A DNA stretch of 44,770 nucleotides, taken from Ignavibacteriales bacterium. Lineage in GTDB: Bacteria; Bacteroidota; Ignavibacteria; UBA10030. Positions 1 to 44,770 of this stretch are shown in pieces. Positions within the stretch are counted from its first letter, which is position 1. Each line of letters opens with the position of its first letter. The position numbers were made by a program, and so were the translations under genes. The stretch spans positions 1 through 44,770 of the forward strand of contig JACPSI010000076.1 in the NCBI GenBank assembly GCA_016193365.1, in the 5' to 3' direction. Below the pieces are notes generated by a model. It worked only from the letters and a program-made list of their open reading frames with translations. It was not told the DNA's origin and searched no databases.

Positions 1-2241
1 ATATCTTCCCGTCGGCCGCTGCACGTTGCTTTGCTTGACGTTCTCCCCGAGGGCAAACTTCACGCCGGGTGGAGCCCCTTGAATAAGCAAATCATCCAGT
101 AATGATCCCCATCGCCATTTCACTACTGCATTCTGACCGCCGATGGGATTTGCTGAACCGTGCAGGATATTTGCCGCCGTCGTCCCCCCCGCCAACTGAC
201 GGTAAATCCAGATATCATCGCTCTCGAGAACATCTTCTATCCGTGTTTCGCAAGTAATAGCCTGACTTCCCTCATTGATGCTCGCCGCCGCTGTATGAGA
301 ATGACAGTCGATCATTCCGGGAGTCACGTGTTTACCCGACGCATCGATAACAACGGCATTGGTCGGGGCAGTAAGATTCTTGCCGATTTGTGTAATGCTT
401 CCCTGCCGGACGATCATATCCGCATTCTCAAGCCTTCCTTGCTTTCCCTGTGTCCAGATCGTGGCGTTCCTGACAAACAATAACTGAGGCTGATCCGGAG
501 GCTTTAATCTGCCGTATTCCCCGGGTGGAGAAACTTCCGGGAACGACGCCATTTTTACTTCTTTGGGCTTTGTGGTGTCAGGTTCTGCCCACGGAGGTTC
601 CTTTCGTGTTGCATGCCAGGAGAATGAAGCACCGTCAGGCCTGTTGCCAACACCATAGACTTCTGTCGAGCTGACTGTTCCCGACATGGTCATCGTTCCC
701 TGCCAGCCGATGGAGTCTGTGGCCATCGTAAACGCAACCCTTCCTGCAGAGTAAGAAACAGAGGCCAGACGAAGGTTCTTTCCCCTCCACCGGATTTCTC
801 CCGTGGGCTTATCCATTTCACCGCGCAGCGTCAGCATTCCCGATTGCTCTGGATCCGCCGAAACGTTGAGGTCCCACGTGCCACGTACGTCGGCTAGAGG
901 CGATGCTTTTACCTCATACGGTTTTCCGTCAATCCACAACTCACGAATTTTTGTTTTCTCCGAAAACACATCACCGTCGGTGACGACGAAATTTGCCGTC
1001 CTGCCGCGCTCCAATGTCCCAAATTGGTTTTCAACACCGAGCCACTTTGCCGGCGTCGTCGTTAAGGCCGCCAACGCTGCCTCCGGCTTTAACCCGCGTT
1101 CCACCGCTTTTCGAACCTGGGCCAGAAACGTGCCTGCGTCTTTCAACTGAGCAGAACTCAGCGCAATCGGAACGCCCGCTTTTTCCAGCCGTCCGGCGTT
1201 CTCCGGAGCCGCATCCCAGTGCCGCAGGTCTTCCAGCGAGACATTCAACGCTTCTTCGGGAACTTCAACGCTCGGGGTTTCTGGAAAATTCAACGTTACG
1301 ATGACAGGAATCTTTGTCGCTTTCACCGCATCGAGCCGCCTGTATTCTTCGCCGCTGCCGCGAATCCACATGTTGAGGCCAAATTCTTTTGCTATCTTTG
1401 CCTGCCGGAAAAAATTCAAATCGTTCGTCGCGTCCATCACAACGGGTTGCCGGCGCTGTAACGCATCGGCAAGTGCAGTTAAGGCGTTGTTTGCTTCAGG
1501 CCGTTTTTGATTTGAGTTCCTGTTGTACGAATCCCATGCTTTTCGATACCAGTCGGCGTCATTCCACGATTGACGGATGAAAGCGATCAAACCCATCAGT
1601 GAATTGGGATAGGGACTTCCAAAGCCCTGGCCCGTTTCAAAGGAAACTGTTTGAGCAACGCGTCTCTTTACGACGAGGTCGCTCGCCGCACCTTCTCCGA
1701 GGTTCACAAGTGCGCTCTGGCCTCGGAAGATTCCACGCTGTGGTGTTGCCAGCACGAGCGCGAACCCTTGAGAACGAAGCTTCTCCGCGGCTTTCTCGTC
1801 GAACTGGAATTCCTCCGACGCATCAAACTCGGCTTTCATCCGGGGATTCCAGTGAGCCGCTCCTTTGGGCCGCTCCTGTTGCTGCGGTTGTTGCTGTTGC
1901 CCGAACGGCCCTCCACCCGCTGCCGGCTCGGGTGCTTTCGGTAATCCGTACTCCGACGAAAGGTCGATGAAGCCCGGGTACAACGTTAAGCCTTCCATAT
2001 TCCACACCCGTGCATCCGCAGGAATACTGATGTTCTCTCCGACCGTCTCAACGGTTCTGTTACGAACGACGAGTGTTCCTTTTGCGATCACTCTCCCGGG
2101 TGCAACAACAATTCGGGCATTCGTAAACGCATGCACAGCGGGAGTATTATCCCTCATGCCGGCTACGGGTGTAGTTTGTGCAAAGGCACATGCGGAAATG
2201 AGAAAAAAGGGAACAATCACGACGACCCAACGTGTAGTCAT
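1..2241 (-). CDS. Secreted two-domain amidohydrolase (3' end cut by window edge)
   Basis: Read on the minus strand from an ATG at 2241 and open to the window edge (747 codons). A GGAGG lies 5 nt upstream of the start. The N-terminus is a signal peptide ending near AFA-Q; an ISAC lipobox at about residue 18 makes lipoprotein processing an alternative. Residues about 30-400 resemble an amidohydrolase composite domain but the usual GFID-H-x-H metal motif reads GFIDLSSEYG, so this half lacks the metal ligands. A beta-rich linker follows. From about residue 585 a second domain begins, with GMIDCHSH (His647, His649), the normal metal-binding motif of imidazolonepropionase-like amidohydrolases. Substrate cannot be told; fused periplasmic amidohydrolases of about 1000 residues are common in FCB bacteria. 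It is the only gene with a minus-strand neighbour, the Sel1 protein 140 nt upstream. Confidence 0.88.
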   Translation of the reverse strand, partial: MTTRWVVVIVPFFLISACAFAQTTPVAGMRDNTPAVHAFTNARIVVAPGRVIAKGTLVVRNRTVETVGENISIPADARVWNMEGLTLYPGFIDLSSEYGLPKAPEPAAGGGPFGQQQQPQQQERPKGAAHWNPRMKAEFDASEEFQFDEKAAEKLRSQGFALVLATPQRGIFRGQSALVNLGEGAASDLVVKRRVAQTVSFETGQGFGSPYPNSLMGLIAFIRQSWNDADWYRKAWDSYNRNSNQKRPEANNALTALADALQRRQPVVMDATNDLNFFRQAKIAKEFGLNMWIRGSGEEYRRLDAVKATKIPVIVTLNFPETPSVEVPEEALNVSLEDLRHWDAAPENAGRLEKAGVPIALSSAQLKDAGTFLAQVRKAVERGLKPEAALAALTTTPAKWLGVENQFGTLERGRTANFVVTDGDVFSEKTKIRELWIDGKPYEVKASPLADVRGTWDLNVSADPEQSGMLTLRGEMDKPTGEIRWRGKNLRLASVSYSAGRVAFTMATDSIGWQGTMTMSGTVSSTEVYGVGNRPDGASFSWHATRKEPPWAEPDTTKPKEVKMASFPEVSPPGEYGRLKPPDQPQLLFVRNATIWTQGKQGRLENADMIVRQGSITQIGKNLTAPTNAVVIDASGKHVTPGMIDCHSHTAAASINEGSQAITCETRIEDVLESDDIWIYRQLAGGTTAANILHGSANPIGGQNAVVKWRWGSLLDDLLIQGAPPGVKFALGENVKQSNVQRPTGRY

Positions 2242-2306
2242 GAGAACCTCCAGGATTATGTTAACCGATTTGACCCGACTGCTACGACAGGCTGCCAAAA
2301 AAGAAG

Positions 2307-2326
2307 TGCCTGCCTTCCGGTAGGCA
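2307..2326. repeat. Short CCTGCC/GGTAGGCA palindrome
   Basis: Arms TGCCTGCC and GGTAGGCA pair at 7 of 8 positions around a TTCC loop in the 140-nt gap between the two minus-strand genes. The same palindrome type, with longer loops, recurs at 22122-22142, 27232-27270 and 28177-28215. The rest of the gap shows nothing except the SD of the amidohydrolase. Confidence 0.5.
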
Positions 2327-2381
2327 AGTGGTGGATAAACGATGGAAGGTGGGAAAAGTTTCAGCGTAAGGCAAGAGCAAA

Positions 2382-3923
2382 TTATTCCATCATTTCAAAC
2401 TCTGGTTCCTTCGGCCTGATGTCATCATGCATGCGACGGAGAGCCTGGTAGGCGTTGTCACTTCCGCGTTTCGAAGCATCGCGGTACAATCGCGACGCCT
2501 CCCCTCTGTTTTGGGCCATGCCGATTCCCTTTTCATGGCAATAACCTAAACCCACCTGCGCAAGGATAGAGCCTTCTTCATAAGCCCGGCGCAGAATTTC
2601 GAGGTTGCTGCCAAGATGTTCACCGCGCGCAATGGCGAGTGTCGCAAGTCTTAATCGCGCCTCGCGATTTCCCCGACGTACGGCTTTTTCAAAGTGATCT
2701 TCGGACTTGGCGCGATCCTGCTTGACCCAGCGCCCGGATTGATAACACATGCCAAGCTCAATCATCGCTTCCGTATTTCCGCTTTCCGCCGCAGACTCAA
2801 GCAAATGAACGGCCTGTTCTCCGCTTAGTCGGCGCTCGATTTGAGCCGCTACCAAACCCGCCCATACAACCCGGGCTTCCGGGTCACCCGCTTTCGACTT
2901 CCGATCCAGACCCTCGGCAAAGCTCTTTTCATTGGTAACATTCCAAAGAAATTCATATGCGCGCGGTGATTCCAGTCGGAGCGCGCGAAGATAATAGGAT
3001 GCTGCTTTGAAAGGGTCTCGCTCAACGTCAACGCCCCGCTCGTAGAGCCGGCCGAGCAACGTCAACGCCTCCGGACTTCCCCCTTCCGCCTCATTCTCGA
3101 GAGCTGTGAATACTACCGATCGATTATTGACCTGCGAATTCTTGTTTTCAGAAAGAACTATCGAAGAAGTGAATGCCCTGTGATATGACGTATCGATAAC
3201 GGCTTTCAGCGACGGGCTTGCTTCCCGAAAAACATCGCCGACCAGCGTCGAATCATTCGCCTGCCAGGAGGTATCAATATCGAAATCCAGGAAAATAGGC
3301 CGGAACTTGCGGGCTGTGCTGTCCCCTGGAGATCGCCGTCCTTTTTTCTCCTGAAGTGTATCTCCCTGTATACCTCGCTTTTCAAATTCATGGAATACTT
3401 TTTTCGCGGGTTCGAAGTTGTTTTCGGCAGCTTGTTTGATCAACACATAAGCCCTCGACCAATCTCTCGGTACAATCAAATCCTCGGTGAGGAGCAATCC
3501 CTGTACATACTGCGCGTCGGACATGTTTCTTCCGGCGGCGTGTTTGAAGTTTTTGTACGCCTCAAACGGGTTCCACCCAACGCCGACGCCGTTGAGAAGA
3601 AGAATTCCCAGATTGTACCGCGCCAGGAGAAAATCCTGCCCCGCGGACTTCTGGATCCAGTACGCTCCTTTCAATGTATCCTGCAAGAATCCGGTTCCCA
3701 TAAGGTAGCGGAGGCCCAACTCGTGCTGTGCTGCGGCGTCGCCGCCGTTGGCTTTCTGCACAAGCTCGAAGCCCTCCCGCAGCTGGTAGTCGAGGTTCGA
3801 TTGCTTGATCATCGACTGAACGCTTGAAGGAGCGGGGGCGGTTTTTCTCTGCGCCTCGGCGATGTTGAACAACAAGCCGGACAGCAAAAGAATTACAGTT
3901 ATTGAAGGCTTGACGGAATGCAT
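2382..3923 (-). CDS. Secreted Sel1-repeat (SLR) protein
   Basis: 513 residues starting with a signal peptide (hydrophobic VILLLSGLLF, then AEA-Q, about residues 1-25). Alpha-solenoid Sel1-like repeats follow, recognisable by AxxxLGxxYxxGxGVxxDxxxAxxYxxxAAxxG-type spacing: about residues 60-175, again about 280-345, and at least three more from about 385 to 500. A low-similarity linker separates the first two blocks. Sel1 proteins are scaffolds for protein-protein contacts; the signal peptide places this one in the periplasm or envelope. It is probably transcribed separately from the amidohydrolase downstream. The start codon lies only 30 nt from the divergent transposase start at 3954, so the two share a very short divergent region. 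Partner and exact role unknown. Confidence 0.85.
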   Translation of the reverse strand: MHSVKPSITVILLLSGLLFNIAEAQRKTAPAPSSVQSMIKQSNLDYQLREGFELVQKANGGDAAAQHELGLRYLMGTGFLQDTLKGAYWIQKSAGQDFLLARYNLGILLLNGVGVGWNPFEAYKNFKHAAGRNMSDAQYVQGLLLTEDLIVPRDWSRAYVLIKQAAENNFEPAKKVFHEFEKRGIQGDTLQEKKGRRSPGDSTARKFRPIFLDFDIDTSWQANDSTLVGDVFREASPSLKAVIDTSYHRAFTSSIVLSENKNSQVNNRSVVFTALENEAEGGSPEALTLLGRLYERGVDVERDPFKAASYYLRALRLESPRAYEFLWNVTNEKSFAEGLDRKSKAGDPEARVVWAGLVAAQIERRLSGEQAVHLLESAAESGNTEAMIELGMCYQSGRWVKQDRAKSEDHFEKAVRRGNREARLRLATLAIARGEHLGSNLEILRRAYEEGSILAQVGLGYCHEKGIGMAQNRGEASRLYRDASKRGSDNAYQALRRMHDDIRPKEPEFEMME

Positions 3924-3953
3924 TTGCTTCGTTTTTTCATTTTATTGATCACA

Positions 3954-4568
3954 ATGTCCGAAGATTTCTACTACCGGCGTCTCCCACATTTTCAACCGTT
4001 CGATGCAACCTTCTTTGTCACATTTCGGTTGAAGGATTCACTTCCGAGCGAAGTATTGTTGGAGCTCCAAGAGCTGCGGGAAACCGAAAAACAAACGCTC
4101 GAGAACCTCAAAACGAAGCCGACTGAATCAAAGAACCTCCGAGAACTTCAGTACAGATACTTTGGACGATTTGACGATTACCTTGACCGAGTTTCTACGG
4201 GCCCATTCTGGCTTAAAGATCCGGTAATAGCTGAAATCGTTGCCGAAGCAATTCATTTTCGAAATTCAAAAATGTACGACCTTCTTGCCTTTTGTGTTAT
4301 GCCAAATCATGTCCATTTGATATTCGAGCCAATATATCAAACAGAAGATGGCAATGTAGGGCGACGAGGCTCGTCGCCCTACATTGTTACGAATATTCTC
4401 GAAAATCTTAAATGGTTTACTGCATTCAAAGCCAATCAAGTACTCAGCCGTTCGGGGGCTTTTTGGCAGCACGAAAGCTACGACCACGTTATTCGCGAAA
4501 ACGAGCTGGAAAACCTAGTTCGCTATGTCATCGATAATCCCGTCAAGGCCGGCCTTGTCAAACACTGA
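3954..4568 (+). CDS. REP-associated tyrosine transposase (RAYT), C-terminus cut by a TGA
   Basis: Y1-transposase family protein of the REP-associated type, which nicks single-stranded REP hairpins with a catalytic tyrosine. Seen: an N-terminal YYRRLPHFQPFDATFFVTFRL block, the HUH-type motif MPNHVHLIF, and the tyrosine region SYDHVIRENELENLVRYV. I start it at the ATG at 3954 because the ATG at 3918 overlaps the divergent Sel1 gene and adds a non-family leader. The stop is a TGA after ...GLVKH, but the same frame continues as RDWKWTYVKNDL... to a TAG at 4623-4625, which is the usual family ending. So a Trp codon probably mutated to TGA, removing about 18 residues. The gene also contains a perfect 35-bp palindrome (4352-4386) that adds the stretch NVGRRGSSPYIV. 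Activity uncertain. Confidence 0.85.
   Translation: MSEDFYYRRLPHFQPFDATFFVTFRLKDSLPSEVLLELQELRETEKQTLENLKTKPTESKNLRELQYRYFGRFDDYLDRVSTGPFWLKDPVIAEIVAEAIHFRNSKMYDLLAFCVMPNHVHLIFEPIYQTEDGNVGRRGSSPYIVTNILENLKWFTAFKANQVLSRSGAFWQHESYDHVIRENELENLVRYVIDNPVKAGLVKH
4352..4386. repeat. Perfect 35-bp palindrome inside the RAYT gene
   Basis: Two 17-nt arms (left arm CAATGTAGGGCGACGAG) are exact reverse complements around a single G. The palindrome lies in frame in the transposase gene, between the HUH motif and the tyrosine helix. Its outer TGTAGGG...CCCTACA matches the palindrome at 19690-19725, suggesting a common mobile hairpin family that may be a substrate of such transposases. Confidence 0.85.
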
Positions 4569-4640
4569 CGCGACTGGAAATGGACATACGTGAAGAACGA
4601 CCTCGTTAACGAATTCGAGCTGTAGATCATCCACGCTTCT

Positions 4641-5411
4641 ATGAATCTCGCCTTTCACTCATACGGCAAAGGCCGCCCGTTCCTCATCCTTCACGGCCTC
4701 CTCGGGTCATCCGACAACTGGCATACATTGAGCAAGAAATTTGGAGATCACTTTCATGTGTTCACGATTGATGCGCGTAATCACGGAAAATCGCCACACA
4801 GCGACGAATTCTCGTACGACGCCATGGCTCAAGATATAAAAGAATTCCTGCAACAGCATGGCCTTACGTCTGTTTCGCTCCTCGGTCATTCGATGGGCGG
4901 AAAAACAGCTATGACATTCGCCCTGAAACACCAGGACCTCGTGGAGCGTCTTGTAGTCGTGGATATCGCACCCCGTAATTACGGCTCTGAGCACGACTAC
5001 ATCTTTGACGCAATGTATGGCTTAAAGTTGAAGGAATTTCAGAACCGCAAACAAATCGACGAATCGCTGGCAAAAAGCATACCGGCGTTTTCCGCCAGAC
5101 AATTCCTCATGAAAAACCTCGCTCGTGATCAATCAGGCTCGTTCGTTTGGAAAATGAACCTCGACGGTATTCACAAGAACTATTCCGAACTCAACAAAGC
5201 AATCGAGAGCAACACGCCGTTCAGGAAACCCGCGCTCTTTATAAGAGGCGGCCAATCAACCTACATTGCCGATAGCGACATCGACGGAATGAAACGACTA
5301 TTTCCGCGTGCAACGATGGTCACCATTCGGGACGCGGGCCATTGGGTTCACGCCGACGCCCCGGACGAATTTGGTCGGGTTGTGCTGGATTTTCTCCTAA
5401 CCTTGCGGTAG
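4641..5411 (+). CDS. Alpha/beta-hydrolase (YbfF-like esterase)
   Basis: 256 residues covering a complete single-domain alpha/beta-hydrolase fold. Seen: the HGLLGSSDNW oxyanion loop (about residues 18-27), DARNHGKS (about 45-52), the nucleophile elbow GHSMGG (Ser about 84), and GHWVHAD with the catalytic His near the C-terminus. This motif set is typical of the YbfF-type esterases that cleave short-chain acyl esters or thioesters in the cytoplasm; no signal peptide is present. The true substrate is unknown. No strong SD is visible. The stop codon TAG at 5409-5411 is provided by the first REP element, and a copy of the last bases of the gene is repeated three times downstream with the REPs. It is flanked by two RAYT genes. 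Confidence 0.88.
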   Translation: MNLAFHSYGKGRPFLILHGLLGSSDNWHTLSKKFGDHFHVFTIDARNHGKSPHSDEFSYDAMAQDIKEFLQQHGLTSVSLLGHSMGGKTAMTFALKHQDLVERLVVVDIAPRNYGSEHDYIFDAMYGLKLKEFQNRKQIDESLAKSIPAFSARQFLMKNLARDQSGSFVWKMNLDGIHKNYSELNKAIESNTPFRKPALFIRGGQSTYIADSDIDGMKRLFPRATMVTIRDAGHWVHADAPDEFGRVVLDFLLTLR

Positions 5412-5479
5412 CCGCAAGCTTTAGCTTGCGCTTGGGCGCCTCATTAGCATTGGGCGCAGACATAAAGTCTGCGGCTACC
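5407..5479. repeat. REP/BIME element A
   Basis: Starts GGTAGCCGC and ends GCGGCTACC, which pair with each other. Inside are two hairpins: GCAAGC-TTTA-GCTTGC and GCAGAC-ATAAA-GTCTGC. The result is a three-way, clover-like fold of 73 nt. Followed by a tail CGAGATT and by a copy of the hydrolase gene end. This copy overlaps the stop codon of the hydrolase. Confidence 0.85.
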
Positions 5480-5513
5480 ACGAGATTCCCGCTGGATTTT
5501 CTCCCAAACCAGC

Positions 5514-5582
5514 GGTAGCCGCAACCTTCAGGTTGCGCATGCGCGCCCATTAGCTATGCGCAGACGTAAGTCTGCGGCTACC
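5514..5582. repeat. REP/BIME element B
   Basis: Second copy, 69 nt, same architecture: outer GGTAGCCGC/GCGGCTACC, hairpins GCAACC-TTCA-GGTTGC and GCAGAC-GTAA-GTCTGC. The first hairpin differs from copy A by paired changes (AAGC/GCTT to AACC/GGTT), so pairing is kept. Lies 53 nt upstream of the second RAYT gene; copies A and B form a tandem 107-nt repeat. Confidence 0.85.
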
Positions 5583-5635
5583 GCGAGATATCTGTTACCT
5601 CATTTCGTTTCTTATGGTAGAGGGGGAAACAATGC

Positions 5636-6118
5636 ATGCGCCCAGTTCGCGAAAAATCTCATAGACTCCGACCAGAACTCTACAGGGGAACGTGCGTCGT
5701 CTCAATCACGATTTGTCTAAAACCCCGCATTAGTTTCTTTGTAACCGAAAAACTCTTCCGATTGTTCGAAAATGTGCTTTTAACGGAATTGGCAAACTTC
5801 CGCTGTTCTTCGGATGTGTACCTTTTTATGCCAGACCATGGCCACGTCATAATACGTGGTCTCGATGAGTCATCCGACACGTTGAAACCGCTCAGAGCGT
5901 TCAAACAAAAGACCGGCTTTGCGATGCGATCACTTCGAGCACCAGTAAAATGGCAAAAAGATTTTTATGACCATATCATAAGAGAGGACGAAAGCGTGGA
6001 TAAACACATCCGATACATTCTTGAGAATCCTGTGAGAAAAGGATTGGTCAATGATTGGAGGTTATACCCCTTCAAAGGATCAACGACCCTAGATTTGGAC
6101 AATTGGGTTGATTGGTAG
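5636..6118 (+). CDS. REP-associated tyrosine transposase (RAYT), second type
   Basis: 160 residues, full length for a compact RAYT. Seen: the HUH-type motif MPDHGHVII at about residues 64-72, an amphipathic helix with KQKTGFAMR, and the catalytic tyrosine context FYDHIIREDESVDKHIRYI followed by NPVRKGLVNDW. Family function: single-strand endonuclease/transferase acting on REP hairpins, responsible for REP spread. AGAGGGGG about 9 nt upstream gives a good ribosome site; an overlapping ATG at 5632 opens only a short frame. Copies A and B of the REP lie just upstream and a half copy plus copy D just downstream, the classic layout of a RAYT with its own substrates. Sequence is clearly different from the RAYT at 3954, so the two are different subfamilies. 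Confidence 0.88.
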   Translation: MRPVREKSHRLRPELYRGTCVVSITICLKPRISFFVTEKLFRLFENVLLTELANFRCSSDVYLFMPDHGHVIIRGLDESSDTLKPLRAFKQKTGFAMRSLRAPVKWQKDFYDHIIREDESVDKHIRYILENPVRKGLVNDWRLYPFKGSTTLDLDNWVDW

Positions 6119-6130
6119 AAATATCCATGG

Positions 6131-6155
6131 CGCAGACTAAAGTCTGCGTCCACCA
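6131..6155. repeat. Half REP element C
   Basis: Only the second hairpin of the REP (GCAGACT-AA-AGTCTGC) and the CACGAGATT tail remain. It sits 13 nt after the RAYT stop codon. The GTCCACC end is a degenerate form of GGCTACC. Confidence 0.7.
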
Positions 6156-6200
6156 CGAGATTTATTTGCGAAGTTCGCAGGATTTTCTTCCAATCTCAGT

Positions 6201-6273
6201 GGTAGCCGCAACCTTTAGGTTGCGCATTAGCGCCCCGTTTAGCCATGACGCAGACATAAAGTCTGCGGCTACC
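6201..6273. repeat. REP/BIME element D
   Basis: Complete 73-nt copy with hairpins GCAACC-TTTA-GGTTGC and GCAGAC-ATAAA-GTCTGC inside GGTAGCCGC/GCGGCTACC. It is followed by GCGAGATTATTTGCGAAG and another copy of the hydrolase gene 3' end (GCTGGATTTTCTCCCAAACC). With A-C it fills the 5412-6358 gap around the RAYT. Confidence 0.85.
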
Positions 6274-6358
6274 GCGAGATTATTTGCGAAGTTTGCTGGA
6301 TTTTCTCCCAAACCAATCATAGATTCCCCATCACTTCACCATCTCAAAGGTCATCCAC

Positions 6359-6643
6359 ATGGTCTCCGCCGTTGTTCTACTCACCGTTGAACGGAATAAA
6401 ATTAACAGCGTTGCAGGAAAACTTGCCGACATGCGCGGCGTCAGCGAAGTGTACTCTGTCGCAGGCCGGTACGACCTGGTCGCCGTTATCCGCGTGCGCA
6501 ACAATGAGGACCTCTCTTCCGTCGTTACGGAGCATATCCGGAGCCTCGAAGGAATTACCTCGTCCGAAACATTGATTTCCTTCCGCGTGTTCTCGCGCCA
6601 CGACCTGGACCGCATGTTTTCCATCGGGATGGAAAAGAAATAA
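6359..6643 (+). CDS. Stand-alone Lrp/AsnC ligand-binding (RAM) domain protein
   Basis: 94 residues corresponding to the effector half of Lrp/AsnC regulators: AVVLLTVERNKINSVAGKL, then VSEVYSVAGRYDLVAVIRV, then SLEGITSSETLISFRVF, the beta-alpha-beta-beta-alpha-beta pattern of the RAM fold. The helix-turn-helix half is absent, so it does not bind DNA alone; such proteins form oligomers that bind amino acids and may regulate partner proteins or full-length Lrp homologues. Length agrees with the stand-alone family. Seventeen nt separate it from a tiny membrane protein gene, and the two may be co-transcribed. No ligand can be named. Confidence 0.85.
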   Translation: MVSAVVLLTVERNKINSVAGKLADMRGVSEVYSVAGRYDLVAVIRVRNNEDLSSVVTEHIRSLEGITSSETLISFRVFSRHDLDRMFSIGMEKK

Positions 6644-6660
6644 CACTCAAGGAGCCCCCC

Positions 6661-6825
6661 ATGCAAAACGTCGTCATCAAGAAAGAATTCGTACGCTCCG
6701 GCATTACGTTTGGCTCTGCGTTGGCGATCACCATTTCGTGGTCGGCACATCACTCAATTCTCTGGGCAATCATCCACGGCCTCTTCTCGTGGCTGTACGT
6801 CCTGTATTACGCACTGACGCGTTAG
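6661..6825 (+). CDS. 54-residue membrane protein
   Basis: A short reading frame starting at an ATG 7 nt after AAGGAG, ending TAG at 6823-6825. The protein begins MQNVVIKKEFVRSG, a cationic start, followed by a hydrophobic run from about residue 15 to 50 (GSALAITISW, then HSILWAIIHGLFSWLYVLYY) that could form one or two membrane helices. I recall similar 50-residue proteins of unknown function with an IKKEFVRSG start and a WAIIHG segment in many bacteria, but cannot confirm it here. It lies between the RAM-domain protein and the M14 peptidase with short gaps. Confidence 0.7.
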   Translation: MQNVVIKKEFVRSGITFGSALAITISWSAHHSILWAIIHGLFSWLYVLYYALTR

Positions 6826-6870
6826 TCCCATTTTTATCTTTCCACCACCACTTTTCTGGAGGACTTCCAA

Positions 6871-9444
6871 ATGAGATCCTTCGTACGATATCTCGTATGC
6901 TCTTGCTTTGTTTTTTCTTCGCTCGAGGCGCAGCAAAAAACAAAAATTCCGACGCCTTCTGAGTTCCTCGGTTTTCCGTTGGGAGCGGACCGTCAGCTGG
7001 CCGATTATCGTCAAATTGTCTCCTACTTCAAGATCCTCGATAATGCCTCCGACCGCATCGAAGTCCAAAACATGGGAGCTACAACGCTCGGCAATGATTT
7101 CATCCTTGCGGCCATTTCTTCTGAGGACAACATCAAAAACAAAAAGAAATACCAGGAAATATCCCGCAAGATTCACGACCCGCGAGGGCTTTCAGAATCC
7201 GAAACCACTGCGCTCGTCAAAGAAGGCAAAGCGATCGTCCTCGTGACGTGCAACATCCACTCAACAGAAATCGCTGCCAGCCAGATGGCCATGGAATGGG
7301 CTCACGCACTTGTGACATCCGATGACGAAAAGACAAAGAAATGGCTCAACGAGGTTATCCTCCTTCTCGTTCCTTCCCTCAACCCCGATGGCCAGATCAT
7401 GGTGACGGAATGGTACAAGAAATATCTCGGCACAAAATACGAAGGCGGACGCATGCCGTGGCTCTACCATCATTATGTCGGCCATGACAACAACCGCGAC
7501 TGGTACATGTTGACGCAAAAGGAAACGAAAGCCATGAACCGCGTTGCATACTTTGAGTGGTACCCTCACGTCTGGCTCGACGAACACCAGATGGGCGCTG
7601 TGGGACCGCGCATGTTCGTTCCGCCGTACTCCAACCCGGTAGCCGCAACACTTCACCCGATCATTTGGCGGGTGTTGGACCATATAGGGACTGCCATGTC
7701 CTGGCGGCTTGAACAGGAGAAAAAACAAGGCGTGATTTATGGCTACTCGTATGACGCTTACTGGCCTGGCGGCACAAAAAATACGGGGTGGTTCAAAAAC
7801 GTCGTCGGCCTGCTTACAGAAGTTGCTTCCGTTCGAATCGCCACACCGATTGAAATATCGGCCTATGAATTACAGTCGGATCGGAAGGGACTGTTCGGGT
7901 ACACCCAGCAAATCAATTTTCCAAACCCCTGGCCCGGCGGCGTGTGGCGGTTGCGCGATATCATCGACTACGAACTCACGGCCTCCAACGCGCTGCTTGA
8001 GACGAGCGCCGGCCATCGGGAAGATATTCTCCGCGCCACATTGATGATGGTTCAAGACAATATTAAGACGGAAAACCCCGACGAGTACTATAGAATTTCC
8101 ATGAATCAACGCGACCCGAACGCTGCAGCGCGTCTCGCACATTTGATTCGCGAAAACGGAGCCGAGGTTTCCGTTTCGCCTTACAAAAAGAATTTCCTGA
8201 TTCCTTCAGCCCAGCCATATGCAAGGTTCCTGCAAGAACACCTTGGCATTCAGCGATATCCAAAGGTCCGCCCCACGACCGGCCCCAACATCATTCCTCC
8301 TTACGACATTACAGCATGGTCTCTTCCGCTCATGCTTGGCGTGACTGTCGATAAAGTAAAACTCTCCGCCGAGGACAAGAAATCTCTCCGCTCCATTGCG
8401 GAATCAGACTGGCCCGGGGGCTCCATTGAAAGCCCAAACGCTCCTGTCTTTGCAGTTTCTCACGAAAGCAACAACGTGACCAGAATGATCAACGAGCTTT
8501 CAAGGCGAAAAGCATCTGTTACCGTGGCGCGGGATGCTTTTGACGCTGGCGGAAAAACGTTTCCTGCAGGCACTGTCCTTATCGATAAGCATGCCGAACT
8601 TGGCGCGCTTGCGAAGAAATACAACCTCACCTTGACAGGATTATCCTCGAGACCTCAGGTTGTTTCAGACCGGCTTCGCGAAGCTCGCGTGGGATTGTAC
8701 AAACCATGGGCCGCGTCGATGGACGAAGGGTGGACTCGCTGGGTTCTCGAACAGTATGGGTTCAACCTGAAAAACATCGATAACAAAGAAGTCAAGACTG
8801 GAAACTTAAATTCAAATTATGACGCGATCGTCTTGCCTCATGTCGACAAAGAGATCATTCTCGAAGGAAAGCCCAAGCGTGAAGAGGGCCAAATGCGATA
8901 TTTCGAGGAACTTCCGCCGGAATATGCAGGTGGAATTACAAAAGATGGTACGAAAAACCTGAAGGACTTCGTGGAAAAAGGCGGGACGCTCATTGCGCTC
9001 GCTTCGTCCTCGGAGTTTGTGATCGATGAGTTTAATATACCCGTTCAAAACTCACTTGCGCGAGCAACAGCGGAGCAATTCAATTGTCCCGGTTCAATCC
9101 TCCGCCTTCATGTAAATCCGAACCACCCGGTGACGTATGGTTTGCCGGACGAGGTCGGAGCGTTTCAGAATGAGCGCATCGCATATCAAACTTCGCTCCA
9201 TGGAGGTGAACTGTCCCATAAAGTTTTGGCGTGGTATCCGAAAGACGCAGAAGACATTCTGCTCTCGGGATGGATATCGGGAGAGGAAAGGCTTGAGCGC
9301 CGTACCGCCGCCGTTGCACTAACATATGGTAGAGGAAAGCTTGTGTTGTTTGGCTTCCGTGTCCAGCATCGTGCACAGACGGAAGGGACGTTCAAATTTC
9401 TCTTTAACGCGATTCACTGGGCGGGAATGACTGAAGCAAAATAG
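6871..9444 (+). CDS. Secreted M14-family zinc carboxypeptidase
   Basis: 857 residues with a signal peptide (cleavage near residue 20, after LEA). The M14 catalytic domain spans about 40-370. Zinc ligands: HSTE (His130, Glu133) and His239 in LDEHQMG. NPDG lies at 171-174, and the probable catalytic Glu317 is in LLTEVAS. The remaining 450 residues form C-terminal domains, with a ThuA/glutamine-amidotransferase-like appearance in places (YDAIVLPHVD; GGITKDGTKNLKDFVEKGGTLIAL split across about 690-715). This large M14 type is frequent in Bacteroidota and Gemmatimonadota and is expected to trim peptides in the periplasm or outside the cell. GGAGG precedes the ATG at 6871. A hairpin at 9453-9498 follows the stop. 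Confidence 0.9.
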   Translation: MRSFVRYLVCSCFVFSSLEAQQKTKIPTPSEFLGFPLGADRQLADYRQIVSYFKILDNASDRIEVQNMGATTLGNDFILAAISSEDNIKNKKKYQEISRKIHDPRGLSESETTALVKEGKAIVLVTCNIHSTEIAASQMAMEWAHALVTSDDEKTKKWLNEVILLLVPSLNPDGQIMVTEWYKKYLGTKYEGGRMPWLYHHYVGHDNNRDWYMLTQKETKAMNRVAYFEWYPHVWLDEHQMGAVGPRMFVPPYSNPVAATLHPIIWRVLDHIGTAMSWRLEQEKKQGVIYGYSYDAYWPGGTKNTGWFKNVVGLLTEVASVRIATPIEISAYELQSDRKGLFGYTQQINFPNPWPGGVWRLRDIIDYELTASNALLETSAGHREDILRATLMMVQDNIKTENPDEYYRISMNQRDPNAAARLAHLIRENGAEVSVSPYKKNFLIPSAQPYARFLQEHLGIQRYPKVRPTTGPNIIPPYDITAWSLPLMLGVTVDKVKLSAEDKKSLRSIAESDWPGGSIESPNAPVFAVSHESNNVTRMINELSRRKASVTVARDAFDAGGKTFPAGTVLIDKHAELGALAKKYNLTLTGLSSRPQVVSDRLREARVGLYKPWAASMDEGWTRWVLEQYGFNLKNIDNKEVKTGNLNSNYDAIVLPHVDKEIILEGKPKREEGQMRYFEELPPEYAGGITKDGTKNLKDFVEKGGTLIALASSSEFVIDEFNIPVQNSLARATAEQFNCPGSILRLHVNPNHPVTYGLPDEVGAFQNERIAYQTSLHGGELSHKVLAWYPKDAEDILLSGWISGEERLERRTAAVALTYGRGKLVLFGFRVQHRAQTEGTFKFLFNAIHWAGMTEAK

Positions 9445-9452
9445 CCATCCTC

Positions 9453-9498
9453 GACCTCCGACTTATGGCTAAGGCATGTGTGTGGAAAGTCGGAGGTC
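9453..9498 (+). terminator. Hairpin downstream of the M14 peptidase
   Basis: Exact 12-bp arms GACCTCCGACTT and AAGTCGGAGGTC with a 22-nt loop, starting 9 nt after the stop codon. No T-run follows, so termination is inferred only from position. The motif GTGTGGAAAGTCG in the right arm recurs at 9641-9653 just ahead of the next gene. Confidence 0.45.
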
Positions 9499-9691
9499 TC
9501 TTGAGAATGAACGCTTTCAATCTTGCGAACATCCAATGGAGTTTTGCCTTTTGATAAGAAATGGGAGTTGTTTAAGCACTACGTGCGAAAATAAAGTTAA
9601 AATGGATCGGTCAGCACTTCCTCTTCCAGCCTAAGAACTCGTGTGGAAAGTCGAGTGTCTCTCTTTGCGACAAGTTAACGTTCGCAGCGTC

Positions 9692-11452
9692 ATGACAAAA
9701 CTTTTCCCCGTTTCTCTGCGAGCGATTGTCTCCGTCACGATTTTTCCTGCCATTGTCTTCTCGCAGCTTTCTTCTTTTCCTTACGCCGAGGGCTTCGATA
9801 CTGTCACCGCGCCGACTCTCCCTGTTGGCTGGACAACAACGACGAACCGTTTACCCGGCGGCGATTTCGCAACAAGCACCTCCACTCCCCGCTCATCGCC
9901 AAACTGTGTCCTCTCAACAAACTCAACGATTGCACAAACGTTGGCGTCGCCTGCTTTCGACTTCACGAGCAGGACGCCCGACAAACTCCAGTTTTACACC
10001 GCAAGGTCCAGTACCCACGTTGCGGGACTCCTTGTCGAAGCCTCTACAGATAACGGCGCATCCTTTCCCATCCAACTCGCCGATACGATTCGGAATCCCG
10101 GAACAACCAGCTACACGCTCTCGACAATTCAGATTCCCGGAACGCTGGCAAACCAGGCGACAGTGATGTTTCGCTGGAGGCTCGTCGGTGGCTCGGGCGG
10201 CACGGCAGGGACTTTCCGGCTCGATGACATCACCATTACGGTCTTGACTTCCTACGATTTATCTCCGACAAAGCTTACCATAAGCCCAGCTTTTCCCGCG
10301 ACCGGCGAACCCGTTCAGTTCAGCGCTACGATAAAGAACTTCGGCACGCAGACAGCATCAGGATACGCGGTCCGTTTTTTTCGAGACTCCAACAACAACA
10401 TGTCTCCGGATTCATCCGAGGAATTCGCTTCCGTCGCCGGTACCTCCATCGCTCCTTCAGATTCCAGCGCTTTTTTCGCAACGCATCCACCGTTGCCCTC
10501 AGGGGACCATCGATTCTACGCTGCAGTATCTTATGCCCAGGATGAAAACGCCTCCAACGATACAGTGTCAGCGACAGTTCGCGTCCCGTTTGAAAAGGGT
10601 TCGGTCGTGGTCAATGAAATCATGTACGACCCGTTGACAAACCAGAACGAGTGGATTGAACTGTACCACCGGGGTTCTCAACCTGTCAATATTATCAACT
10701 GGAAATTCTCCGACCGCCCGACAGCGTCAGGAGGCATCAACACGTTCACCATCACGACGCAATCGCGTGTCATTCAGCCCGGAGATTTCGTCGTTGTCGC
10801 AGCAGAATCCTCAATCTTCATGCTTTATCCTCACCTTCAATCTACAATCAACAATTTTCAATTGTTTATTCTCAATCGAGCTGGAGGCTTCAGTCTCGGA
10901 AACGACGGCGACGACATTATCTTGAAAGACCTCACAAATGCAACAATCGACAGCGTCTCGTATTCTCCGGCGTGGCATCATCCGGATGTCGCAGACACCA
11001 AAGGCCGTTCCCTGGAACGTATCAATCCAAACCTCGAATCGAACGATACGCGTAATTGGAGCACGGCAACAACCGCAGCGGGTGGATCTCCGGGAAAGCC
11101 GAACACTATTATCACAACCGGGCTTCCGAGCACGACATCGCTTTCCATCTCGCCCAATCCGTTTTCTCCAGACGGCGACGGGTTCGAGGATTTTTGTTCG
11201 GTGAAATACAACTTGCCCGCCTCCACCTCTCTGATCCGCATCAGGATTTATGACATCCGCGGGAGGCTGATCCGGACGCTCGCCAATGCGGAATTCAGCG
11301 GCGCCGCAGGCGAAGTGATCTGGGATGGTCTCGACGACAGCAAGCAACGTGCGCGCATCGGCCCGTATGTTGTCCTCATCGAAGCGCTCGACAGCGAGGG
11401 CGGAACTGTTCACACAGCAAAAGCAGTGGCCGTGGTTGCAACGAAACTGTAG
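9692..11452 (+). CDS. Secreted lamin-tail / FlgD-like surface protein
   Basis: I take the ATG at 9692, which opens directly on a signal peptide (MTKLFPVSLRAIVSVTIF... FSQ); the in-frame GTG at 9641 would put 17 extra residues in front. The protein has 586 residues. About 25-185 is a beta-sandwich typical of cell-surface adhesive modules. About 190-300 looks like a CARDB domain (DLSPTKLTISPAFPATGEPVQF). About 303-430 is a lamin-tail domain (VVNEIMYDPLTNQNEWIELY). About 483-586 is a FlgD-like Ig domain (SPNPFSPDGDG, then IRIYDIRGRLIRTL). FlgD-like ends are common on Type IX-secreted or outer-surface proteins of Ignavibacteria-like bacteria. Role probably structural or adhesive; no enzyme motif seen. 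Confidence 0.82.
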   Translation: MTKLFPVSLRAIVSVTIFPAIVFSQLSSFPYAEGFDTVTAPTLPVGWTTTTNRLPGGDFATSTSTPRSSPNCVLSTNSTIAQTLASPAFDFTSRTPDKLQFYTARSSTHVAGLLVEASTDNGASFPIQLADTIRNPGTTSYTLSTIQIPGTLANQATVMFRWRLVGGSGGTAGTFRLDDITITVLTSYDLSPTKLTISPAFPATGEPVQFSATIKNFGTQTASGYAVRFFRDSNNNMSPDSSEEFASVAGTSIAPSDSSAFFATHPPLPSGDHRFYAAVSYAQDENASNDTVSATVRVPFEKGSVVVNEIMYDPLTNQNEWIELYHRGSQPVNIINWKFSDRPTASGGINTFTITTQSRVIQPGDFVVVAAESSIFMLYPHLQSTINNFQLFILNRAGGFSLGNDGDDIILKDLTNATIDSVSYSPAWHHPDVADTKGRSLERINPNLESNDTRNWSTATTAAGGSPGKPNTIITTGLPSTTSLSISPNPFSPDGDGFEDFCSVKYNLPASTSLIRIRIYDIRGRLIRTLANAEFSGAAGEVIWDGLDDSKQRARIGPYVVLIEALDSEGGTVHTAKAVAVVATKL

Positions 11453-11602
11453 ACCTTTTGAAGGTTCACTCGTTGAAGATGTCACTCGTTGAAGATGGCC
11501 TTCGAAACGTTTTCCCGCTCAACAGGTGAACCTCCGAAGGACATTGTCAGACTTCCGAAATCGCTGTTAAACACGAGATGGATTTCTGAAGTCAAGAGTG
11601 AT

Positions 11603-11624
11603 CCTTCGGAAGGTCTTCTTTTTT
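11603..11624 (+). terminator. Possible short terminator ahead of glnD
   Basis: CCTTCGGAAGG (5-bp arms, one-base loop) followed by a T-rich run (CTTCTTTTTT). It lies after the lamin-tail gene and upstream of the glnD start chosen here. The stem is short, so this is weak, but it argues against translation starting as early as 11489-11495. Confidence 0.3.
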
Positions 11625-11641
11625 GCGTATATTCACTCCCG

Positions 11642-14266
11642 ATGAAACGCTCGCCAGATGCAAAAACCGTTTTCGCAAGAGATCTTGCCGATATCACAAA
11701 ACTGCATTCCTCAGGTAAACCGGGTGTTCGGGTTTCCCTCGCGCTGACACAACGGCTTGACCTGCTTATAAGATCCATTTTCCACGGCATCACGTCTCCC
11801 CGGAAAAGACTCCTGGCGGTCGTGGGACTTGGCGGGTACGGCAGATGCGAAATGTGCTTTTCCTCGGATACCGACGTCATGTTCCTCGTTGCAGACGAAG
11901 AGCACAAACCGGAGGCCGTCGAGAAAACCAAAGACCTTATCAACCGTATTTTCGACAACGGCCTGTCCGTCGGACACAGCTTTCGCTCAGTTCGGGAGTG
12001 CCTCGATTTTCAGGCGTCCGACATTGAAGTCTGGACGTCGCTTCTGGAATCACGGTTTATCTGCGGGAACGTGAAGGCTTTTGCCTCATTCCGGTCGGCG
12101 ATGGAAAGAGCTCTCAAGCATAGCGAGAAATCCGATTTCGTCAAGACCCTGTTAACTCTTTCGGACGAACGTCACGGAAAATTCGGGGCCTCAACAAAAC
12201 TGCTTGAGCCTAACGTCAAGCTCAGCGCGGGTGGTTTGAGAGACCTTCACACCATTCTCTGGATCCTGAGAGGCACCCATACATTACCCGTCGGACAAAA
12301 AGACGGTGAGTCGGCTGTGGTGCGACTCTTGAACTCCCGCACGATCAAGAAACTCCTCCCGCCGGGATTCCTCAAAGCACCTCAACGGTCGTTCGATTTT
12401 CTCCTTCGCGTTCGCAACGAAATGCATCTTCAGTCAAAATCTTTGCACGATTCCCTCGATTTTCTTTTCCAGCCCCAGGTGGCGGAAGGCCTTGGATACC
12501 GCCCCTCCAGGCATCGCAGCCGTGTTGAACACTTTATGCAGGACTATTATGTGGCAACGAGAGCCGTCGACCTTGTCTATCGACGCGTCGGCGAGTGGGC
12601 AAGGAGCGCATTCACCGCGGCAAAATCATCAGGAAAAACCGTAACGCTTGATAGTTCCTTTGTCCTTCGCGACGGCAAGGTTGGACTCCGTTCAAGCAAA
12701 ATCAAGTTGTCCAACACCGAAGCCCTTCAGGCGTTCTTGCACTCGGCTGCTCAGAAGGCGCTGCATTCGTTCGACGTTGAGGATTCTCTGTACCGATCCT
12801 TAAAAAATTTCCGTCCCCTGAAAACTCCTCTCGATTCAAAACTGTTCCGACAGCTGCTGGGTTCGACAAACGTCGGCCCGACATTTCGCCGCATCAACGA
12901 ACTCGGCGTGCTTGCACGGTGGATTCCCGAATGGGCGCCCATGGTCGCCTACTTCCAGCATAACGTCTACCACTATTATACCGTCGATGAACATACGTTG
13001 AACGTCCTGGCCAACGCCGAGGCGCTTGAATCTTCTTCCTCTTCATTTGGAAAAGTCTTCCGCTCGTTGCCGGACCGTGTCCCGCTCTACCTCGCCTGCA
13101 TCCTCCACGACATTGCAAAACCCGTTCGCGCCGGCGACCACGAAATCGTCGGTGTGACACTGAGCCGAAAGATCCTTCAGCGCCTTCAGTACGACGACAT
13201 CCTGGCAGATGTTGAATTCCTTGTCCGCAACCATCTTTTGATGGAACAGATCGCCTTCCGGCGCAACCTCAACGACCCGCAAACGATCATCGATTTTTCG
13301 GCAAAGGTTCGCGGCGTGCATCAGCTGGATTTGCTGTATGTTCTCACCCACGCCGACCTCTCGGCCGTCAATAAAAATGTGTGGACGGACTGGAAGGAAG
13401 CCTTGTTGTTCGAGTTGTACCGAAAGACGCGTGATGTCCTTGAACACAAGATGACGCCAAAAGATGTTGAGCACGCCGCGACACAACGGCGTCACGCAGC
13501 AATTCAGGAATTGATCACAACGCTCGCGGGCTCGGTCTCCGCGCAGGAGGCACAGAAACACCTGGTCGGCATGGACAACCCCGCTTACCTTTCCGCCTTC
13601 GATGCGTCGGAGATTGCGCAGCATATTCAAGACTTGAGGAAAGGCGATTCCGTATCGACGCTTTTTCGCAATCAGCAGAATTCAACTCATGTGACGATTC
13701 TTTCCACGGACGCGCCGTTCGCGTTGTCGAAGTTCTGCGGCGTCCTCTCAGCCAACGATGCGAACATCATCGACGCGCATATTTTTACGAGGGATGACGG
13801 GATTATTATCGACAAGTTCCGCGTTGTCGACGATATTGCAAAATCGCAACTGACAGCGCAGCAATGCGAGAAAATCCAGCGCGAACTGGCGGATGTGATT
13901 TCGGGAAGCGTGATGATGGAAGAGCTGCTCGATCGACACCGCATGAAGTGGAAACGCCGCTCGCGCCATCACAACCCCAACATCCGCATCGACGTGGAGT
14001 TCGAGGACCATCCGCGCTACACGATTATCGACGTGTACGCGCCGGACATGCTCGGATTCTTGTACCGCGTCACGGAAGCGATTTCGAAACTTGGTCTGAA
14101 CATCTCCTCCGCAAAAATTGCAACCCGCGGAGACGGCATCGTCGACTCGTTTTATGTGCTCGATATGACCGGCAGTAAGCTGACTCAAGAACGGCAACAA
14201 CTGGTAAAGGCGGAAATCATGCGCGTGGTCGGAGCTCTTGCCGAATCCGAACTGGTGCCGACATGA
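11642..14266 (+). CDS. glnD: GlnD: [protein-PII] uridylyltransferase/uridylyl-removing enzyme
   Basis: Controls nitrogen metabolism by uridylylating PII proteins and removing UMP in response to glutamine. Domains in order: nucleotidyltransferase with GLGGYGRCE...SSDTD (about residues 62-78), the GlnD-specific helical linker, an HD hydrolase domain with LHD (His489-Asp490) and the following GDHE, and two C-terminal ACT domains (about 685-755 and 795-865) that sense glutamine. Length from the ATG at 11642 is 874 residues, close to the usual 850-900. An in-frame TTG at 11489 and ATG at 11495 would add about 50 residues without family similarity and would run through a hairpin/T-run, so I prefer 11642, although no clear SD precedes it. 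The stop overlaps the murI start by 4 nt. No PII or glutamine synthetase gene is nearby. Confidence 0.93.
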   Translation: MKRSPDAKTVFARDLADITKLHSSGKPGVRVSLALTQRLDLLIRSIFHGITSPRKRLLAVVGLGGYGRCEMCFSSDTDVMFLVADEEHKPEAVEKTKDLINRIFDNGLSVGHSFRSVRECLDFQASDIEVWTSLLESRFICGNVKAFASFRSAMERALKHSEKSDFVKTLLTLSDERHGKFGASTKLLEPNVKLSAGGLRDLHTILWILRGTHTLPVGQKDGESAVVRLLNSRTIKKLLPPGFLKAPQRSFDFLLRVRNEMHLQSKSLHDSLDFLFQPQVAEGLGYRPSRHRSRVEHFMQDYYVATRAVDLVYRRVGEWARSAFTAAKSSGKTVTLDSSFVLRDGKVGLRSSKIKLSNTEALQAFLHSAAQKALHSFDVEDSLYRSLKNFRPLKTPLDSKLFRQLLGSTNVGPTFRRINELGVLARWIPEWAPMVAYFQHNVYHYYTVDEHTLNVLANAEALESSSSSFGKVFRSLPDRVPLYLACILHDIAKPVRAGDHEIVGVTLSRKILQRLQYDDILADVEFLVRNHLLMEQIAFRRNLNDPQTIIDFSAKVRGVHQLDLLYVLTHADLSAVNKNVWTDWKEALLFELYRKTRDVLEHKMTPKDVEHAATQRRHAAIQELITTLAGSVSAQEAQKHLVGMDNPAYLSAFDASEIAQHIQDLRKGDSVSTLFRNQQNSTHVTILSTDAPFALSKFCGVLSANDANIIDAHIFTRDDGIIIDKFRVVDDIAKSQLTAQQCEKIQRELADVISGSVMMEELLDRHRMKWKRRSRHHNPNIRIDVEFEDHPRYTIIDVYAPDMLGFLYRVTEAISKLGLNISSAKIATRGDGIVDSFYVLDMTGSKLTQERQQLVKAEIMRVVGALAESELVPT

Positions 14267-15072
14267 GCGCTGCAAAACCCATCGGCGTTTTCGATTCGGG
14301 GATCGGCGGCCTGACGGTCGTACGCGCGCTGTTGAAGGAACTGCCTCACGAGAACATTGTCTATTTCGGCGACACTGCGCGTGTCCCCTATGGGCCCAAA
14401 TCGCCCCAGGTCGTTCGCGAATATGCGCTCCAAGATACGGAAGTGCTTTTGCAGCACAATCCGAAACTCATCGTCATCGCGTGCAATACGGTTTCAGCGG
14501 TTGCGCTGGACGTCGTGCAAAAGCGCGCGAAGGTCCCGGTGGTCGGCGTTATTCTGCCCGGCGCCGAAGCTGCCGTAAAGGCATCAAGGAAAAAGCGCGT
14601 CGGCGTCATCGGAACGTTGGGCACTGTGCGCAGTAATGCTTATACGAATGCGATCCGTCAGCTGGATGAATCCGTGCAAACATTCGGGCAGGCGTGCCCG
14701 TTGTTTGTCCCTCTTGCGGAGGAGGGATGGACGGACCACAAGGCAACGGAACTTATTGCAAAAGAGTATCTCTTTCCGTTGACGCTTGAGAAGATCGACA
14801 CGCTGGTGCTGGGATGCACGCATTATCCTTTGCTGAAAGCTGTCATTGGAAAAATCTTTCATGATAATATTGTCTTGATCGATTCCGGTGAAGCAACAGC
14901 CGTGTCCGTCAAGCGCATGCTTGAAGAATCGGGGCTTCGCAACACAAGCACGATGAAGCCGAGACTGCAATTTTTTGTGAGTGATGTTCCCCACAAGTTT
15001 TCGGAAGTTGGCGAGAGGTTTCTTGGCCAGAAACTCGGCAAGGTTCAGCGTGTAGGAGGGTTTTCGGCTTGA
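14263..15072 (+). CDS. murI: Glutamate racemase
   Basis: Converts L- to D-glutamate for peptidoglycan. 269 residues, the normal size. Seen: FDSGIGGLTV at the start (Asp11, Ser12), GDTARVPYG, the first catalytic cysteine in IACNTVS (Cys74), and the second in LGCTHYPL (Cys185). The ATG overlaps the glnD stop (ATGA), so both are probably translated from one message. That pairing links nitrogen status signalling to cell-wall precursor supply only by position; no direct regulatory link is known to me. Confidence 0.95.
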   Translation: MSAAKPIGVFDSGIGGLTVVRALLKELPHENIVYFGDTARVPYGPKSPQVVREYALQDTEVLLQHNPKLIVIACNTVSAVALDVVQKRAKVPVVGVILPGAEAAVKASRKKRVGVIGTLGTVRSNAYTNAIRQLDESVQTFGQACPLFVPLAEEGWTDHKATELIAKEYLFPLTLEKIDTLVLGCTHYPLLKAVIGKIFHDNIVLIDSGEATAVSVKRMLEESGLRNTSTMKPRLQFFVSDVPHKFSEVGERFLGQKLGKVQRVGGFSA

Positions 15073-15110
15073 GGATTCGGAATGATCACATTCTTCTCAT
15101 TGATTAAAAC

Positions 15111-15137
15111 GTCGGGACACGGTATGTCGTGTCCTAC
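15111..15137. repeat. Degenerate GTAGG-type hairpin after murI
   Basis: A GGACAC/GTGTCC stem with an 8-nt loop, flanked by GTC and TAC so that the reverse strand reads GTAGGACACG...CCGAC. It resembles the TGTAGGG...CCCTACA palindromes at 4352 and 19690, degenerate, and may also help terminate the glnD-murI transcript. Confidence 0.4.
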
Positions 15138-15252
15138 AACGGAATACAATTTCAGTCATCATGGGTTGACACGGCGGTTGAATTCACTTAATTTGATTGC
15201 ACAGCAACTACCGGAGGCGGAAAACACATGGAGGCGGAAAGGTTCAAAATGA

Positions 15253-15633
15253 ATGAAGCAGTGTCATATCCTTGTGTTTCTGCTCGTCCAGTTTCTTTTG
15301 GACGGTTGCGGTTCGGCAACGGCCCCCGTCCATGTTTCCTACCAACCCGCCGCTCTTAACGGAAAAGCGCGCCTCACCGGCACGGTAACAGACGCCGCGA
15401 CCAAAGAGGCGGTCTGGGCAGTAGTCGTGTCTATCGAAGGAACAAACCTTGTCAGCGGCGCGGACTACAACGGCCGGTATTACATTGACAACGTTCCCTT
15501 CGGAAAACAGATCGTCAAGGCGCAGGTGATTGGCAGTTCTGCGGCAGTTTCGAAAGAAATCGATGTCAAGCCAAACCAGGTTGTGAATGTCGACTTTCGT
15601 GTGGAGACGCGGGAGAAGGCAAAAAAGAATTAA
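15253..15633 (+). CDS. Small lipoprotein with carboxypeptidase-regulatory-like beta domain
   Basis: 126 residues. The N-terminus is a lipoprotein signal ending LLDGC (lipid-attached Cys about 19). The rest has the pattern of a CarboxypepD_reg-like domain: LTGTVTDAATKEAVWAVVV, then ADYNGRYYIDNVPFGKQIVKA, a small prealbumin-like beta-sandwich found at the N-termini of TonB-dependent receptors and in surface proteins. Stand-alone copies presumably act in the envelope. GGAGGCGGAAAGG just upstream provides the ribosome site. A strong hairpin follows at 15648. Confidence 0.75.
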   Translation: MKQCHILVFLLVQFLLDGCGSATAPVHVSYQPAALNGKARLTGTVTDAATKEAVWAVVVSIEGTNLVSGADYNGRYYIDNVPFGKQIVKAQVIGSSAAVSKEIDVKPNQVVNVDFRVETREKAKKN

Positions 15634-15647
15634 ACGTCGGTCCTGGT

Positions 15648-15692
15648 GATCCCCGAAATTACTTACGGAGACCTCCCGCAATTTCGGGGATC
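15648..15692 (+). terminator. Hairpin after the small lipoprotein gene
   Basis: Exact 13-bp arms GATCCCCGAAATT and AATTTCGGGGATC around a 19-nt loop, 14 nt after the stop codon. No clean T-run follows, so it could be a Rho-independent terminator variant, an mRNA stabiliser or a palindromic repeat. Confidence 0.5.
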
Positions 15693-15762
15693 GACTTTGA
15701 AATTAGTGGATCTCCCTTGACACTTGCCCGGAATTCTCTTACCATAACCAAACATTTTTCCT

Positions 15763-16434
15763 ATGACGCAGAGTCAGGTTGCCCCCACCACAACCAGCTC
15801 CATTTCCGTCTGGCTCGTTGACGACAACGAGGAATTCTGCACCGTCGTCTCCGCCGCACTGACCGAAACAACCACGATCTGCTGTTCGCAATGTTTTCAA
15901 AGTTGTGAAGCTGCGATCGAGTCCCTCAAAAACGGTGCGAAACCACCCGCCGTTATTCTTCTCGACATCGGTTTGCCGGGAATGTCCGGCATCGACGGCA
16001 TCAGAAAATTGTTGGATGCTGCTCCGATGTCCAAAATCGTCATGCTCACCGGACTCGACCGCGACGAGAATATTATCCGCTCACTTGCAGAAGGAGCCAC
16101 GGGATATCTGAGCAAGACATCAAGCGCCGAGGATCTTGTACATGCCATCACTGCAACCGTCCGGGGCGGCACGCCCATCGACCCGTTTACACTGCAGAAG
16201 CTTTTGAAGATTCTCGCCTTTCCCGGATTCCCAAAAAAGAGTTACGACATCACGCCGAAGGAAAAGCAGATTCTTCATTTCGTCACTGAAGGGCTTACGA
16301 TAGAAAGTATTGCCGAGAATCTGAAGCTGAGTATTCATACGGTTGGGACTCATCTGAAACACCTCTATTCAAAACTCGATGTCCACACGCGCAGTGCTCT
16401 CGCCTCAAAAGTTTTGAAAGAGAGACTGTTCTAA
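15763..16434 (+). CDS. NarL/FixJ-family response regulator (orphan)
   Basis: 223 residues. The receiver domain (about 14-135) has the acidic pair Asp20-Asp21, phospho-acceptor Asp68 in LLDIGLPGMSG, Thr96 and Lys118 (YLSK). The LuxR-type helix-turn-helix (about 158-220) shows TPKEKQILHFVTEGLTIESIA and HTVGTHLKHLYSKLDVHTRS. It therefore should bind DNA as a phosphorylation-controlled dimer. No histidine kinase gene is in the window, so the partner is encoded elsewhere. The closest plausible targets are the palindromic 37-nt repeats at 16472 and 17798, but that is speculation. Confidence 0.92.
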   Translation: MTQSQVAPTTTSSISVWLVDDNEEFCTVVSAALTETTTICCSQCFQSCEAAIESLKNGAKPPAVILLDIGLPGMSGIDGIRKLLDAAPMSKIVMLTGLDRDENIIRSLAEGATGYLSKTSSAEDLVHAITATVRGGTPIDPFTLQKLLKILAFPGFPKKSYDITPKEKQILHFVTEGLTIESIAENLKLSIHTVGTHLKHLYSKLDVHTRSALASKVLKERLF

Positions 16435-16471
16435 CCTCTTTTTCTTCCCCGTTTTCTCCTAACATCCGCAG

Positions 16472-16508
16472 AATCAACCACTTAGTCTATACCGTGTTCA
16501 CGGTATTG
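16472..16508. promoter_or_regulatory. 37-nt regulatory-like repeat, copy 1
   Basis: Identical at 36 of 37 positions to 17798-17834. Its 3' part is a perfect palindrome, TACCGTG-TT-CACGGTA (16490-16505). A TTGACA hexamer starts at 16506, followed 17 nt later by TACATC, which could be a promoter feeding the lipoprotein genes. The position ahead of a gene pair suggests an operator. Confidence 0.5.
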
Positions 16509-16581
16509 ACAGAAAGACGAAAGTTTCTTACATCCGTCTTCGTCCAACCTAAAATCACCGCACTCTTCAAGGAAGGCATTC

Positions 16582-16758
16582 ATGAAACGCCAATTAACGA
16601 GAATCTTCAGCGTCGTTGGTGTTGTGATGTTGGCCTCTCTCGCAACCACACAAGGAGGCCCATATGATTCGACGTTCTCTCATAATCCTTCTCAGCATCA
16701 CCGCCTCGCTTGGCCTTGTCGGATGCAGCGCTGCACGTTACGGCGCATCCATCGATAA
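16582..16758 (+). CDS. Possible short signal-peptide-like reading frame
   Basis: 58 codons from an ATG preceded by AAGGAAGG. The first 24 residues look like a signal peptide (MKRQLTRIFSVVGVVMLASL...), but the rest is out-of-frame overlap with the lipoprotein gene beginning at 16664 and resembles no family. It may be a leader peptide whose translation couples to the next gene, or the remnant of a decayed gene. Confidence 0.25.
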   Translation: MKRQLTRIFSVVGVVMLASLATTQGGPYDSTFSHNPSQHHRLAWPCRMQRCTLRRIHR

Positions 16759-17029
16759 ACCAGCGAAGCAGTTTACAGTTGTTCGTCATGTAAAGTTTGA
16801 AGACAAAGGCGGTTGGGTGTTCTTCGGCGCAGCCTCGGTCAATTCCGTTTCCTTCGAGCCTGAACTCAGAGACGCCATGCAAAACGCGGGAGGAGACGAA
16901 GTCATGAACGTCGTGGTGACGTCGGTACAAAACGCCGACGACATTGCCATCACGGTGTTGTGCCTGTTCGGGATTGTATACAGTACGCGCACATTTACCG
17001 TTGAAGCAGACATCATTGCATACAAGTAA
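16664..17029 (+). CDS. Small lipoprotein of unknown function
   Basis: 121 residues with a lipoprotein signal (SITASLGLVGC, Cys about 21). The mature part is a compact alpha/beta domain with HVKFEDKGGWVFFGAASVN and ends YSTRTFTVEADIIAYK. A second, damaged copy of this gene follows immediately (17047-17488), sharing KGGW in the middle and YSTRT..EAD at the end. AAGGAGG precedes the ATG by 6 nt. It is reminiscent of small envelope lipoproteins of the TRL/Bor type, but I cannot assign a family with confidence. Confidence 0.7.
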   Translation: MIRRSLIILLSITASLGLVGCSAARYGASIDKPAKQFTVVRHVKFEDKGGWVFFGAASVNSVSFEPELRDAMQNAGGDEVMNVVVTSVQNADDIAITVLCLFGIVYSTRTFTVEADIIAYK

Positions 17030-17046
17030 GCCAGGGAGAACTCACG

Positions 17047-17488
17047 ATGAAAACTCGTATTGTTGCTTTTTCAATCCTCGGCTTCGTACTCTCCGCATGC
17101 CACACTGCGCAGTTCACACTCCATGTCCCGCCAAAACAGGAGAGGCCTTTCAGAGTTCTCAAGCATGTCAGTGTAGAGAGCAAAGGAGGCTGGTTGTTTT
17201 CACTGCTCCTCGTTAAACAGACGGAAGTTCATGACCTTTTGAAGAAGCAAGTGGAGTCTGTCCAGGGGGACAAAGCGGTGAATATTAGGATAACGGATAA
17301 ATGAAGATGCGGTGGATGTGTTGGTGCCGGCGTTGATCTCGAATGCGGTGTATTACCGGGTGTATGGAATCTCGAAAGATGCAACCCTTTCTACGGGGAT
17401 TGCCAATCTCGCAACGATTTACAGCACGAGAACCTACATTATTGAAGCCGATGTCATCAAATATGAGGATCAGGGAGAAAGTGAATAG
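17047..17488 (+). pseudogene. Frameshifted paralogue of the preceding lipoprotein
   Basis: The first frame (17047-17304, 85 residues) has a lipoprotein signal (FVLSAC) and HVSVESKGGWLFS, matching the 16664 gene, then stops at TGA 17302-17304. The following frame (from about 17303) runs to a TAG at 17486-17488 and encodes EDAVDVLVPALISN... then IYSTRTYIIEADVIKY, the exact counterpart of the end of the 16664 protein (VYSTRTFTVEADIIAY). The change of frame must fall in about 9 nt, between a TAA in the second frame and the TGA. One extra base in ACGGATAAAT would explain it. A sequencing error or a programmed shift are alternatives. Confidence 0.75.
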
Positions 17489-17540
17489 GCAATTGTTGGT
17501 TGTTCCGGATTCTGAGAGGTAGTCCCCATTTCAGCCACGG

Positions 17541-17574
17541 CCTGGACTCCTCCTTCCAATCCGATTGAGTGACA
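17541..17574. repeat. Degenerate GTCATTCC-type repeat fragment
   Basis: CCTGGACTCC...ATCCG...GAGTGACA corresponds to the second half of the repeat at 21591-21670 (CCTGGACTCCCGCTAAC...GGGAGTGACA). Apart from this and the regulatory-like repeat at 17798, the 17489-17965 gap shows no supported gene. Confidence 0.45.
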
Positions 17575-17797
17575 AAGGTAGAATATCATACCGGCTGACA
17601 TCGCGTTGTTGCCTCCGCTTTTTGTGGAGGGTAAATGAAATCTGCTCCAGGCTGAGCTCGCGCTCGCAATCCTCGTGACGGTTATGTAGTTTGGTCTGTG
17701 TTCCGTCAGATTTATTAAGAACCGAGAGAGCCAACATCGGGAAAAAATTCCCCCGTAAAACTGAGATTCATTCCTGTCTTTCTGTCAAACCTTTAAA

Positions 17798-17834
17798 AAT
17801 CAACCACTTAGTCTATACCGTGTTCTCGGTATTG
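17798..17834. promoter_or_regulatory. 37-nt regulatory-like repeat, copy 2
   Basis: Second copy of the element at 16472-16508, with one change that breaks one pair of the palindrome (TACCGTG-TT-CTCGGTA). It lies 132 nt upstream of the patatin-like phospholipase, in the position of an upstream control site. Confidence 0.5.
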
Positions 17835-17965
17835 CGCTGAACTCCGAAATACTATAGTTTACACTCCGGTTTTTCTGCTGAAGCAAAACTCGCGAAGGGA
17901 GGCGCCCACGTGGAATTGCTCTTTCCCGCCTCCATTGCATAAACGTTTTCGATGCGGAGCTTCGC

Positions 17966-19666
17966 ATGAAAGATTTCAAACTCGGCCTGGCGTTATCGGG
18001 CGGCGGCTTCCGCGCTTCGCTGTTCCACATCGGCGTGCTGGCCCGGCTTGCAGAATTGAACGTGTTGCGTTCCGTGGAAGTACTCTCCACCGTTTCCGGC
18101 GGCTCCATCGTCGGAGCGTTATACTATCTCCACCTGAAACGCCTCCTTGAATCCAAAACCGACTCGCAGATCACGGCCGCCGATTACGTCGGGATTGTGC
18201 ACTCGATTCAAACGAGTTTTCTCGACGGCGTCCGCACCAACGTCCGTGTCCGCGCATACGCGAATTACCTGAAAAACTGGAGGATGATTTTCAAACGGAG
18301 CTACTCGCGCAGCGACCGCATGGCGGAGCTGTACAACGGCACATTCTACGACCCCGTCGCACGACACATCCCCAGTATCGGACACGATAACGTCCTGATG
18401 AAAGAGCTCCTCGTTCATCCCATGGGAGGCCCGACGAATTTTTCACCGTTGAAGCACAACGCCCGCCGCAACGCCAAAGTGCCGATGCTGATCATCAACG
18501 CTACGACGCTGAACACCGGCCGCAACTGGCAGTTCACGGCGGTGTCCATGGGTGAACGTGAGCCGAAAAAAGGTACAACTGACTTTGATAAAAATCTCTT
18601 TCTCGATGCATTCACATACAAGGACTTCGAGGGCGAAGAATTCCGCAACACACCACGGGAAAAATACGATCGCGTGCCATTGAGTGTCGCTGTCGCTGCC
18701 TCAGCGTGCGTGCCCGGCATCTTTCGCCCTCTTCCGCTGACGGATTTATATCCAAACGTCGTTCCGAAACTTGTCGACGGCGGCGTTCAGGACAACCAGG
18801 GCGTCACGTCCATTCTCTACGAGAATTGTACACACGTTATCGTCAGCGACGCCAGCGGACAGCTGGACGACCAGGCAAAACCAAAAAGCGCTTTGCTCTT
18901 CGCCGTCTGGCGTACAAAGGGAATTCTCGAAGACAGAGTGCGCGACCTTGAACTCGAATCCGTCGTCGCGTACGACCACGACGAAAGCACGCGAGCCCTT
19001 CTCCACCTTCGTGAGGATCTTGATGTCCAGAGGCTCAAACCAGGAGATTCGGTCAAAGAGAACGACAAGATTGACGACGGCGTCACAAACTACGGTATTC
19101 TGCGAAAAGCCCAGCGCAGGCTCTCGAACATTCGCACGGACCTCGACGCATTTACGGACGTCGAAGCTTTTTCGCTGATGCAGAGCGGCTACAACATGGC
19201 ATCTTCCATCCCGCGCGGTTTTATAAAAGCGAAAAGTAAAACGAAAAAATCCGCCGATATTCTTTTTCCGGGGTGGACATTCGAACGAATCAAAGCGTAT
19301 GCCGACGGAACGCGCCGGAGCGCAAAGTATCTTCGCCATCTGGACATTGCAGCCGAACAGTTCTTCAAGATCTACAGTTTTGAAAGTCGTTTCGTCAGGA
19401 CTGTTTTAAAATTCGGCACGATCCTTTTCTGGCTTGCCGTGCTCGCCGGACTCGTCGCTGAAAGTGTTTTCGTTGAAAGCGCGCTGGCAACGTTTCTTAT
19501 GGATACTGTGGCCCTGGAGCAGATTTTCGCACACATCATCTCTGCGGCCATTTCAGCATGGTTGCTTGTGATTGTGGGGTCTGTGATTGTCTCGTTGTTC
19601 TCTTTTGTTCATTTGAAAACGGTGAACAAATGGTTTTTGTGGAGGGGCAGGCTTGAGGCGTTGTAG
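17966..19666 (+). CDS. Patatin-like phospholipase with C-terminal membrane anchor
   Basis: 566 residues. Patatin hydrolases use a Ser-Asp dyad to release fatty acids from phospholipids. Seen: oxyanion loop SGGGFRAS (residues 11-18), nucleophile Ser47 in VSGGSIVGA, and Asp271 in the DGG motif (LVDGGVQDNQG). The region 275-470 is a charged extension. Two hydrophobic helices at about 478-502 and 528-548 anchor the C-terminus in a membrane, so the enzyme probably acts on the inner leaflet; no signal peptide is present. The start at 17966 gives MKDFKLGLALSGGG, the expected distance to the oxyanion loop. Possible roles: lipid turnover, or an effector of a stress/defence response; neighbours do not decide. 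Confidence 0.88.
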   Translation: MKDFKLGLALSGGGFRASLFHIGVLARLAELNVLRSVEVLSTVSGGSIVGALYYLHLKRLLESKTDSQITAADYVGIVHSIQTSFLDGVRTNVRVRAYANYLKNWRMIFKRSYSRSDRMAELYNGTFYDPVARHIPSIGHDNVLMKELLVHPMGGPTNFSPLKHNARRNAKVPMLIINATTLNTGRNWQFTAVSMGEREPKKGTTDFDKNLFLDAFTYKDFEGEEFRNTPREKYDRVPLSVAVAASACVPGIFRPLPLTDLYPNVVPKLVDGGVQDNQGVTSILYENCTHVIVSDASGQLDDQAKPKSALLFAVWRTKGILEDRVRDLELESVVAYDHDESTRALLHLREDLDVQRLKPGDSVKENDKIDDGVTNYGILRKAQRRLSNIRTDLDAFTDVEAFSLMQSGYNMASSIPRGFIKAKSKTKKSADILFPGWTFERIKAYADGTRRSAKYLRHLDIAAEQFFKIYSFESRFVRTVLKFGTILFWLAVLAGLVAESVFVESALATFLMDTVALEQIFAHIISAAISAWLLVIVGSVIVSLFSFVHLKTVNKWFLWRGRLEAL

Positions 19667-19689
19667 GGTTGTGGGACTCAACCCCTCGC

Positions 19690-19725
19690 ATCTGTAGGGA
19701 CGTTCAATTGAACGTCCCTACAGAT
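19690..19725. repeat. Perfect 36-bp palindrome
   Basis: Two 18-nt arms (left ATCTGTAGGGACGTTCAA) are exact reverse complements with no loop. Its ends TGTAGGG/CCCTACA match the palindrome in the RAYT gene at 4352. It lies in the gap after the phospholipase and could act as terminator as well as mobile hairpin. Confidence 0.85.
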
Positions 19726-19756
19726 CAAGCATGAGTGCCAAACCAAGGGAACCTAC

Positions 19757-20407
19757 ATGAAAAACCTCTTTCGCTTTACCGTGCTGGCTGCTTTTTGCCT
19801 CACGATCACGTTCGCTCCGGCACAGAAGAAATACAAGCCGGGCGTTGCACGGTGGCCGGTGAAGATCAGCGTCGTTGAGAGCAAGATGAACAAAAAGGCA
19901 AAACGCATTGCATTGCAGAGCCTTCTCTTCATGCCGAATCCGCAGGACGTCAAGCGCAACGATGTGAGATACCAGGACGCCCTGATACCGTATTTCGAAA
20001 ACCCGTCAAAGCTGCGCGAAGGCGATATCGTGCGGACGACGGGCTGGTTTCATCTCGTGGGATTTGAAGACGACGGCGATTATCATATTCAGATCAGCCG
20101 CACGCGCGAATCGGGAGACAGCTGTTTGATTGTCGAGGTTCCGCATCCGGATTTCGTCACGGGAAAAATGAAACAACGCGCGGAGAAGGTGCGCAAGTTT
20201 GTGCGGGACAAAATACTGAAAGGCGCCGAGCCAGGCGGAGGCGGCAGGAAGATCAAACATCCTCAATTTGTATACATCACCGGTCAACTGTTTTTCGACA
20301 GCTGGCATGTGCCGGATAAAGAGCCGCGGGGGATGAAAGGCATGAAGGCAGCAACGCTGTGGGAAATACATCCGGTGACGTCGATGGGGTTTGCGAAGGA
20401 ACCGTAA
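19757..20407 (+). CDS. Secreted protein of unknown function
   Basis: 216 residues. A clear signal peptide (MKNLFRFTVLAAFCLTITFAPA-Q). The mature part is predicted mixed beta, with LREGDIVRTTGWFHLVGFEDDGDYHIQIS and ending in TLWEIHPVTSM. That ending and the central strand pattern suggest an OB-like beta-barrel of a type seen in other secreted proteins, but I cannot name a family. Located between a phospholipase and a membrane protein, all on one strand with repeats between, so probably transcribed alone. AGGGAA precedes the start. Confidence 0.7.
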   Translation: MKNLFRFTVLAAFCLTITFAPAQKKYKPGVARWPVKISVVESKMNKKAKRIALQSLLFMPNPQDVKRNDVRYQDALIPYFENPSKLREGDIVRTTGWFHLVGFEDDGDYHIQISRTRESGDSCLIVEVPHPDFVTGKMKQRAEKVRKFVRDKILKGAEPGGGGRKIKHPQFVYITGQLFFDSWHVPDKEPRGMKGMKAATLWEIHPVTSMGFAKEP

Positions 20408-20479
20408 GAATCATCACGTTTGTAGGAGCCGACGCAATAAGAAATTGAACATTCGCACGATGAAGCTTGTAAGAATGTT

Positions 20480-20815
20480 GTCCATTTCTTTGTCCGTTCC
20501 GAAAAACGGAACGAGATCTCGATCCTTCGGATCGGACTCGCCCACCAGCCCGCCGAGCGGTCTGGCGGGAAGAAATGGACGAAAGTCCCGCTTTACGGGA
20601 TGGCGCGAATCGTAATTTTTTCGAGCGCCAAAAGGGCGTATGTCGAAATCGGAACGCACTTTGAGCCTCTACCCCGCGTGCCCGAAATCTCCGTGCGTAA
20701 AGTGATGAGAAAATGTTAACCATTGTCAGAATTGCACGTCGATTTAATGTCCCGCGTATATCGGCTCCAACGCACAAACCCGGCCGATTTCGACGCGCCC
20801 CCACAGCCATGGCTC
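20480..20815. repeat. Composite hairpin-repeat cluster (reverse-oriented modules)
   Basis: Outer arms GTCCATTTCTT (20480-20490) and AAGAAATGGAC (20570-20580) pair across a roughly 80-nt loop that itself holds hairpins (GTTCCG-AAAAA-CGGAAC; CGATCCTTCGGATCG; CCCGCC...GGCGGG). Between about 20710 and 20815, the reverse strand carries GTCGAAATCGGCC, GTGCGTTGGAGCCGA, CGCGGGAC and AATTCTGA in the order seen in the 26.99-28.49 kb array. This fills the 510-nt gap between 20407 and 20918; no gene is supported there. Confidence 0.6.
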
Positions 20816-20917
20816 TTATGGAGTTATCGGCAAATGCCTTGGACATAAACAAGGATGAATTCAACAACACGTCGCACCTACAAACCAACACCACAAGACA
20901 TACATCAGGAGGTACAT

Positions 20918-21589
20918 ATGCCTGACGACAAACCATCCGGATTTAAAAACATTTTCAAAGAGGCATCCCTCGCAGCGTGCATCATCGGGGCGGTGGGCGG
21001 AATGTCGCCCGAATTGGTCAAAATGATTCAACCTGCGCTCAGGGACGACCTTCCGAGCATCGGCCAGGCCGTCGCGCTGACTATTCTCGCATTCATCGGG
21101 TTCATCGCCGTCCTGCGTTATAAAGAAAAAAACTGGGAACGTGCGTTCGTTCTCGGCATCGGCGCGCCCGCACTCATCGGCAGCCTGGTGGGTCAGGCTG
21201 GAACGGCATTGGCTTCAGCCGACGTGCGCTTCGACGTCGTGTCCGTATTGTACGCCCAGCCGGCGGACGCGTCCAAAACGGTGCGGATCGTTGTGCGTGA
21301 GAACGAGAGTCCGCATAAAATAAGCGCGCTGTTCATCCGTGCCGACGAGAACGCCGTCCTGTTTACGACAACAGGCGACACTATTTCCGTGGCCGTACCC
21401 GGGAAAACAAAATCATTGATTGTGCGGCTCAGTGAAGCCGACAAAGGATTGGAATTGCCGATGTCCGGCCTGAGTCCTGAAGGGACCTTTGATATTCGCG
21501 TGACGAAGAATAAATTCTGGAAGGATTTTTTTCAAACGCTTGGGAATGCGAAGTCGCCGGAGTATAGGATAGAGAGAGCAAAGAAGTAA
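20918..21589 (+). CDS. Membrane protein of unknown function
   Basis: I start at the ATG at 20918, which has GGAGG 5 nt upstream; an in-frame ATG at 20855 would add 21 residues without hydrophobic character. The 223-residue protein has three hydrophobic segments in its first 105 residues (SLAACIIGAVGG, VALTILAFIGFIAVL, FVLGIGAPALIGSLVGQAGTALA) followed by an extra-membrane beta-rich domain of about 115 residues. No family recognised. The layout, membrane part then soluble sensor-like part, suggests an envelope role. Confidence 0.7.
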   Translation: MPDDKPSGFKNIFKEASLAACIIGAVGGMSPELVKMIQPALRDDLPSIGQAVALTILAFIGFIAVLRYKEKNWERAFVLGIGAPALIGSLVGQAGTALASADVRFDVVSVLYAQPADASKTVRIVVRENESPHKISALFIRADENAVLFTTTGDTISVAVPGKTKSLIVRLSEADKGLELPMSGLSPEGTFDIRVTKNKFWKDFFQTLGNAKSPEYRIERAKK

Positions 21590-21590
21590 A

Positions 21591-21718
21591 TGTCATTCCG
21601 TCGGATTGTAAGACGGAATCCAGAACTCGGCTTAGTCCTGGACTCCCGCTAACAATCCGCGGGAGTGACAGATAGTACGTTTGTCATTCCCGCACGTTTT
21701 AAGCGGGAATCCAGAACG
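21591..21718. repeat. GTCATTCC-type palindromic repeats upstream of GIY-YIG gene
   Basis: An 80-nt unit (21591-21670) starts TGTCATTCCGTCGG and ends CGCGGGAGTGACA, with inner inverted parts ATTCCGTC/GACGGAAT and ACTCCCGC/GCGGGAGT. A half unit follows at 21682-21718 (GTCATTCCCGC/GCGGGAAT). The type is widespread in bacterial genomes (dRS3-like GTCATTCCCGC...GCGGGAATCCAG repeats). Confidence 0.75.
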
Positions 21719-21740
21719 AGTGTAATACTGAACATCTGCA

Positions 21741-22109
21741 ATGTTCGAGCAAAAGACATACTATGTGTACTTAATGGCGAGCAAAAAAAATGGAACTCTC
21801 TATACTGGAATTTCGAGCGAGCTTCTGATAAGGGCACATCAGCACAAGAATGGCGACTATGACGGTTTCACGAAGAAATACGATGTGCACTTACTCGTGT
21901 ATTACGAGATGCATGAAGACGTCGACGAAGCGATAGCTCGTGAAAAGCAAATCAAGAAGTGGCGAAGGAAATGGAAGTTGGCTTTGATTGAGAAGCACAA
22001 CCCAAAGTGGCAGGATTTGATTGGTGAGGACGGAGAGATACTGCCGTTGCCACGCGAGTATCTTGTCATTCCGCCGGATTTTAAGTCGGAATCCAGATCC
22101 CGGCTATGA
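21741..22109 (+). CDS. GIY-YIG endonuclease-domain protein
   Basis: 122 residues. The GIY-YIG core is YVYLM (8-12)...LYTGI (20-24) with Arg31 and His33-x-His35, and the metal-binding Glu lies in AIAREKQIKKW. This matches small stand-alone UPF0213-type GIY-YIG proteins of about 85-100 residues, which cleave DNA in structure-specific ways but whose cellular role is unclear. Residues from about 108 on (VIPPDFKSESRSRL) are encoded by the start of the repeat at 22064, which also supplies the TGA, so the natural C-terminus was replaced. The gene is bracketed by repeats of one type on both sides. Confidence 0.82.
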   Translation: MFEQKTYYVYLMASKKNGTLYTGISSELLIRAHQHKNGDYDGFTKKYDVHLLVYYEMHEDVDEAIAREKQIKKWRRKWKLALIEKHNPKWQDLIGEDGEILPLPREYLVIPPDFKSESRSRL

Positions 22110-22189
22110 CCTGGACTCCCGCCTGCCTGTCCGGTAGGCAGGCTAAAAATCCGCCCGCTACAAAGCTTGGCGGGCAAGCGGGCGTGACA
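22064..22189. repeat. GTCATTCC-type repeat with nested palindrome downstream of GIY-YIG gene
   Basis: Starts TGTCATTCCGCCGGATTTTA, like the upstream unit, and ends GCGGGCGTGACA. A palindrome CCTGCC...GGTAGGCAGG (22122-22142) and a CCGCCCGC/GCGGGCAAGCGGGC segment are inserted in its middle. Overlaps the last 46 nt of the GIY-YIG gene. Confidence 0.75.
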
Positions 22190-22220
22190 AGATTTAGGTT
22201 CCACTTAAACCATAACTCCT

Positions 22221-23621
22221 ATGTGCCTTCAACATTCCGCCGTACGTCCGTATCAAAAATGGCATTGGGCAGGCGATGAGCTCATTGCAGAGCCAATCAT
22301 CCCCTCCAGTCGAAAAGTGCCGCACACGAAGATCACGCGCTACAACATCGACATCCGCTCATTCCTGGCTCTTGAGAATGATGCCGTCGTCCTCAATTTT
22401 TTGCAGAAACACATCGACCGGCTGCCGGTTGAACATCAGCTGAAATTCATGTCCGATGAGGCGGGTTCGTTCGACTTCCGCGCCGCTGCTGTGAAACGGT
22501 CCATGCAAAGCTTGTGGTACAAACGTTCAAGGCGGGTCTTCGACTCCTGGCTTTTTCCCGAAGAAACCCTCGCGCAGGGCGGCGGAGATTGCGAGGATCT
22601 TTCCTTTTTGCTCGCGGCGCTTCTTCAGTCAAGCGGCATCAGCGAGTATTGTATTCGCGTGGCTCTCGGCTCTCTTGAGGGCTCCACCGCGGACGGAAAG
22701 CGGCTGAAGTTTAATCACGCCTGGGTGATGTATCAAAACGAGCGCGGTGCATGGGAAATTCTCGACCCTACCTCCATAGTAAAGTCCAAGCCAGTCAAGA
22801 AGGCTGTTGCCGGGAAGCAGGTGGAATACATACCGCATTTCGTTTTCAACCGTTCACATTTGTGGCGCATCCGTTCCAGCTTCAAAGCCGCCGGGAAGCG
22901 GTTCTTGCGTTATGTTTCGGACCGTTCGTTCTGGGATGAATTCAACCCCTCTTTTGCCGCCGGCATTCACAATGATATCTTTGACGAAGCGCTCAAGGAT
23001 ATGTCGTGGTCTGACCTCTGGCAGGTGAAAGCAGAGAGTTTTGCGATCGATGTGAACACGCTGCAGTACGACCCACGCGACCATTCGGATTTTGCTTCCC
23101 TCGATGAAACGTGGGAGCGGATCGGAGAGCGGCTCAAACCGTCGGCCTCGTTGGCGGATTTTGGTTGTGCAGGCCACGCAATCGCAGACTTTTACGCCCA
23201 TTCGCTGTATGGAAATTTTGCAGATCGCAACGACGACGGCTCGCTCAAACTGTATAATCCGGCCAAGGGCGTGCCCGCGTCGAGGTTAGTTTATAATTTT
23301 GACCGTCTCGCCCCCATCCCGGGCAACCCTTTCAATGCTCCGAAGGAAGCCGCCGACCATTGGAAAGGCAGATTGATCAGCGGGCAGTGGTGGCGGTGGT
23401 ATACGACGTTTCCGTCCGACTTGAAGAAACAGGAGGATTTTTCCACACGCAGAAGTCTGCCCGACCACGATGCGGTCGCGGTGGACAGCCCGACAAAACC
23501 CGGCCACCATAAATTTTATGAGAAAGAAGCGGAATACGAGCAACAGTTCAACCTTCGTAAAGCGGCGGCCATTGAGCATATCAAGCAAGCATACGGGACG
23601 TGGAAGAAAAATAATCCGTAA
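22221..23621 (+). CDS. Transglutaminase-like / HET-C-like two-domain protein
   Basis: 466 residues, no signal peptide. The N-terminal half has a transglutaminase-like (papain-fold) triad: Cys124 in GGGDCEDLSFLLAALL, His166 in NHAWVMY and Asp182 in WEILDPT. The C-terminal half contains GHAIADFYAHS (His319, Asp323, His327), the signature of HET-C / zinc-dependent phospholipase C-like helical domains, which coordinate metal. The combination suggests a protein that cuts or modifies proteins and lipids, but activity is inferred from motifs only. Its stop codon merges with the SD of the next gene (12-nt gap), so it forms a pair with the YiiX-like gene. Cellular role unknown. Confidence 0.75.
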   Translation: MCLQHSAVRPYQKWHWAGDELIAEPIIPSSRKVPHTKITRYNIDIRSFLALENDAVVLNFLQKHIDRLPVEHQLKFMSDEAGSFDFRAAAVKRSMQSLWYKRSRRVFDSWLFPEETLAQGGGDCEDLSFLLAALLQSSGISEYCIRVALGSLEGSTADGKRLKFNHAWVMYQNERGAWEILDPTSIVKSKPVKKAVAGKQVEYIPHFVFNRSHLWRIRSSFKAAGKRFLRYVSDRSFWDEFNPSFAAGIHNDIFDEALKDMSWSDLWQVKAESFAIDVNTLQYDPRDHSDFASLDETWERIGERLKPSASLADFGCAGHAIADFYAHSLYGNFADRNDDGSLKLYNPAKGVPASRLVYNFDRLAPIPGNPFNAPKEAADHWKGRLISGQWWRWYTTFPSDLKKQEDFSTRRSLPDHDAVAVDSPTKPGHHKFYEKEAEYEQQFNLRKAAAIEHIKQAYGTWKKNNP

Positions 23622-23633
23622 GGAGAACCACCA

Positions 23634-24245
23634 ATGAACCAGCAGCTTCTCGATTTCTTCACGAAACATTACGCGCCCGGGCGTGTGGCCCTCGTCGGAG
23701 CCACCGACGACATGTACATGCTCATCCGGGCAGGACAAAGCAGCATCACCGCCGACAAGAAACCTTCCAAATACAACCATGTGTTTCTTTTGGGAGAGCA
23801 ACGCGCCGGAACGATCTACATCCTCGAAAGCGACATTCATTTCAGCTTCAAAGAAATCCAGTTCATCAACGGCCCTCAGGAAAGCAAGCTCGAGAAATGG
23901 TGCATGGACACAGTCGAATACGCCGCAGTGCTCGGCATGGACCTCACGCCAGACCAGCAGAAAGAAGTTTTGTCAAAGGGACTGGAGATCTCGTACGACG
24001 ACCGCTATAAGTATCCGGTGGGAGAACTCGTGGGGACGTTGTGGGCGATGATCACCAAAACGTTGCACAAGAAGAACATTTTCGACAAAGAATTTGCCAT
24101 CCAGTGTGCGACGTTTGTGCGGACTTGCTACCAGAGCGTTGACAAGGACATGATCACGAGCAACACGCATCCGAGCAACACGTCGCCGGAGGAGATTGCG
24201 CAGAGCGGGATGTTTACGTTCAAGCAGGAATGGCGAAGGACATAA
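23634..24245 (+). CDS. Permuted papain-like (YiiX / NlpC-P60 type) protein
   Basis: 203 residues, no signal peptide. The order of catalytic elements is that of the circularly permuted NlpC/P60 (YiiX, DUF830-like) fold: an early His (His49 in KYNHVFLL) and acidic residue (Glu65 in IYILESD), then a late Cys158 in FAIQCATFVRTCYQ. These enzymes hydrolyse amide or ester bonds of peptides or lipids. TAAGGAG precedes the ATG. It follows the transglutaminase/HET-C-like gene and is probably co-translated with it. Identification rests on motif order only. Confidence 0.65.
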   Translation: MNQQLLDFFTKHYAPGRVALVGATDDMYMLIRAGQSSITADKKPSKYNHVFLLGEQRAGTIYILESDIHFSFKEIQFINGPQESKLEKWCMDTVEYAAVLGMDLTPDQQKEVLSKGLEISYDDRYKYPVGELVGTLWAMITKTLHKKNIFDKEFAIQCATFVRTCYQSVDKDMITSNTHPSNTSPEEIAQSGMFTFKQEWRRT

Positions 24246-24380
24246 GAATCCCCGATGACAACAATGGAATGCCATGACGAACATCATCTAAACTCAGATA
24301 GGAAATTCACGCTTCGGATACTAAGGTAATACCGTTGCTCTCGGTGAAACGGGGGCAGACATCCTCATAAGGAGGTTAGT

Positions 24381-25712
24381 ATGGAATTACTGTCCGGTCT
24401 ATCGAATACGCCATTGCCGACAATACTCTGTGTGGCTGGCGTTCTCTTTCTTTTGTTGTCTATCTCGGGTGGACTCACTGGAAAAATAACCGTCCCCTAC
24501 ACGAAGCAGACGACTTCTGCGATCATCGGGGGAGTACTTCTGACGGTGGGGATTGCCATCTATTTGGTTCCCAAGAAATCGCCCGAGGTTAGTACGGTTT
24601 CATCAACTACTGCGGAGAACACGAAGAATGACCAAACCCCGCCTCAGAAGGACGCTGATAATGGGACGTCAACGACGACGATTGAACCATTGTCGAAAAC
24701 TCAGAATGAACAACAGAAAACAGTTGCCGTCATCCATACTCCCAAGAAATCAAGCAAAATACTCGGTTCCGACGTATCGACGACAAAACCAAAAGTTCCA
24801 GTAAATCTCAAAACATATGACTGGAAAGAATACGGCATAAGCTTTGCCGTGCCCTCAGACTTGATAATCAAAAGTAACACGAGTGAAGAATTCACGGCCG
24901 AGGGAGATCTGTTTACATTGAGAATCAAACCTTGGCGCGATGCTTCCGTAACGAACCCGATTGATGTTGCCCGGACAGCGCTTGATATCACACCGGGAAC
25001 TAACAAGAAAGTCGATACTGAACGGGAGTTGGCAAACCTGAACGGTTTGAAGGGGTATGTGGCTTACGCAACAACAACTCAGGACGACAGGCTTGTGCAT
25101 ATGTATATTTCGGGTTTTATCAATCTATCAAATGAGACAAACTTTACTGCGCAGTTATTGTGGTTTGATTCCACGCCTGAAGAAAATTCCTTGCATGCGC
25201 AAACCGCAATAAAGATTCTTCAAAGTTTCGCGTCAATCGCGACTCCGGAGAAATCCTATTCTGCCGTAAACTGGAAAAAAATGACGTGGGACGCCTACGG
25301 AATAGATTTCAAGATACCTGTCGATTTCAAGGAAATCACAAGCGACAATACTCAATTCACGGGCCACACCGGCTCTGTTGCTCTGAGCATAAAACCGTTC
25401 AAGGATATTAACATCACCGATCCTCTGAAAGTCGCCCAAAAGGCGCTTGATACCTCACCTGGAACCCAAAAGAAAGTTTTGCTTCAGAAAGACTTGAATA
25501 ACCTGAATGGCTTTCGCGGTTATTTTGCATATGCAAAAGCTGATTTCGAGGGCGAGGATTCTCATCTTCTTGTCGCGGGATTCCTTAACCCTGCAAATGA
25601 GACAAACTTCATCGTTCAGCTCATATACATGAATGGGACGGAAAGCCAGAATTCGGCCAACATGAACGTCTGTGTACAACTGCTGGCCACCTTCAAGCCT
25701 AGTCCCAAGTAG
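24381..25712 (+). CDS. Membrane protein with two tandem extracytoplasmic repeats
   Basis: 443 residues. Two membrane helices (about 13-33 and 44-63) are followed by a Ser/Thr/Lys-rich linker (about 65-140), then two homologous domains of about 145 residues (about 140-285 and 297-443). The repeats share WKxxxxDxYGIxFxxP, LxIKPxxD..xxxPxxVA..ALDxxPGTxKKV, LNNLNGxxGYxAYA and NETNF-x-x-QL. No family recognised. A strong AAGGAGG lies 5 nt before the ATG, and the 24246-24380 gap shows no gene. Confidence 0.75.
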   Translation: MELLSGLSNTPLPTILCVAGVLFLLLSISGGLTGKITVPYTKQTTSAIIGGVLLTVGIAIYLVPKKSPEVSTVSSTTAENTKNDQTPPQKDADNGTSTTTIEPLSKTQNEQQKTVAVIHTPKKSSKILGSDVSTTKPKVPVNLKTYDWKEYGISFAVPSDLIIKSNTSEEFTAEGDLFTLRIKPWRDASVTNPIDVARTALDITPGTNKKVDTERELANLNGLKGYVAYATTTQDDRLVHMYISGFINLSNETNFTAQLLWFDSTPEENSLHAQTAIKILQSFASIATPEKSYSAVNWKKMTWDAYGIDFKIPVDFKEITSDNTQFTGHTGSVALSIKPFKDINITDPLKVAQKALDTSPGTQKKVLLQKDLNNLNGFRGYFAYAKADFEGEDSHLLVAGFLNPANETNFIVQLIYMNGTESQNSANMNVCVQLLATFKPSPK

Positions 25713-25857
25713 TTCCTTGGCTTTTATCATGTGTGCGAGATTGCTTCGCAAGAAACGCTTGCAATGACATTGAATGTTTTTGGCTCGGGTTGGAGACGTA
25801 ACCGCGGGACATATGATCCATAGGTTCATCCGGCTTTGGCGGAAATCGAGGGCACAC

Positions 25858-26709
25858 ATGCGTAAGAAACTTCTTATGACGGCCTCTGCGGTCGCTGTGA
25901 TGATCCATTCCTCTTCTCCTGGTTATGCGCAATCTGTGTTCATGGGCCCGTTAACAGAGAATGAGATTTCGATAGAGTATCTGAAACCCAAATTAAAGGG
26001 TTCAGGCGAGGTATCTGGTTACTTCGCTCGATTGAGCGGCCGTGTTCGCTTGACCGACCGATTACTTCTTCTTATGGATATTCCTTACGCTCGCGGGGCG
26101 TTCAATCTCTCCTTTCAGTTTTTCGGTCAACAATTTGACGTTTCAGAATCTCATACAACAGTGGGAAACATTCGATTAGGCCTGGAAATCCACAGCTTCA
26201 GCGAGGGTCTTACCTTTCACGCCGGTACACGATTACCGACCGTGTCTCAAGGTGCAACATGGGCGCAAGTCGTTGGCATTAGTTCAGACGTTGACGAACT
26301 TGACGGGTTTATACCAAACATCCTTCCCATTGATGGCGCAGCGAACTATGTTTTTCGGTCAGAAGAGGGATTGAGGATTGATGCTCGTGTCGGCTCAAGC
26401 TTTTGGATCAAGACGAAGTCGGTGGAGGATGATCCTGCTATCTCAGATGACACAGAAACGTTGGCGGGATCCAGTATGCTTGTGGGATATGAACGAAGCG
26501 AATTTTTTGCTCGCATCGGATATGCCATGAGGATGGTTCTGACGGAGGGAGGCGATCTCGATCAACGAACGTATCAACAGATTGGTGGGGTTCTTGGTGC
26601 ACGGATAGGTTTTGTCCGACTGAGCGGAGTCTATCGTTGGCACATCGATAAAACTGCAAAGAATGCTGCCGATTACATTTATGGGTTTCAGGCAACAGCT
26701 GAATTCTGA
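25858..26709 (+). CDS. Outer-membrane beta-barrel protein
   Basis: 283 residues from the ATG at 25858, which begins a signal peptide (MRKKLLMTASAVAVMIHSSSPGYAQ); an in-frame start at 25774 would add 28 residues before it. The mature part consists of alternating-hydrophobic strands such as RLSGRVRLTDRLLLLMDIPYARG, NIRLGLEIHS and LTFHAGTRLP, and ends IYGFQATAEF with a terminal aromatic Phe, the usual outer-membrane insertion signal. Probably a channel or porin-like barrel; no substrate can be given. Confidence 0.75.
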   Translation: MRKKLLMTASAVAVMIHSSSPGYAQSVFMGPLTENEISIEYLKPKLKGSGEVSGYFARLSGRVRLTDRLLLLMDIPYARGAFNLSFQFFGQQFDVSESHTTVGNIRLGLEIHSFSEGLTFHAGTRLPTVSQGATWAQVVGISSDVDELDGFIPNILPIDGAANYVFRSEEGLRIDARVGSSFWIKTKSVEDDPAISDDTETLAGSSMLVGYERSEFFARIGYAMRMVLTEGGDLDQRTYQQIGGVLGARIGFVRLSGVYRWHIDKTAKNAADYIYGFQATAEF

Positions 26710-26724
26710 CAATGGAGGTTTTAG

Positions 26725-27168
26725 ATGACAAAACGAGCCATGAAGAAATATCCTCTGGCGCGGGTTGAATCTCGCATCTTTTCCCTGCGCGGACAAAAAG
26801 TTCTTTTGGACAGCGATCTTGCCACTATCTATGGGATCCCAACATTCAGGCTTAATGAGGCTGTGAAGCGAAATCGGGACCGATTTCCAGAAGACTTCGT
26901 GTTCCAGATAACTGCTGGAGAGCATCAGGGTTTGACATCGCAAATTGCGATATCAAAGACGGGCCGGGGACGGTTCGACAAAGGTCTCACATTAATTCTA
27001 AGACCCTCTTGTCCCGAAGCGATCCCTTCGGGGCACGTGCGTAGAGCCGAAAACCGCGGGAGTTTTGAGCCTATGCTTTGGTTGAGCTCGGGCTTGTGCG
27101 TTGGCGGATGTAGGTGGGAGTCGAAATCGACGGGTTTGTGTGTAGGCGACGTAATCGTGGGACTTTAA
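26725..27168 (+). pseudogene. ORF6N-domain gene truncated by the repeat array
   Basis: GGAGGTTTTAG precedes the ATG. Residues about 11-80 form an ORF6N domain (VESRIFSLRGQKVLLDSDLATIYGI..., FPEDFVFQIT), a putative DNA-binding domain of phage and mobile-element proteins. The normal continuation, with GGRRYLPYAFTEQG, is missing: after ISKTGRGR the sequence passes at about 26970 into the repeat array, and the remaining 60 codons are repeat-derived. The intact family is usually longer than 150 residues. Confidence 0.7.
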
Positions 27169-27231
27169 TCGAGCGGCAGTTCTGATGACAGCTTGAGATT
27201 CTACATTACTTTGATGCCGCGAGATTTCGGG

Positions 27232-27270
27232 CCTGCCTGCCGGACGAACGTCGTCCGATCGGTAGGCAGG
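27232..27270. repeat. CCTGCC palindrome with nested hairpin
   Basis: CCTGCCTGCCGG pairs with CGGTAGGCAGG, with inner GGACGA-ACG-TCGTCC. A reverse-orientation relative lies at 28177-28215 in the same array. Confidence 0.65.
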
Positions 27271-27364
27271 GAAGCGGGCAGGGCCGTAACAGTGTGTTCG
27301 ATTTCGACAATTTCTCCCGCTCTAAAAAAATACGATTGGCGGGATGCCGTACAGCGGCATTTCG

Positions 27365-27391
27365 GTTCCTTTCTTTTTTAAAGAAAGGAAC
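27365..27391. repeat. Array hairpin H1
   Basis: Arms GTTCCTTTCTTT and AAAGAAAGGAAC (12 bp, exact) with loop TTT. Shares the TTTCTTT/AAAGAAA core with H2-H5. Confidence 0.8.
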
Positions 27392-27470
27392 GACACGACG
27401 TCAGTCGTCGCTGATGAGAAAAGAGAAAAGTCACTATAGTACAAAGCAGAGCATTCCGCCTGGCGGCGGG

Positions 27471-27499
27471 TCTACTTTCTTTTAAAAAGAAAGTAGACG
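27471..27499. repeat. Array hairpin H2
   Basis: Arms GTCTACTTTCTTTT and AAAAGAAAGTAGAC (14 bp, exact). Preceded by ATTCCGCCTGGCGGCGG and followed by GGAAAGAAA, as in H4. Differs from H4 by a T-A pair where H4 has C-G. Confidence 0.85.
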
Positions 27500-27885
27500 G
27501 AAAGAAACTGTCGAAATTGGAACACGCGTTCAGAGAAGGAGATTTGGTGTCAATCGGATTCGATAGCCAGAACGACAGTTCAGCCTTCACTCAAACCCGA
27601 CCAATTTCGACCCCCCGCCCGACCGAACTATGGTCGGCTTTTGACGGTCGTTCGGGCGGGCAGTCCCACAGCCATCGCCTTCGCGCAGGCCGAAAACATA
27701 AAGTAAGGGCAAGTGCGTGAGCTGCACGTGGGATGAGTCGAAATCGGAGGCAAGAGGGTTGGATGATCTGTGCTAGATTTAATCGAGGGGCAGCTTCTTG
27801 CCCCGAGATTTACTCCAAGGAACTAGTTCACTCAACGAATCCTTCTAACTTGTTTGTGTGTTCAGATTTCGACAAATTTTCTTTT

Positions 27886-27914
27886 CCCCATTTCTTTTCT
27901 GAAAAGAAATGGGG
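27886..27914. repeat. Array hairpin H3
   Basis: Arms CCCCATTTCTTTT and AAAAGAAATGGGG (13 bp, exact), loop CTG. Identical to H5. Confidence 0.85.
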
Positions 27915-27975
27915 ACCCTCCACGGTTAGTGGAAGAAGAAATGATACCCAGTTAGTGCATTCCGCCTGGCGGCGG

Positions 27976-28004
27976 GTCCACTTTCTTTAGAAAAGAAAGT
28001 GGAC
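27976..28004. repeat. Array hairpin H4
   Basis: Arms GTCCACTTTCTTT and AAAGAAAGTGGAC (13 bp, exact), loop AGA. The C-G pair replaces the T-A pair of H2. Confidence 0.85.
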
Positions 28005-28176
28005 GGAAAGAAAATGTCGAAATTGGAAGGCGCATTCGGATAAGGAAAGTAATGACAATCGGATTCGACAACCGGAACAGCGGTCAGCCGTCGCTCAAAC
28101 CCGACCAATTTCGACCCCCCGCCCGACCGAACAATGGTCAGCTTTGAAAGGTCGTTCGGGCGGGCAGCCCCACAGC

Positions 28177-28215
28177 CCTGCCTACCGAACGGACGACGTT
28201 CGTCCGGCAGGCAGG
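28177..28215. repeat. CCTGCC palindrome with nested hairpin, reverse orientation
   Basis: CCTGCCTACCG...CGGCAGGCAGG enclosing GGACGA-CGT-TCGTCC; it is the reverse-orientation relative of 27232-27270. Confidence 0.65.
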
Positions 28216-28444
28216 CTTCGCCCTCGCGAAATCCCAAGAGAAGCAAAAGCAAAGGGCAGTGGGTTGGCGGCAAGTGTGTTGAGTCGAAATGGTCGGCACG
28301 TGCGTGGAGCCGACAACCGCGGGACTTTAATCGAGGGGCAGTTCTGATCGAGGGTTGAGTCTCCACAAACCTTTTGTTGCCCCGAGATTTCGGGGACGCG
28401 GGGAAGCGACGTCACGAGTGTTCCATTTCGACAAGTTTTCTTTT

Positions 28445-28473
28445 CCCCATTTCTTTTCTGAAAAGAAATGGGG
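28445..28473. repeat. Array hairpin H5
   Basis: Same sequence as H3, 559 nt downstream; both follow TTTCGACAA and TTTTCTTTT. It marks the end of the array, about 90 nt before the SIMPL-domain gene. Confidence 0.85.
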
Positions 28474-28563
28474 CACCCGACGTGAGTCGTCATAGTTGAT
28501 CCTCAGCCGTAGAATGTTCTCAGTGAAAGTTTAATGTGCTTTAACCAAAATAGGAACGAAAAA

Positions 28564-29301
28564 ATGAATCGTTTTTTACTAGCCCTTGTTACTCAACTCC
28601 TGGTCTCCACCCATGCCCTCTCCCAGGAAACCTCCATCACCACCAATCAAATGATCGTTTACGGCACGGCAACGATTGAGAAAGCAGCAGACCGCGCTCA
28701 GGTTAACCTGACTCTGAAAGCGTTTGGACCGACGCTCGAAGCGGCGATTAACGAAACAAAAAAGAAAGTACGCGACGTAACCGCAAAGCTCTTTTCTCTC
28801 GGATTGAAAGAAAGCAGCCTCTACACCTCGTCCTTCAACAGCGGCGATAATTTTGAGGGAAAGGCGTTCTGGTCCTCCAGCCGGGATTTCCGGACGCAGA
28901 TCGACATGGTGGTGACGGTGGACAGCCTCGACCTCCTTGAGCCCGTCGTCTCTGTCCTGGCAAATGCCTCTCCCGAGAGGCTCTCGAACATTGTGTTTTC
29001 TCTCAGGAGCGACTCGCTGCAGAAACTGGAGGTGCGAAGACTTGCGATTGCCAACGCTCAGCAAAAAGCGACGCTCATGGCGGGGCAGCTCGGTATTGCT
29101 TTGGGCAAGGTGTTGTTTGTGGAGGAGCTTTTATCACCCTCAGACGGCGATTTCTCTGTGCAACAACCGTACGCATATAACAGAATGGCATTTTCTGCCG
29201 TTACGGTGACAGCAATGGGAGGTGGTGCGGCCTTTTTTGGACACAAGTTCAGCGTGAAATCCGGTGTTAGGGTTGTGTTTGAGATTAGGGCGGGGAAATA
29301 A
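28564..29301 (+). CDS. Secreted SIMPL-domain (DUF541) protein
   Basis: 245 residues from the ATG at 28564, which begins a signal peptide (MNRFLLALVTQLLVSTHALSQ); an in-frame ATG at 28534 lies in poorly fitting sequence. The mature part is a SIMPL/DUF541 domain, marked by IVYGTATIEKAADRAQVNLTLKAFG, then a helix, and later KATLMAGQLGIALGKVLFVEE. Bacterial members are periplasmic or outer-membrane-associated and form oligomers; some are linked to oxidative-stress tolerance. Role here unknown. It lies between the repeat array and the A/T-richer right part. Confidence 0.85.
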   Translation: MNRFLLALVTQLLVSTHALSQETSITTNQMIVYGTATIEKAADRAQVNLTLKAFGPTLEAAINETKKKVRDVTAKLFSLGLKESSLYTSSFNSGDNFEGKAFWSSSRDFRTQIDMVVTVDSLDLLEPVVSVLANASPERLSNIVFSLRSDSLQKLEVRRLAIANAQQKATLMAGQLGIALGKVLFVEELLSPSDGDFSVQQPYAYNRMAFSAVTVTAMGGGAAFFGHKFSVKSGVRVVFEIRAGK

Positions 29302-29361
29302 AGATGATATGGCAGACGAAAATGGAAAAGGTATTGCAGCATTTTTTGGAGATCCACATCA

Positions 29362-30195
29362 ATGTTTGAACAACAGGAACTTCTAGAACAACTTGGATCA
29401 CCCTACACCAACCGGGTTGTTGATAGACTTCATCGCTTTGCTGTTATACCTCCACAAATCCTCACAAGTTTGGCCACCCAAGCACTCACTGAACATTGGG
29501 GTAACGACAATTATGTATTGGAAAAATACTTATCTGTTCATATCCCTTGGAGCATAGAGCAAAATAGATACACCCATAGCGAAAATCAGTTTTACAGTAC
29601 CGCTGGCCATTTACAAACACGTTATGGCACACCGATATATCTGGTCTTTGCACAAAATGCAGCAGGCACTCCTCCCTGGCGAATCATAACTATCGGGTCA
29701 CAAATATCCGCTCCCCAACTCCCCACACCTCCTGAGATTCCTTCTCCACCAGAAATCCCAAAAGGAGCAGAGATAGTGATGATCCACGATCACATACTTG
29801 GCGAGAATGCGGAGCGCGTTTCTTTTCTTCGAGGAACACCTCCGGTTGCACAGATGTGTGCTGTTTCGGGAGCCATTCAATGGTCCCTAAACCGCCATCT
29901 TGAATTTCCTTATTTTTATTTCGGCAAGATGAATTATCTGGTTCCTCTCTACCTTCAGAGTAGGGAGAATATAACATTAGCTCCTGATATCGTTGCCCCA
30001 ATCCAAGTAAATCCTGATAGCTTGCTTGTGCGAACGGCGTTACCACCTGTTGCACCTTATCCCAACGCTCGAGTGTCAGTAAAACGGCACGACCAACTCC
30101 CGGCTTGGATGCTATCCAGCTGGGCGGATGCATTTAGAGAGGTTTCGAGGGCCACAATCGATGATCCTGAAGCGGCAACTGCAGACGGCCATTAG
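29362..30195 (+). CDS. Protein of unknown function, weakly DUF3825-like
   Basis: 277 residues, no signal peptide or membrane helix. Two blocks recall DUF3825 proteins: FYSTAGHLQTRYGTPIYLVF (about 76-95; the family has a similar NTGL...IYxxF) and a later MNYLVPLYLQS segment. Between them is a proline repeat (TPPEIPSPPEIP, about 131-142), probably a flexible hinge. The assignment is tentative. The gene is visibly more A/T-rich than those to the left. A 203-nt gap without recognised signals separates it from the ABC importer genes. Confidence 0.5.
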   Translation: MFEQQELLEQLGSPYTNRVVDRLHRFAVIPPQILTSLATQALTEHWGNDNYVLEKYLSVHIPWSIEQNRYTHSENQFYSTAGHLQTRYGTPIYLVFAQNAAGTPPWRIITIGSQISAPQLPTPPEIPSPPEIPKGAEIVMIHDHILGENAERVSFLRGTPPVAQMCAVSGAIQWSLNRHLEFPYFYFGKMNYLVPLYLQSRENITLAPDIVAPIQVNPDSLLVRTALPPVAPYPNARVSVKRHDQLPAWMLSSWADAFREVSRATIDDPEAATADGH

Positions 30196-30398
30196 CGTTC
30201 GCGGGGAAGGAGGGTTTCACCTTATTTAGAGAATTGTTCATTGCAATTAAGACTACGCTACCGTCAGATACCGTTAGGTCTTGCACTGATTTGAAAAATC
30301 CTCTACTTTTGGCAAAATTTTGATCAGTTTTATTCCATAGTTTGATTATATTTTTTCTGATCCGATATCCCAGAATGTTAAATCGAAGGACAGTGATT

Positions 30399-31283
30399 AT
30401 GGCAAATCGCAGAGTTACCCAAGTTAGAGGCGTAGTCTCGGTAATCTCCATGTGCGTCGGCTTCTTTGTTATCGCCTGCAAAACCGGGGATTCTTCCAAA
30501 ACACCGGGAGACTCGCATTCCACTTACAGTCAGATCCGATCTAATGGATCTATCCGTTCCGCCTATGCAGTCGGCGCACCATTATTCGTCGTCGATCCCA
30601 ATACAAAACAAAAGTCAGGAATTTTCTATGAGTTGGTCGAGCGAGCCGCTGAAAAACTGAGCTTGAAGGTCTCTTGGACTGAGGAGGTCGGCTACGGTGA
30701 GATGATACAAGGACTCAACACTCGCCGGTACGACATCATGGGGTCAGGCGTGTGGATTAATGGCGCGCGAGGTAAAGACGCTGATTTTACCATCCCGGTT
30801 TACTATGATGCAGTAGTTGCTTACACGAGAGAAGGCGACACGCGCTTTGACAAAGACCTTTCTATTCTGAATTCGCCGTCGTACTCGATTTCAACAATGG
30901 ATGGCGAGTTGGGTGCAACAATAGCGGCGACCGATTTCCCTAAAGCTCGAACGGAGGCTCTTCCACAAATCGCAGATTTTACTCAACTCATTCTCAATGT
31001 TGTCAACAAGAAAGCGGATATCGTATTCTTGGCGCTTGCTCCTGCTCGACTATACCAAGCTCAGAATCCGGGGAAGATACGCGCGGTTGCAGGAGGAAAG
31101 CCCGTGAGGGTCTTTCCGGTCGCGATCCTTCTACCAAAAGGAGAGTACGAGCTGAAACAATCGCTAGATTATGCACTTGTTGAAATGCTGACAAATGGAG
31201 AAGTGGAGTCAATCCTTCAGCGTCACGAGAAGATTCCTGGGTCATTTCTGCGCACCGCACCTCCCTATCGATTAGCCGAATGA
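30399..31283 (+). CDS. Lipoprotein substrate-binding protein of an amino-acid-type ABC importer
   Basis: 294 residues from the ATG at 30399, chosen for GAAGGA 8 nt upstream and because the following sequence is a lipoprotein signal ending VIAC (Cys27). In-frame TTG 30342 and ATG 30375 are less suitable. The mature protein has the family-3 periplasmic binding fold: IRSAYAVGAPLFVVDP, GIFYELVERAAEKL, a typical GLNTRRYDIMGSGVWI and FTIPVYYDAVVAYTR. Relatives bind polar amino acids or small amines. The permease starts 4 nt after the stop, so substrate capture and transport are encoded together; the ligand is unknown. Confidence 0.82.
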   Translation: MANRRVTQVRGVVSVISMCVGFFVIACKTGDSSKTPGDSHSTYSQIRSNGSIRSAYAVGAPLFVVDPNTKQKSGIFYELVERAAEKLSLKVSWTEEVGYGEMIQGLNTRRYDIMGSGVWINGARGKDADFTIPVYYDAVVAYTREGDTRFDKDLSILNSPSYSISTMDGELGATIAATDFPKARTEALPQIADFTQLILNVVNKKADIVFLALAPARLYQAQNPGKIRAVAGGKPVRVFPVAILLPKGEYELKQSLDYALVEMLTNGEVESILQRHEKIPGSFLRTAPPYRLAE

Positions 31284-31287
31284 CCAG

Positions 31288-31953
31288 ATGAGTCCTCTCG
31301 AAATCCTCTGGGAATATCGCCAGGCGTTTCTAGAAGGCCTAGTGGTCACTGCGGAACTTCTGATCATAACATCAGTCGGTGGAACACTTATTGCCGCCTT
31401 CATCGAATGGATTTGTGAAATGGGCGGCATGCCGGTTCGGCGAATTGTCGACGGGATAGCATTTGGCATTGCTGCAATTCCGGCATTGGTAATCCTCTTT
31501 TGGTTTCACTACCCTGCGCAGGCTTTGTTAGACATTGTCGTACGTCCTTTCTGGACAGCATTAGCAGCATTGATGTTGCTCAATATATTTTCAGTTTACC
31601 GTATAATGGCGGACGCGATCCATGATTTTCCAAAACAATTTGTTGCAACTGGACTGGTTTGTGGCCTTACAAATACTCAAATCACTCGCTTCATAAAGAT
31701 CCCGCTAATCTTGAGAGCAGCTTTGCCACGTTGGATTGACCAACAAGTGGTAATCCTCCAGACAAGTTTGTTTGCTAGCCTCATTTCAGTCGAAGAAACT
31801 TTTCGCGTTGCCCAAAGAATCAACTCCATAGTTTATCGGCCCGTTACCATTTACACTGCGATGGCTTTGCTATTCTTAGTGACAGCCGGGTCTGCGATGT
31901 ACTATGCGCGTTATCTCCGTTCGAGAACATATCGAGATTTCTCAGAACGATAA
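31288..31953 (+). CDS. ABC importer permease (HisM/GlnP-like)
   Basis: 221 residues with about five membrane helices (for example LVVTAELLIITSVGGTLIAAF, IAFGIAAIPALVILFWF, ALAALMLLNIFSVYRI and TIYTAMALLFLVTAGSAMYY). The coupling helix segment, with DAIHDFPKQFVATGLVCGL...IKIPLILRAALP, corresponds to the EAA loop that contacts the ATPase. As the only permease gene it should work as a homodimer. Tightly spaced between the binding protein and the ATPase (4 and 8 nt). Confidence 0.85.
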   Translation: MSPLEILWEYRQAFLEGLVVTAELLIITSVGGTLIAAFIEWICEMGGMPVRRIVDGIAFGIAAIPALVILFWFHYPAQALLDIVVRPFWTALAALMLLNIFSVYRIMADAIHDFPKQFVATGLVCGLTNTQITRFIKIPLILRAALPRWIDQQVVILQTSLFASLISVEETFRVAQRINSIVYRPVTIYTAMALLFLVTAGSAMYYARYLRSRTYRDFSER

Positions 31954-31961
31954 AGTCAGAT

Positions 31962-32696
31962 ATGTACACGTTGAATAAAGTAGGGAAGCAATACGGCGCT
32001 AACTCAGTGTTAGCACACATCAACTGCAAAATTCCAGTTGACGGGGTGGTTGTTGTAATGGGTCCGAGCGGCTCCGGAAAAAGCACACTCCTGCGGCTGC
32101 TTAGCTTTGTGGAACGGCCAGATGAAGGCACCATTGATTTGAAACTAAACGGGGACTCATTCCGCTCTCCCGGCAATGACAGGCCATGGCCGAGGGTAAC
32201 CTGCGTGTTTCAAAAACAGTTCCTGTGGCCCCACTTGACAGTTCTTCAAAACTTGCGCCTTCCTCTTGAAGCTGCGCGACATCAAGACGTCGATGAGCGA
32301 GTAGCGAAGATGATTGATTTATTTGAGATGTCGGGCTTTGTAAACCGCTTTCCCAATGAAGTCTCAGGTGGACAAGCACAGAGAGCGGCCCTCGCCCGCG
32401 CATTGGTTCTCGACCCCGAGCTTATTCTCATAGATGAACCTCATGGAGGGCTCGATTTAGAACAACAATCGGTGTTGAACCGCCATCTAGTGGATTTAAG
32501 CTCGTCTGGAATTGGTTTGTTCATAGTTACACACTCTCTGGACTTCGCTCAGGTCTATGCCGACCATCTAGTAATCGTTGAGGATGGAACGATTTCCGAA
32601 ATGGGACCGAGGGAGATACTCGAGCATCCAACCTCACTTTATCTGCGTCGTTCGATGGGGGTTGCTGGCGTGGCCGGAGGAACCCCATTGAATTAG
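31962..32696 (+). CDS. ABC importer ATP-binding protein
   Basis: 244 residues, typical of polar amino-acid importer ATPases (GlnQ/HisP type). Walker A GPSGSGKS (34-41), Q-loop VFQKQFLWPHLTV, signature VSGGQAQR (134-141, V in place of L), Walker B LILIDEP (154-160) followed by HGGLD rather than the more frequent TSALD, and the switch His191 in THS. Drives transport through the 31288 permease. Methyltransferase gene starts 6 nt after its stop. Confidence 0.93.
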   Translation: MYTLNKVGKQYGANSVLAHINCKIPVDGVVVVMGPSGSGKSTLLRLLSFVERPDEGTIDLKLNGDSFRSPGNDRPWPRVTCVFQKQFLWPHLTVLQNLRLPLEAARHQDVDERVAKMIDLFEMSGFVNRFPNEVSGGQAQRAALARALVLDPELILIDEPHGGLDLEQQSVLNRHLVDLSSSGIGLFIVTHSLDFAQVYADHLVIVEDGTISEMGPREILEHPTSLYLRRSMGVAGVAGGTPLN

Positions 32697-32702
32697 AAGA
32701 GT

Positions 32703-33515
32703 ATGGCGCAAAGAGACTTGCAGACAAGAGCTCTTGACAACCTTCAAGGAAAAGGAACTAATCCTTTTGGGGTTGAAGGGGCGTTGAGGTATGATATGGA
32801 CGCTCAACACATGCCACCTCATTACAAAAGGGCCCACAAGATACAGAATGACCTTGTTATTACCAGTTTAAGAAAAAGCGAGCAAAACAAACTCCATGTT
32901 GTCGTTGACCTCGGCTGCGGTACGGCGAATGATGGCATCGATATACTTTCGCGAACGGAAAACGAGTTTTACTTAGGCGTCGACAATTCTGTACCTATGA
33001 TTGAAAGAGCGAAGTGTAAAATGCAATCACGAGCTTTCGAGAAACGCAGTTATTTTCTAATTAGGGACTTTCGTCAGATGTCAGTGATGGATATTACGGG
33101 CACGCTGAGCCTGCTGAAGTTGGAATGTAGGATTAAAGCAGTAATGAGTACGCTTGCCCTGCATCATTACGAATTAGAAGAAAAGCGCCATGTGTATACA
33201 CTTGCACATAATTTGCTTCCGCCTGGAGGTCGGTTAGTGCTCACGGATTTGTTTTCCAATGGAATCCAGGGTTGCGCTCAGTATGCTCTTTACTGGGAAA
33301 TCGATCAAGTCTGTGGAACAATAGAGAACTCCAAGGAGAAACCAATTGACTCAAAACTGGCCACCACACGAAGTGTAGATCATTATTTGCGGAGTAATCG
33401 ACCACAAAGATTGCTTGACGAAGTAGGTGTTCTGCACGATTGTGGATTTGCAATAGTCGATATCGTCTATAGGTCAGGTCAACTATCTGTCATAGTAGCG
33501 CAAACCGAAAAATGA
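32703..33515 (+). CDS. SAM-dependent class I methyltransferase (first)
   Basis: 270 residues. A small-molecule-type methyltransferase fold with SAM-binding motif I VVDLGCGTAND (67-77), an acidic residue after FYLGVDNS, and LPPGGRLVLTDLF after the central helix. A 50-residue N-terminal segment (MPPHYKRAHKIQND) resembles the cap of natural-product methyltransferases. No DNA- or RNA-binding domain. It overlaps the following membrane protein by 4 nt (ATGA) and follows the ABC ATPase by 6 nt, so it is co-transcribed with the importer; it may modify the imported compound or a signal made from it. Confidence 0.82.
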   Translation: MAQRDLQTRALDNLQGKGTNPFGVEGALRYDMDAQHMPPHYKRAHKIQNDLVITSLRKSEQNKLHVVVDLGCGTANDGIDILSRTENEFYLGVDNSVPMIERAKCKMQSRAFEKRSYFLIRDFRQMSVMDITGTLSLLKLECRIKAVMSTLALHHYELEEKRHVYTLAHNLLPPGGRLVLTDLFSNGIQGCAQYALYWEIDQVCGTIENSKEKPIDSKLATTRSVDHYLRSNRPQRLLDEVGVLHDCGFAIVDIVYRSGQLSVIVAQTEK

Positions 33516-34276
33516 GTCAGCTCAAGAATCTTCTTAGAAATTTGTTTCCTTCAGAAAGGCCCTTGACGCTAGTTTATTCTTTGCTTTGGCTGCTTGCCTT
33601 GGTGTCAGCGATGATTTCGTTTTACTTAAATTGGGAAATCCGTGATTTTGGACAATTAATTACTTTCCTTCTTGCATTTTTCACCACGGGGCTGCTATTT
33701 GCAGTGTACTACGATATACACATGTTCGAAAACGACGACTCTGCGAAGGGTGAGTATCCCTTCTGGGCAAATGAGCCTGAGGAACGGTTGATTCGTTTCT
33801 TTATAGTGTTTTTCCTGCTATTTGCAGTTGGGAAGATCGCTGATGGGCTTTTCCCTCTGTTGCAAAAACTTGATCCTGGAGTTGCAATAATTCGGAATGA
33901 ACAAGTAAAAGGAATCCGCTCTTCCCTTGGCATGCAAGAACGCGCAGATTTCTTTGTTTTTGGTAGCTTCTTGTGTTTCGCTTTCATGTTCATTTGGAAC
34001 GTTGGGGCAATCATGCGTGGCTTCAATGCGATGAAGGGGCAAAGTCGGCTGACAATAATAAGAATTATCCTATTCGGATTAATCACGCTCTTTTGCTCAA
34101 TCTACTGGGCGCTCTTTCTTTGGGCGCCTACTTGGGTGCAACATGTCTCTGAGCTGATCTTTTTAGTATATATAGTTCTCGTCATCTTCTTCTTTGTTCT
34201 TAAACTGGACCCATCGTTAATTAAGTCAAGTTTCACTTGGGCAATTACGCAAAAGAACGACAAGCAAGAGTCGTAG
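33512..34276 (+). CDS. Polytopic membrane protein of unknown function
   Basis: 254 residues. About six hydrophobic helices: LTLVYSLLWLLALVSAMISF, LITFLLAFFTTGLLFAVYY, IRFFIVFFLLFAVGKIADGL, FFVFGSFLCFAFMFIWNVGAI, IIRIILFGLITLFCSIYWALF and ELIFLVYIVLVIFFFVL. Charged loops separate helices 2-3 and 3-4. No known family. Translationally coupled to the methyltransferase upstream and 11 nt from the second methyltransferase start, so it belongs to the same operon; possible export partner or membrane sensor. Confidence 0.75.
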   Translation: MSQLKNLLRNLFPSERPLTLVYSLLWLLALVSAMISFYLNWEIRDFGQLITFLLAFFTTGLLFAVYYDIHMFENDDSAKGEYPFWANEPEERLIRFFIVFFLLFAVGKIADGLFPLLQKLDPGVAIIRNEQVKGIRSSLGMQERADFFVFGSFLCFAFMFIWNVGAIMRGFNAMKGQSRLTIIRIILFGLITLFCSIYWALFLWAPTWVQHVSELIFLVYIVLVIFFFVLKLDPSLIKSSFTWAITQKNDKQES

Positions 34277-34287
34277 AAAGAACGGAT

Positions 34288-34971
34288 GTGAAGCGGTCGT
34301 TGCAATGGCGGGCGCGCATCCTAAACATCTATGGTATGATGCGGAAAATGCCTCCACGATATACGGTGTCATGTGGCGATTTTGAAATAACCGTACTCAA
34401 AAATGTTTATGCCCCTCGTTTTTTTACTGACAGCGTTTGGTTCTTGGATGTTGTTCCTGTTATTCTCAAAGGCACTTCGTTTCTCGAAATTGGCTGCGGA
34501 ACCGGCATAATATCCATTGCTTGTGCCATGCAGGGGGCAAATGTCGTCGCTACAGATATTAATCCTGACGCGGTCAAAAACACGCGAATAAATGCGGAAA
34601 ATCACAATCTGGAAATAGACGTTCGAGAGGGAGATGTCTACGGACCTTTACGATCGAGTGAACGATTTAATTTTATTTTTTGGGCCCATCCTTTTAATAA
34701 CTCGCCAGAACCGGTCAACGACATCCTTCTTCGCTCTGGCTTCGATTATCAATATGAAGGCCTAAAGAAGTACATCGCGGGGGCGCGTGATCATCTGACT
34801 CCAAAAGGGCGATTGCTCTTGGGGACAGGCGATTCGGCAGACATTGGAACAATCACTTCAGTAGCCGCTGAGCATGGATACACGCCTGTGGTTCTTGAGG
34901 CGATAAACATGCCTCTTGAGGAGGGGGGAGATATCATGATCCGCTATCTCTTGCTAGACCTTACAAGGTAG
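34288..34971 (+). CDS. SAM-dependent class I methyltransferase (second)
   Basis: I start at the GTG at 34288, 11 nt after the preceding stop; an upstream in-frame TTG (34237) overlaps the membrane-protein gene, and an ATG at 34336 would shorten it. From the GTG the product has 227 residues. SAM motif EIGCGTG (67-73), second-strand acid in VVATDINPDA, and at the position where N-methyltransferases have NPPY it has WAHPFN (132-137). The family resemblance is to PrmA/HemK-like enzymes, but the changed motif makes glutamine or ribosomal targets doubtful. A small-molecule target is a reasonable guess from the operon. Confidence 0.75.
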   Translation: MKRSLQWRARILNIYGMMRKMPPRYTVSCGDFEITVLKNVYAPRFFTDSVWFLDVVPVILKGTSFLEIGCGTGIISIACAMQGANVVATDINPDAVKNTRINAENHNLEIDVREGDVYGPLRSSERFNFIFWAHPFNNSPEPVNDILLRSGFDYQYEGLKKYIAGARDHLTPKGRLLLGTGDSADIGTITSVAAEHGYTPVVLEAINMPLEEGGDIMIRYLLLDLTR

Positions 34972-35028
34972 TCTCTCAAAATTCTGCTTCGTATTTGATC
35001 AAGCCATATATTGAAACGGTCTACGGAC

Positions 35029-35229
35029 ATGCCTGAAGACATTGTTGTTAGATTAACTGTTCAGCAAACAGAAGACCAATTGTTTGTTGCGAGGGTTTTC
35101 GAAGGAAACAACCTCATTGGTGACAAACTATTTGTCAATCATGGCAGTTTTGACGAAGTCATTGATCTTTATAGAAAACTCCCTGGATTGTATCCTGGCG
35201 TCGCCGTTAGGATTCAAATAGTGCCGTAA
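35029..35229 (+). CDS. 66-residue protein of unknown function
   Basis: From the ATG at 35029 (an in-frame TTG at 35011 adds six residues). A short beta-alpha-beta-like protein (DIVVRLTVQQTEDQLFVARV, then SFDEVIDLYRKLP) with a charged, soluble composition. No family recognised. It lies between the methyltransferase operon and the DUF262 gene (57 and 43 nt gaps). Confidence 0.5.
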   Translation: MPEDIVVRLTVQQTEDQLFVARVFEGNNLIGDKLFVNHGSFDEVIDLYRKLPGLYPGVAVRIQIVP

Positions 35230-35272
35230 TAGCGTTCAGTTCTTACACTGGAGCTTTTTAGAGAAGCAAACT

Positions 35273-36940
35273 ATGCCAAAACTAACCAGAACTCATTATT
35301 CTGTTAGAGAGCTCACGCGGATGTTTGCTAAAGGAGACATAGCTATCCCCGAAATCCAACGAGACTTTGTTTGGGATGCAAAAAGGATTAGGTCACTGAT
35401 CGATTCGGTAAATAGGGATTATCCGTCAGGCGCAATTATTCTGTGGCGTCCAGAATTCCGAAAGAAAAGTGAATTCGAAATGCTAATCAGACCTGAACGT
35501 TTAAAGCTATACAAAGATCGACTGCCAACTTATCTGCTTCTTGATGGTCAACAGCGGCTGACGGCTCTTTGCTCGGTTATTCTGCCAGCTGAGGAGGTAA
35601 TGTCGTCGCTCGGGGAAGAAATCGATTTGCCCAAGCTCTTCATTAATATCAAGAATCTTAAGATTGAGTCTCGCAAGGATCTCCTTCCTCCGTCCAACAA
35701 TCATGCCCTTCTCAACCGAGTCTTAAGCGAGGAAACAGAGGAATCAGGATTGACGGGCTTGCTGAAGGAACTGAAGGATAGGAATGATATACTGCCTAAG
35801 CATCACAATCTGCTGAAGGATTTCAGAGATGGTATCCTCCAATATGTTTACCCAGTTCAAGTGCTTGAAGATTGCAAGTATGAAACGGTCTCAGACATAT
35901 TTAAGCGGGTAAATTCTCAAGGCAAGATTCTCGTGACGGCTGAATTGGAGCTGGCCACTATTGTGCCTCATTGGAAGGGTTTTTCGAAGCATCTCCGATC
36001 ATTCATTAGAGAAATGAAAGGCGAGGGATTCATCGCTGATCTGCCATTTTACATGAAATGCCTTGCGTTTATTGCCACTGATTGGCCAGTGCTGGACTAC
36101 TTCTCCAAACAAGTGCTGAATGGAGAATTCAAGAAAAGTCAACTAGAAAGGTTTTGGCGTCTGACAAAGCAATCAATTCGACGCCTCAATCGCATATTAG
36201 AGAGAAATCACATTAACAGGATGGAGTTGATCACTACACGCAACGCTCTGGTACCGATCGTTTATGCCATCGCAAGGGATAAGCGAAAGAGAATCGAGGA
36301 TGGATTGTTTGTAAAATACTTGGTTTACGCGATGGTCGGTGGCCATTACGTTCAGCAAACAGAAGGCGTGCTCAAGAGGGATTCCTATCCATTGACTGAT
36401 TCAAAGCGAATCGATAAGGGCTTCAAGAAGCTCTATAATCAAATGACAAGAAGAGAATTGAGTTCTAAGGTATTTGACGAAAGCGATTTTCAGGGAATTG
36501 CAGCAAAGAATCCTGCTCTTCTTTCAATGTATCTCGGTCTTGTCCATGCGAAGGCAAGAGATTTCAGTGGAAAAAATTCTACGCCGACAAAGCAATTGGA
36601 TAAGTATCAGATCCATCACATTTTCCCTGTTGAGTTTATGCTTTCCGATGAGGCTGCGATGAAGTATACAAAAAAGAAAAAACTTTCTCGGGCAGAGTTC
36701 AAGCTTGAGATAAACGATGTGGCCAATCTGACTTTTATCTCTCTGGAAGCAAATCAAGAAATCAAGAAACGCCCGCCGTACGATTACCTCCCAAAGATGT
36801 GCCCATCGAAAAACCTAGCTGCGCACTGCATACCGAAGGACGCTGATTTATGGAAACCACAGAATTTCGATAAGTTCTGCACAGAGCGCCGGAGAATGCT
36901 CGCCCGAGCCATGAATGCGTACGTGCGCTCTCTCAGTTGA
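35273..36940 (+). CDS. DUF262 / DUF1524 (HNH) protein, GmrSD-like
   Basis: 555 residues, the usual length for fused DUF262-DUF1524 proteins. The N-terminal DUF262 (ParB-like) domain has IPEIQRDFVW (25-34) and DGQQR (91-95), with NTPase-type function. The C-terminal DUF1524 HNH nuclease has YQIHHIFP (about 445-452, His448-His449) and a late NDVANLTFI. The combination is that of GmrSD-type Type IV restriction enzymes, which cut modified (glucosylated hydroxymethylcytosine) phage DNA, and of related defence nucleases. Here it precedes a Type III-like restriction-modification operon by 86 nt, so both are parts of a defence island; whether it is a separate system is not known. Confidence 0.88.
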   Translation: MPKLTRTHYSVRELTRMFAKGDIAIPEIQRDFVWDAKRIRSLIDSVNRDYPSGAIILWRPEFRKKSEFEMLIRPERLKLYKDRLPTYLLLDGQQRLTALCSVILPAEEVMSSLGEEIDLPKLFINIKNLKIESRKDLLPPSNNHALLNRVLSEETEESGLTGLLKELKDRNDILPKHHNLLKDFRDGILQYVYPVQVLEDCKYETVSDIFKRVNSQGKILVTAELELATIVPHWKGFSKHLRSFIREMKGEGFIADLPFYMKCLAFIATDWPVLDYFSKQVLNGEFKKSQLERFWRLTKQSIRRLNRILERNHINRMELITTRNALVPIVYAIARDKRKRIEDGLFVKYLVYAMVGGHYVQQTEGVLKRDSYPLTDSKRIDKGFKKLYNQMTRRELSSKVFDESDFQGIAAKNPALLSMYLGLVHAKARDFSGKNSTPTKQLDKYQIHHIFPVEFMLSDEAAMKYTKKKKLSRAEFKLEINDVANLTFISLEANQEIKKRPPYDYLPKMCPSKNLAAHCIPKDADLWKPQNFDKFCTERRRMLARAMNAYVRSLS

Positions 36941-37026
36941 GCCTTCGTTAAACCGCCTCTGGTCAATTGATTTTCGGTCAAATTTCAGTAGATTTAACCT
37001 GAATTTGCACTTCGTAGTTACCATTA

Positions 37027-39774
37027 ATGGCCAAAAAACCCACCCGCAAGAAACAAACCAAAGAAGTCCAAACCGTTCCGTATCGCCACCCCGAGGCTAC
37101 AAGCCCTCTGCGGCCTGATGTAGGAACACAGGCTCAATTCCGCAAGAAAAAACCGCCCAAGCAGTATAAGTTTGATTCATCTCTTTCGCCGGAGTTAAAC
37201 TGGGATGGCCAGAATCCTTCTCGCGAAGAAGGCGAAATGCTTATTCGCCAAATCCTCGATGCAAAGGAAATCGGCGAGGCAAAATCTGCCGCTGAAAGAC
37301 TGAAAGCACTAAGCAAGCCGTTCCTCAATTGGGCGGGGAAAGCTGAAAGGCTTTCTTTTGAGGTCCCAACTCTACCTCTGTTTGTTCATGAGAGGCTCTC
37401 GACAAAAGCCATTATTGAGACACTCAAAGGGCACAAACGCGACAAGCAGATAGACATGTTTGACCTTTTCGGCGACCCACGCCGCTCTGTTGCCGATCAG
37501 GTACTAAAGGCCTATGAATATCCGGACAAGTGGGTAAATCGGATGATCCTCGGCGATTCCCTAGTGGTGATGAATTCATTGCTCCAATATGAAAACCTCG
37601 GCGGACAAGTCCAGATGATTTATATAGATCCGCCTTATGGCGTGAAATTTGGTTCAAACTTCCAACCGTTTGTACGCAAACGCGATGTGAGCCATAACGA
37701 TGATGACGATTTGACGCGAGAACCTGAGATGGTAAAAGCCTATCGGGATACATGGGAGCTTGGACTCCATAGTTACCTTACTTACATGCGCGACCGCCTT
37801 CTCCTTGCCCGCAATCTCCTTTCACCAACTGGCAGTGTGTTTGTACAAATAAGCGATGAAAATGTGCACCACGTGCGTGAGCTGATTGAAGAGGTATTTG
37901 GCAGCGAAAATTTCGTCTCGCTCATTACATTTAAAAAAACGACGGGTCTCATTTCCAACTATCTAACAAATGTAAATGATTTCATTATTTGGTTTGCCAA
38001 AGACATCAAACTGATAAAATACAGACAACTCTTTTTAGAGAAAACTGTTGGAGGGGAAGGAGCAAGCCACTATACCCAAGTGATGTTAACAGATGGGAAA
38101 ACAAAACCAATTACGCAGGAAGAGATTCTAAATCCTTCCATATTGCCCGAAGGTGCTAGAATCTATGAAGCCTCTCCAATGATATCACAGGGAAATCCAT
38201 ATTTTGAGTATGAATTCAATGGTAAGAAATTTGGAGGAACCTATAAGACCACAAAAAAAGGTTTGGATAACTTGGCGAAAGCAAATCGTCTAGAAATAAT
38301 GGGAAAGCTCCTTAGATACAGGAGATTTTATGATGATTATCCGGTTTATCCAATAACGAATGTTTGGGAAGATATTCTTGGCATTCAGAGTCGAACGGAT
38401 CCGAAGATATATGTAGTACAAACAAGCACTACAGCGATTCAACGCTGTTTGCTTATGACGACCGATCCTGGTGATCTGGTACTTGATCCAACATGCGGCA
38501 GTGGCACAACCGCCTACGTAGCTGAGCAATGGGGAAGAAGGTGGATCACCATTGATACCTCTCGTGTACCGCTCGCTCTGGCACGCCAGCGTCTGCTCAC
38601 GGCAACTTTTTCGTATTACAAACTCAAAGATGAGCAGCGAGGCCCCGTAGGAGGTTTTGTCTACGAGCGAAAACAAAACAACAAGGGAGAAGAAGTCGGC
38701 GGCATCGTTCCACACGTTACACTAAAAAGCATTGCAAACCAGGAACCGCCGCAAGAAGAAGTGTTAGTGGACCGCCCCGAGGTCATCAATAGTATCACTC
38801 GGGTTACGGGGCCAATCAGTGTGGAGGCAACAATCCCCACGCCTGTTGATTGGGAAGGAGATGACAAAGAAGATTCAGGAACGCAGGAGCCGTATGGTTC
38901 TTTTGTGCAGCGTATGCTGGAAGTGATGCGTAAATCGCCCGTATTGCACCTGGATGGCGAAAAAACAATCCAGTTCAAAAATGTACGACCACCGGCTAAA
39001 TCATTGTCACTGTCTGCAGAAGCAATGGTTGAGGCAACTGCGCCCGGTCAAAAACCATCTCTAAGAGACGCCGTGGTTGAAGCTGATGAGAAGAACAAAG
39101 GAATGCTTCCTCTGAGCCAAAAATACGTTGCTCTTGTTTTCGGTCCCGAAAACGGTGCTGTGAGCGAGAAACTTGTATATGAGGCTGCTAAAGAGGCGGC
39201 GGCGAAATCTGACAAGTATTCTCACTTATATGTAGTTGGGTTTGCGATTCAACCAAATGCACGAGCCTTGGTTGAGAAATGCGATGAAGCGGTGGGTATA
39301 CCTGCAACCTATGTTCAAGCAACACCGGATCTGATGATGGGAGATTTACTCAAGAACATGCGGTCGAGCCAGATATTCTCTGTGTGTGGATTGCCGGAGG
39401 TCAAAATCAAAAAACTGAAACAAAAGAATGAGCCACAACAATATCAGGTAGAATTGCTCGGCCTGGATGTTTTCGACCCGATCTCCATGGAAGTTGAACA
39501 TCGAAAAGGCGATGATGTGCCGGCGTGGTTCCTCGACACAGACTATAACGGGCTCGTGTTTCATGTTACACAAGCTTTCTTTCCGCGAACAAGCGCGTGG
39601 GACAATCTTAAGAAAGCATTGAAGATGTCGTACGAGGAATCCGTGTGGGATCATCTTGCAGGAACGACTAGTGCGCCTTTTGAAGCGGCTGAACACAAGC
39701 AAATTGCTGTGAAGGTGATTGATGATAGGGGAAATGAGCTGCTAGTGGCAGAGAACCTAATTAACATAGATTGA
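37027..39774 (+). CDS. Type III-like adenine DNA methyltransferase (Mod)
   Basis: 915 residues. Beta-class N6-adenine methyltransferase: catalytic motif DPPY (201-204) precedes the SAM-binding motif DPTCGSGTT (487-495), with the long target-recognition region (about 230-450) between them. The N-terminal 150 residues are basic and probably bind DNA. A C-terminal extension of about 365 residues is unusually long compared with classical Mod and carries no motif I know. Methylates host DNA and, with Res, forms a Type III complex. The start at 37027 has no strong SD. The next gene, an ATPase, starts 1 nt after the stop. Confidence 0.88.
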   Translation: MAKKPTRKKQTKEVQTVPYRHPEATSPLRPDVGTQAQFRKKKPPKQYKFDSSLSPELNWDGQNPSREEGEMLIRQILDAKEIGEAKSAAERLKALSKPFLNWAGKAERLSFEVPTLPLFVHERLSTKAIIETLKGHKRDKQIDMFDLFGDPRRSVADQVLKAYEYPDKWVNRMILGDSLVVMNSLLQYENLGGQVQMIYIDPPYGVKFGSNFQPFVRKRDVSHNDDDDLTREPEMVKAYRDTWELGLHSYLTYMRDRLLLARNLLSPTGSVFVQISDENVHHVRELIEEVFGSENFVSLITFKKTTGLISNYLTNVNDFIIWFAKDIKLIKYRQLFLEKTVGGEGASHYTQVMLTDGKTKPITQEEILNPSILPEGARIYEASPMISQGNPYFEYEFNGKKFGGTYKTTKKGLDNLAKANRLEIMGKLLRYRRFYDDYPVYPITNVWEDILGIQSRTDPKIYVVQTSTTAIQRCLLMTTDPGDLVLDPTCGSGTTAYVAEQWGRRWITIDTSRVPLALARQRLLTATFSYYKLKDEQRGPVGGFVYERKQNNKGEEVGGIVPHVTLKSIANQEPPQEEVLVDRPEVINSITRVTGPISVEATIPTPVDWEGDDKEDSGTQEPYGSFVQRMLEVMRKSPVLHLDGEKTIQFKNVRPPAKSLSLSAEAMVEATAPGQKPSLRDAVVEADEKNKGMLPLSQKYVALVFGPENGAVSEKLVYEAAKEAAAKSDKYSHLYVVGFAIQPNARALVEKCDEAVGIPATYVQATPDLMMGDLLKNMRSSQIFSVCGLPEVKIKKLKQKNEPQQYQVELLGLDVFDPISMEVEHRKGDDVPAWFLDTDYNGLVFHVTQAFFPRTSAWDNLKKALKMSYEESVWDHLAGTTSAPFEAAEHKQIAVKVIDDRGNELLVAENLINID

Positions 39775-39775
39775 A

Positions 39776-40993
39776 ATGGCTCAAATAGAAGGAATCAGAA
39801 TCCAGAATTATAGGGCCTTAAAAGATGTCACACTTGGGAAGACTGTTGATCAGTATTACCAGCCGCTCGGCAAGCTGGCAACGATAATCGGGCCCAACGG
39901 ATGTGGCAAATCCACTCTCATGGATGCTTTTGCATTTATTAGCGATTGTCTAACTCAAGGGGTAGAAGAATCGTGTGAGCGGCAACATCGCGGCGGCTTT
40001 CATCGGCTGCACACTCGTGGTCAGGACGGATCAATTCAGTTTGAAATATACTATCGAGAGGATGCGAAAGCGCGCCCGATTAGCTATTCTTTGCATATTG
40101 ATCTTGACCCAACCCGGCGTCCATATGTTAGATATGAACGGCTTAGGCAGCGCCGCAAGGGACAGAAATGGGGTCAACCTTTTTCGTTTTTGGAGTTGTC
40201 TAACGGTACGGGAGTCGTATGGGCTGGCGAATCGACTGGTGAGGAAGATTCGCTTAGGAAAAACGTCAGTTTGGACGATCCGCGCAAGTTAGGTATTACA
40301 ACATTAGGCAACCTTTCCGATCACCCAAGAATTGTGGCATTTCGTCAATTCCTGGAAGGGTGGTACTTATCGTATTTTGTGCCAGATGCTGCCCGCGGAC
40401 TCCCTATGGCAGGTGCCCAGAAACATTTAAATAGAGAAGGGAGCAATCTTGCGAATTATGTGCAGTTCATGGAGCGAAAAGAGCCAAAGAGATTTCAAGC
40501 TGTTTTGGACCGCATAGCTAAGAAGATTCCAGGCGTGCAAAAAATTGCTACAAAAATCGCCGACGACGGAAGATTGTTGATTCAATTCGATGACAGGGGA
40601 TACAAAGACCCTTTCTTCGCTCAAGACATGTCCGATGGGACGCTTAAGATGTTTGCTTACTTGCTTCTGCTTGAAGACCCTGAACCATTTCCACTAATCG
40701 GCATTGAGGAACCCGAGAACGGCCTACACCATAAGTTGCTCGAGCCCCTAGCTTTGGAAATGAAGCGTTATTCGCAACAAGGCAAGGCTTCGCAAATTGT
40801 TGTCACCACGCATTCACCACACTTTGTCGATGCGCTTAAGCCTGAAGATGTCTGGATACTCGAAAAGGATGCCAATGGGTTTACCACCGCCTCGCGGGCT
40901 TCAGATGCTAAAGAGGCTCAAGAACTACACAAGGAAGGAATACCGCTGGGTAGCCTATGGTACAGTAACCATCTTGGCAAAGGTAATCCATGA
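39776..40993 (+). CDS. AAA (AAA_21/OLD-like, ABC-fold) ATPase
   Basis: 405 residues. Begins IEGIRIQNYRALKDV, the usual start of RecF/OLD-type ATPases, then Walker A GPNGCGKST (39-47), the ABC-like signature MSDGTLKM (about 285-292), Walker B LIGIEEPENGL (acidic residues 311-312) and the switch His in THSPHFVD (about 343). The end carries an open, nuclease-free tail. Such ATPases act with TOPRIM-type partners as sensors or switches in anti-phage systems (for example PARIS AriA). It overlaps the DUF4276 gene (ATGA), which is the expected partner, and both lie between Mod and Res, an unusual location. Confidence 0.87.
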   Translation: MAQIEGIRIQNYRALKDVTLGKTVDQYYQPLGKLATIIGPNGCGKSTLMDAFAFISDCLTQGVEESCERQHRGGFHRLHTRGQDGSIQFEIYYREDAKARPISYSLHIDLDPTRRPYVRYERLRQRRKGQKWGQPFSFLELSNGTGVVWAGESTGEEDSLRKNVSLDDPRKLGITTLGNLSDHPRIVAFRQFLEGWYLSYFVPDAARGLPMAGAQKHLNREGSNLANYVQFMERKEPKRFQAVLDRIAKKIPGVQKIATKIADDGRLLIQFDDRGYKDPFFAQDMSDGTLKMFAYLLLLEDPEPFPLIGIEEPENGLHHKLLEPLALEMKRYSQQGKASQIVVTTHSPHFVDALKPEDVWILEKDANGFTTASRASDAKEAQELHKEGIPLGSLWYSNHLGKGNP

Positions 40994-41622
40994 TCTTCTT
41001 AGAGATATTGCTGGAGGGTGAGGCCGACGTTCCAGCAGTTAAGAGCATTCTTGAACGGAGATTCAACTTGGTTGAAAACTTGCACTTTCGGATACATCCC
41101 CATCGCGGCAAGGGAAGACTTCCAGTGAATCCTTTATCCCGTCCGGATCCATTGAACCGCGGGCTACTAGATCAATTGCCCGCGAAATTACGGGGCTATC
41201 ACTATTTGCCGAACGGTTATTGTGTTGTAGTGTTAGTTGATTGTGATCGTCAAAATTGCGTTGCTTTGAAGCAGACTTTGGTCAACGCTTACAATGCGTT
41301 GCCCCAAAAAGCACAGTGCGTTCTGTTCCGAATTGCCGTCGAGGAGACAGAGTCCTGGTTTCTTGCGGACGCAAACGCAATTCAAACTGCCTATCCCCGC
41401 GCTCGGATATCCCGCTTGCCGAATCAACCCGATATTGCAATTGGCGCATGGGAAAAACTTGCTGAGGTGCTGGGGAAACAAATCGAAGACTGCGATGGTT
41501 CTGATAAGTATCAATGGGCATCACAAATAACACCTCAGCTTGATTTAGCTAATCCTCGTTCGCCAAGTCTCGCGGCATTTATCAACGGAATTCACAGGTT
41601 AGTTCAGGCGCACGATCCATGA
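40990..41622 (+). CDS. DUF4276 (TOPRIM-like) protein
   Basis: 210 residues, standard for DUF4276. Seen: an early acidic motif LEGEADVPAV (8-17, Glu11), the DxD pair VDCDRQN (Asp84, Asp86), and EETESWFLAD (118-127), all characteristic of the family and consistent with a TOPRIM-type metal site. Functional data for the family are limited; analogous ATPase/TOPRIM pairs act as triggered nucleases or abortive-infection effectors. The start overlaps the ATPase stop by 4 nt, and the stop overlaps the Res start by 4 nt, so expression is locked to both. Confidence 0.83.
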   Translation: MIFLEILLEGEADVPAVKSILERRFNLVENLHFRIHPHRGKGRLPVNPLSRPDPLNRGLLDQLPAKLRGYHYLPNGYCVVVLVDCDRQNCVALKQTLVNAYNALPQKAQCVLFRIAVEETESWFLADANAIQTAYPRARISRLPNQPDIAIGAWEKLAEVLGKQIEDCDGSDKYQWASQITPQLDLANPRSPSLAAFINGIHRLVQAHDP

Positions 41623-44600
41623 CGAACTTCGAGGTTCCTGAGCCGATTCTTAATTCCCCCTACGATGAACCAAAAGAATTTTGGAAAATCGTCGAGGGTG
41701 AGGCACCGAAGCGCATACCAGGACGCCGGCCTGCTCGTTACTACTACAAACCTCCTGGCAGACAACCAGAATACTTTGGCGCGGAAGACCTCGGGACTGA
41801 AATTGAGCTTAAGTTGGTCAACCGTATCCGTGGCCGTGTAAATCAATGGCGATCAGAAAAGTACATCGGCGTCAGCAGGACAACGCTTGAGCTGCTCAAT
41901 TATTGGAAAAGAGAGGGTCGTCTGCATAGATTGTTCTTTGCGCAACTCGAGGCAGCAGAAACTATTATTTTTTTGAGAGAGGCCCGCCCTGATTTCCTTC
42001 AAGGAATAGACATCCCCGTCGATGAACTTGGGCCGGATGGAAAAGAAAAAGGATTCACTGCTTTCACTCGTTATGCCTGTAAGCTGGCAACTGGAACGGG
42101 CAAGACAACTGTTATGGGGATGCTCGCAGCGTGGAGCATTTTAAACAAGGTAAACGACCGCGCCAACCCGAAGTTTTCCGATGTTGTGCTCATTATTTGC
42201 CCAAACGTGACTATCAAGAATCGACTTCAGGAACTCGACCCACGACTCGGAGAAGCTAGTTTGTATAGAACTTTTGACCTCGTTTCCCCACATCTTATGA
42301 GCCAACTTTCACTTGGCCGCGTTATGGTGACTAACTGGCATATCTTCGAACCGCAGACCATCCAGGTGGGCGGAGTGTCGGCAAAAGTCATGAAGGCGGG
42401 GGTTGCACTTCGTCTGAGAGAACATATCATTATCGGCCCAAAGTCCACGACTGCAAGAGGAAAGAGATACCTATCACCTGACGATCTTGCCAGGCAGATT
42501 GCCGCAGGAATGGTCAATGTCCTCGATGAGGAGCGAGATAAATCCGGCAACCTGAAAAAGGTATATGTGGAATCCGTTAAACACGTAGAAAGCGATACAT
42601 CCGTTGTTAACCGTGTGCTTGGTCGTGAAATTGGTGGCAAACAAAACATTCTGGTGTTCAACGATGAGGCCCATCATGCCTACCGCATCCGGCGAGGCGC
42701 GGAAGATGAGTTTGAAGAGGAGATTTTTGGCGAAGAGGAAGGAACGGAGGAATTCTTCAGGGAGGCGAATGTATGGATAGAGGGGCTGGACAAGATAAAT
42801 AGGCATCGAGGAGTAAATTTTTGCGTTGACCTTTCGGCAACTCCATATTTCCTCTCAAGAGTCGGGCAGGAGACGAATCGGCCATTCCCCTGGGTCGTCT
42901 GTGAATTCGGCTTGACTGATGCAATTGAGTCCGGGCTTGTGAAAATTCCCCAGTTAGCCGTGAGAGATACGACAGGAAGAGAAATTCCGGGGTATTTTAA
43001 CATTTGGCGGTGGATTCTGCCTCAGCTGACACCTGCCGAGCGAGGTGGAAAGAAGGAGAGCCCGAAGCCCGAGGCGATTTTGAAATATGCAAACACGCCA
43101 ATTGCAATGTTGAGTGGGCTTTGGGATCAACTCCGTGTTGAATGGGAAAAGAGCAAGGATGATTCAAGGCCCCCGGTGTTCATAATTGTTTGCAAGAATA
43201 CGAAAATCGCAAAGGTTTTATACGAGTGGATCGGAGAAAACAGACCGCCTCAGGGAATACCACCTCTTGGAATCAAGGGCTTCCAAAACAACGGGACAAT
43301 AAATACAATTCGCGTTGACACAAAAGTCGTCTTTGAGACAGAATCTGATGAAGCCAAAAGCGACGAAACTAAATGGATGAGGTATACACTGAATACAGTG
43401 GGCAAAACTGATTGGCCAAGAGATAAAATGGGCCGGTCGATTTATCCCGAGGGTTTTGAAGAGCTGGCAAAGAAACTAGACCGCCCGTTGCATCCACCTG
43501 GAAGAGATGTTCGTTGCATCGTGAGTGTGAGCATGTTGACCGAAGGTTGGGACTGCAACACCGTTACTCATATTATAGGGCTCCGTCCGTTTATGTCTCA
43601 ACTTTTGTGCGAGCAGGTTGTTGGTAGAGGACTCCGCCGCACAGACTACGATGTCGACGAAAACCAAAGGCTCAAAGAAGAGGTCGCTAAAGTATTCGGA
43701 GTTCCATTTGAGATCATTCCTTTCAAGGAGAACAAGGGTGGAGCACAAGCTCCACCACAACGACGACACCACGTTTGTTCCATTCCGGAAAAAGCCAAAT
43801 ATCGAATTACTTATCCACGTGTCGAGGGTTATCGCCAAGCAATCAAGAACAGAGTGGTTCTTGATGAGAGTGTCGCTTCGCTAAGACTTGATCCGTTGAG
43901 TATTCCAACTGAAGTCGAGATGAAGGCGTCTCTTTTGAGCAATCAAGGAAGGCCATCCTTGACGGGTCCCGGTAAGCTTGAGAATGTAACATTGAATCCG
44001 TTTCGATCCGGGAAACGGCTACAAGAGCTGATTTTTGAACTTGCGCGAGATCTCACAAGAGATTATGTCCACCAGCCGGGGTGTGAAGCTCCCCCGCATG
44101 TTCTGTTTCCACAAATGGTTGACATCGTGCAAAAATACCTCCAGAACAAAGTCCACGTTGCACCTTCAGCCCATTTACTCGATGTGTTTCTGTCGCCTTA
44201 CTATGGATGGGTGATAGAAAGACTTGCGAACTCCATAAAACCGGATACTCGACAAGGTGAGACTCCCGAAGTGCCTCGTTATGAGGTAAACCGAGGTCCA
44301 GGGTCTACTGATGATGTTGATTTCTGGACAAGCAAGGATATTCGAGAAGTTGTTCATTCTCACCTTAATTATGCTGTTCTTGATACTAAGCAATGGGAAC
44401 AATCGGCAACATTTGCAATCGACAAACATCCGGCTGTGGACGCCTTTGTAAAAAATGCCGGTTTAGGATTTGCTATTCCATACTTGCACAATGGCGAGCC
44501 ACACGACTACGTGCCAGATTTTATCATCCGTTTAAAGACCCGTCCGCCATGCCACTTAATCCTCGAGACAAAAGGGCACGATGAACTGGTTGAGGTCAAG

Positions 44601-44732
44601 AAGCAGGCAGCACAACGTTGGGTTAATGCAGTCAACGCCGACGGGACATATGGTTCGTGGAAATACGAAATTGTTTTTCACCCAACCGATGTAACAGATT
44701 GCATCACCAAGTCGTTGAACGGTCGTCGCTAG
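41619..44732 (+). CDS. Type III-like restriction subunit (Res; DEAD-box helicase/nuclease)
   Basis: 1037 residues. SF2 helicase: Walker A ATGTGKTT (157-164), DEAH motif II (349-352) in NDEAHHAY, SATPY (406-410), and a second RecA lobe with VSVSMLTEGWDCNTVTHIIGL and the arginine-finger GRGLRR. A C-terminal PD-(D/E)xK nuclease with YVPDF (Asp967), ILETKG (Glu983, Lys985). This is the translocase/endonuclease partner of the Mod at 37027; it needs Mod for target recognition. Size and motif order agree with Type III-like restriction endonucleases. Downstream only 38 nt remain in the window. Confidence 0.92.
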   Translation: MTNFEVPEPILNSPYDEPKEFWKIVEGEAPKRIPGRRPARYYYKPPGRQPEYFGAEDLGTEIELKLVNRIRGRVNQWRSEKYIGVSRTTLELLNYWKREGRLHRLFFAQLEAAETIIFLREARPDFLQGIDIPVDELGPDGKEKGFTAFTRYACKLATGTGKTTVMGMLAAWSILNKVNDRANPKFSDVVLIICPNVTIKNRLQELDPRLGEASLYRTFDLVSPHLMSQLSLGRVMVTNWHIFEPQTIQVGGVSAKVMKAGVALRLREHIIIGPKSTTARGKRYLSPDDLARQIAAGMVNVLDEERDKSGNLKKVYVESVKHVESDTSVVNRVLGREIGGKQNILVFNDEAHHAYRIRRGAEDEFEEEIFGEEEGTEEFFREANVWIEGLDKINRHRGVNFCVDLSATPYFLSRVGQETNRPFPWVVCEFGLTDAIESGLVKIPQLAVRDTTGREIPGYFNIWRWILPQLTPAERGGKKESPKPEAILKYANTPIAMLSGLWDQLRVEWEKSKDDSRPPVFIIVCKNTKIAKVLYEWIGENRPPQGIPPLGIKGFQNNGTINTIRVDTKVVFETESDEAKSDETKWMRYTLNTVGKTDWPRDKMGRSIYPEGFEELAKKLDRPLHPPGRDVRCIVSVSMLTEGWDCNTVTHIIGLRPFMSQLLCEQVVGRGLRRTDYDVDENQRLKEEVAKVFGVPFEIIPFKENKGGAQAPPQRRHHVCSIPEKAKYRITYPRVEGYRQAIKNRVVLDESVASLRLDPLSIPTEVEMKASLLSNQGRPSLTGPGKLENVTLNPFRSGKRLQELIFELARDLTRDYVHQPGCEAPPHVLFPQMVDIVQKYLQNKVHVAPSAHLLDVFLSPYYGWVIERLANSIKPDTRQGETPEVPRYEVNRGPGSTDDVDFWTSKDIREVVHSHLNYAVLDTKQWEQSATFAIDKHPAVDAFVKNAGLGFAIPYLHNGEPHDYVPDFIIRLKTRPPCHLILETKGHDELVEVKKQAAQRWVNAVNADGTYGSWKYEIVFHPTDVTDCITKSLNGRR

Positions 44733-44770
44733 GTATCTGTGTATCTTGTCATCACTGAATCAAATTCTGG

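What the first reader, a model, noticed from the sequence alone, without database searches (positions are those of the whole stretch)
27365..28473. Hairpin family with base-pair-preserving (compensatory) changes
Seen: five hairpins share the core TTTCTTT/AAAGAAA but have different, always paired, outer arms (GTTCC/GGAAC, GTCTAC/GTAGAC, GTCCAC/GTGGAC, CCCCA/TGGGG twice). H2 and H4 have the same flanks and differ by a T-A to C-G pair exchange. This argues for selection on the stem, as single-stranded DNA or RNA. Inferred: targets of a mobile-element nuclease, a structured RNA, or a protein-binding array.
Basis: seen in the sequence. Interest (0 to 1): 0.7.

Follow-up and report, generated by a model that had tools for sequence, protein, structure and literature searches.

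The report
Widespread triplex-type hairpins ending palindromic repeats
The five hairpins are real, and they belong to a family of DNA hairpins that marks the ends of repeated, non-coding, palindromic elements in many unrelated bacteria and some archaea; the stems, a second mirror-image purine stretch beside them and, in many relatives, the loop all keep matching while their sequences change, which points to a conserved unusual DNA fold rather than a conserved sequence.

Summary
In detail: five perfect hairpins with core TTTCTTT/AAAGAAA (0.02 expected in the window) and varying, paired outer arms. Across 24 distinct copies from this genome and relatives, six outer pairs change on both sides (60 cells against 23 in shuffles, 0/500). 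They are not a loose array: with a small hairpin, a second purine tract (R2) and a long-stem body they form two ~480-530 bp palindromic units (H2..H3, H4..H5; fold z -8.7 and -6.9) plus a partial third. The same module, [small hairpin]-[pyrimidine tract-loop-purine tract R1-outer arm]-[R2]-[body], occurs in Proteobacteria, Firmicutes, Bacteroidota, CPR bacteria and archaea, up to 493 copies per genome; a reversed control gives almost none. R2 is the mirror image of R1 (asymmetric R1: 34 exact mirrors, 0 direct copies, of 72), as in an antiparallel purine triplex, and loops of 5+ nt pair with sequence after R2 (91/133 against 18 shuffled). In some Gammaproteobacteria the body is the orphan Rfam family TwoAYGGAY. 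Closest known kind: PIT/BoxC/TM_ECO intrastrand-triplex repeats. I read it as a new A/T-type composite variant, probably the end of a non-autonomous mobile DNA element. The mobilising protein and the fold in vivo are not shown.

The parts
27003..27407 (-). partial unit: body block 27120-27308 (GTCGAAAT...ATTTCGAC) plus hairpin H1; left end not recognised, lies in the broken ORF6N gene
27365..27391 (-). hairpin H1 (GTTCCTTTCTTT/AAAGAAAGGAAC); its R2 tract is interrupted by an insertion that a copy on contig C21 (L044 ~3162) shares
27396..27407 (-). hp0, small hairpin beside H1 (CGACGTCAGTCG)
   Evidence: read directly
27456..27469 (+). hp0, small hairpin before H2 (CCGCCTGGCGGCGG)
   Evidence: fold
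27470..27498 (+). hairpin H2: outer arm GTCTAC/GTAGAC, Y tract TTTCTTTT, R1 AAAAGAAAG
27500..27507 (+). R2, second purine tract GAAAGAAA, mirror of R1
27510..27873 (.). body of unit 1: blocks 27510-27611 and 27737-27873 (GTCGAAAT...ATTTCGAC) joined by a GC-rich hairpin 27614-27665; folds with both ends into one long cruciform arm
   Evidence: z -8.70
27877..27885 (-). R2 of H3 (AAAAGAAAA on the - strand)
27885..27915 (-). hairpin H3 (CCCCA type), facing H2
27920..27932 (-). hp0 beside H3 (CCACTAACCGTGG on the - strand)
   Evidence: alignment
27962..27975 (+). hp0 before H4
   Evidence: fold
27976..28004 (+). hairpin H4: outer arm GTCCAC/GTGGAC
28006..28014 (+). R2 of H4, GAAAGAAAA, exact mirror of R1 AAAAGAAAG
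28016..28432 (.). body of unit 2: blocks 28016-28115 and 28283-28432 joined by a GC-rich hairpin (28118-28164) and a REP-like palindrome
   Evidence: z -6.94
28436..28444 (-). R2 of H5 (AAAAGAAAA on the - strand)
28445..28473 (-). hairpin H5 (CCCCA type), facing H4
28478..28489 (-). hp0 beside H5 (CGACTCACGTCG on the - strand)

Best explanation
The hairpins are the end modules of non-coding palindromic DNA elements, and the module is conserved as a fold. SHOWN by sequence comparison: each module is a small hairpin, then a hairpin whose pyrimidine tract (Y, typically TTTCTTT) pairs with a purine tract (R1) and whose outer arm varies but stays paired, then a second purine tract (R2) that is the mirror image of R1, then the body. 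In many relatives the hairpin loop also pairs with the bases just after R2. Modules often come in inward-facing pairs 420-700 bp apart, and the window's two units each fold into one long cruciform arm. INFERRED: when the strand is single (lagging-strand replication, extruded cruciform, or an excision intermediate) it folds so that R2 lies antiparallel on the Y:R1 stem as a short purine-motif triplex (A.A-T, G.G-C), clamped in long-loop versions by loop pairing; the hairpin with paired outer arm is probably an alternative state, since a linker of 1-2 nt cannot carry R2 past a paired outer arm into register. A protein that reads this fold moves or copies the element in trans. INFERRED, weaker: the preference for sites just after genes reflects tolerated insertion, not gene control.
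For: Outer-arm covariation in the clade and at free positions in the broad set (88, 75, 97 and 79 of 101 Watson-Crick against 55, 42, 45 and 33 shuffled). In a Selenomonadales MAG searched without requiring R2, all 32 modules have R2; R1-tail and R2-head A-runs agree in 32/32 (shuffle mean 16.5, max 26). Over 189 distinct modules, asymmetric R1: 34 exact mirrors, 0 exact direct copies, of 72; generic 7-mer test: mirror 50 against 18 shuffled, direct 39 against 34. Mixed-purine cases: AAGAGAAA with AAAGAGAA (L346), AAAGAGAA with AAGAGAAA (L366). Loop with post-R2 pairing of 4+ nt: 91/133 against 18 (max 31) for loops of 5+ nt. Copies per genome up to 493 against 0 reversed. Inward pairs in Caballeronia and Paraburkholderia as in the window. 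A ~650 bp unit present at one site in two Caballeronia species and absent in two. Window units fold with z -8.7 and -6.9.
Against: No mobilising protein identified and no target duplication resolved. The window's H3/H5 class has R2 head 4 against R1 tail 3, so the mirror is imperfect there, and 38 of 72 asymmetric modules are not exact mirrors. Window loops are 1-3 nt, too short for loop pairing. In-register triplex and paired outer arm cannot form together. For the G/C cousin TM_ECO, in vivo DMS footprinting gave no sign of stable triplex (PMC4666352).
Confidence: 0.6

Rival explanations
1. A structured RNA: the module is a 3'-UTR or sRNA hairpin/H-type pseudoknot (S1 12 bp, S2 4-5 bp, A-rich L3) that acts on transcripts, for example in 3'-end stability or termination, and TwoAYGGAY is its body.
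For: S2 pairing; TwoAYGGAY was predicted as an RNA and lies next to the module in 17/24 hits; modules lie 6-40 nt after same-strand stop codons in 10 of 23 cases in G249 and 8 nt after two tRNA genes in L202.
Against: Paired modules sit on opposite strands, so no transcript carries both; R2 keeps a mirror register, and purine-motif triplex is reported not to form in RNA (cited in PMC4666352); no T-run after the window hairpins; TM_ECO/PIT had no terminator or promoter activity.
Confidence: 0.2
2. REP/RAYT system: hairpins mobilised by a Y1 (IS200-like) transposase as in REPINs.
For: Own genome has 8 Y1_Tnp matches and GTAG-type palindromes beside the array (27231-27278, 28169-28216).
Against: Genomes with 238, 97 and 71 module copies (G249, G251, G254) have no Y1_Tnp match; no GTAG tag at the foot of these hairpins; unit size 450-600 bp. 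These are MAGs, so absence is not certain.
Confidence: 0.07
3. No selected function: palindromic repeats that spread passively by replication slippage, recombination and template switching, which themselves make stems perfect and compensate changes.
For: Perfect stems; hybrid units in Caballeronia NK8 with different bodies on the same ends; TM_ECO linked to genome instability.
Against: Template switching can repair stems but does not explain mirror R1/R2, loop pairing across two intervening segments, or the same architecture in many phyla with a reversed control near zero.
Confidence: 0.1

Closest known systems
PIT elements / BoxC / TM_ECO intrastrand-triplex repeats (Hoyne et al. 2000; Holder et al. 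2015, PMC4666352)
   Same: Pyrimidine tract, loop, purine tract, loop, second purine tract on one strand; intergenic, many copies, some in inverted pairs; variable between relatives.
   Different: TM_ECO is G/C-rich (CCCTCNCCC N3-6 GGGNGAGGG N3 GGGNGAGGG), and the paper as read here describes no paired outer arm, loop clamp or body; here the tract is A/T-rich with a covarying outer arm, loop pairing in long-loop members, and a 100-500 bp palindromic body.
TwoAYGGAY RNA (Rfam RF01731; Weinberg et al. 2010, PMC2864571)
   Same: In Psychromonas, a Halothiobacillaceae MAG, Pseudomonas punonensis and Hydrocarboniphaga it is the body directly after the module (17/24 hits, always the same side; control windows 1/96).
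   Different: The window and most other carrier genomes tested have no RF01731 match; the family model does not include the hairpin/R2 module.
REP/REPIN/BIME palindromes and MITEs
   Same: Intergenic, palindromic, many copies, inverted pairs, presence/absence differences.
   Different: No GTAG tag at these hairpins, no consistent Y1 transposase, no target duplication resolved, conserved mirror purine tract.

Membership tests
PIT/TM_ECO-type intrastrand triplex repeat | Y-loop-R-loop-R on one strand | tested here: met
PIT/TM_ECO-type intrastrand triplex repeat | R2 antiparallel (mirror) to R1 | tested here: met
   family-wide: 32/32 run lengths; 34 mirror against 0 direct. In the window met for H2/H4, off by one A for H3/H5
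PIT/TM_ECO-type intrastrand triplex repeat | TM_ECO consensus CCCTCNCCC...GGGNGAGGG | tested here: not met
   tract is TTTCTTT/AAAGAAA; so not TM_ECO itself, only the same kind
PIT/TM_ECO-type intrastrand triplex repeat | isolated strand folds as triplex | not testable with these tools
   needs CD/NMR
Rfam TwoAYGGAY | match to RF01731 in the window genome | tested here: not met
REP/RAYT | GTAG tag at hairpin foot | tested here: not met
   flanks read directly
REP/RAYT | Y1_Tnp gene in carrier genomes | tested here: not met
   present in own genome, absent in G249, G251, G254
MITE | inverted ends around a non-coding body | tested here: met
MITE | empty site in relatives | tested here: met
   Caballeronia; not shown for the window array
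MITE | target site duplication and parent transposase | tested here: inconclusive
   flanks too diverged; no parent found
intrinsic terminator | G+C stem followed by T-run | tested here: not met
   A-rich, T-poor 3' side (read directly)
type III toxin-antitoxin RNA repeats / integron attC | adjacent toxin gene / integrase | not tested
   no search made

The most novel reading that the evidence does not exclude
A superfamily of DNA elements in bacteria and archaea whose ends are recognised by a conserved non-B fold (mirror-purine third strand plus loop clamp on a covarying hairpin) rather than by sequence, served by a shared, still unknown machinery, with TwoAYGGAY and the window's GTCGAAAT blocks as interchangeable bodies.
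Probability: 0.3. Interest if true: 0.85.

Novelty: new variant of a known kind. Interest (0 to 1): 0.66.

Why it matters
Whether intrastrand triplex folds matter in living bacteria has been open since PIT/BoxC elements were described; here evolution itself seems to keep the third strand in mirror register, which is a testable sign of use. It also gives an orphan Rfam 'cis-regulatory RNA' (TwoAYGGAY) a likely identity as the body of a repeated DNA element, and accounts for hundreds of intergenic palindromes per genome in some Burkholderiaceae and Selenomonadales.

Tried and rejected
Rfam on the window: nothing at gathering score, only chance hits at E up to 5. Phage records: no match; viral contigs: 4 matches of a strict form, so not a phage hallmark. 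Plasmid collection: 13 records with the motif, mostly Burkholderiaceae megaplasmids, no annotated feature under it. The loose pattern TTTCTTTN2-8AAAGAAA is noisy in A/T-rich relatives; requiring R2 fixes this. Literature search for the core sequence found no description, in a library that lacks most subscription papers. The array is not next to the SIMPL gene in the same-genus genome G001, but the other flank is not syntenic, so I do not call that an empty site. A 7-mer direct-copy count looked high (39) but equals its shuffle (34), because the sequence after R2 often starts with G. Burkholderia contigs guessed by number were tiny.

Full report
WHAT IS THERE. The shared core occurs 5 times in the window against 0.02 expected and 17 times in the 3.16 Mb genome against 0 for the reversed pattern; most copies are in clusters on contigs C38 (this window, 5) and C21 (6), with single copies elsewhere. 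H3 and H5 are 98% identical duplicates.

Each hairpin is only part of a module. On one side lies a small hairpin (hp0: CCGCCTGGCGGCGG, CCACTAACCGTGG and the like), on the other a second purine tract R2 (GAAAGAAA or AAAAGAAA) and then GTCGAAAT, the start of a 100-190 bp block that ends in ATTTCGAC. H2 faces H3 and H4 faces H5, so the array is two whole units (27456-27932 and 27962-28490) and one partial unit ending in H1. Folded as single DNA strands, both units form one long arm with the two end hairpins standing beside it (z -8.7 and -6.9).

COVARIATION. On 24 distinct copies from this genome, its genus and its family, six outer pairs change on both sides, 60 cells against 23 in shuffles (0/500), covariation score 0.424 against 0.136, and no slid version exceeds 0.106. 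Most copies were chosen by the core only, so the outer arms are free.

BREADTH. In 36 of these genomes the pattern occurs 1 to 493 times per genome while the reversed pattern is nearly absent; these genomes were picked because they had a hit. In the window's own phylum it is patchy, 15 of 198 genomes. It was not found in phage records.

THREE INDEPENDENT CONSTRAINTS. (1) Outer arm: 88, 75, 97 and 79 of 101 Watson-Crick pairs at four free positions against 55, 42, 45 and 33 when shuffled. (2) Mirror: in a Selenomonadales MAG, where R2 was not part of the search, all 32 modules have R2, and the A-run after the G in R1 equals the A-run before the G in R2 in 32/32. In Quinella R1 tails of 3, 4 and 5 A go with R2 heads of 3, 4 and 5. 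Over 189 distinct modules, asymmetric R1 tracts give 34 exact mirrors and no exact direct copy, and mixed-purine tracts are mirrored too, AAGAGAAA with AAAGAGAA and AAAGAGAA with AAGAGAAA. (3) Loop: where the loop has 5 or more nt, it pairs by 4+ nt with the bases after R2 in 91 of 133 distinct modules, against 18 (max 31) when shuffled; the short-loop class, to which the window belongs, shows none.

READING. Mirror register is what a purine-motif triplex needs: third strand antiparallel to the purine strand, A on A-T and G on G-C. I therefore place the module with the potential intrastrand triplex repeats (PIT/BoxC/TM_ECO; PMC4666352), as an A/T-type variant. The paired outer arm and an in-register third strand cannot coexist with a 1-2 nt linker (my geometric inference), so at least two states are expected. 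The fold has not been observed; for TM_ECO it forms in vitro but was not seen in vivo.

BODY. In Psychromonas, a Halothiobacillaceae MAG, Pseudomonas punonensis and Hydrocarboniphaga the body right after R2 matches Rfam TwoAYGGAY; 17 of 24 testable hits have the module within 190 nt, always on the same side, against 1 of 96 control windows. The window has no such match; its blocks hold the same place. In Caballeronia the body is a ~500 bp palindrome.

MOBILITY. In Caballeronia a unit of about 650 bp lies between an ABC permease gene and dhaK in two species and is missing there in two others; the flanks are too diverged to read a target duplication. Hybrid units carry different bodies between the same ends. 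Y1/RAYT transposases are absent from three high-copy genomes, so they are not the common partner. No partner is known.

POSITION. In the Selenomonadales MAG, 16 of 23 modules follow a same-strand gene, 10 within 40 nt of its stop (crude ORF calls). This fits tolerated insertion as well as an RNA role, and is the best support for the RNA rival.

LIMITS. Many genomes are MAGs; the broad sets are ascertained by the core; shuffles ignore phylogeny, so the numbers are guides, not probabilities. The literature search covered open-licence papers only.

Noticed in passing
window 26725-27168: ORF6N-domain gene (PF10543) runs into the array's left edge and seems to lack its usual C-terminal part; the rest is not seen beyond the array.
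   Followed up: partly
window 27231-27278 and 28169-28216: 48-nt near-identical REP-like palindromes in inverted orientation (CCTGCCTGCCGGACG...GGTAGGCAGG, 92% complementary), of the GTAG kind; the genome has 8 Y1_Tnp matches.
   Followed up: partly
window 20642-20794: A solitary GTCGAAAT...ATTTCGAC block without any TTTCTTT hairpin.
   Followed up: no
window 4352-4386 and 19690-19725: Perfect 17-18 bp palindromes with GTAGGG (e.g. ATCTGTAGGGACGTTCAA/TTGAACGTCCCTACAGAT), seen also in L044, L054 and L118: another repeat family.
   Followed up: no
window 27309-27364 and L044 ~3110-3161: The same kind of insertion, with its own hairpin (TGCCGCTGTACGGCA), splits R2 of H1 and of a copy on contig C21.
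   Followed up: no
L202 3849 and 4217: In a Clostridium MAG two modules start 8 nt after the 3' end of tRNA genes.
   Followed up: no
L373 23459-23965 (Caballeronia sp. NK8 plasmid): Hybrid unit: the two ends carry different body types, so ends and bodies recombine.
   Followed up: partly
L349, L357: TwoAYGGAY copies in Hydrocarboniphaga whose end module has an altered loop with a shared insert near GGATCGATGCA, as if rebuilt by a deletion or template switch.
   Followed up: no
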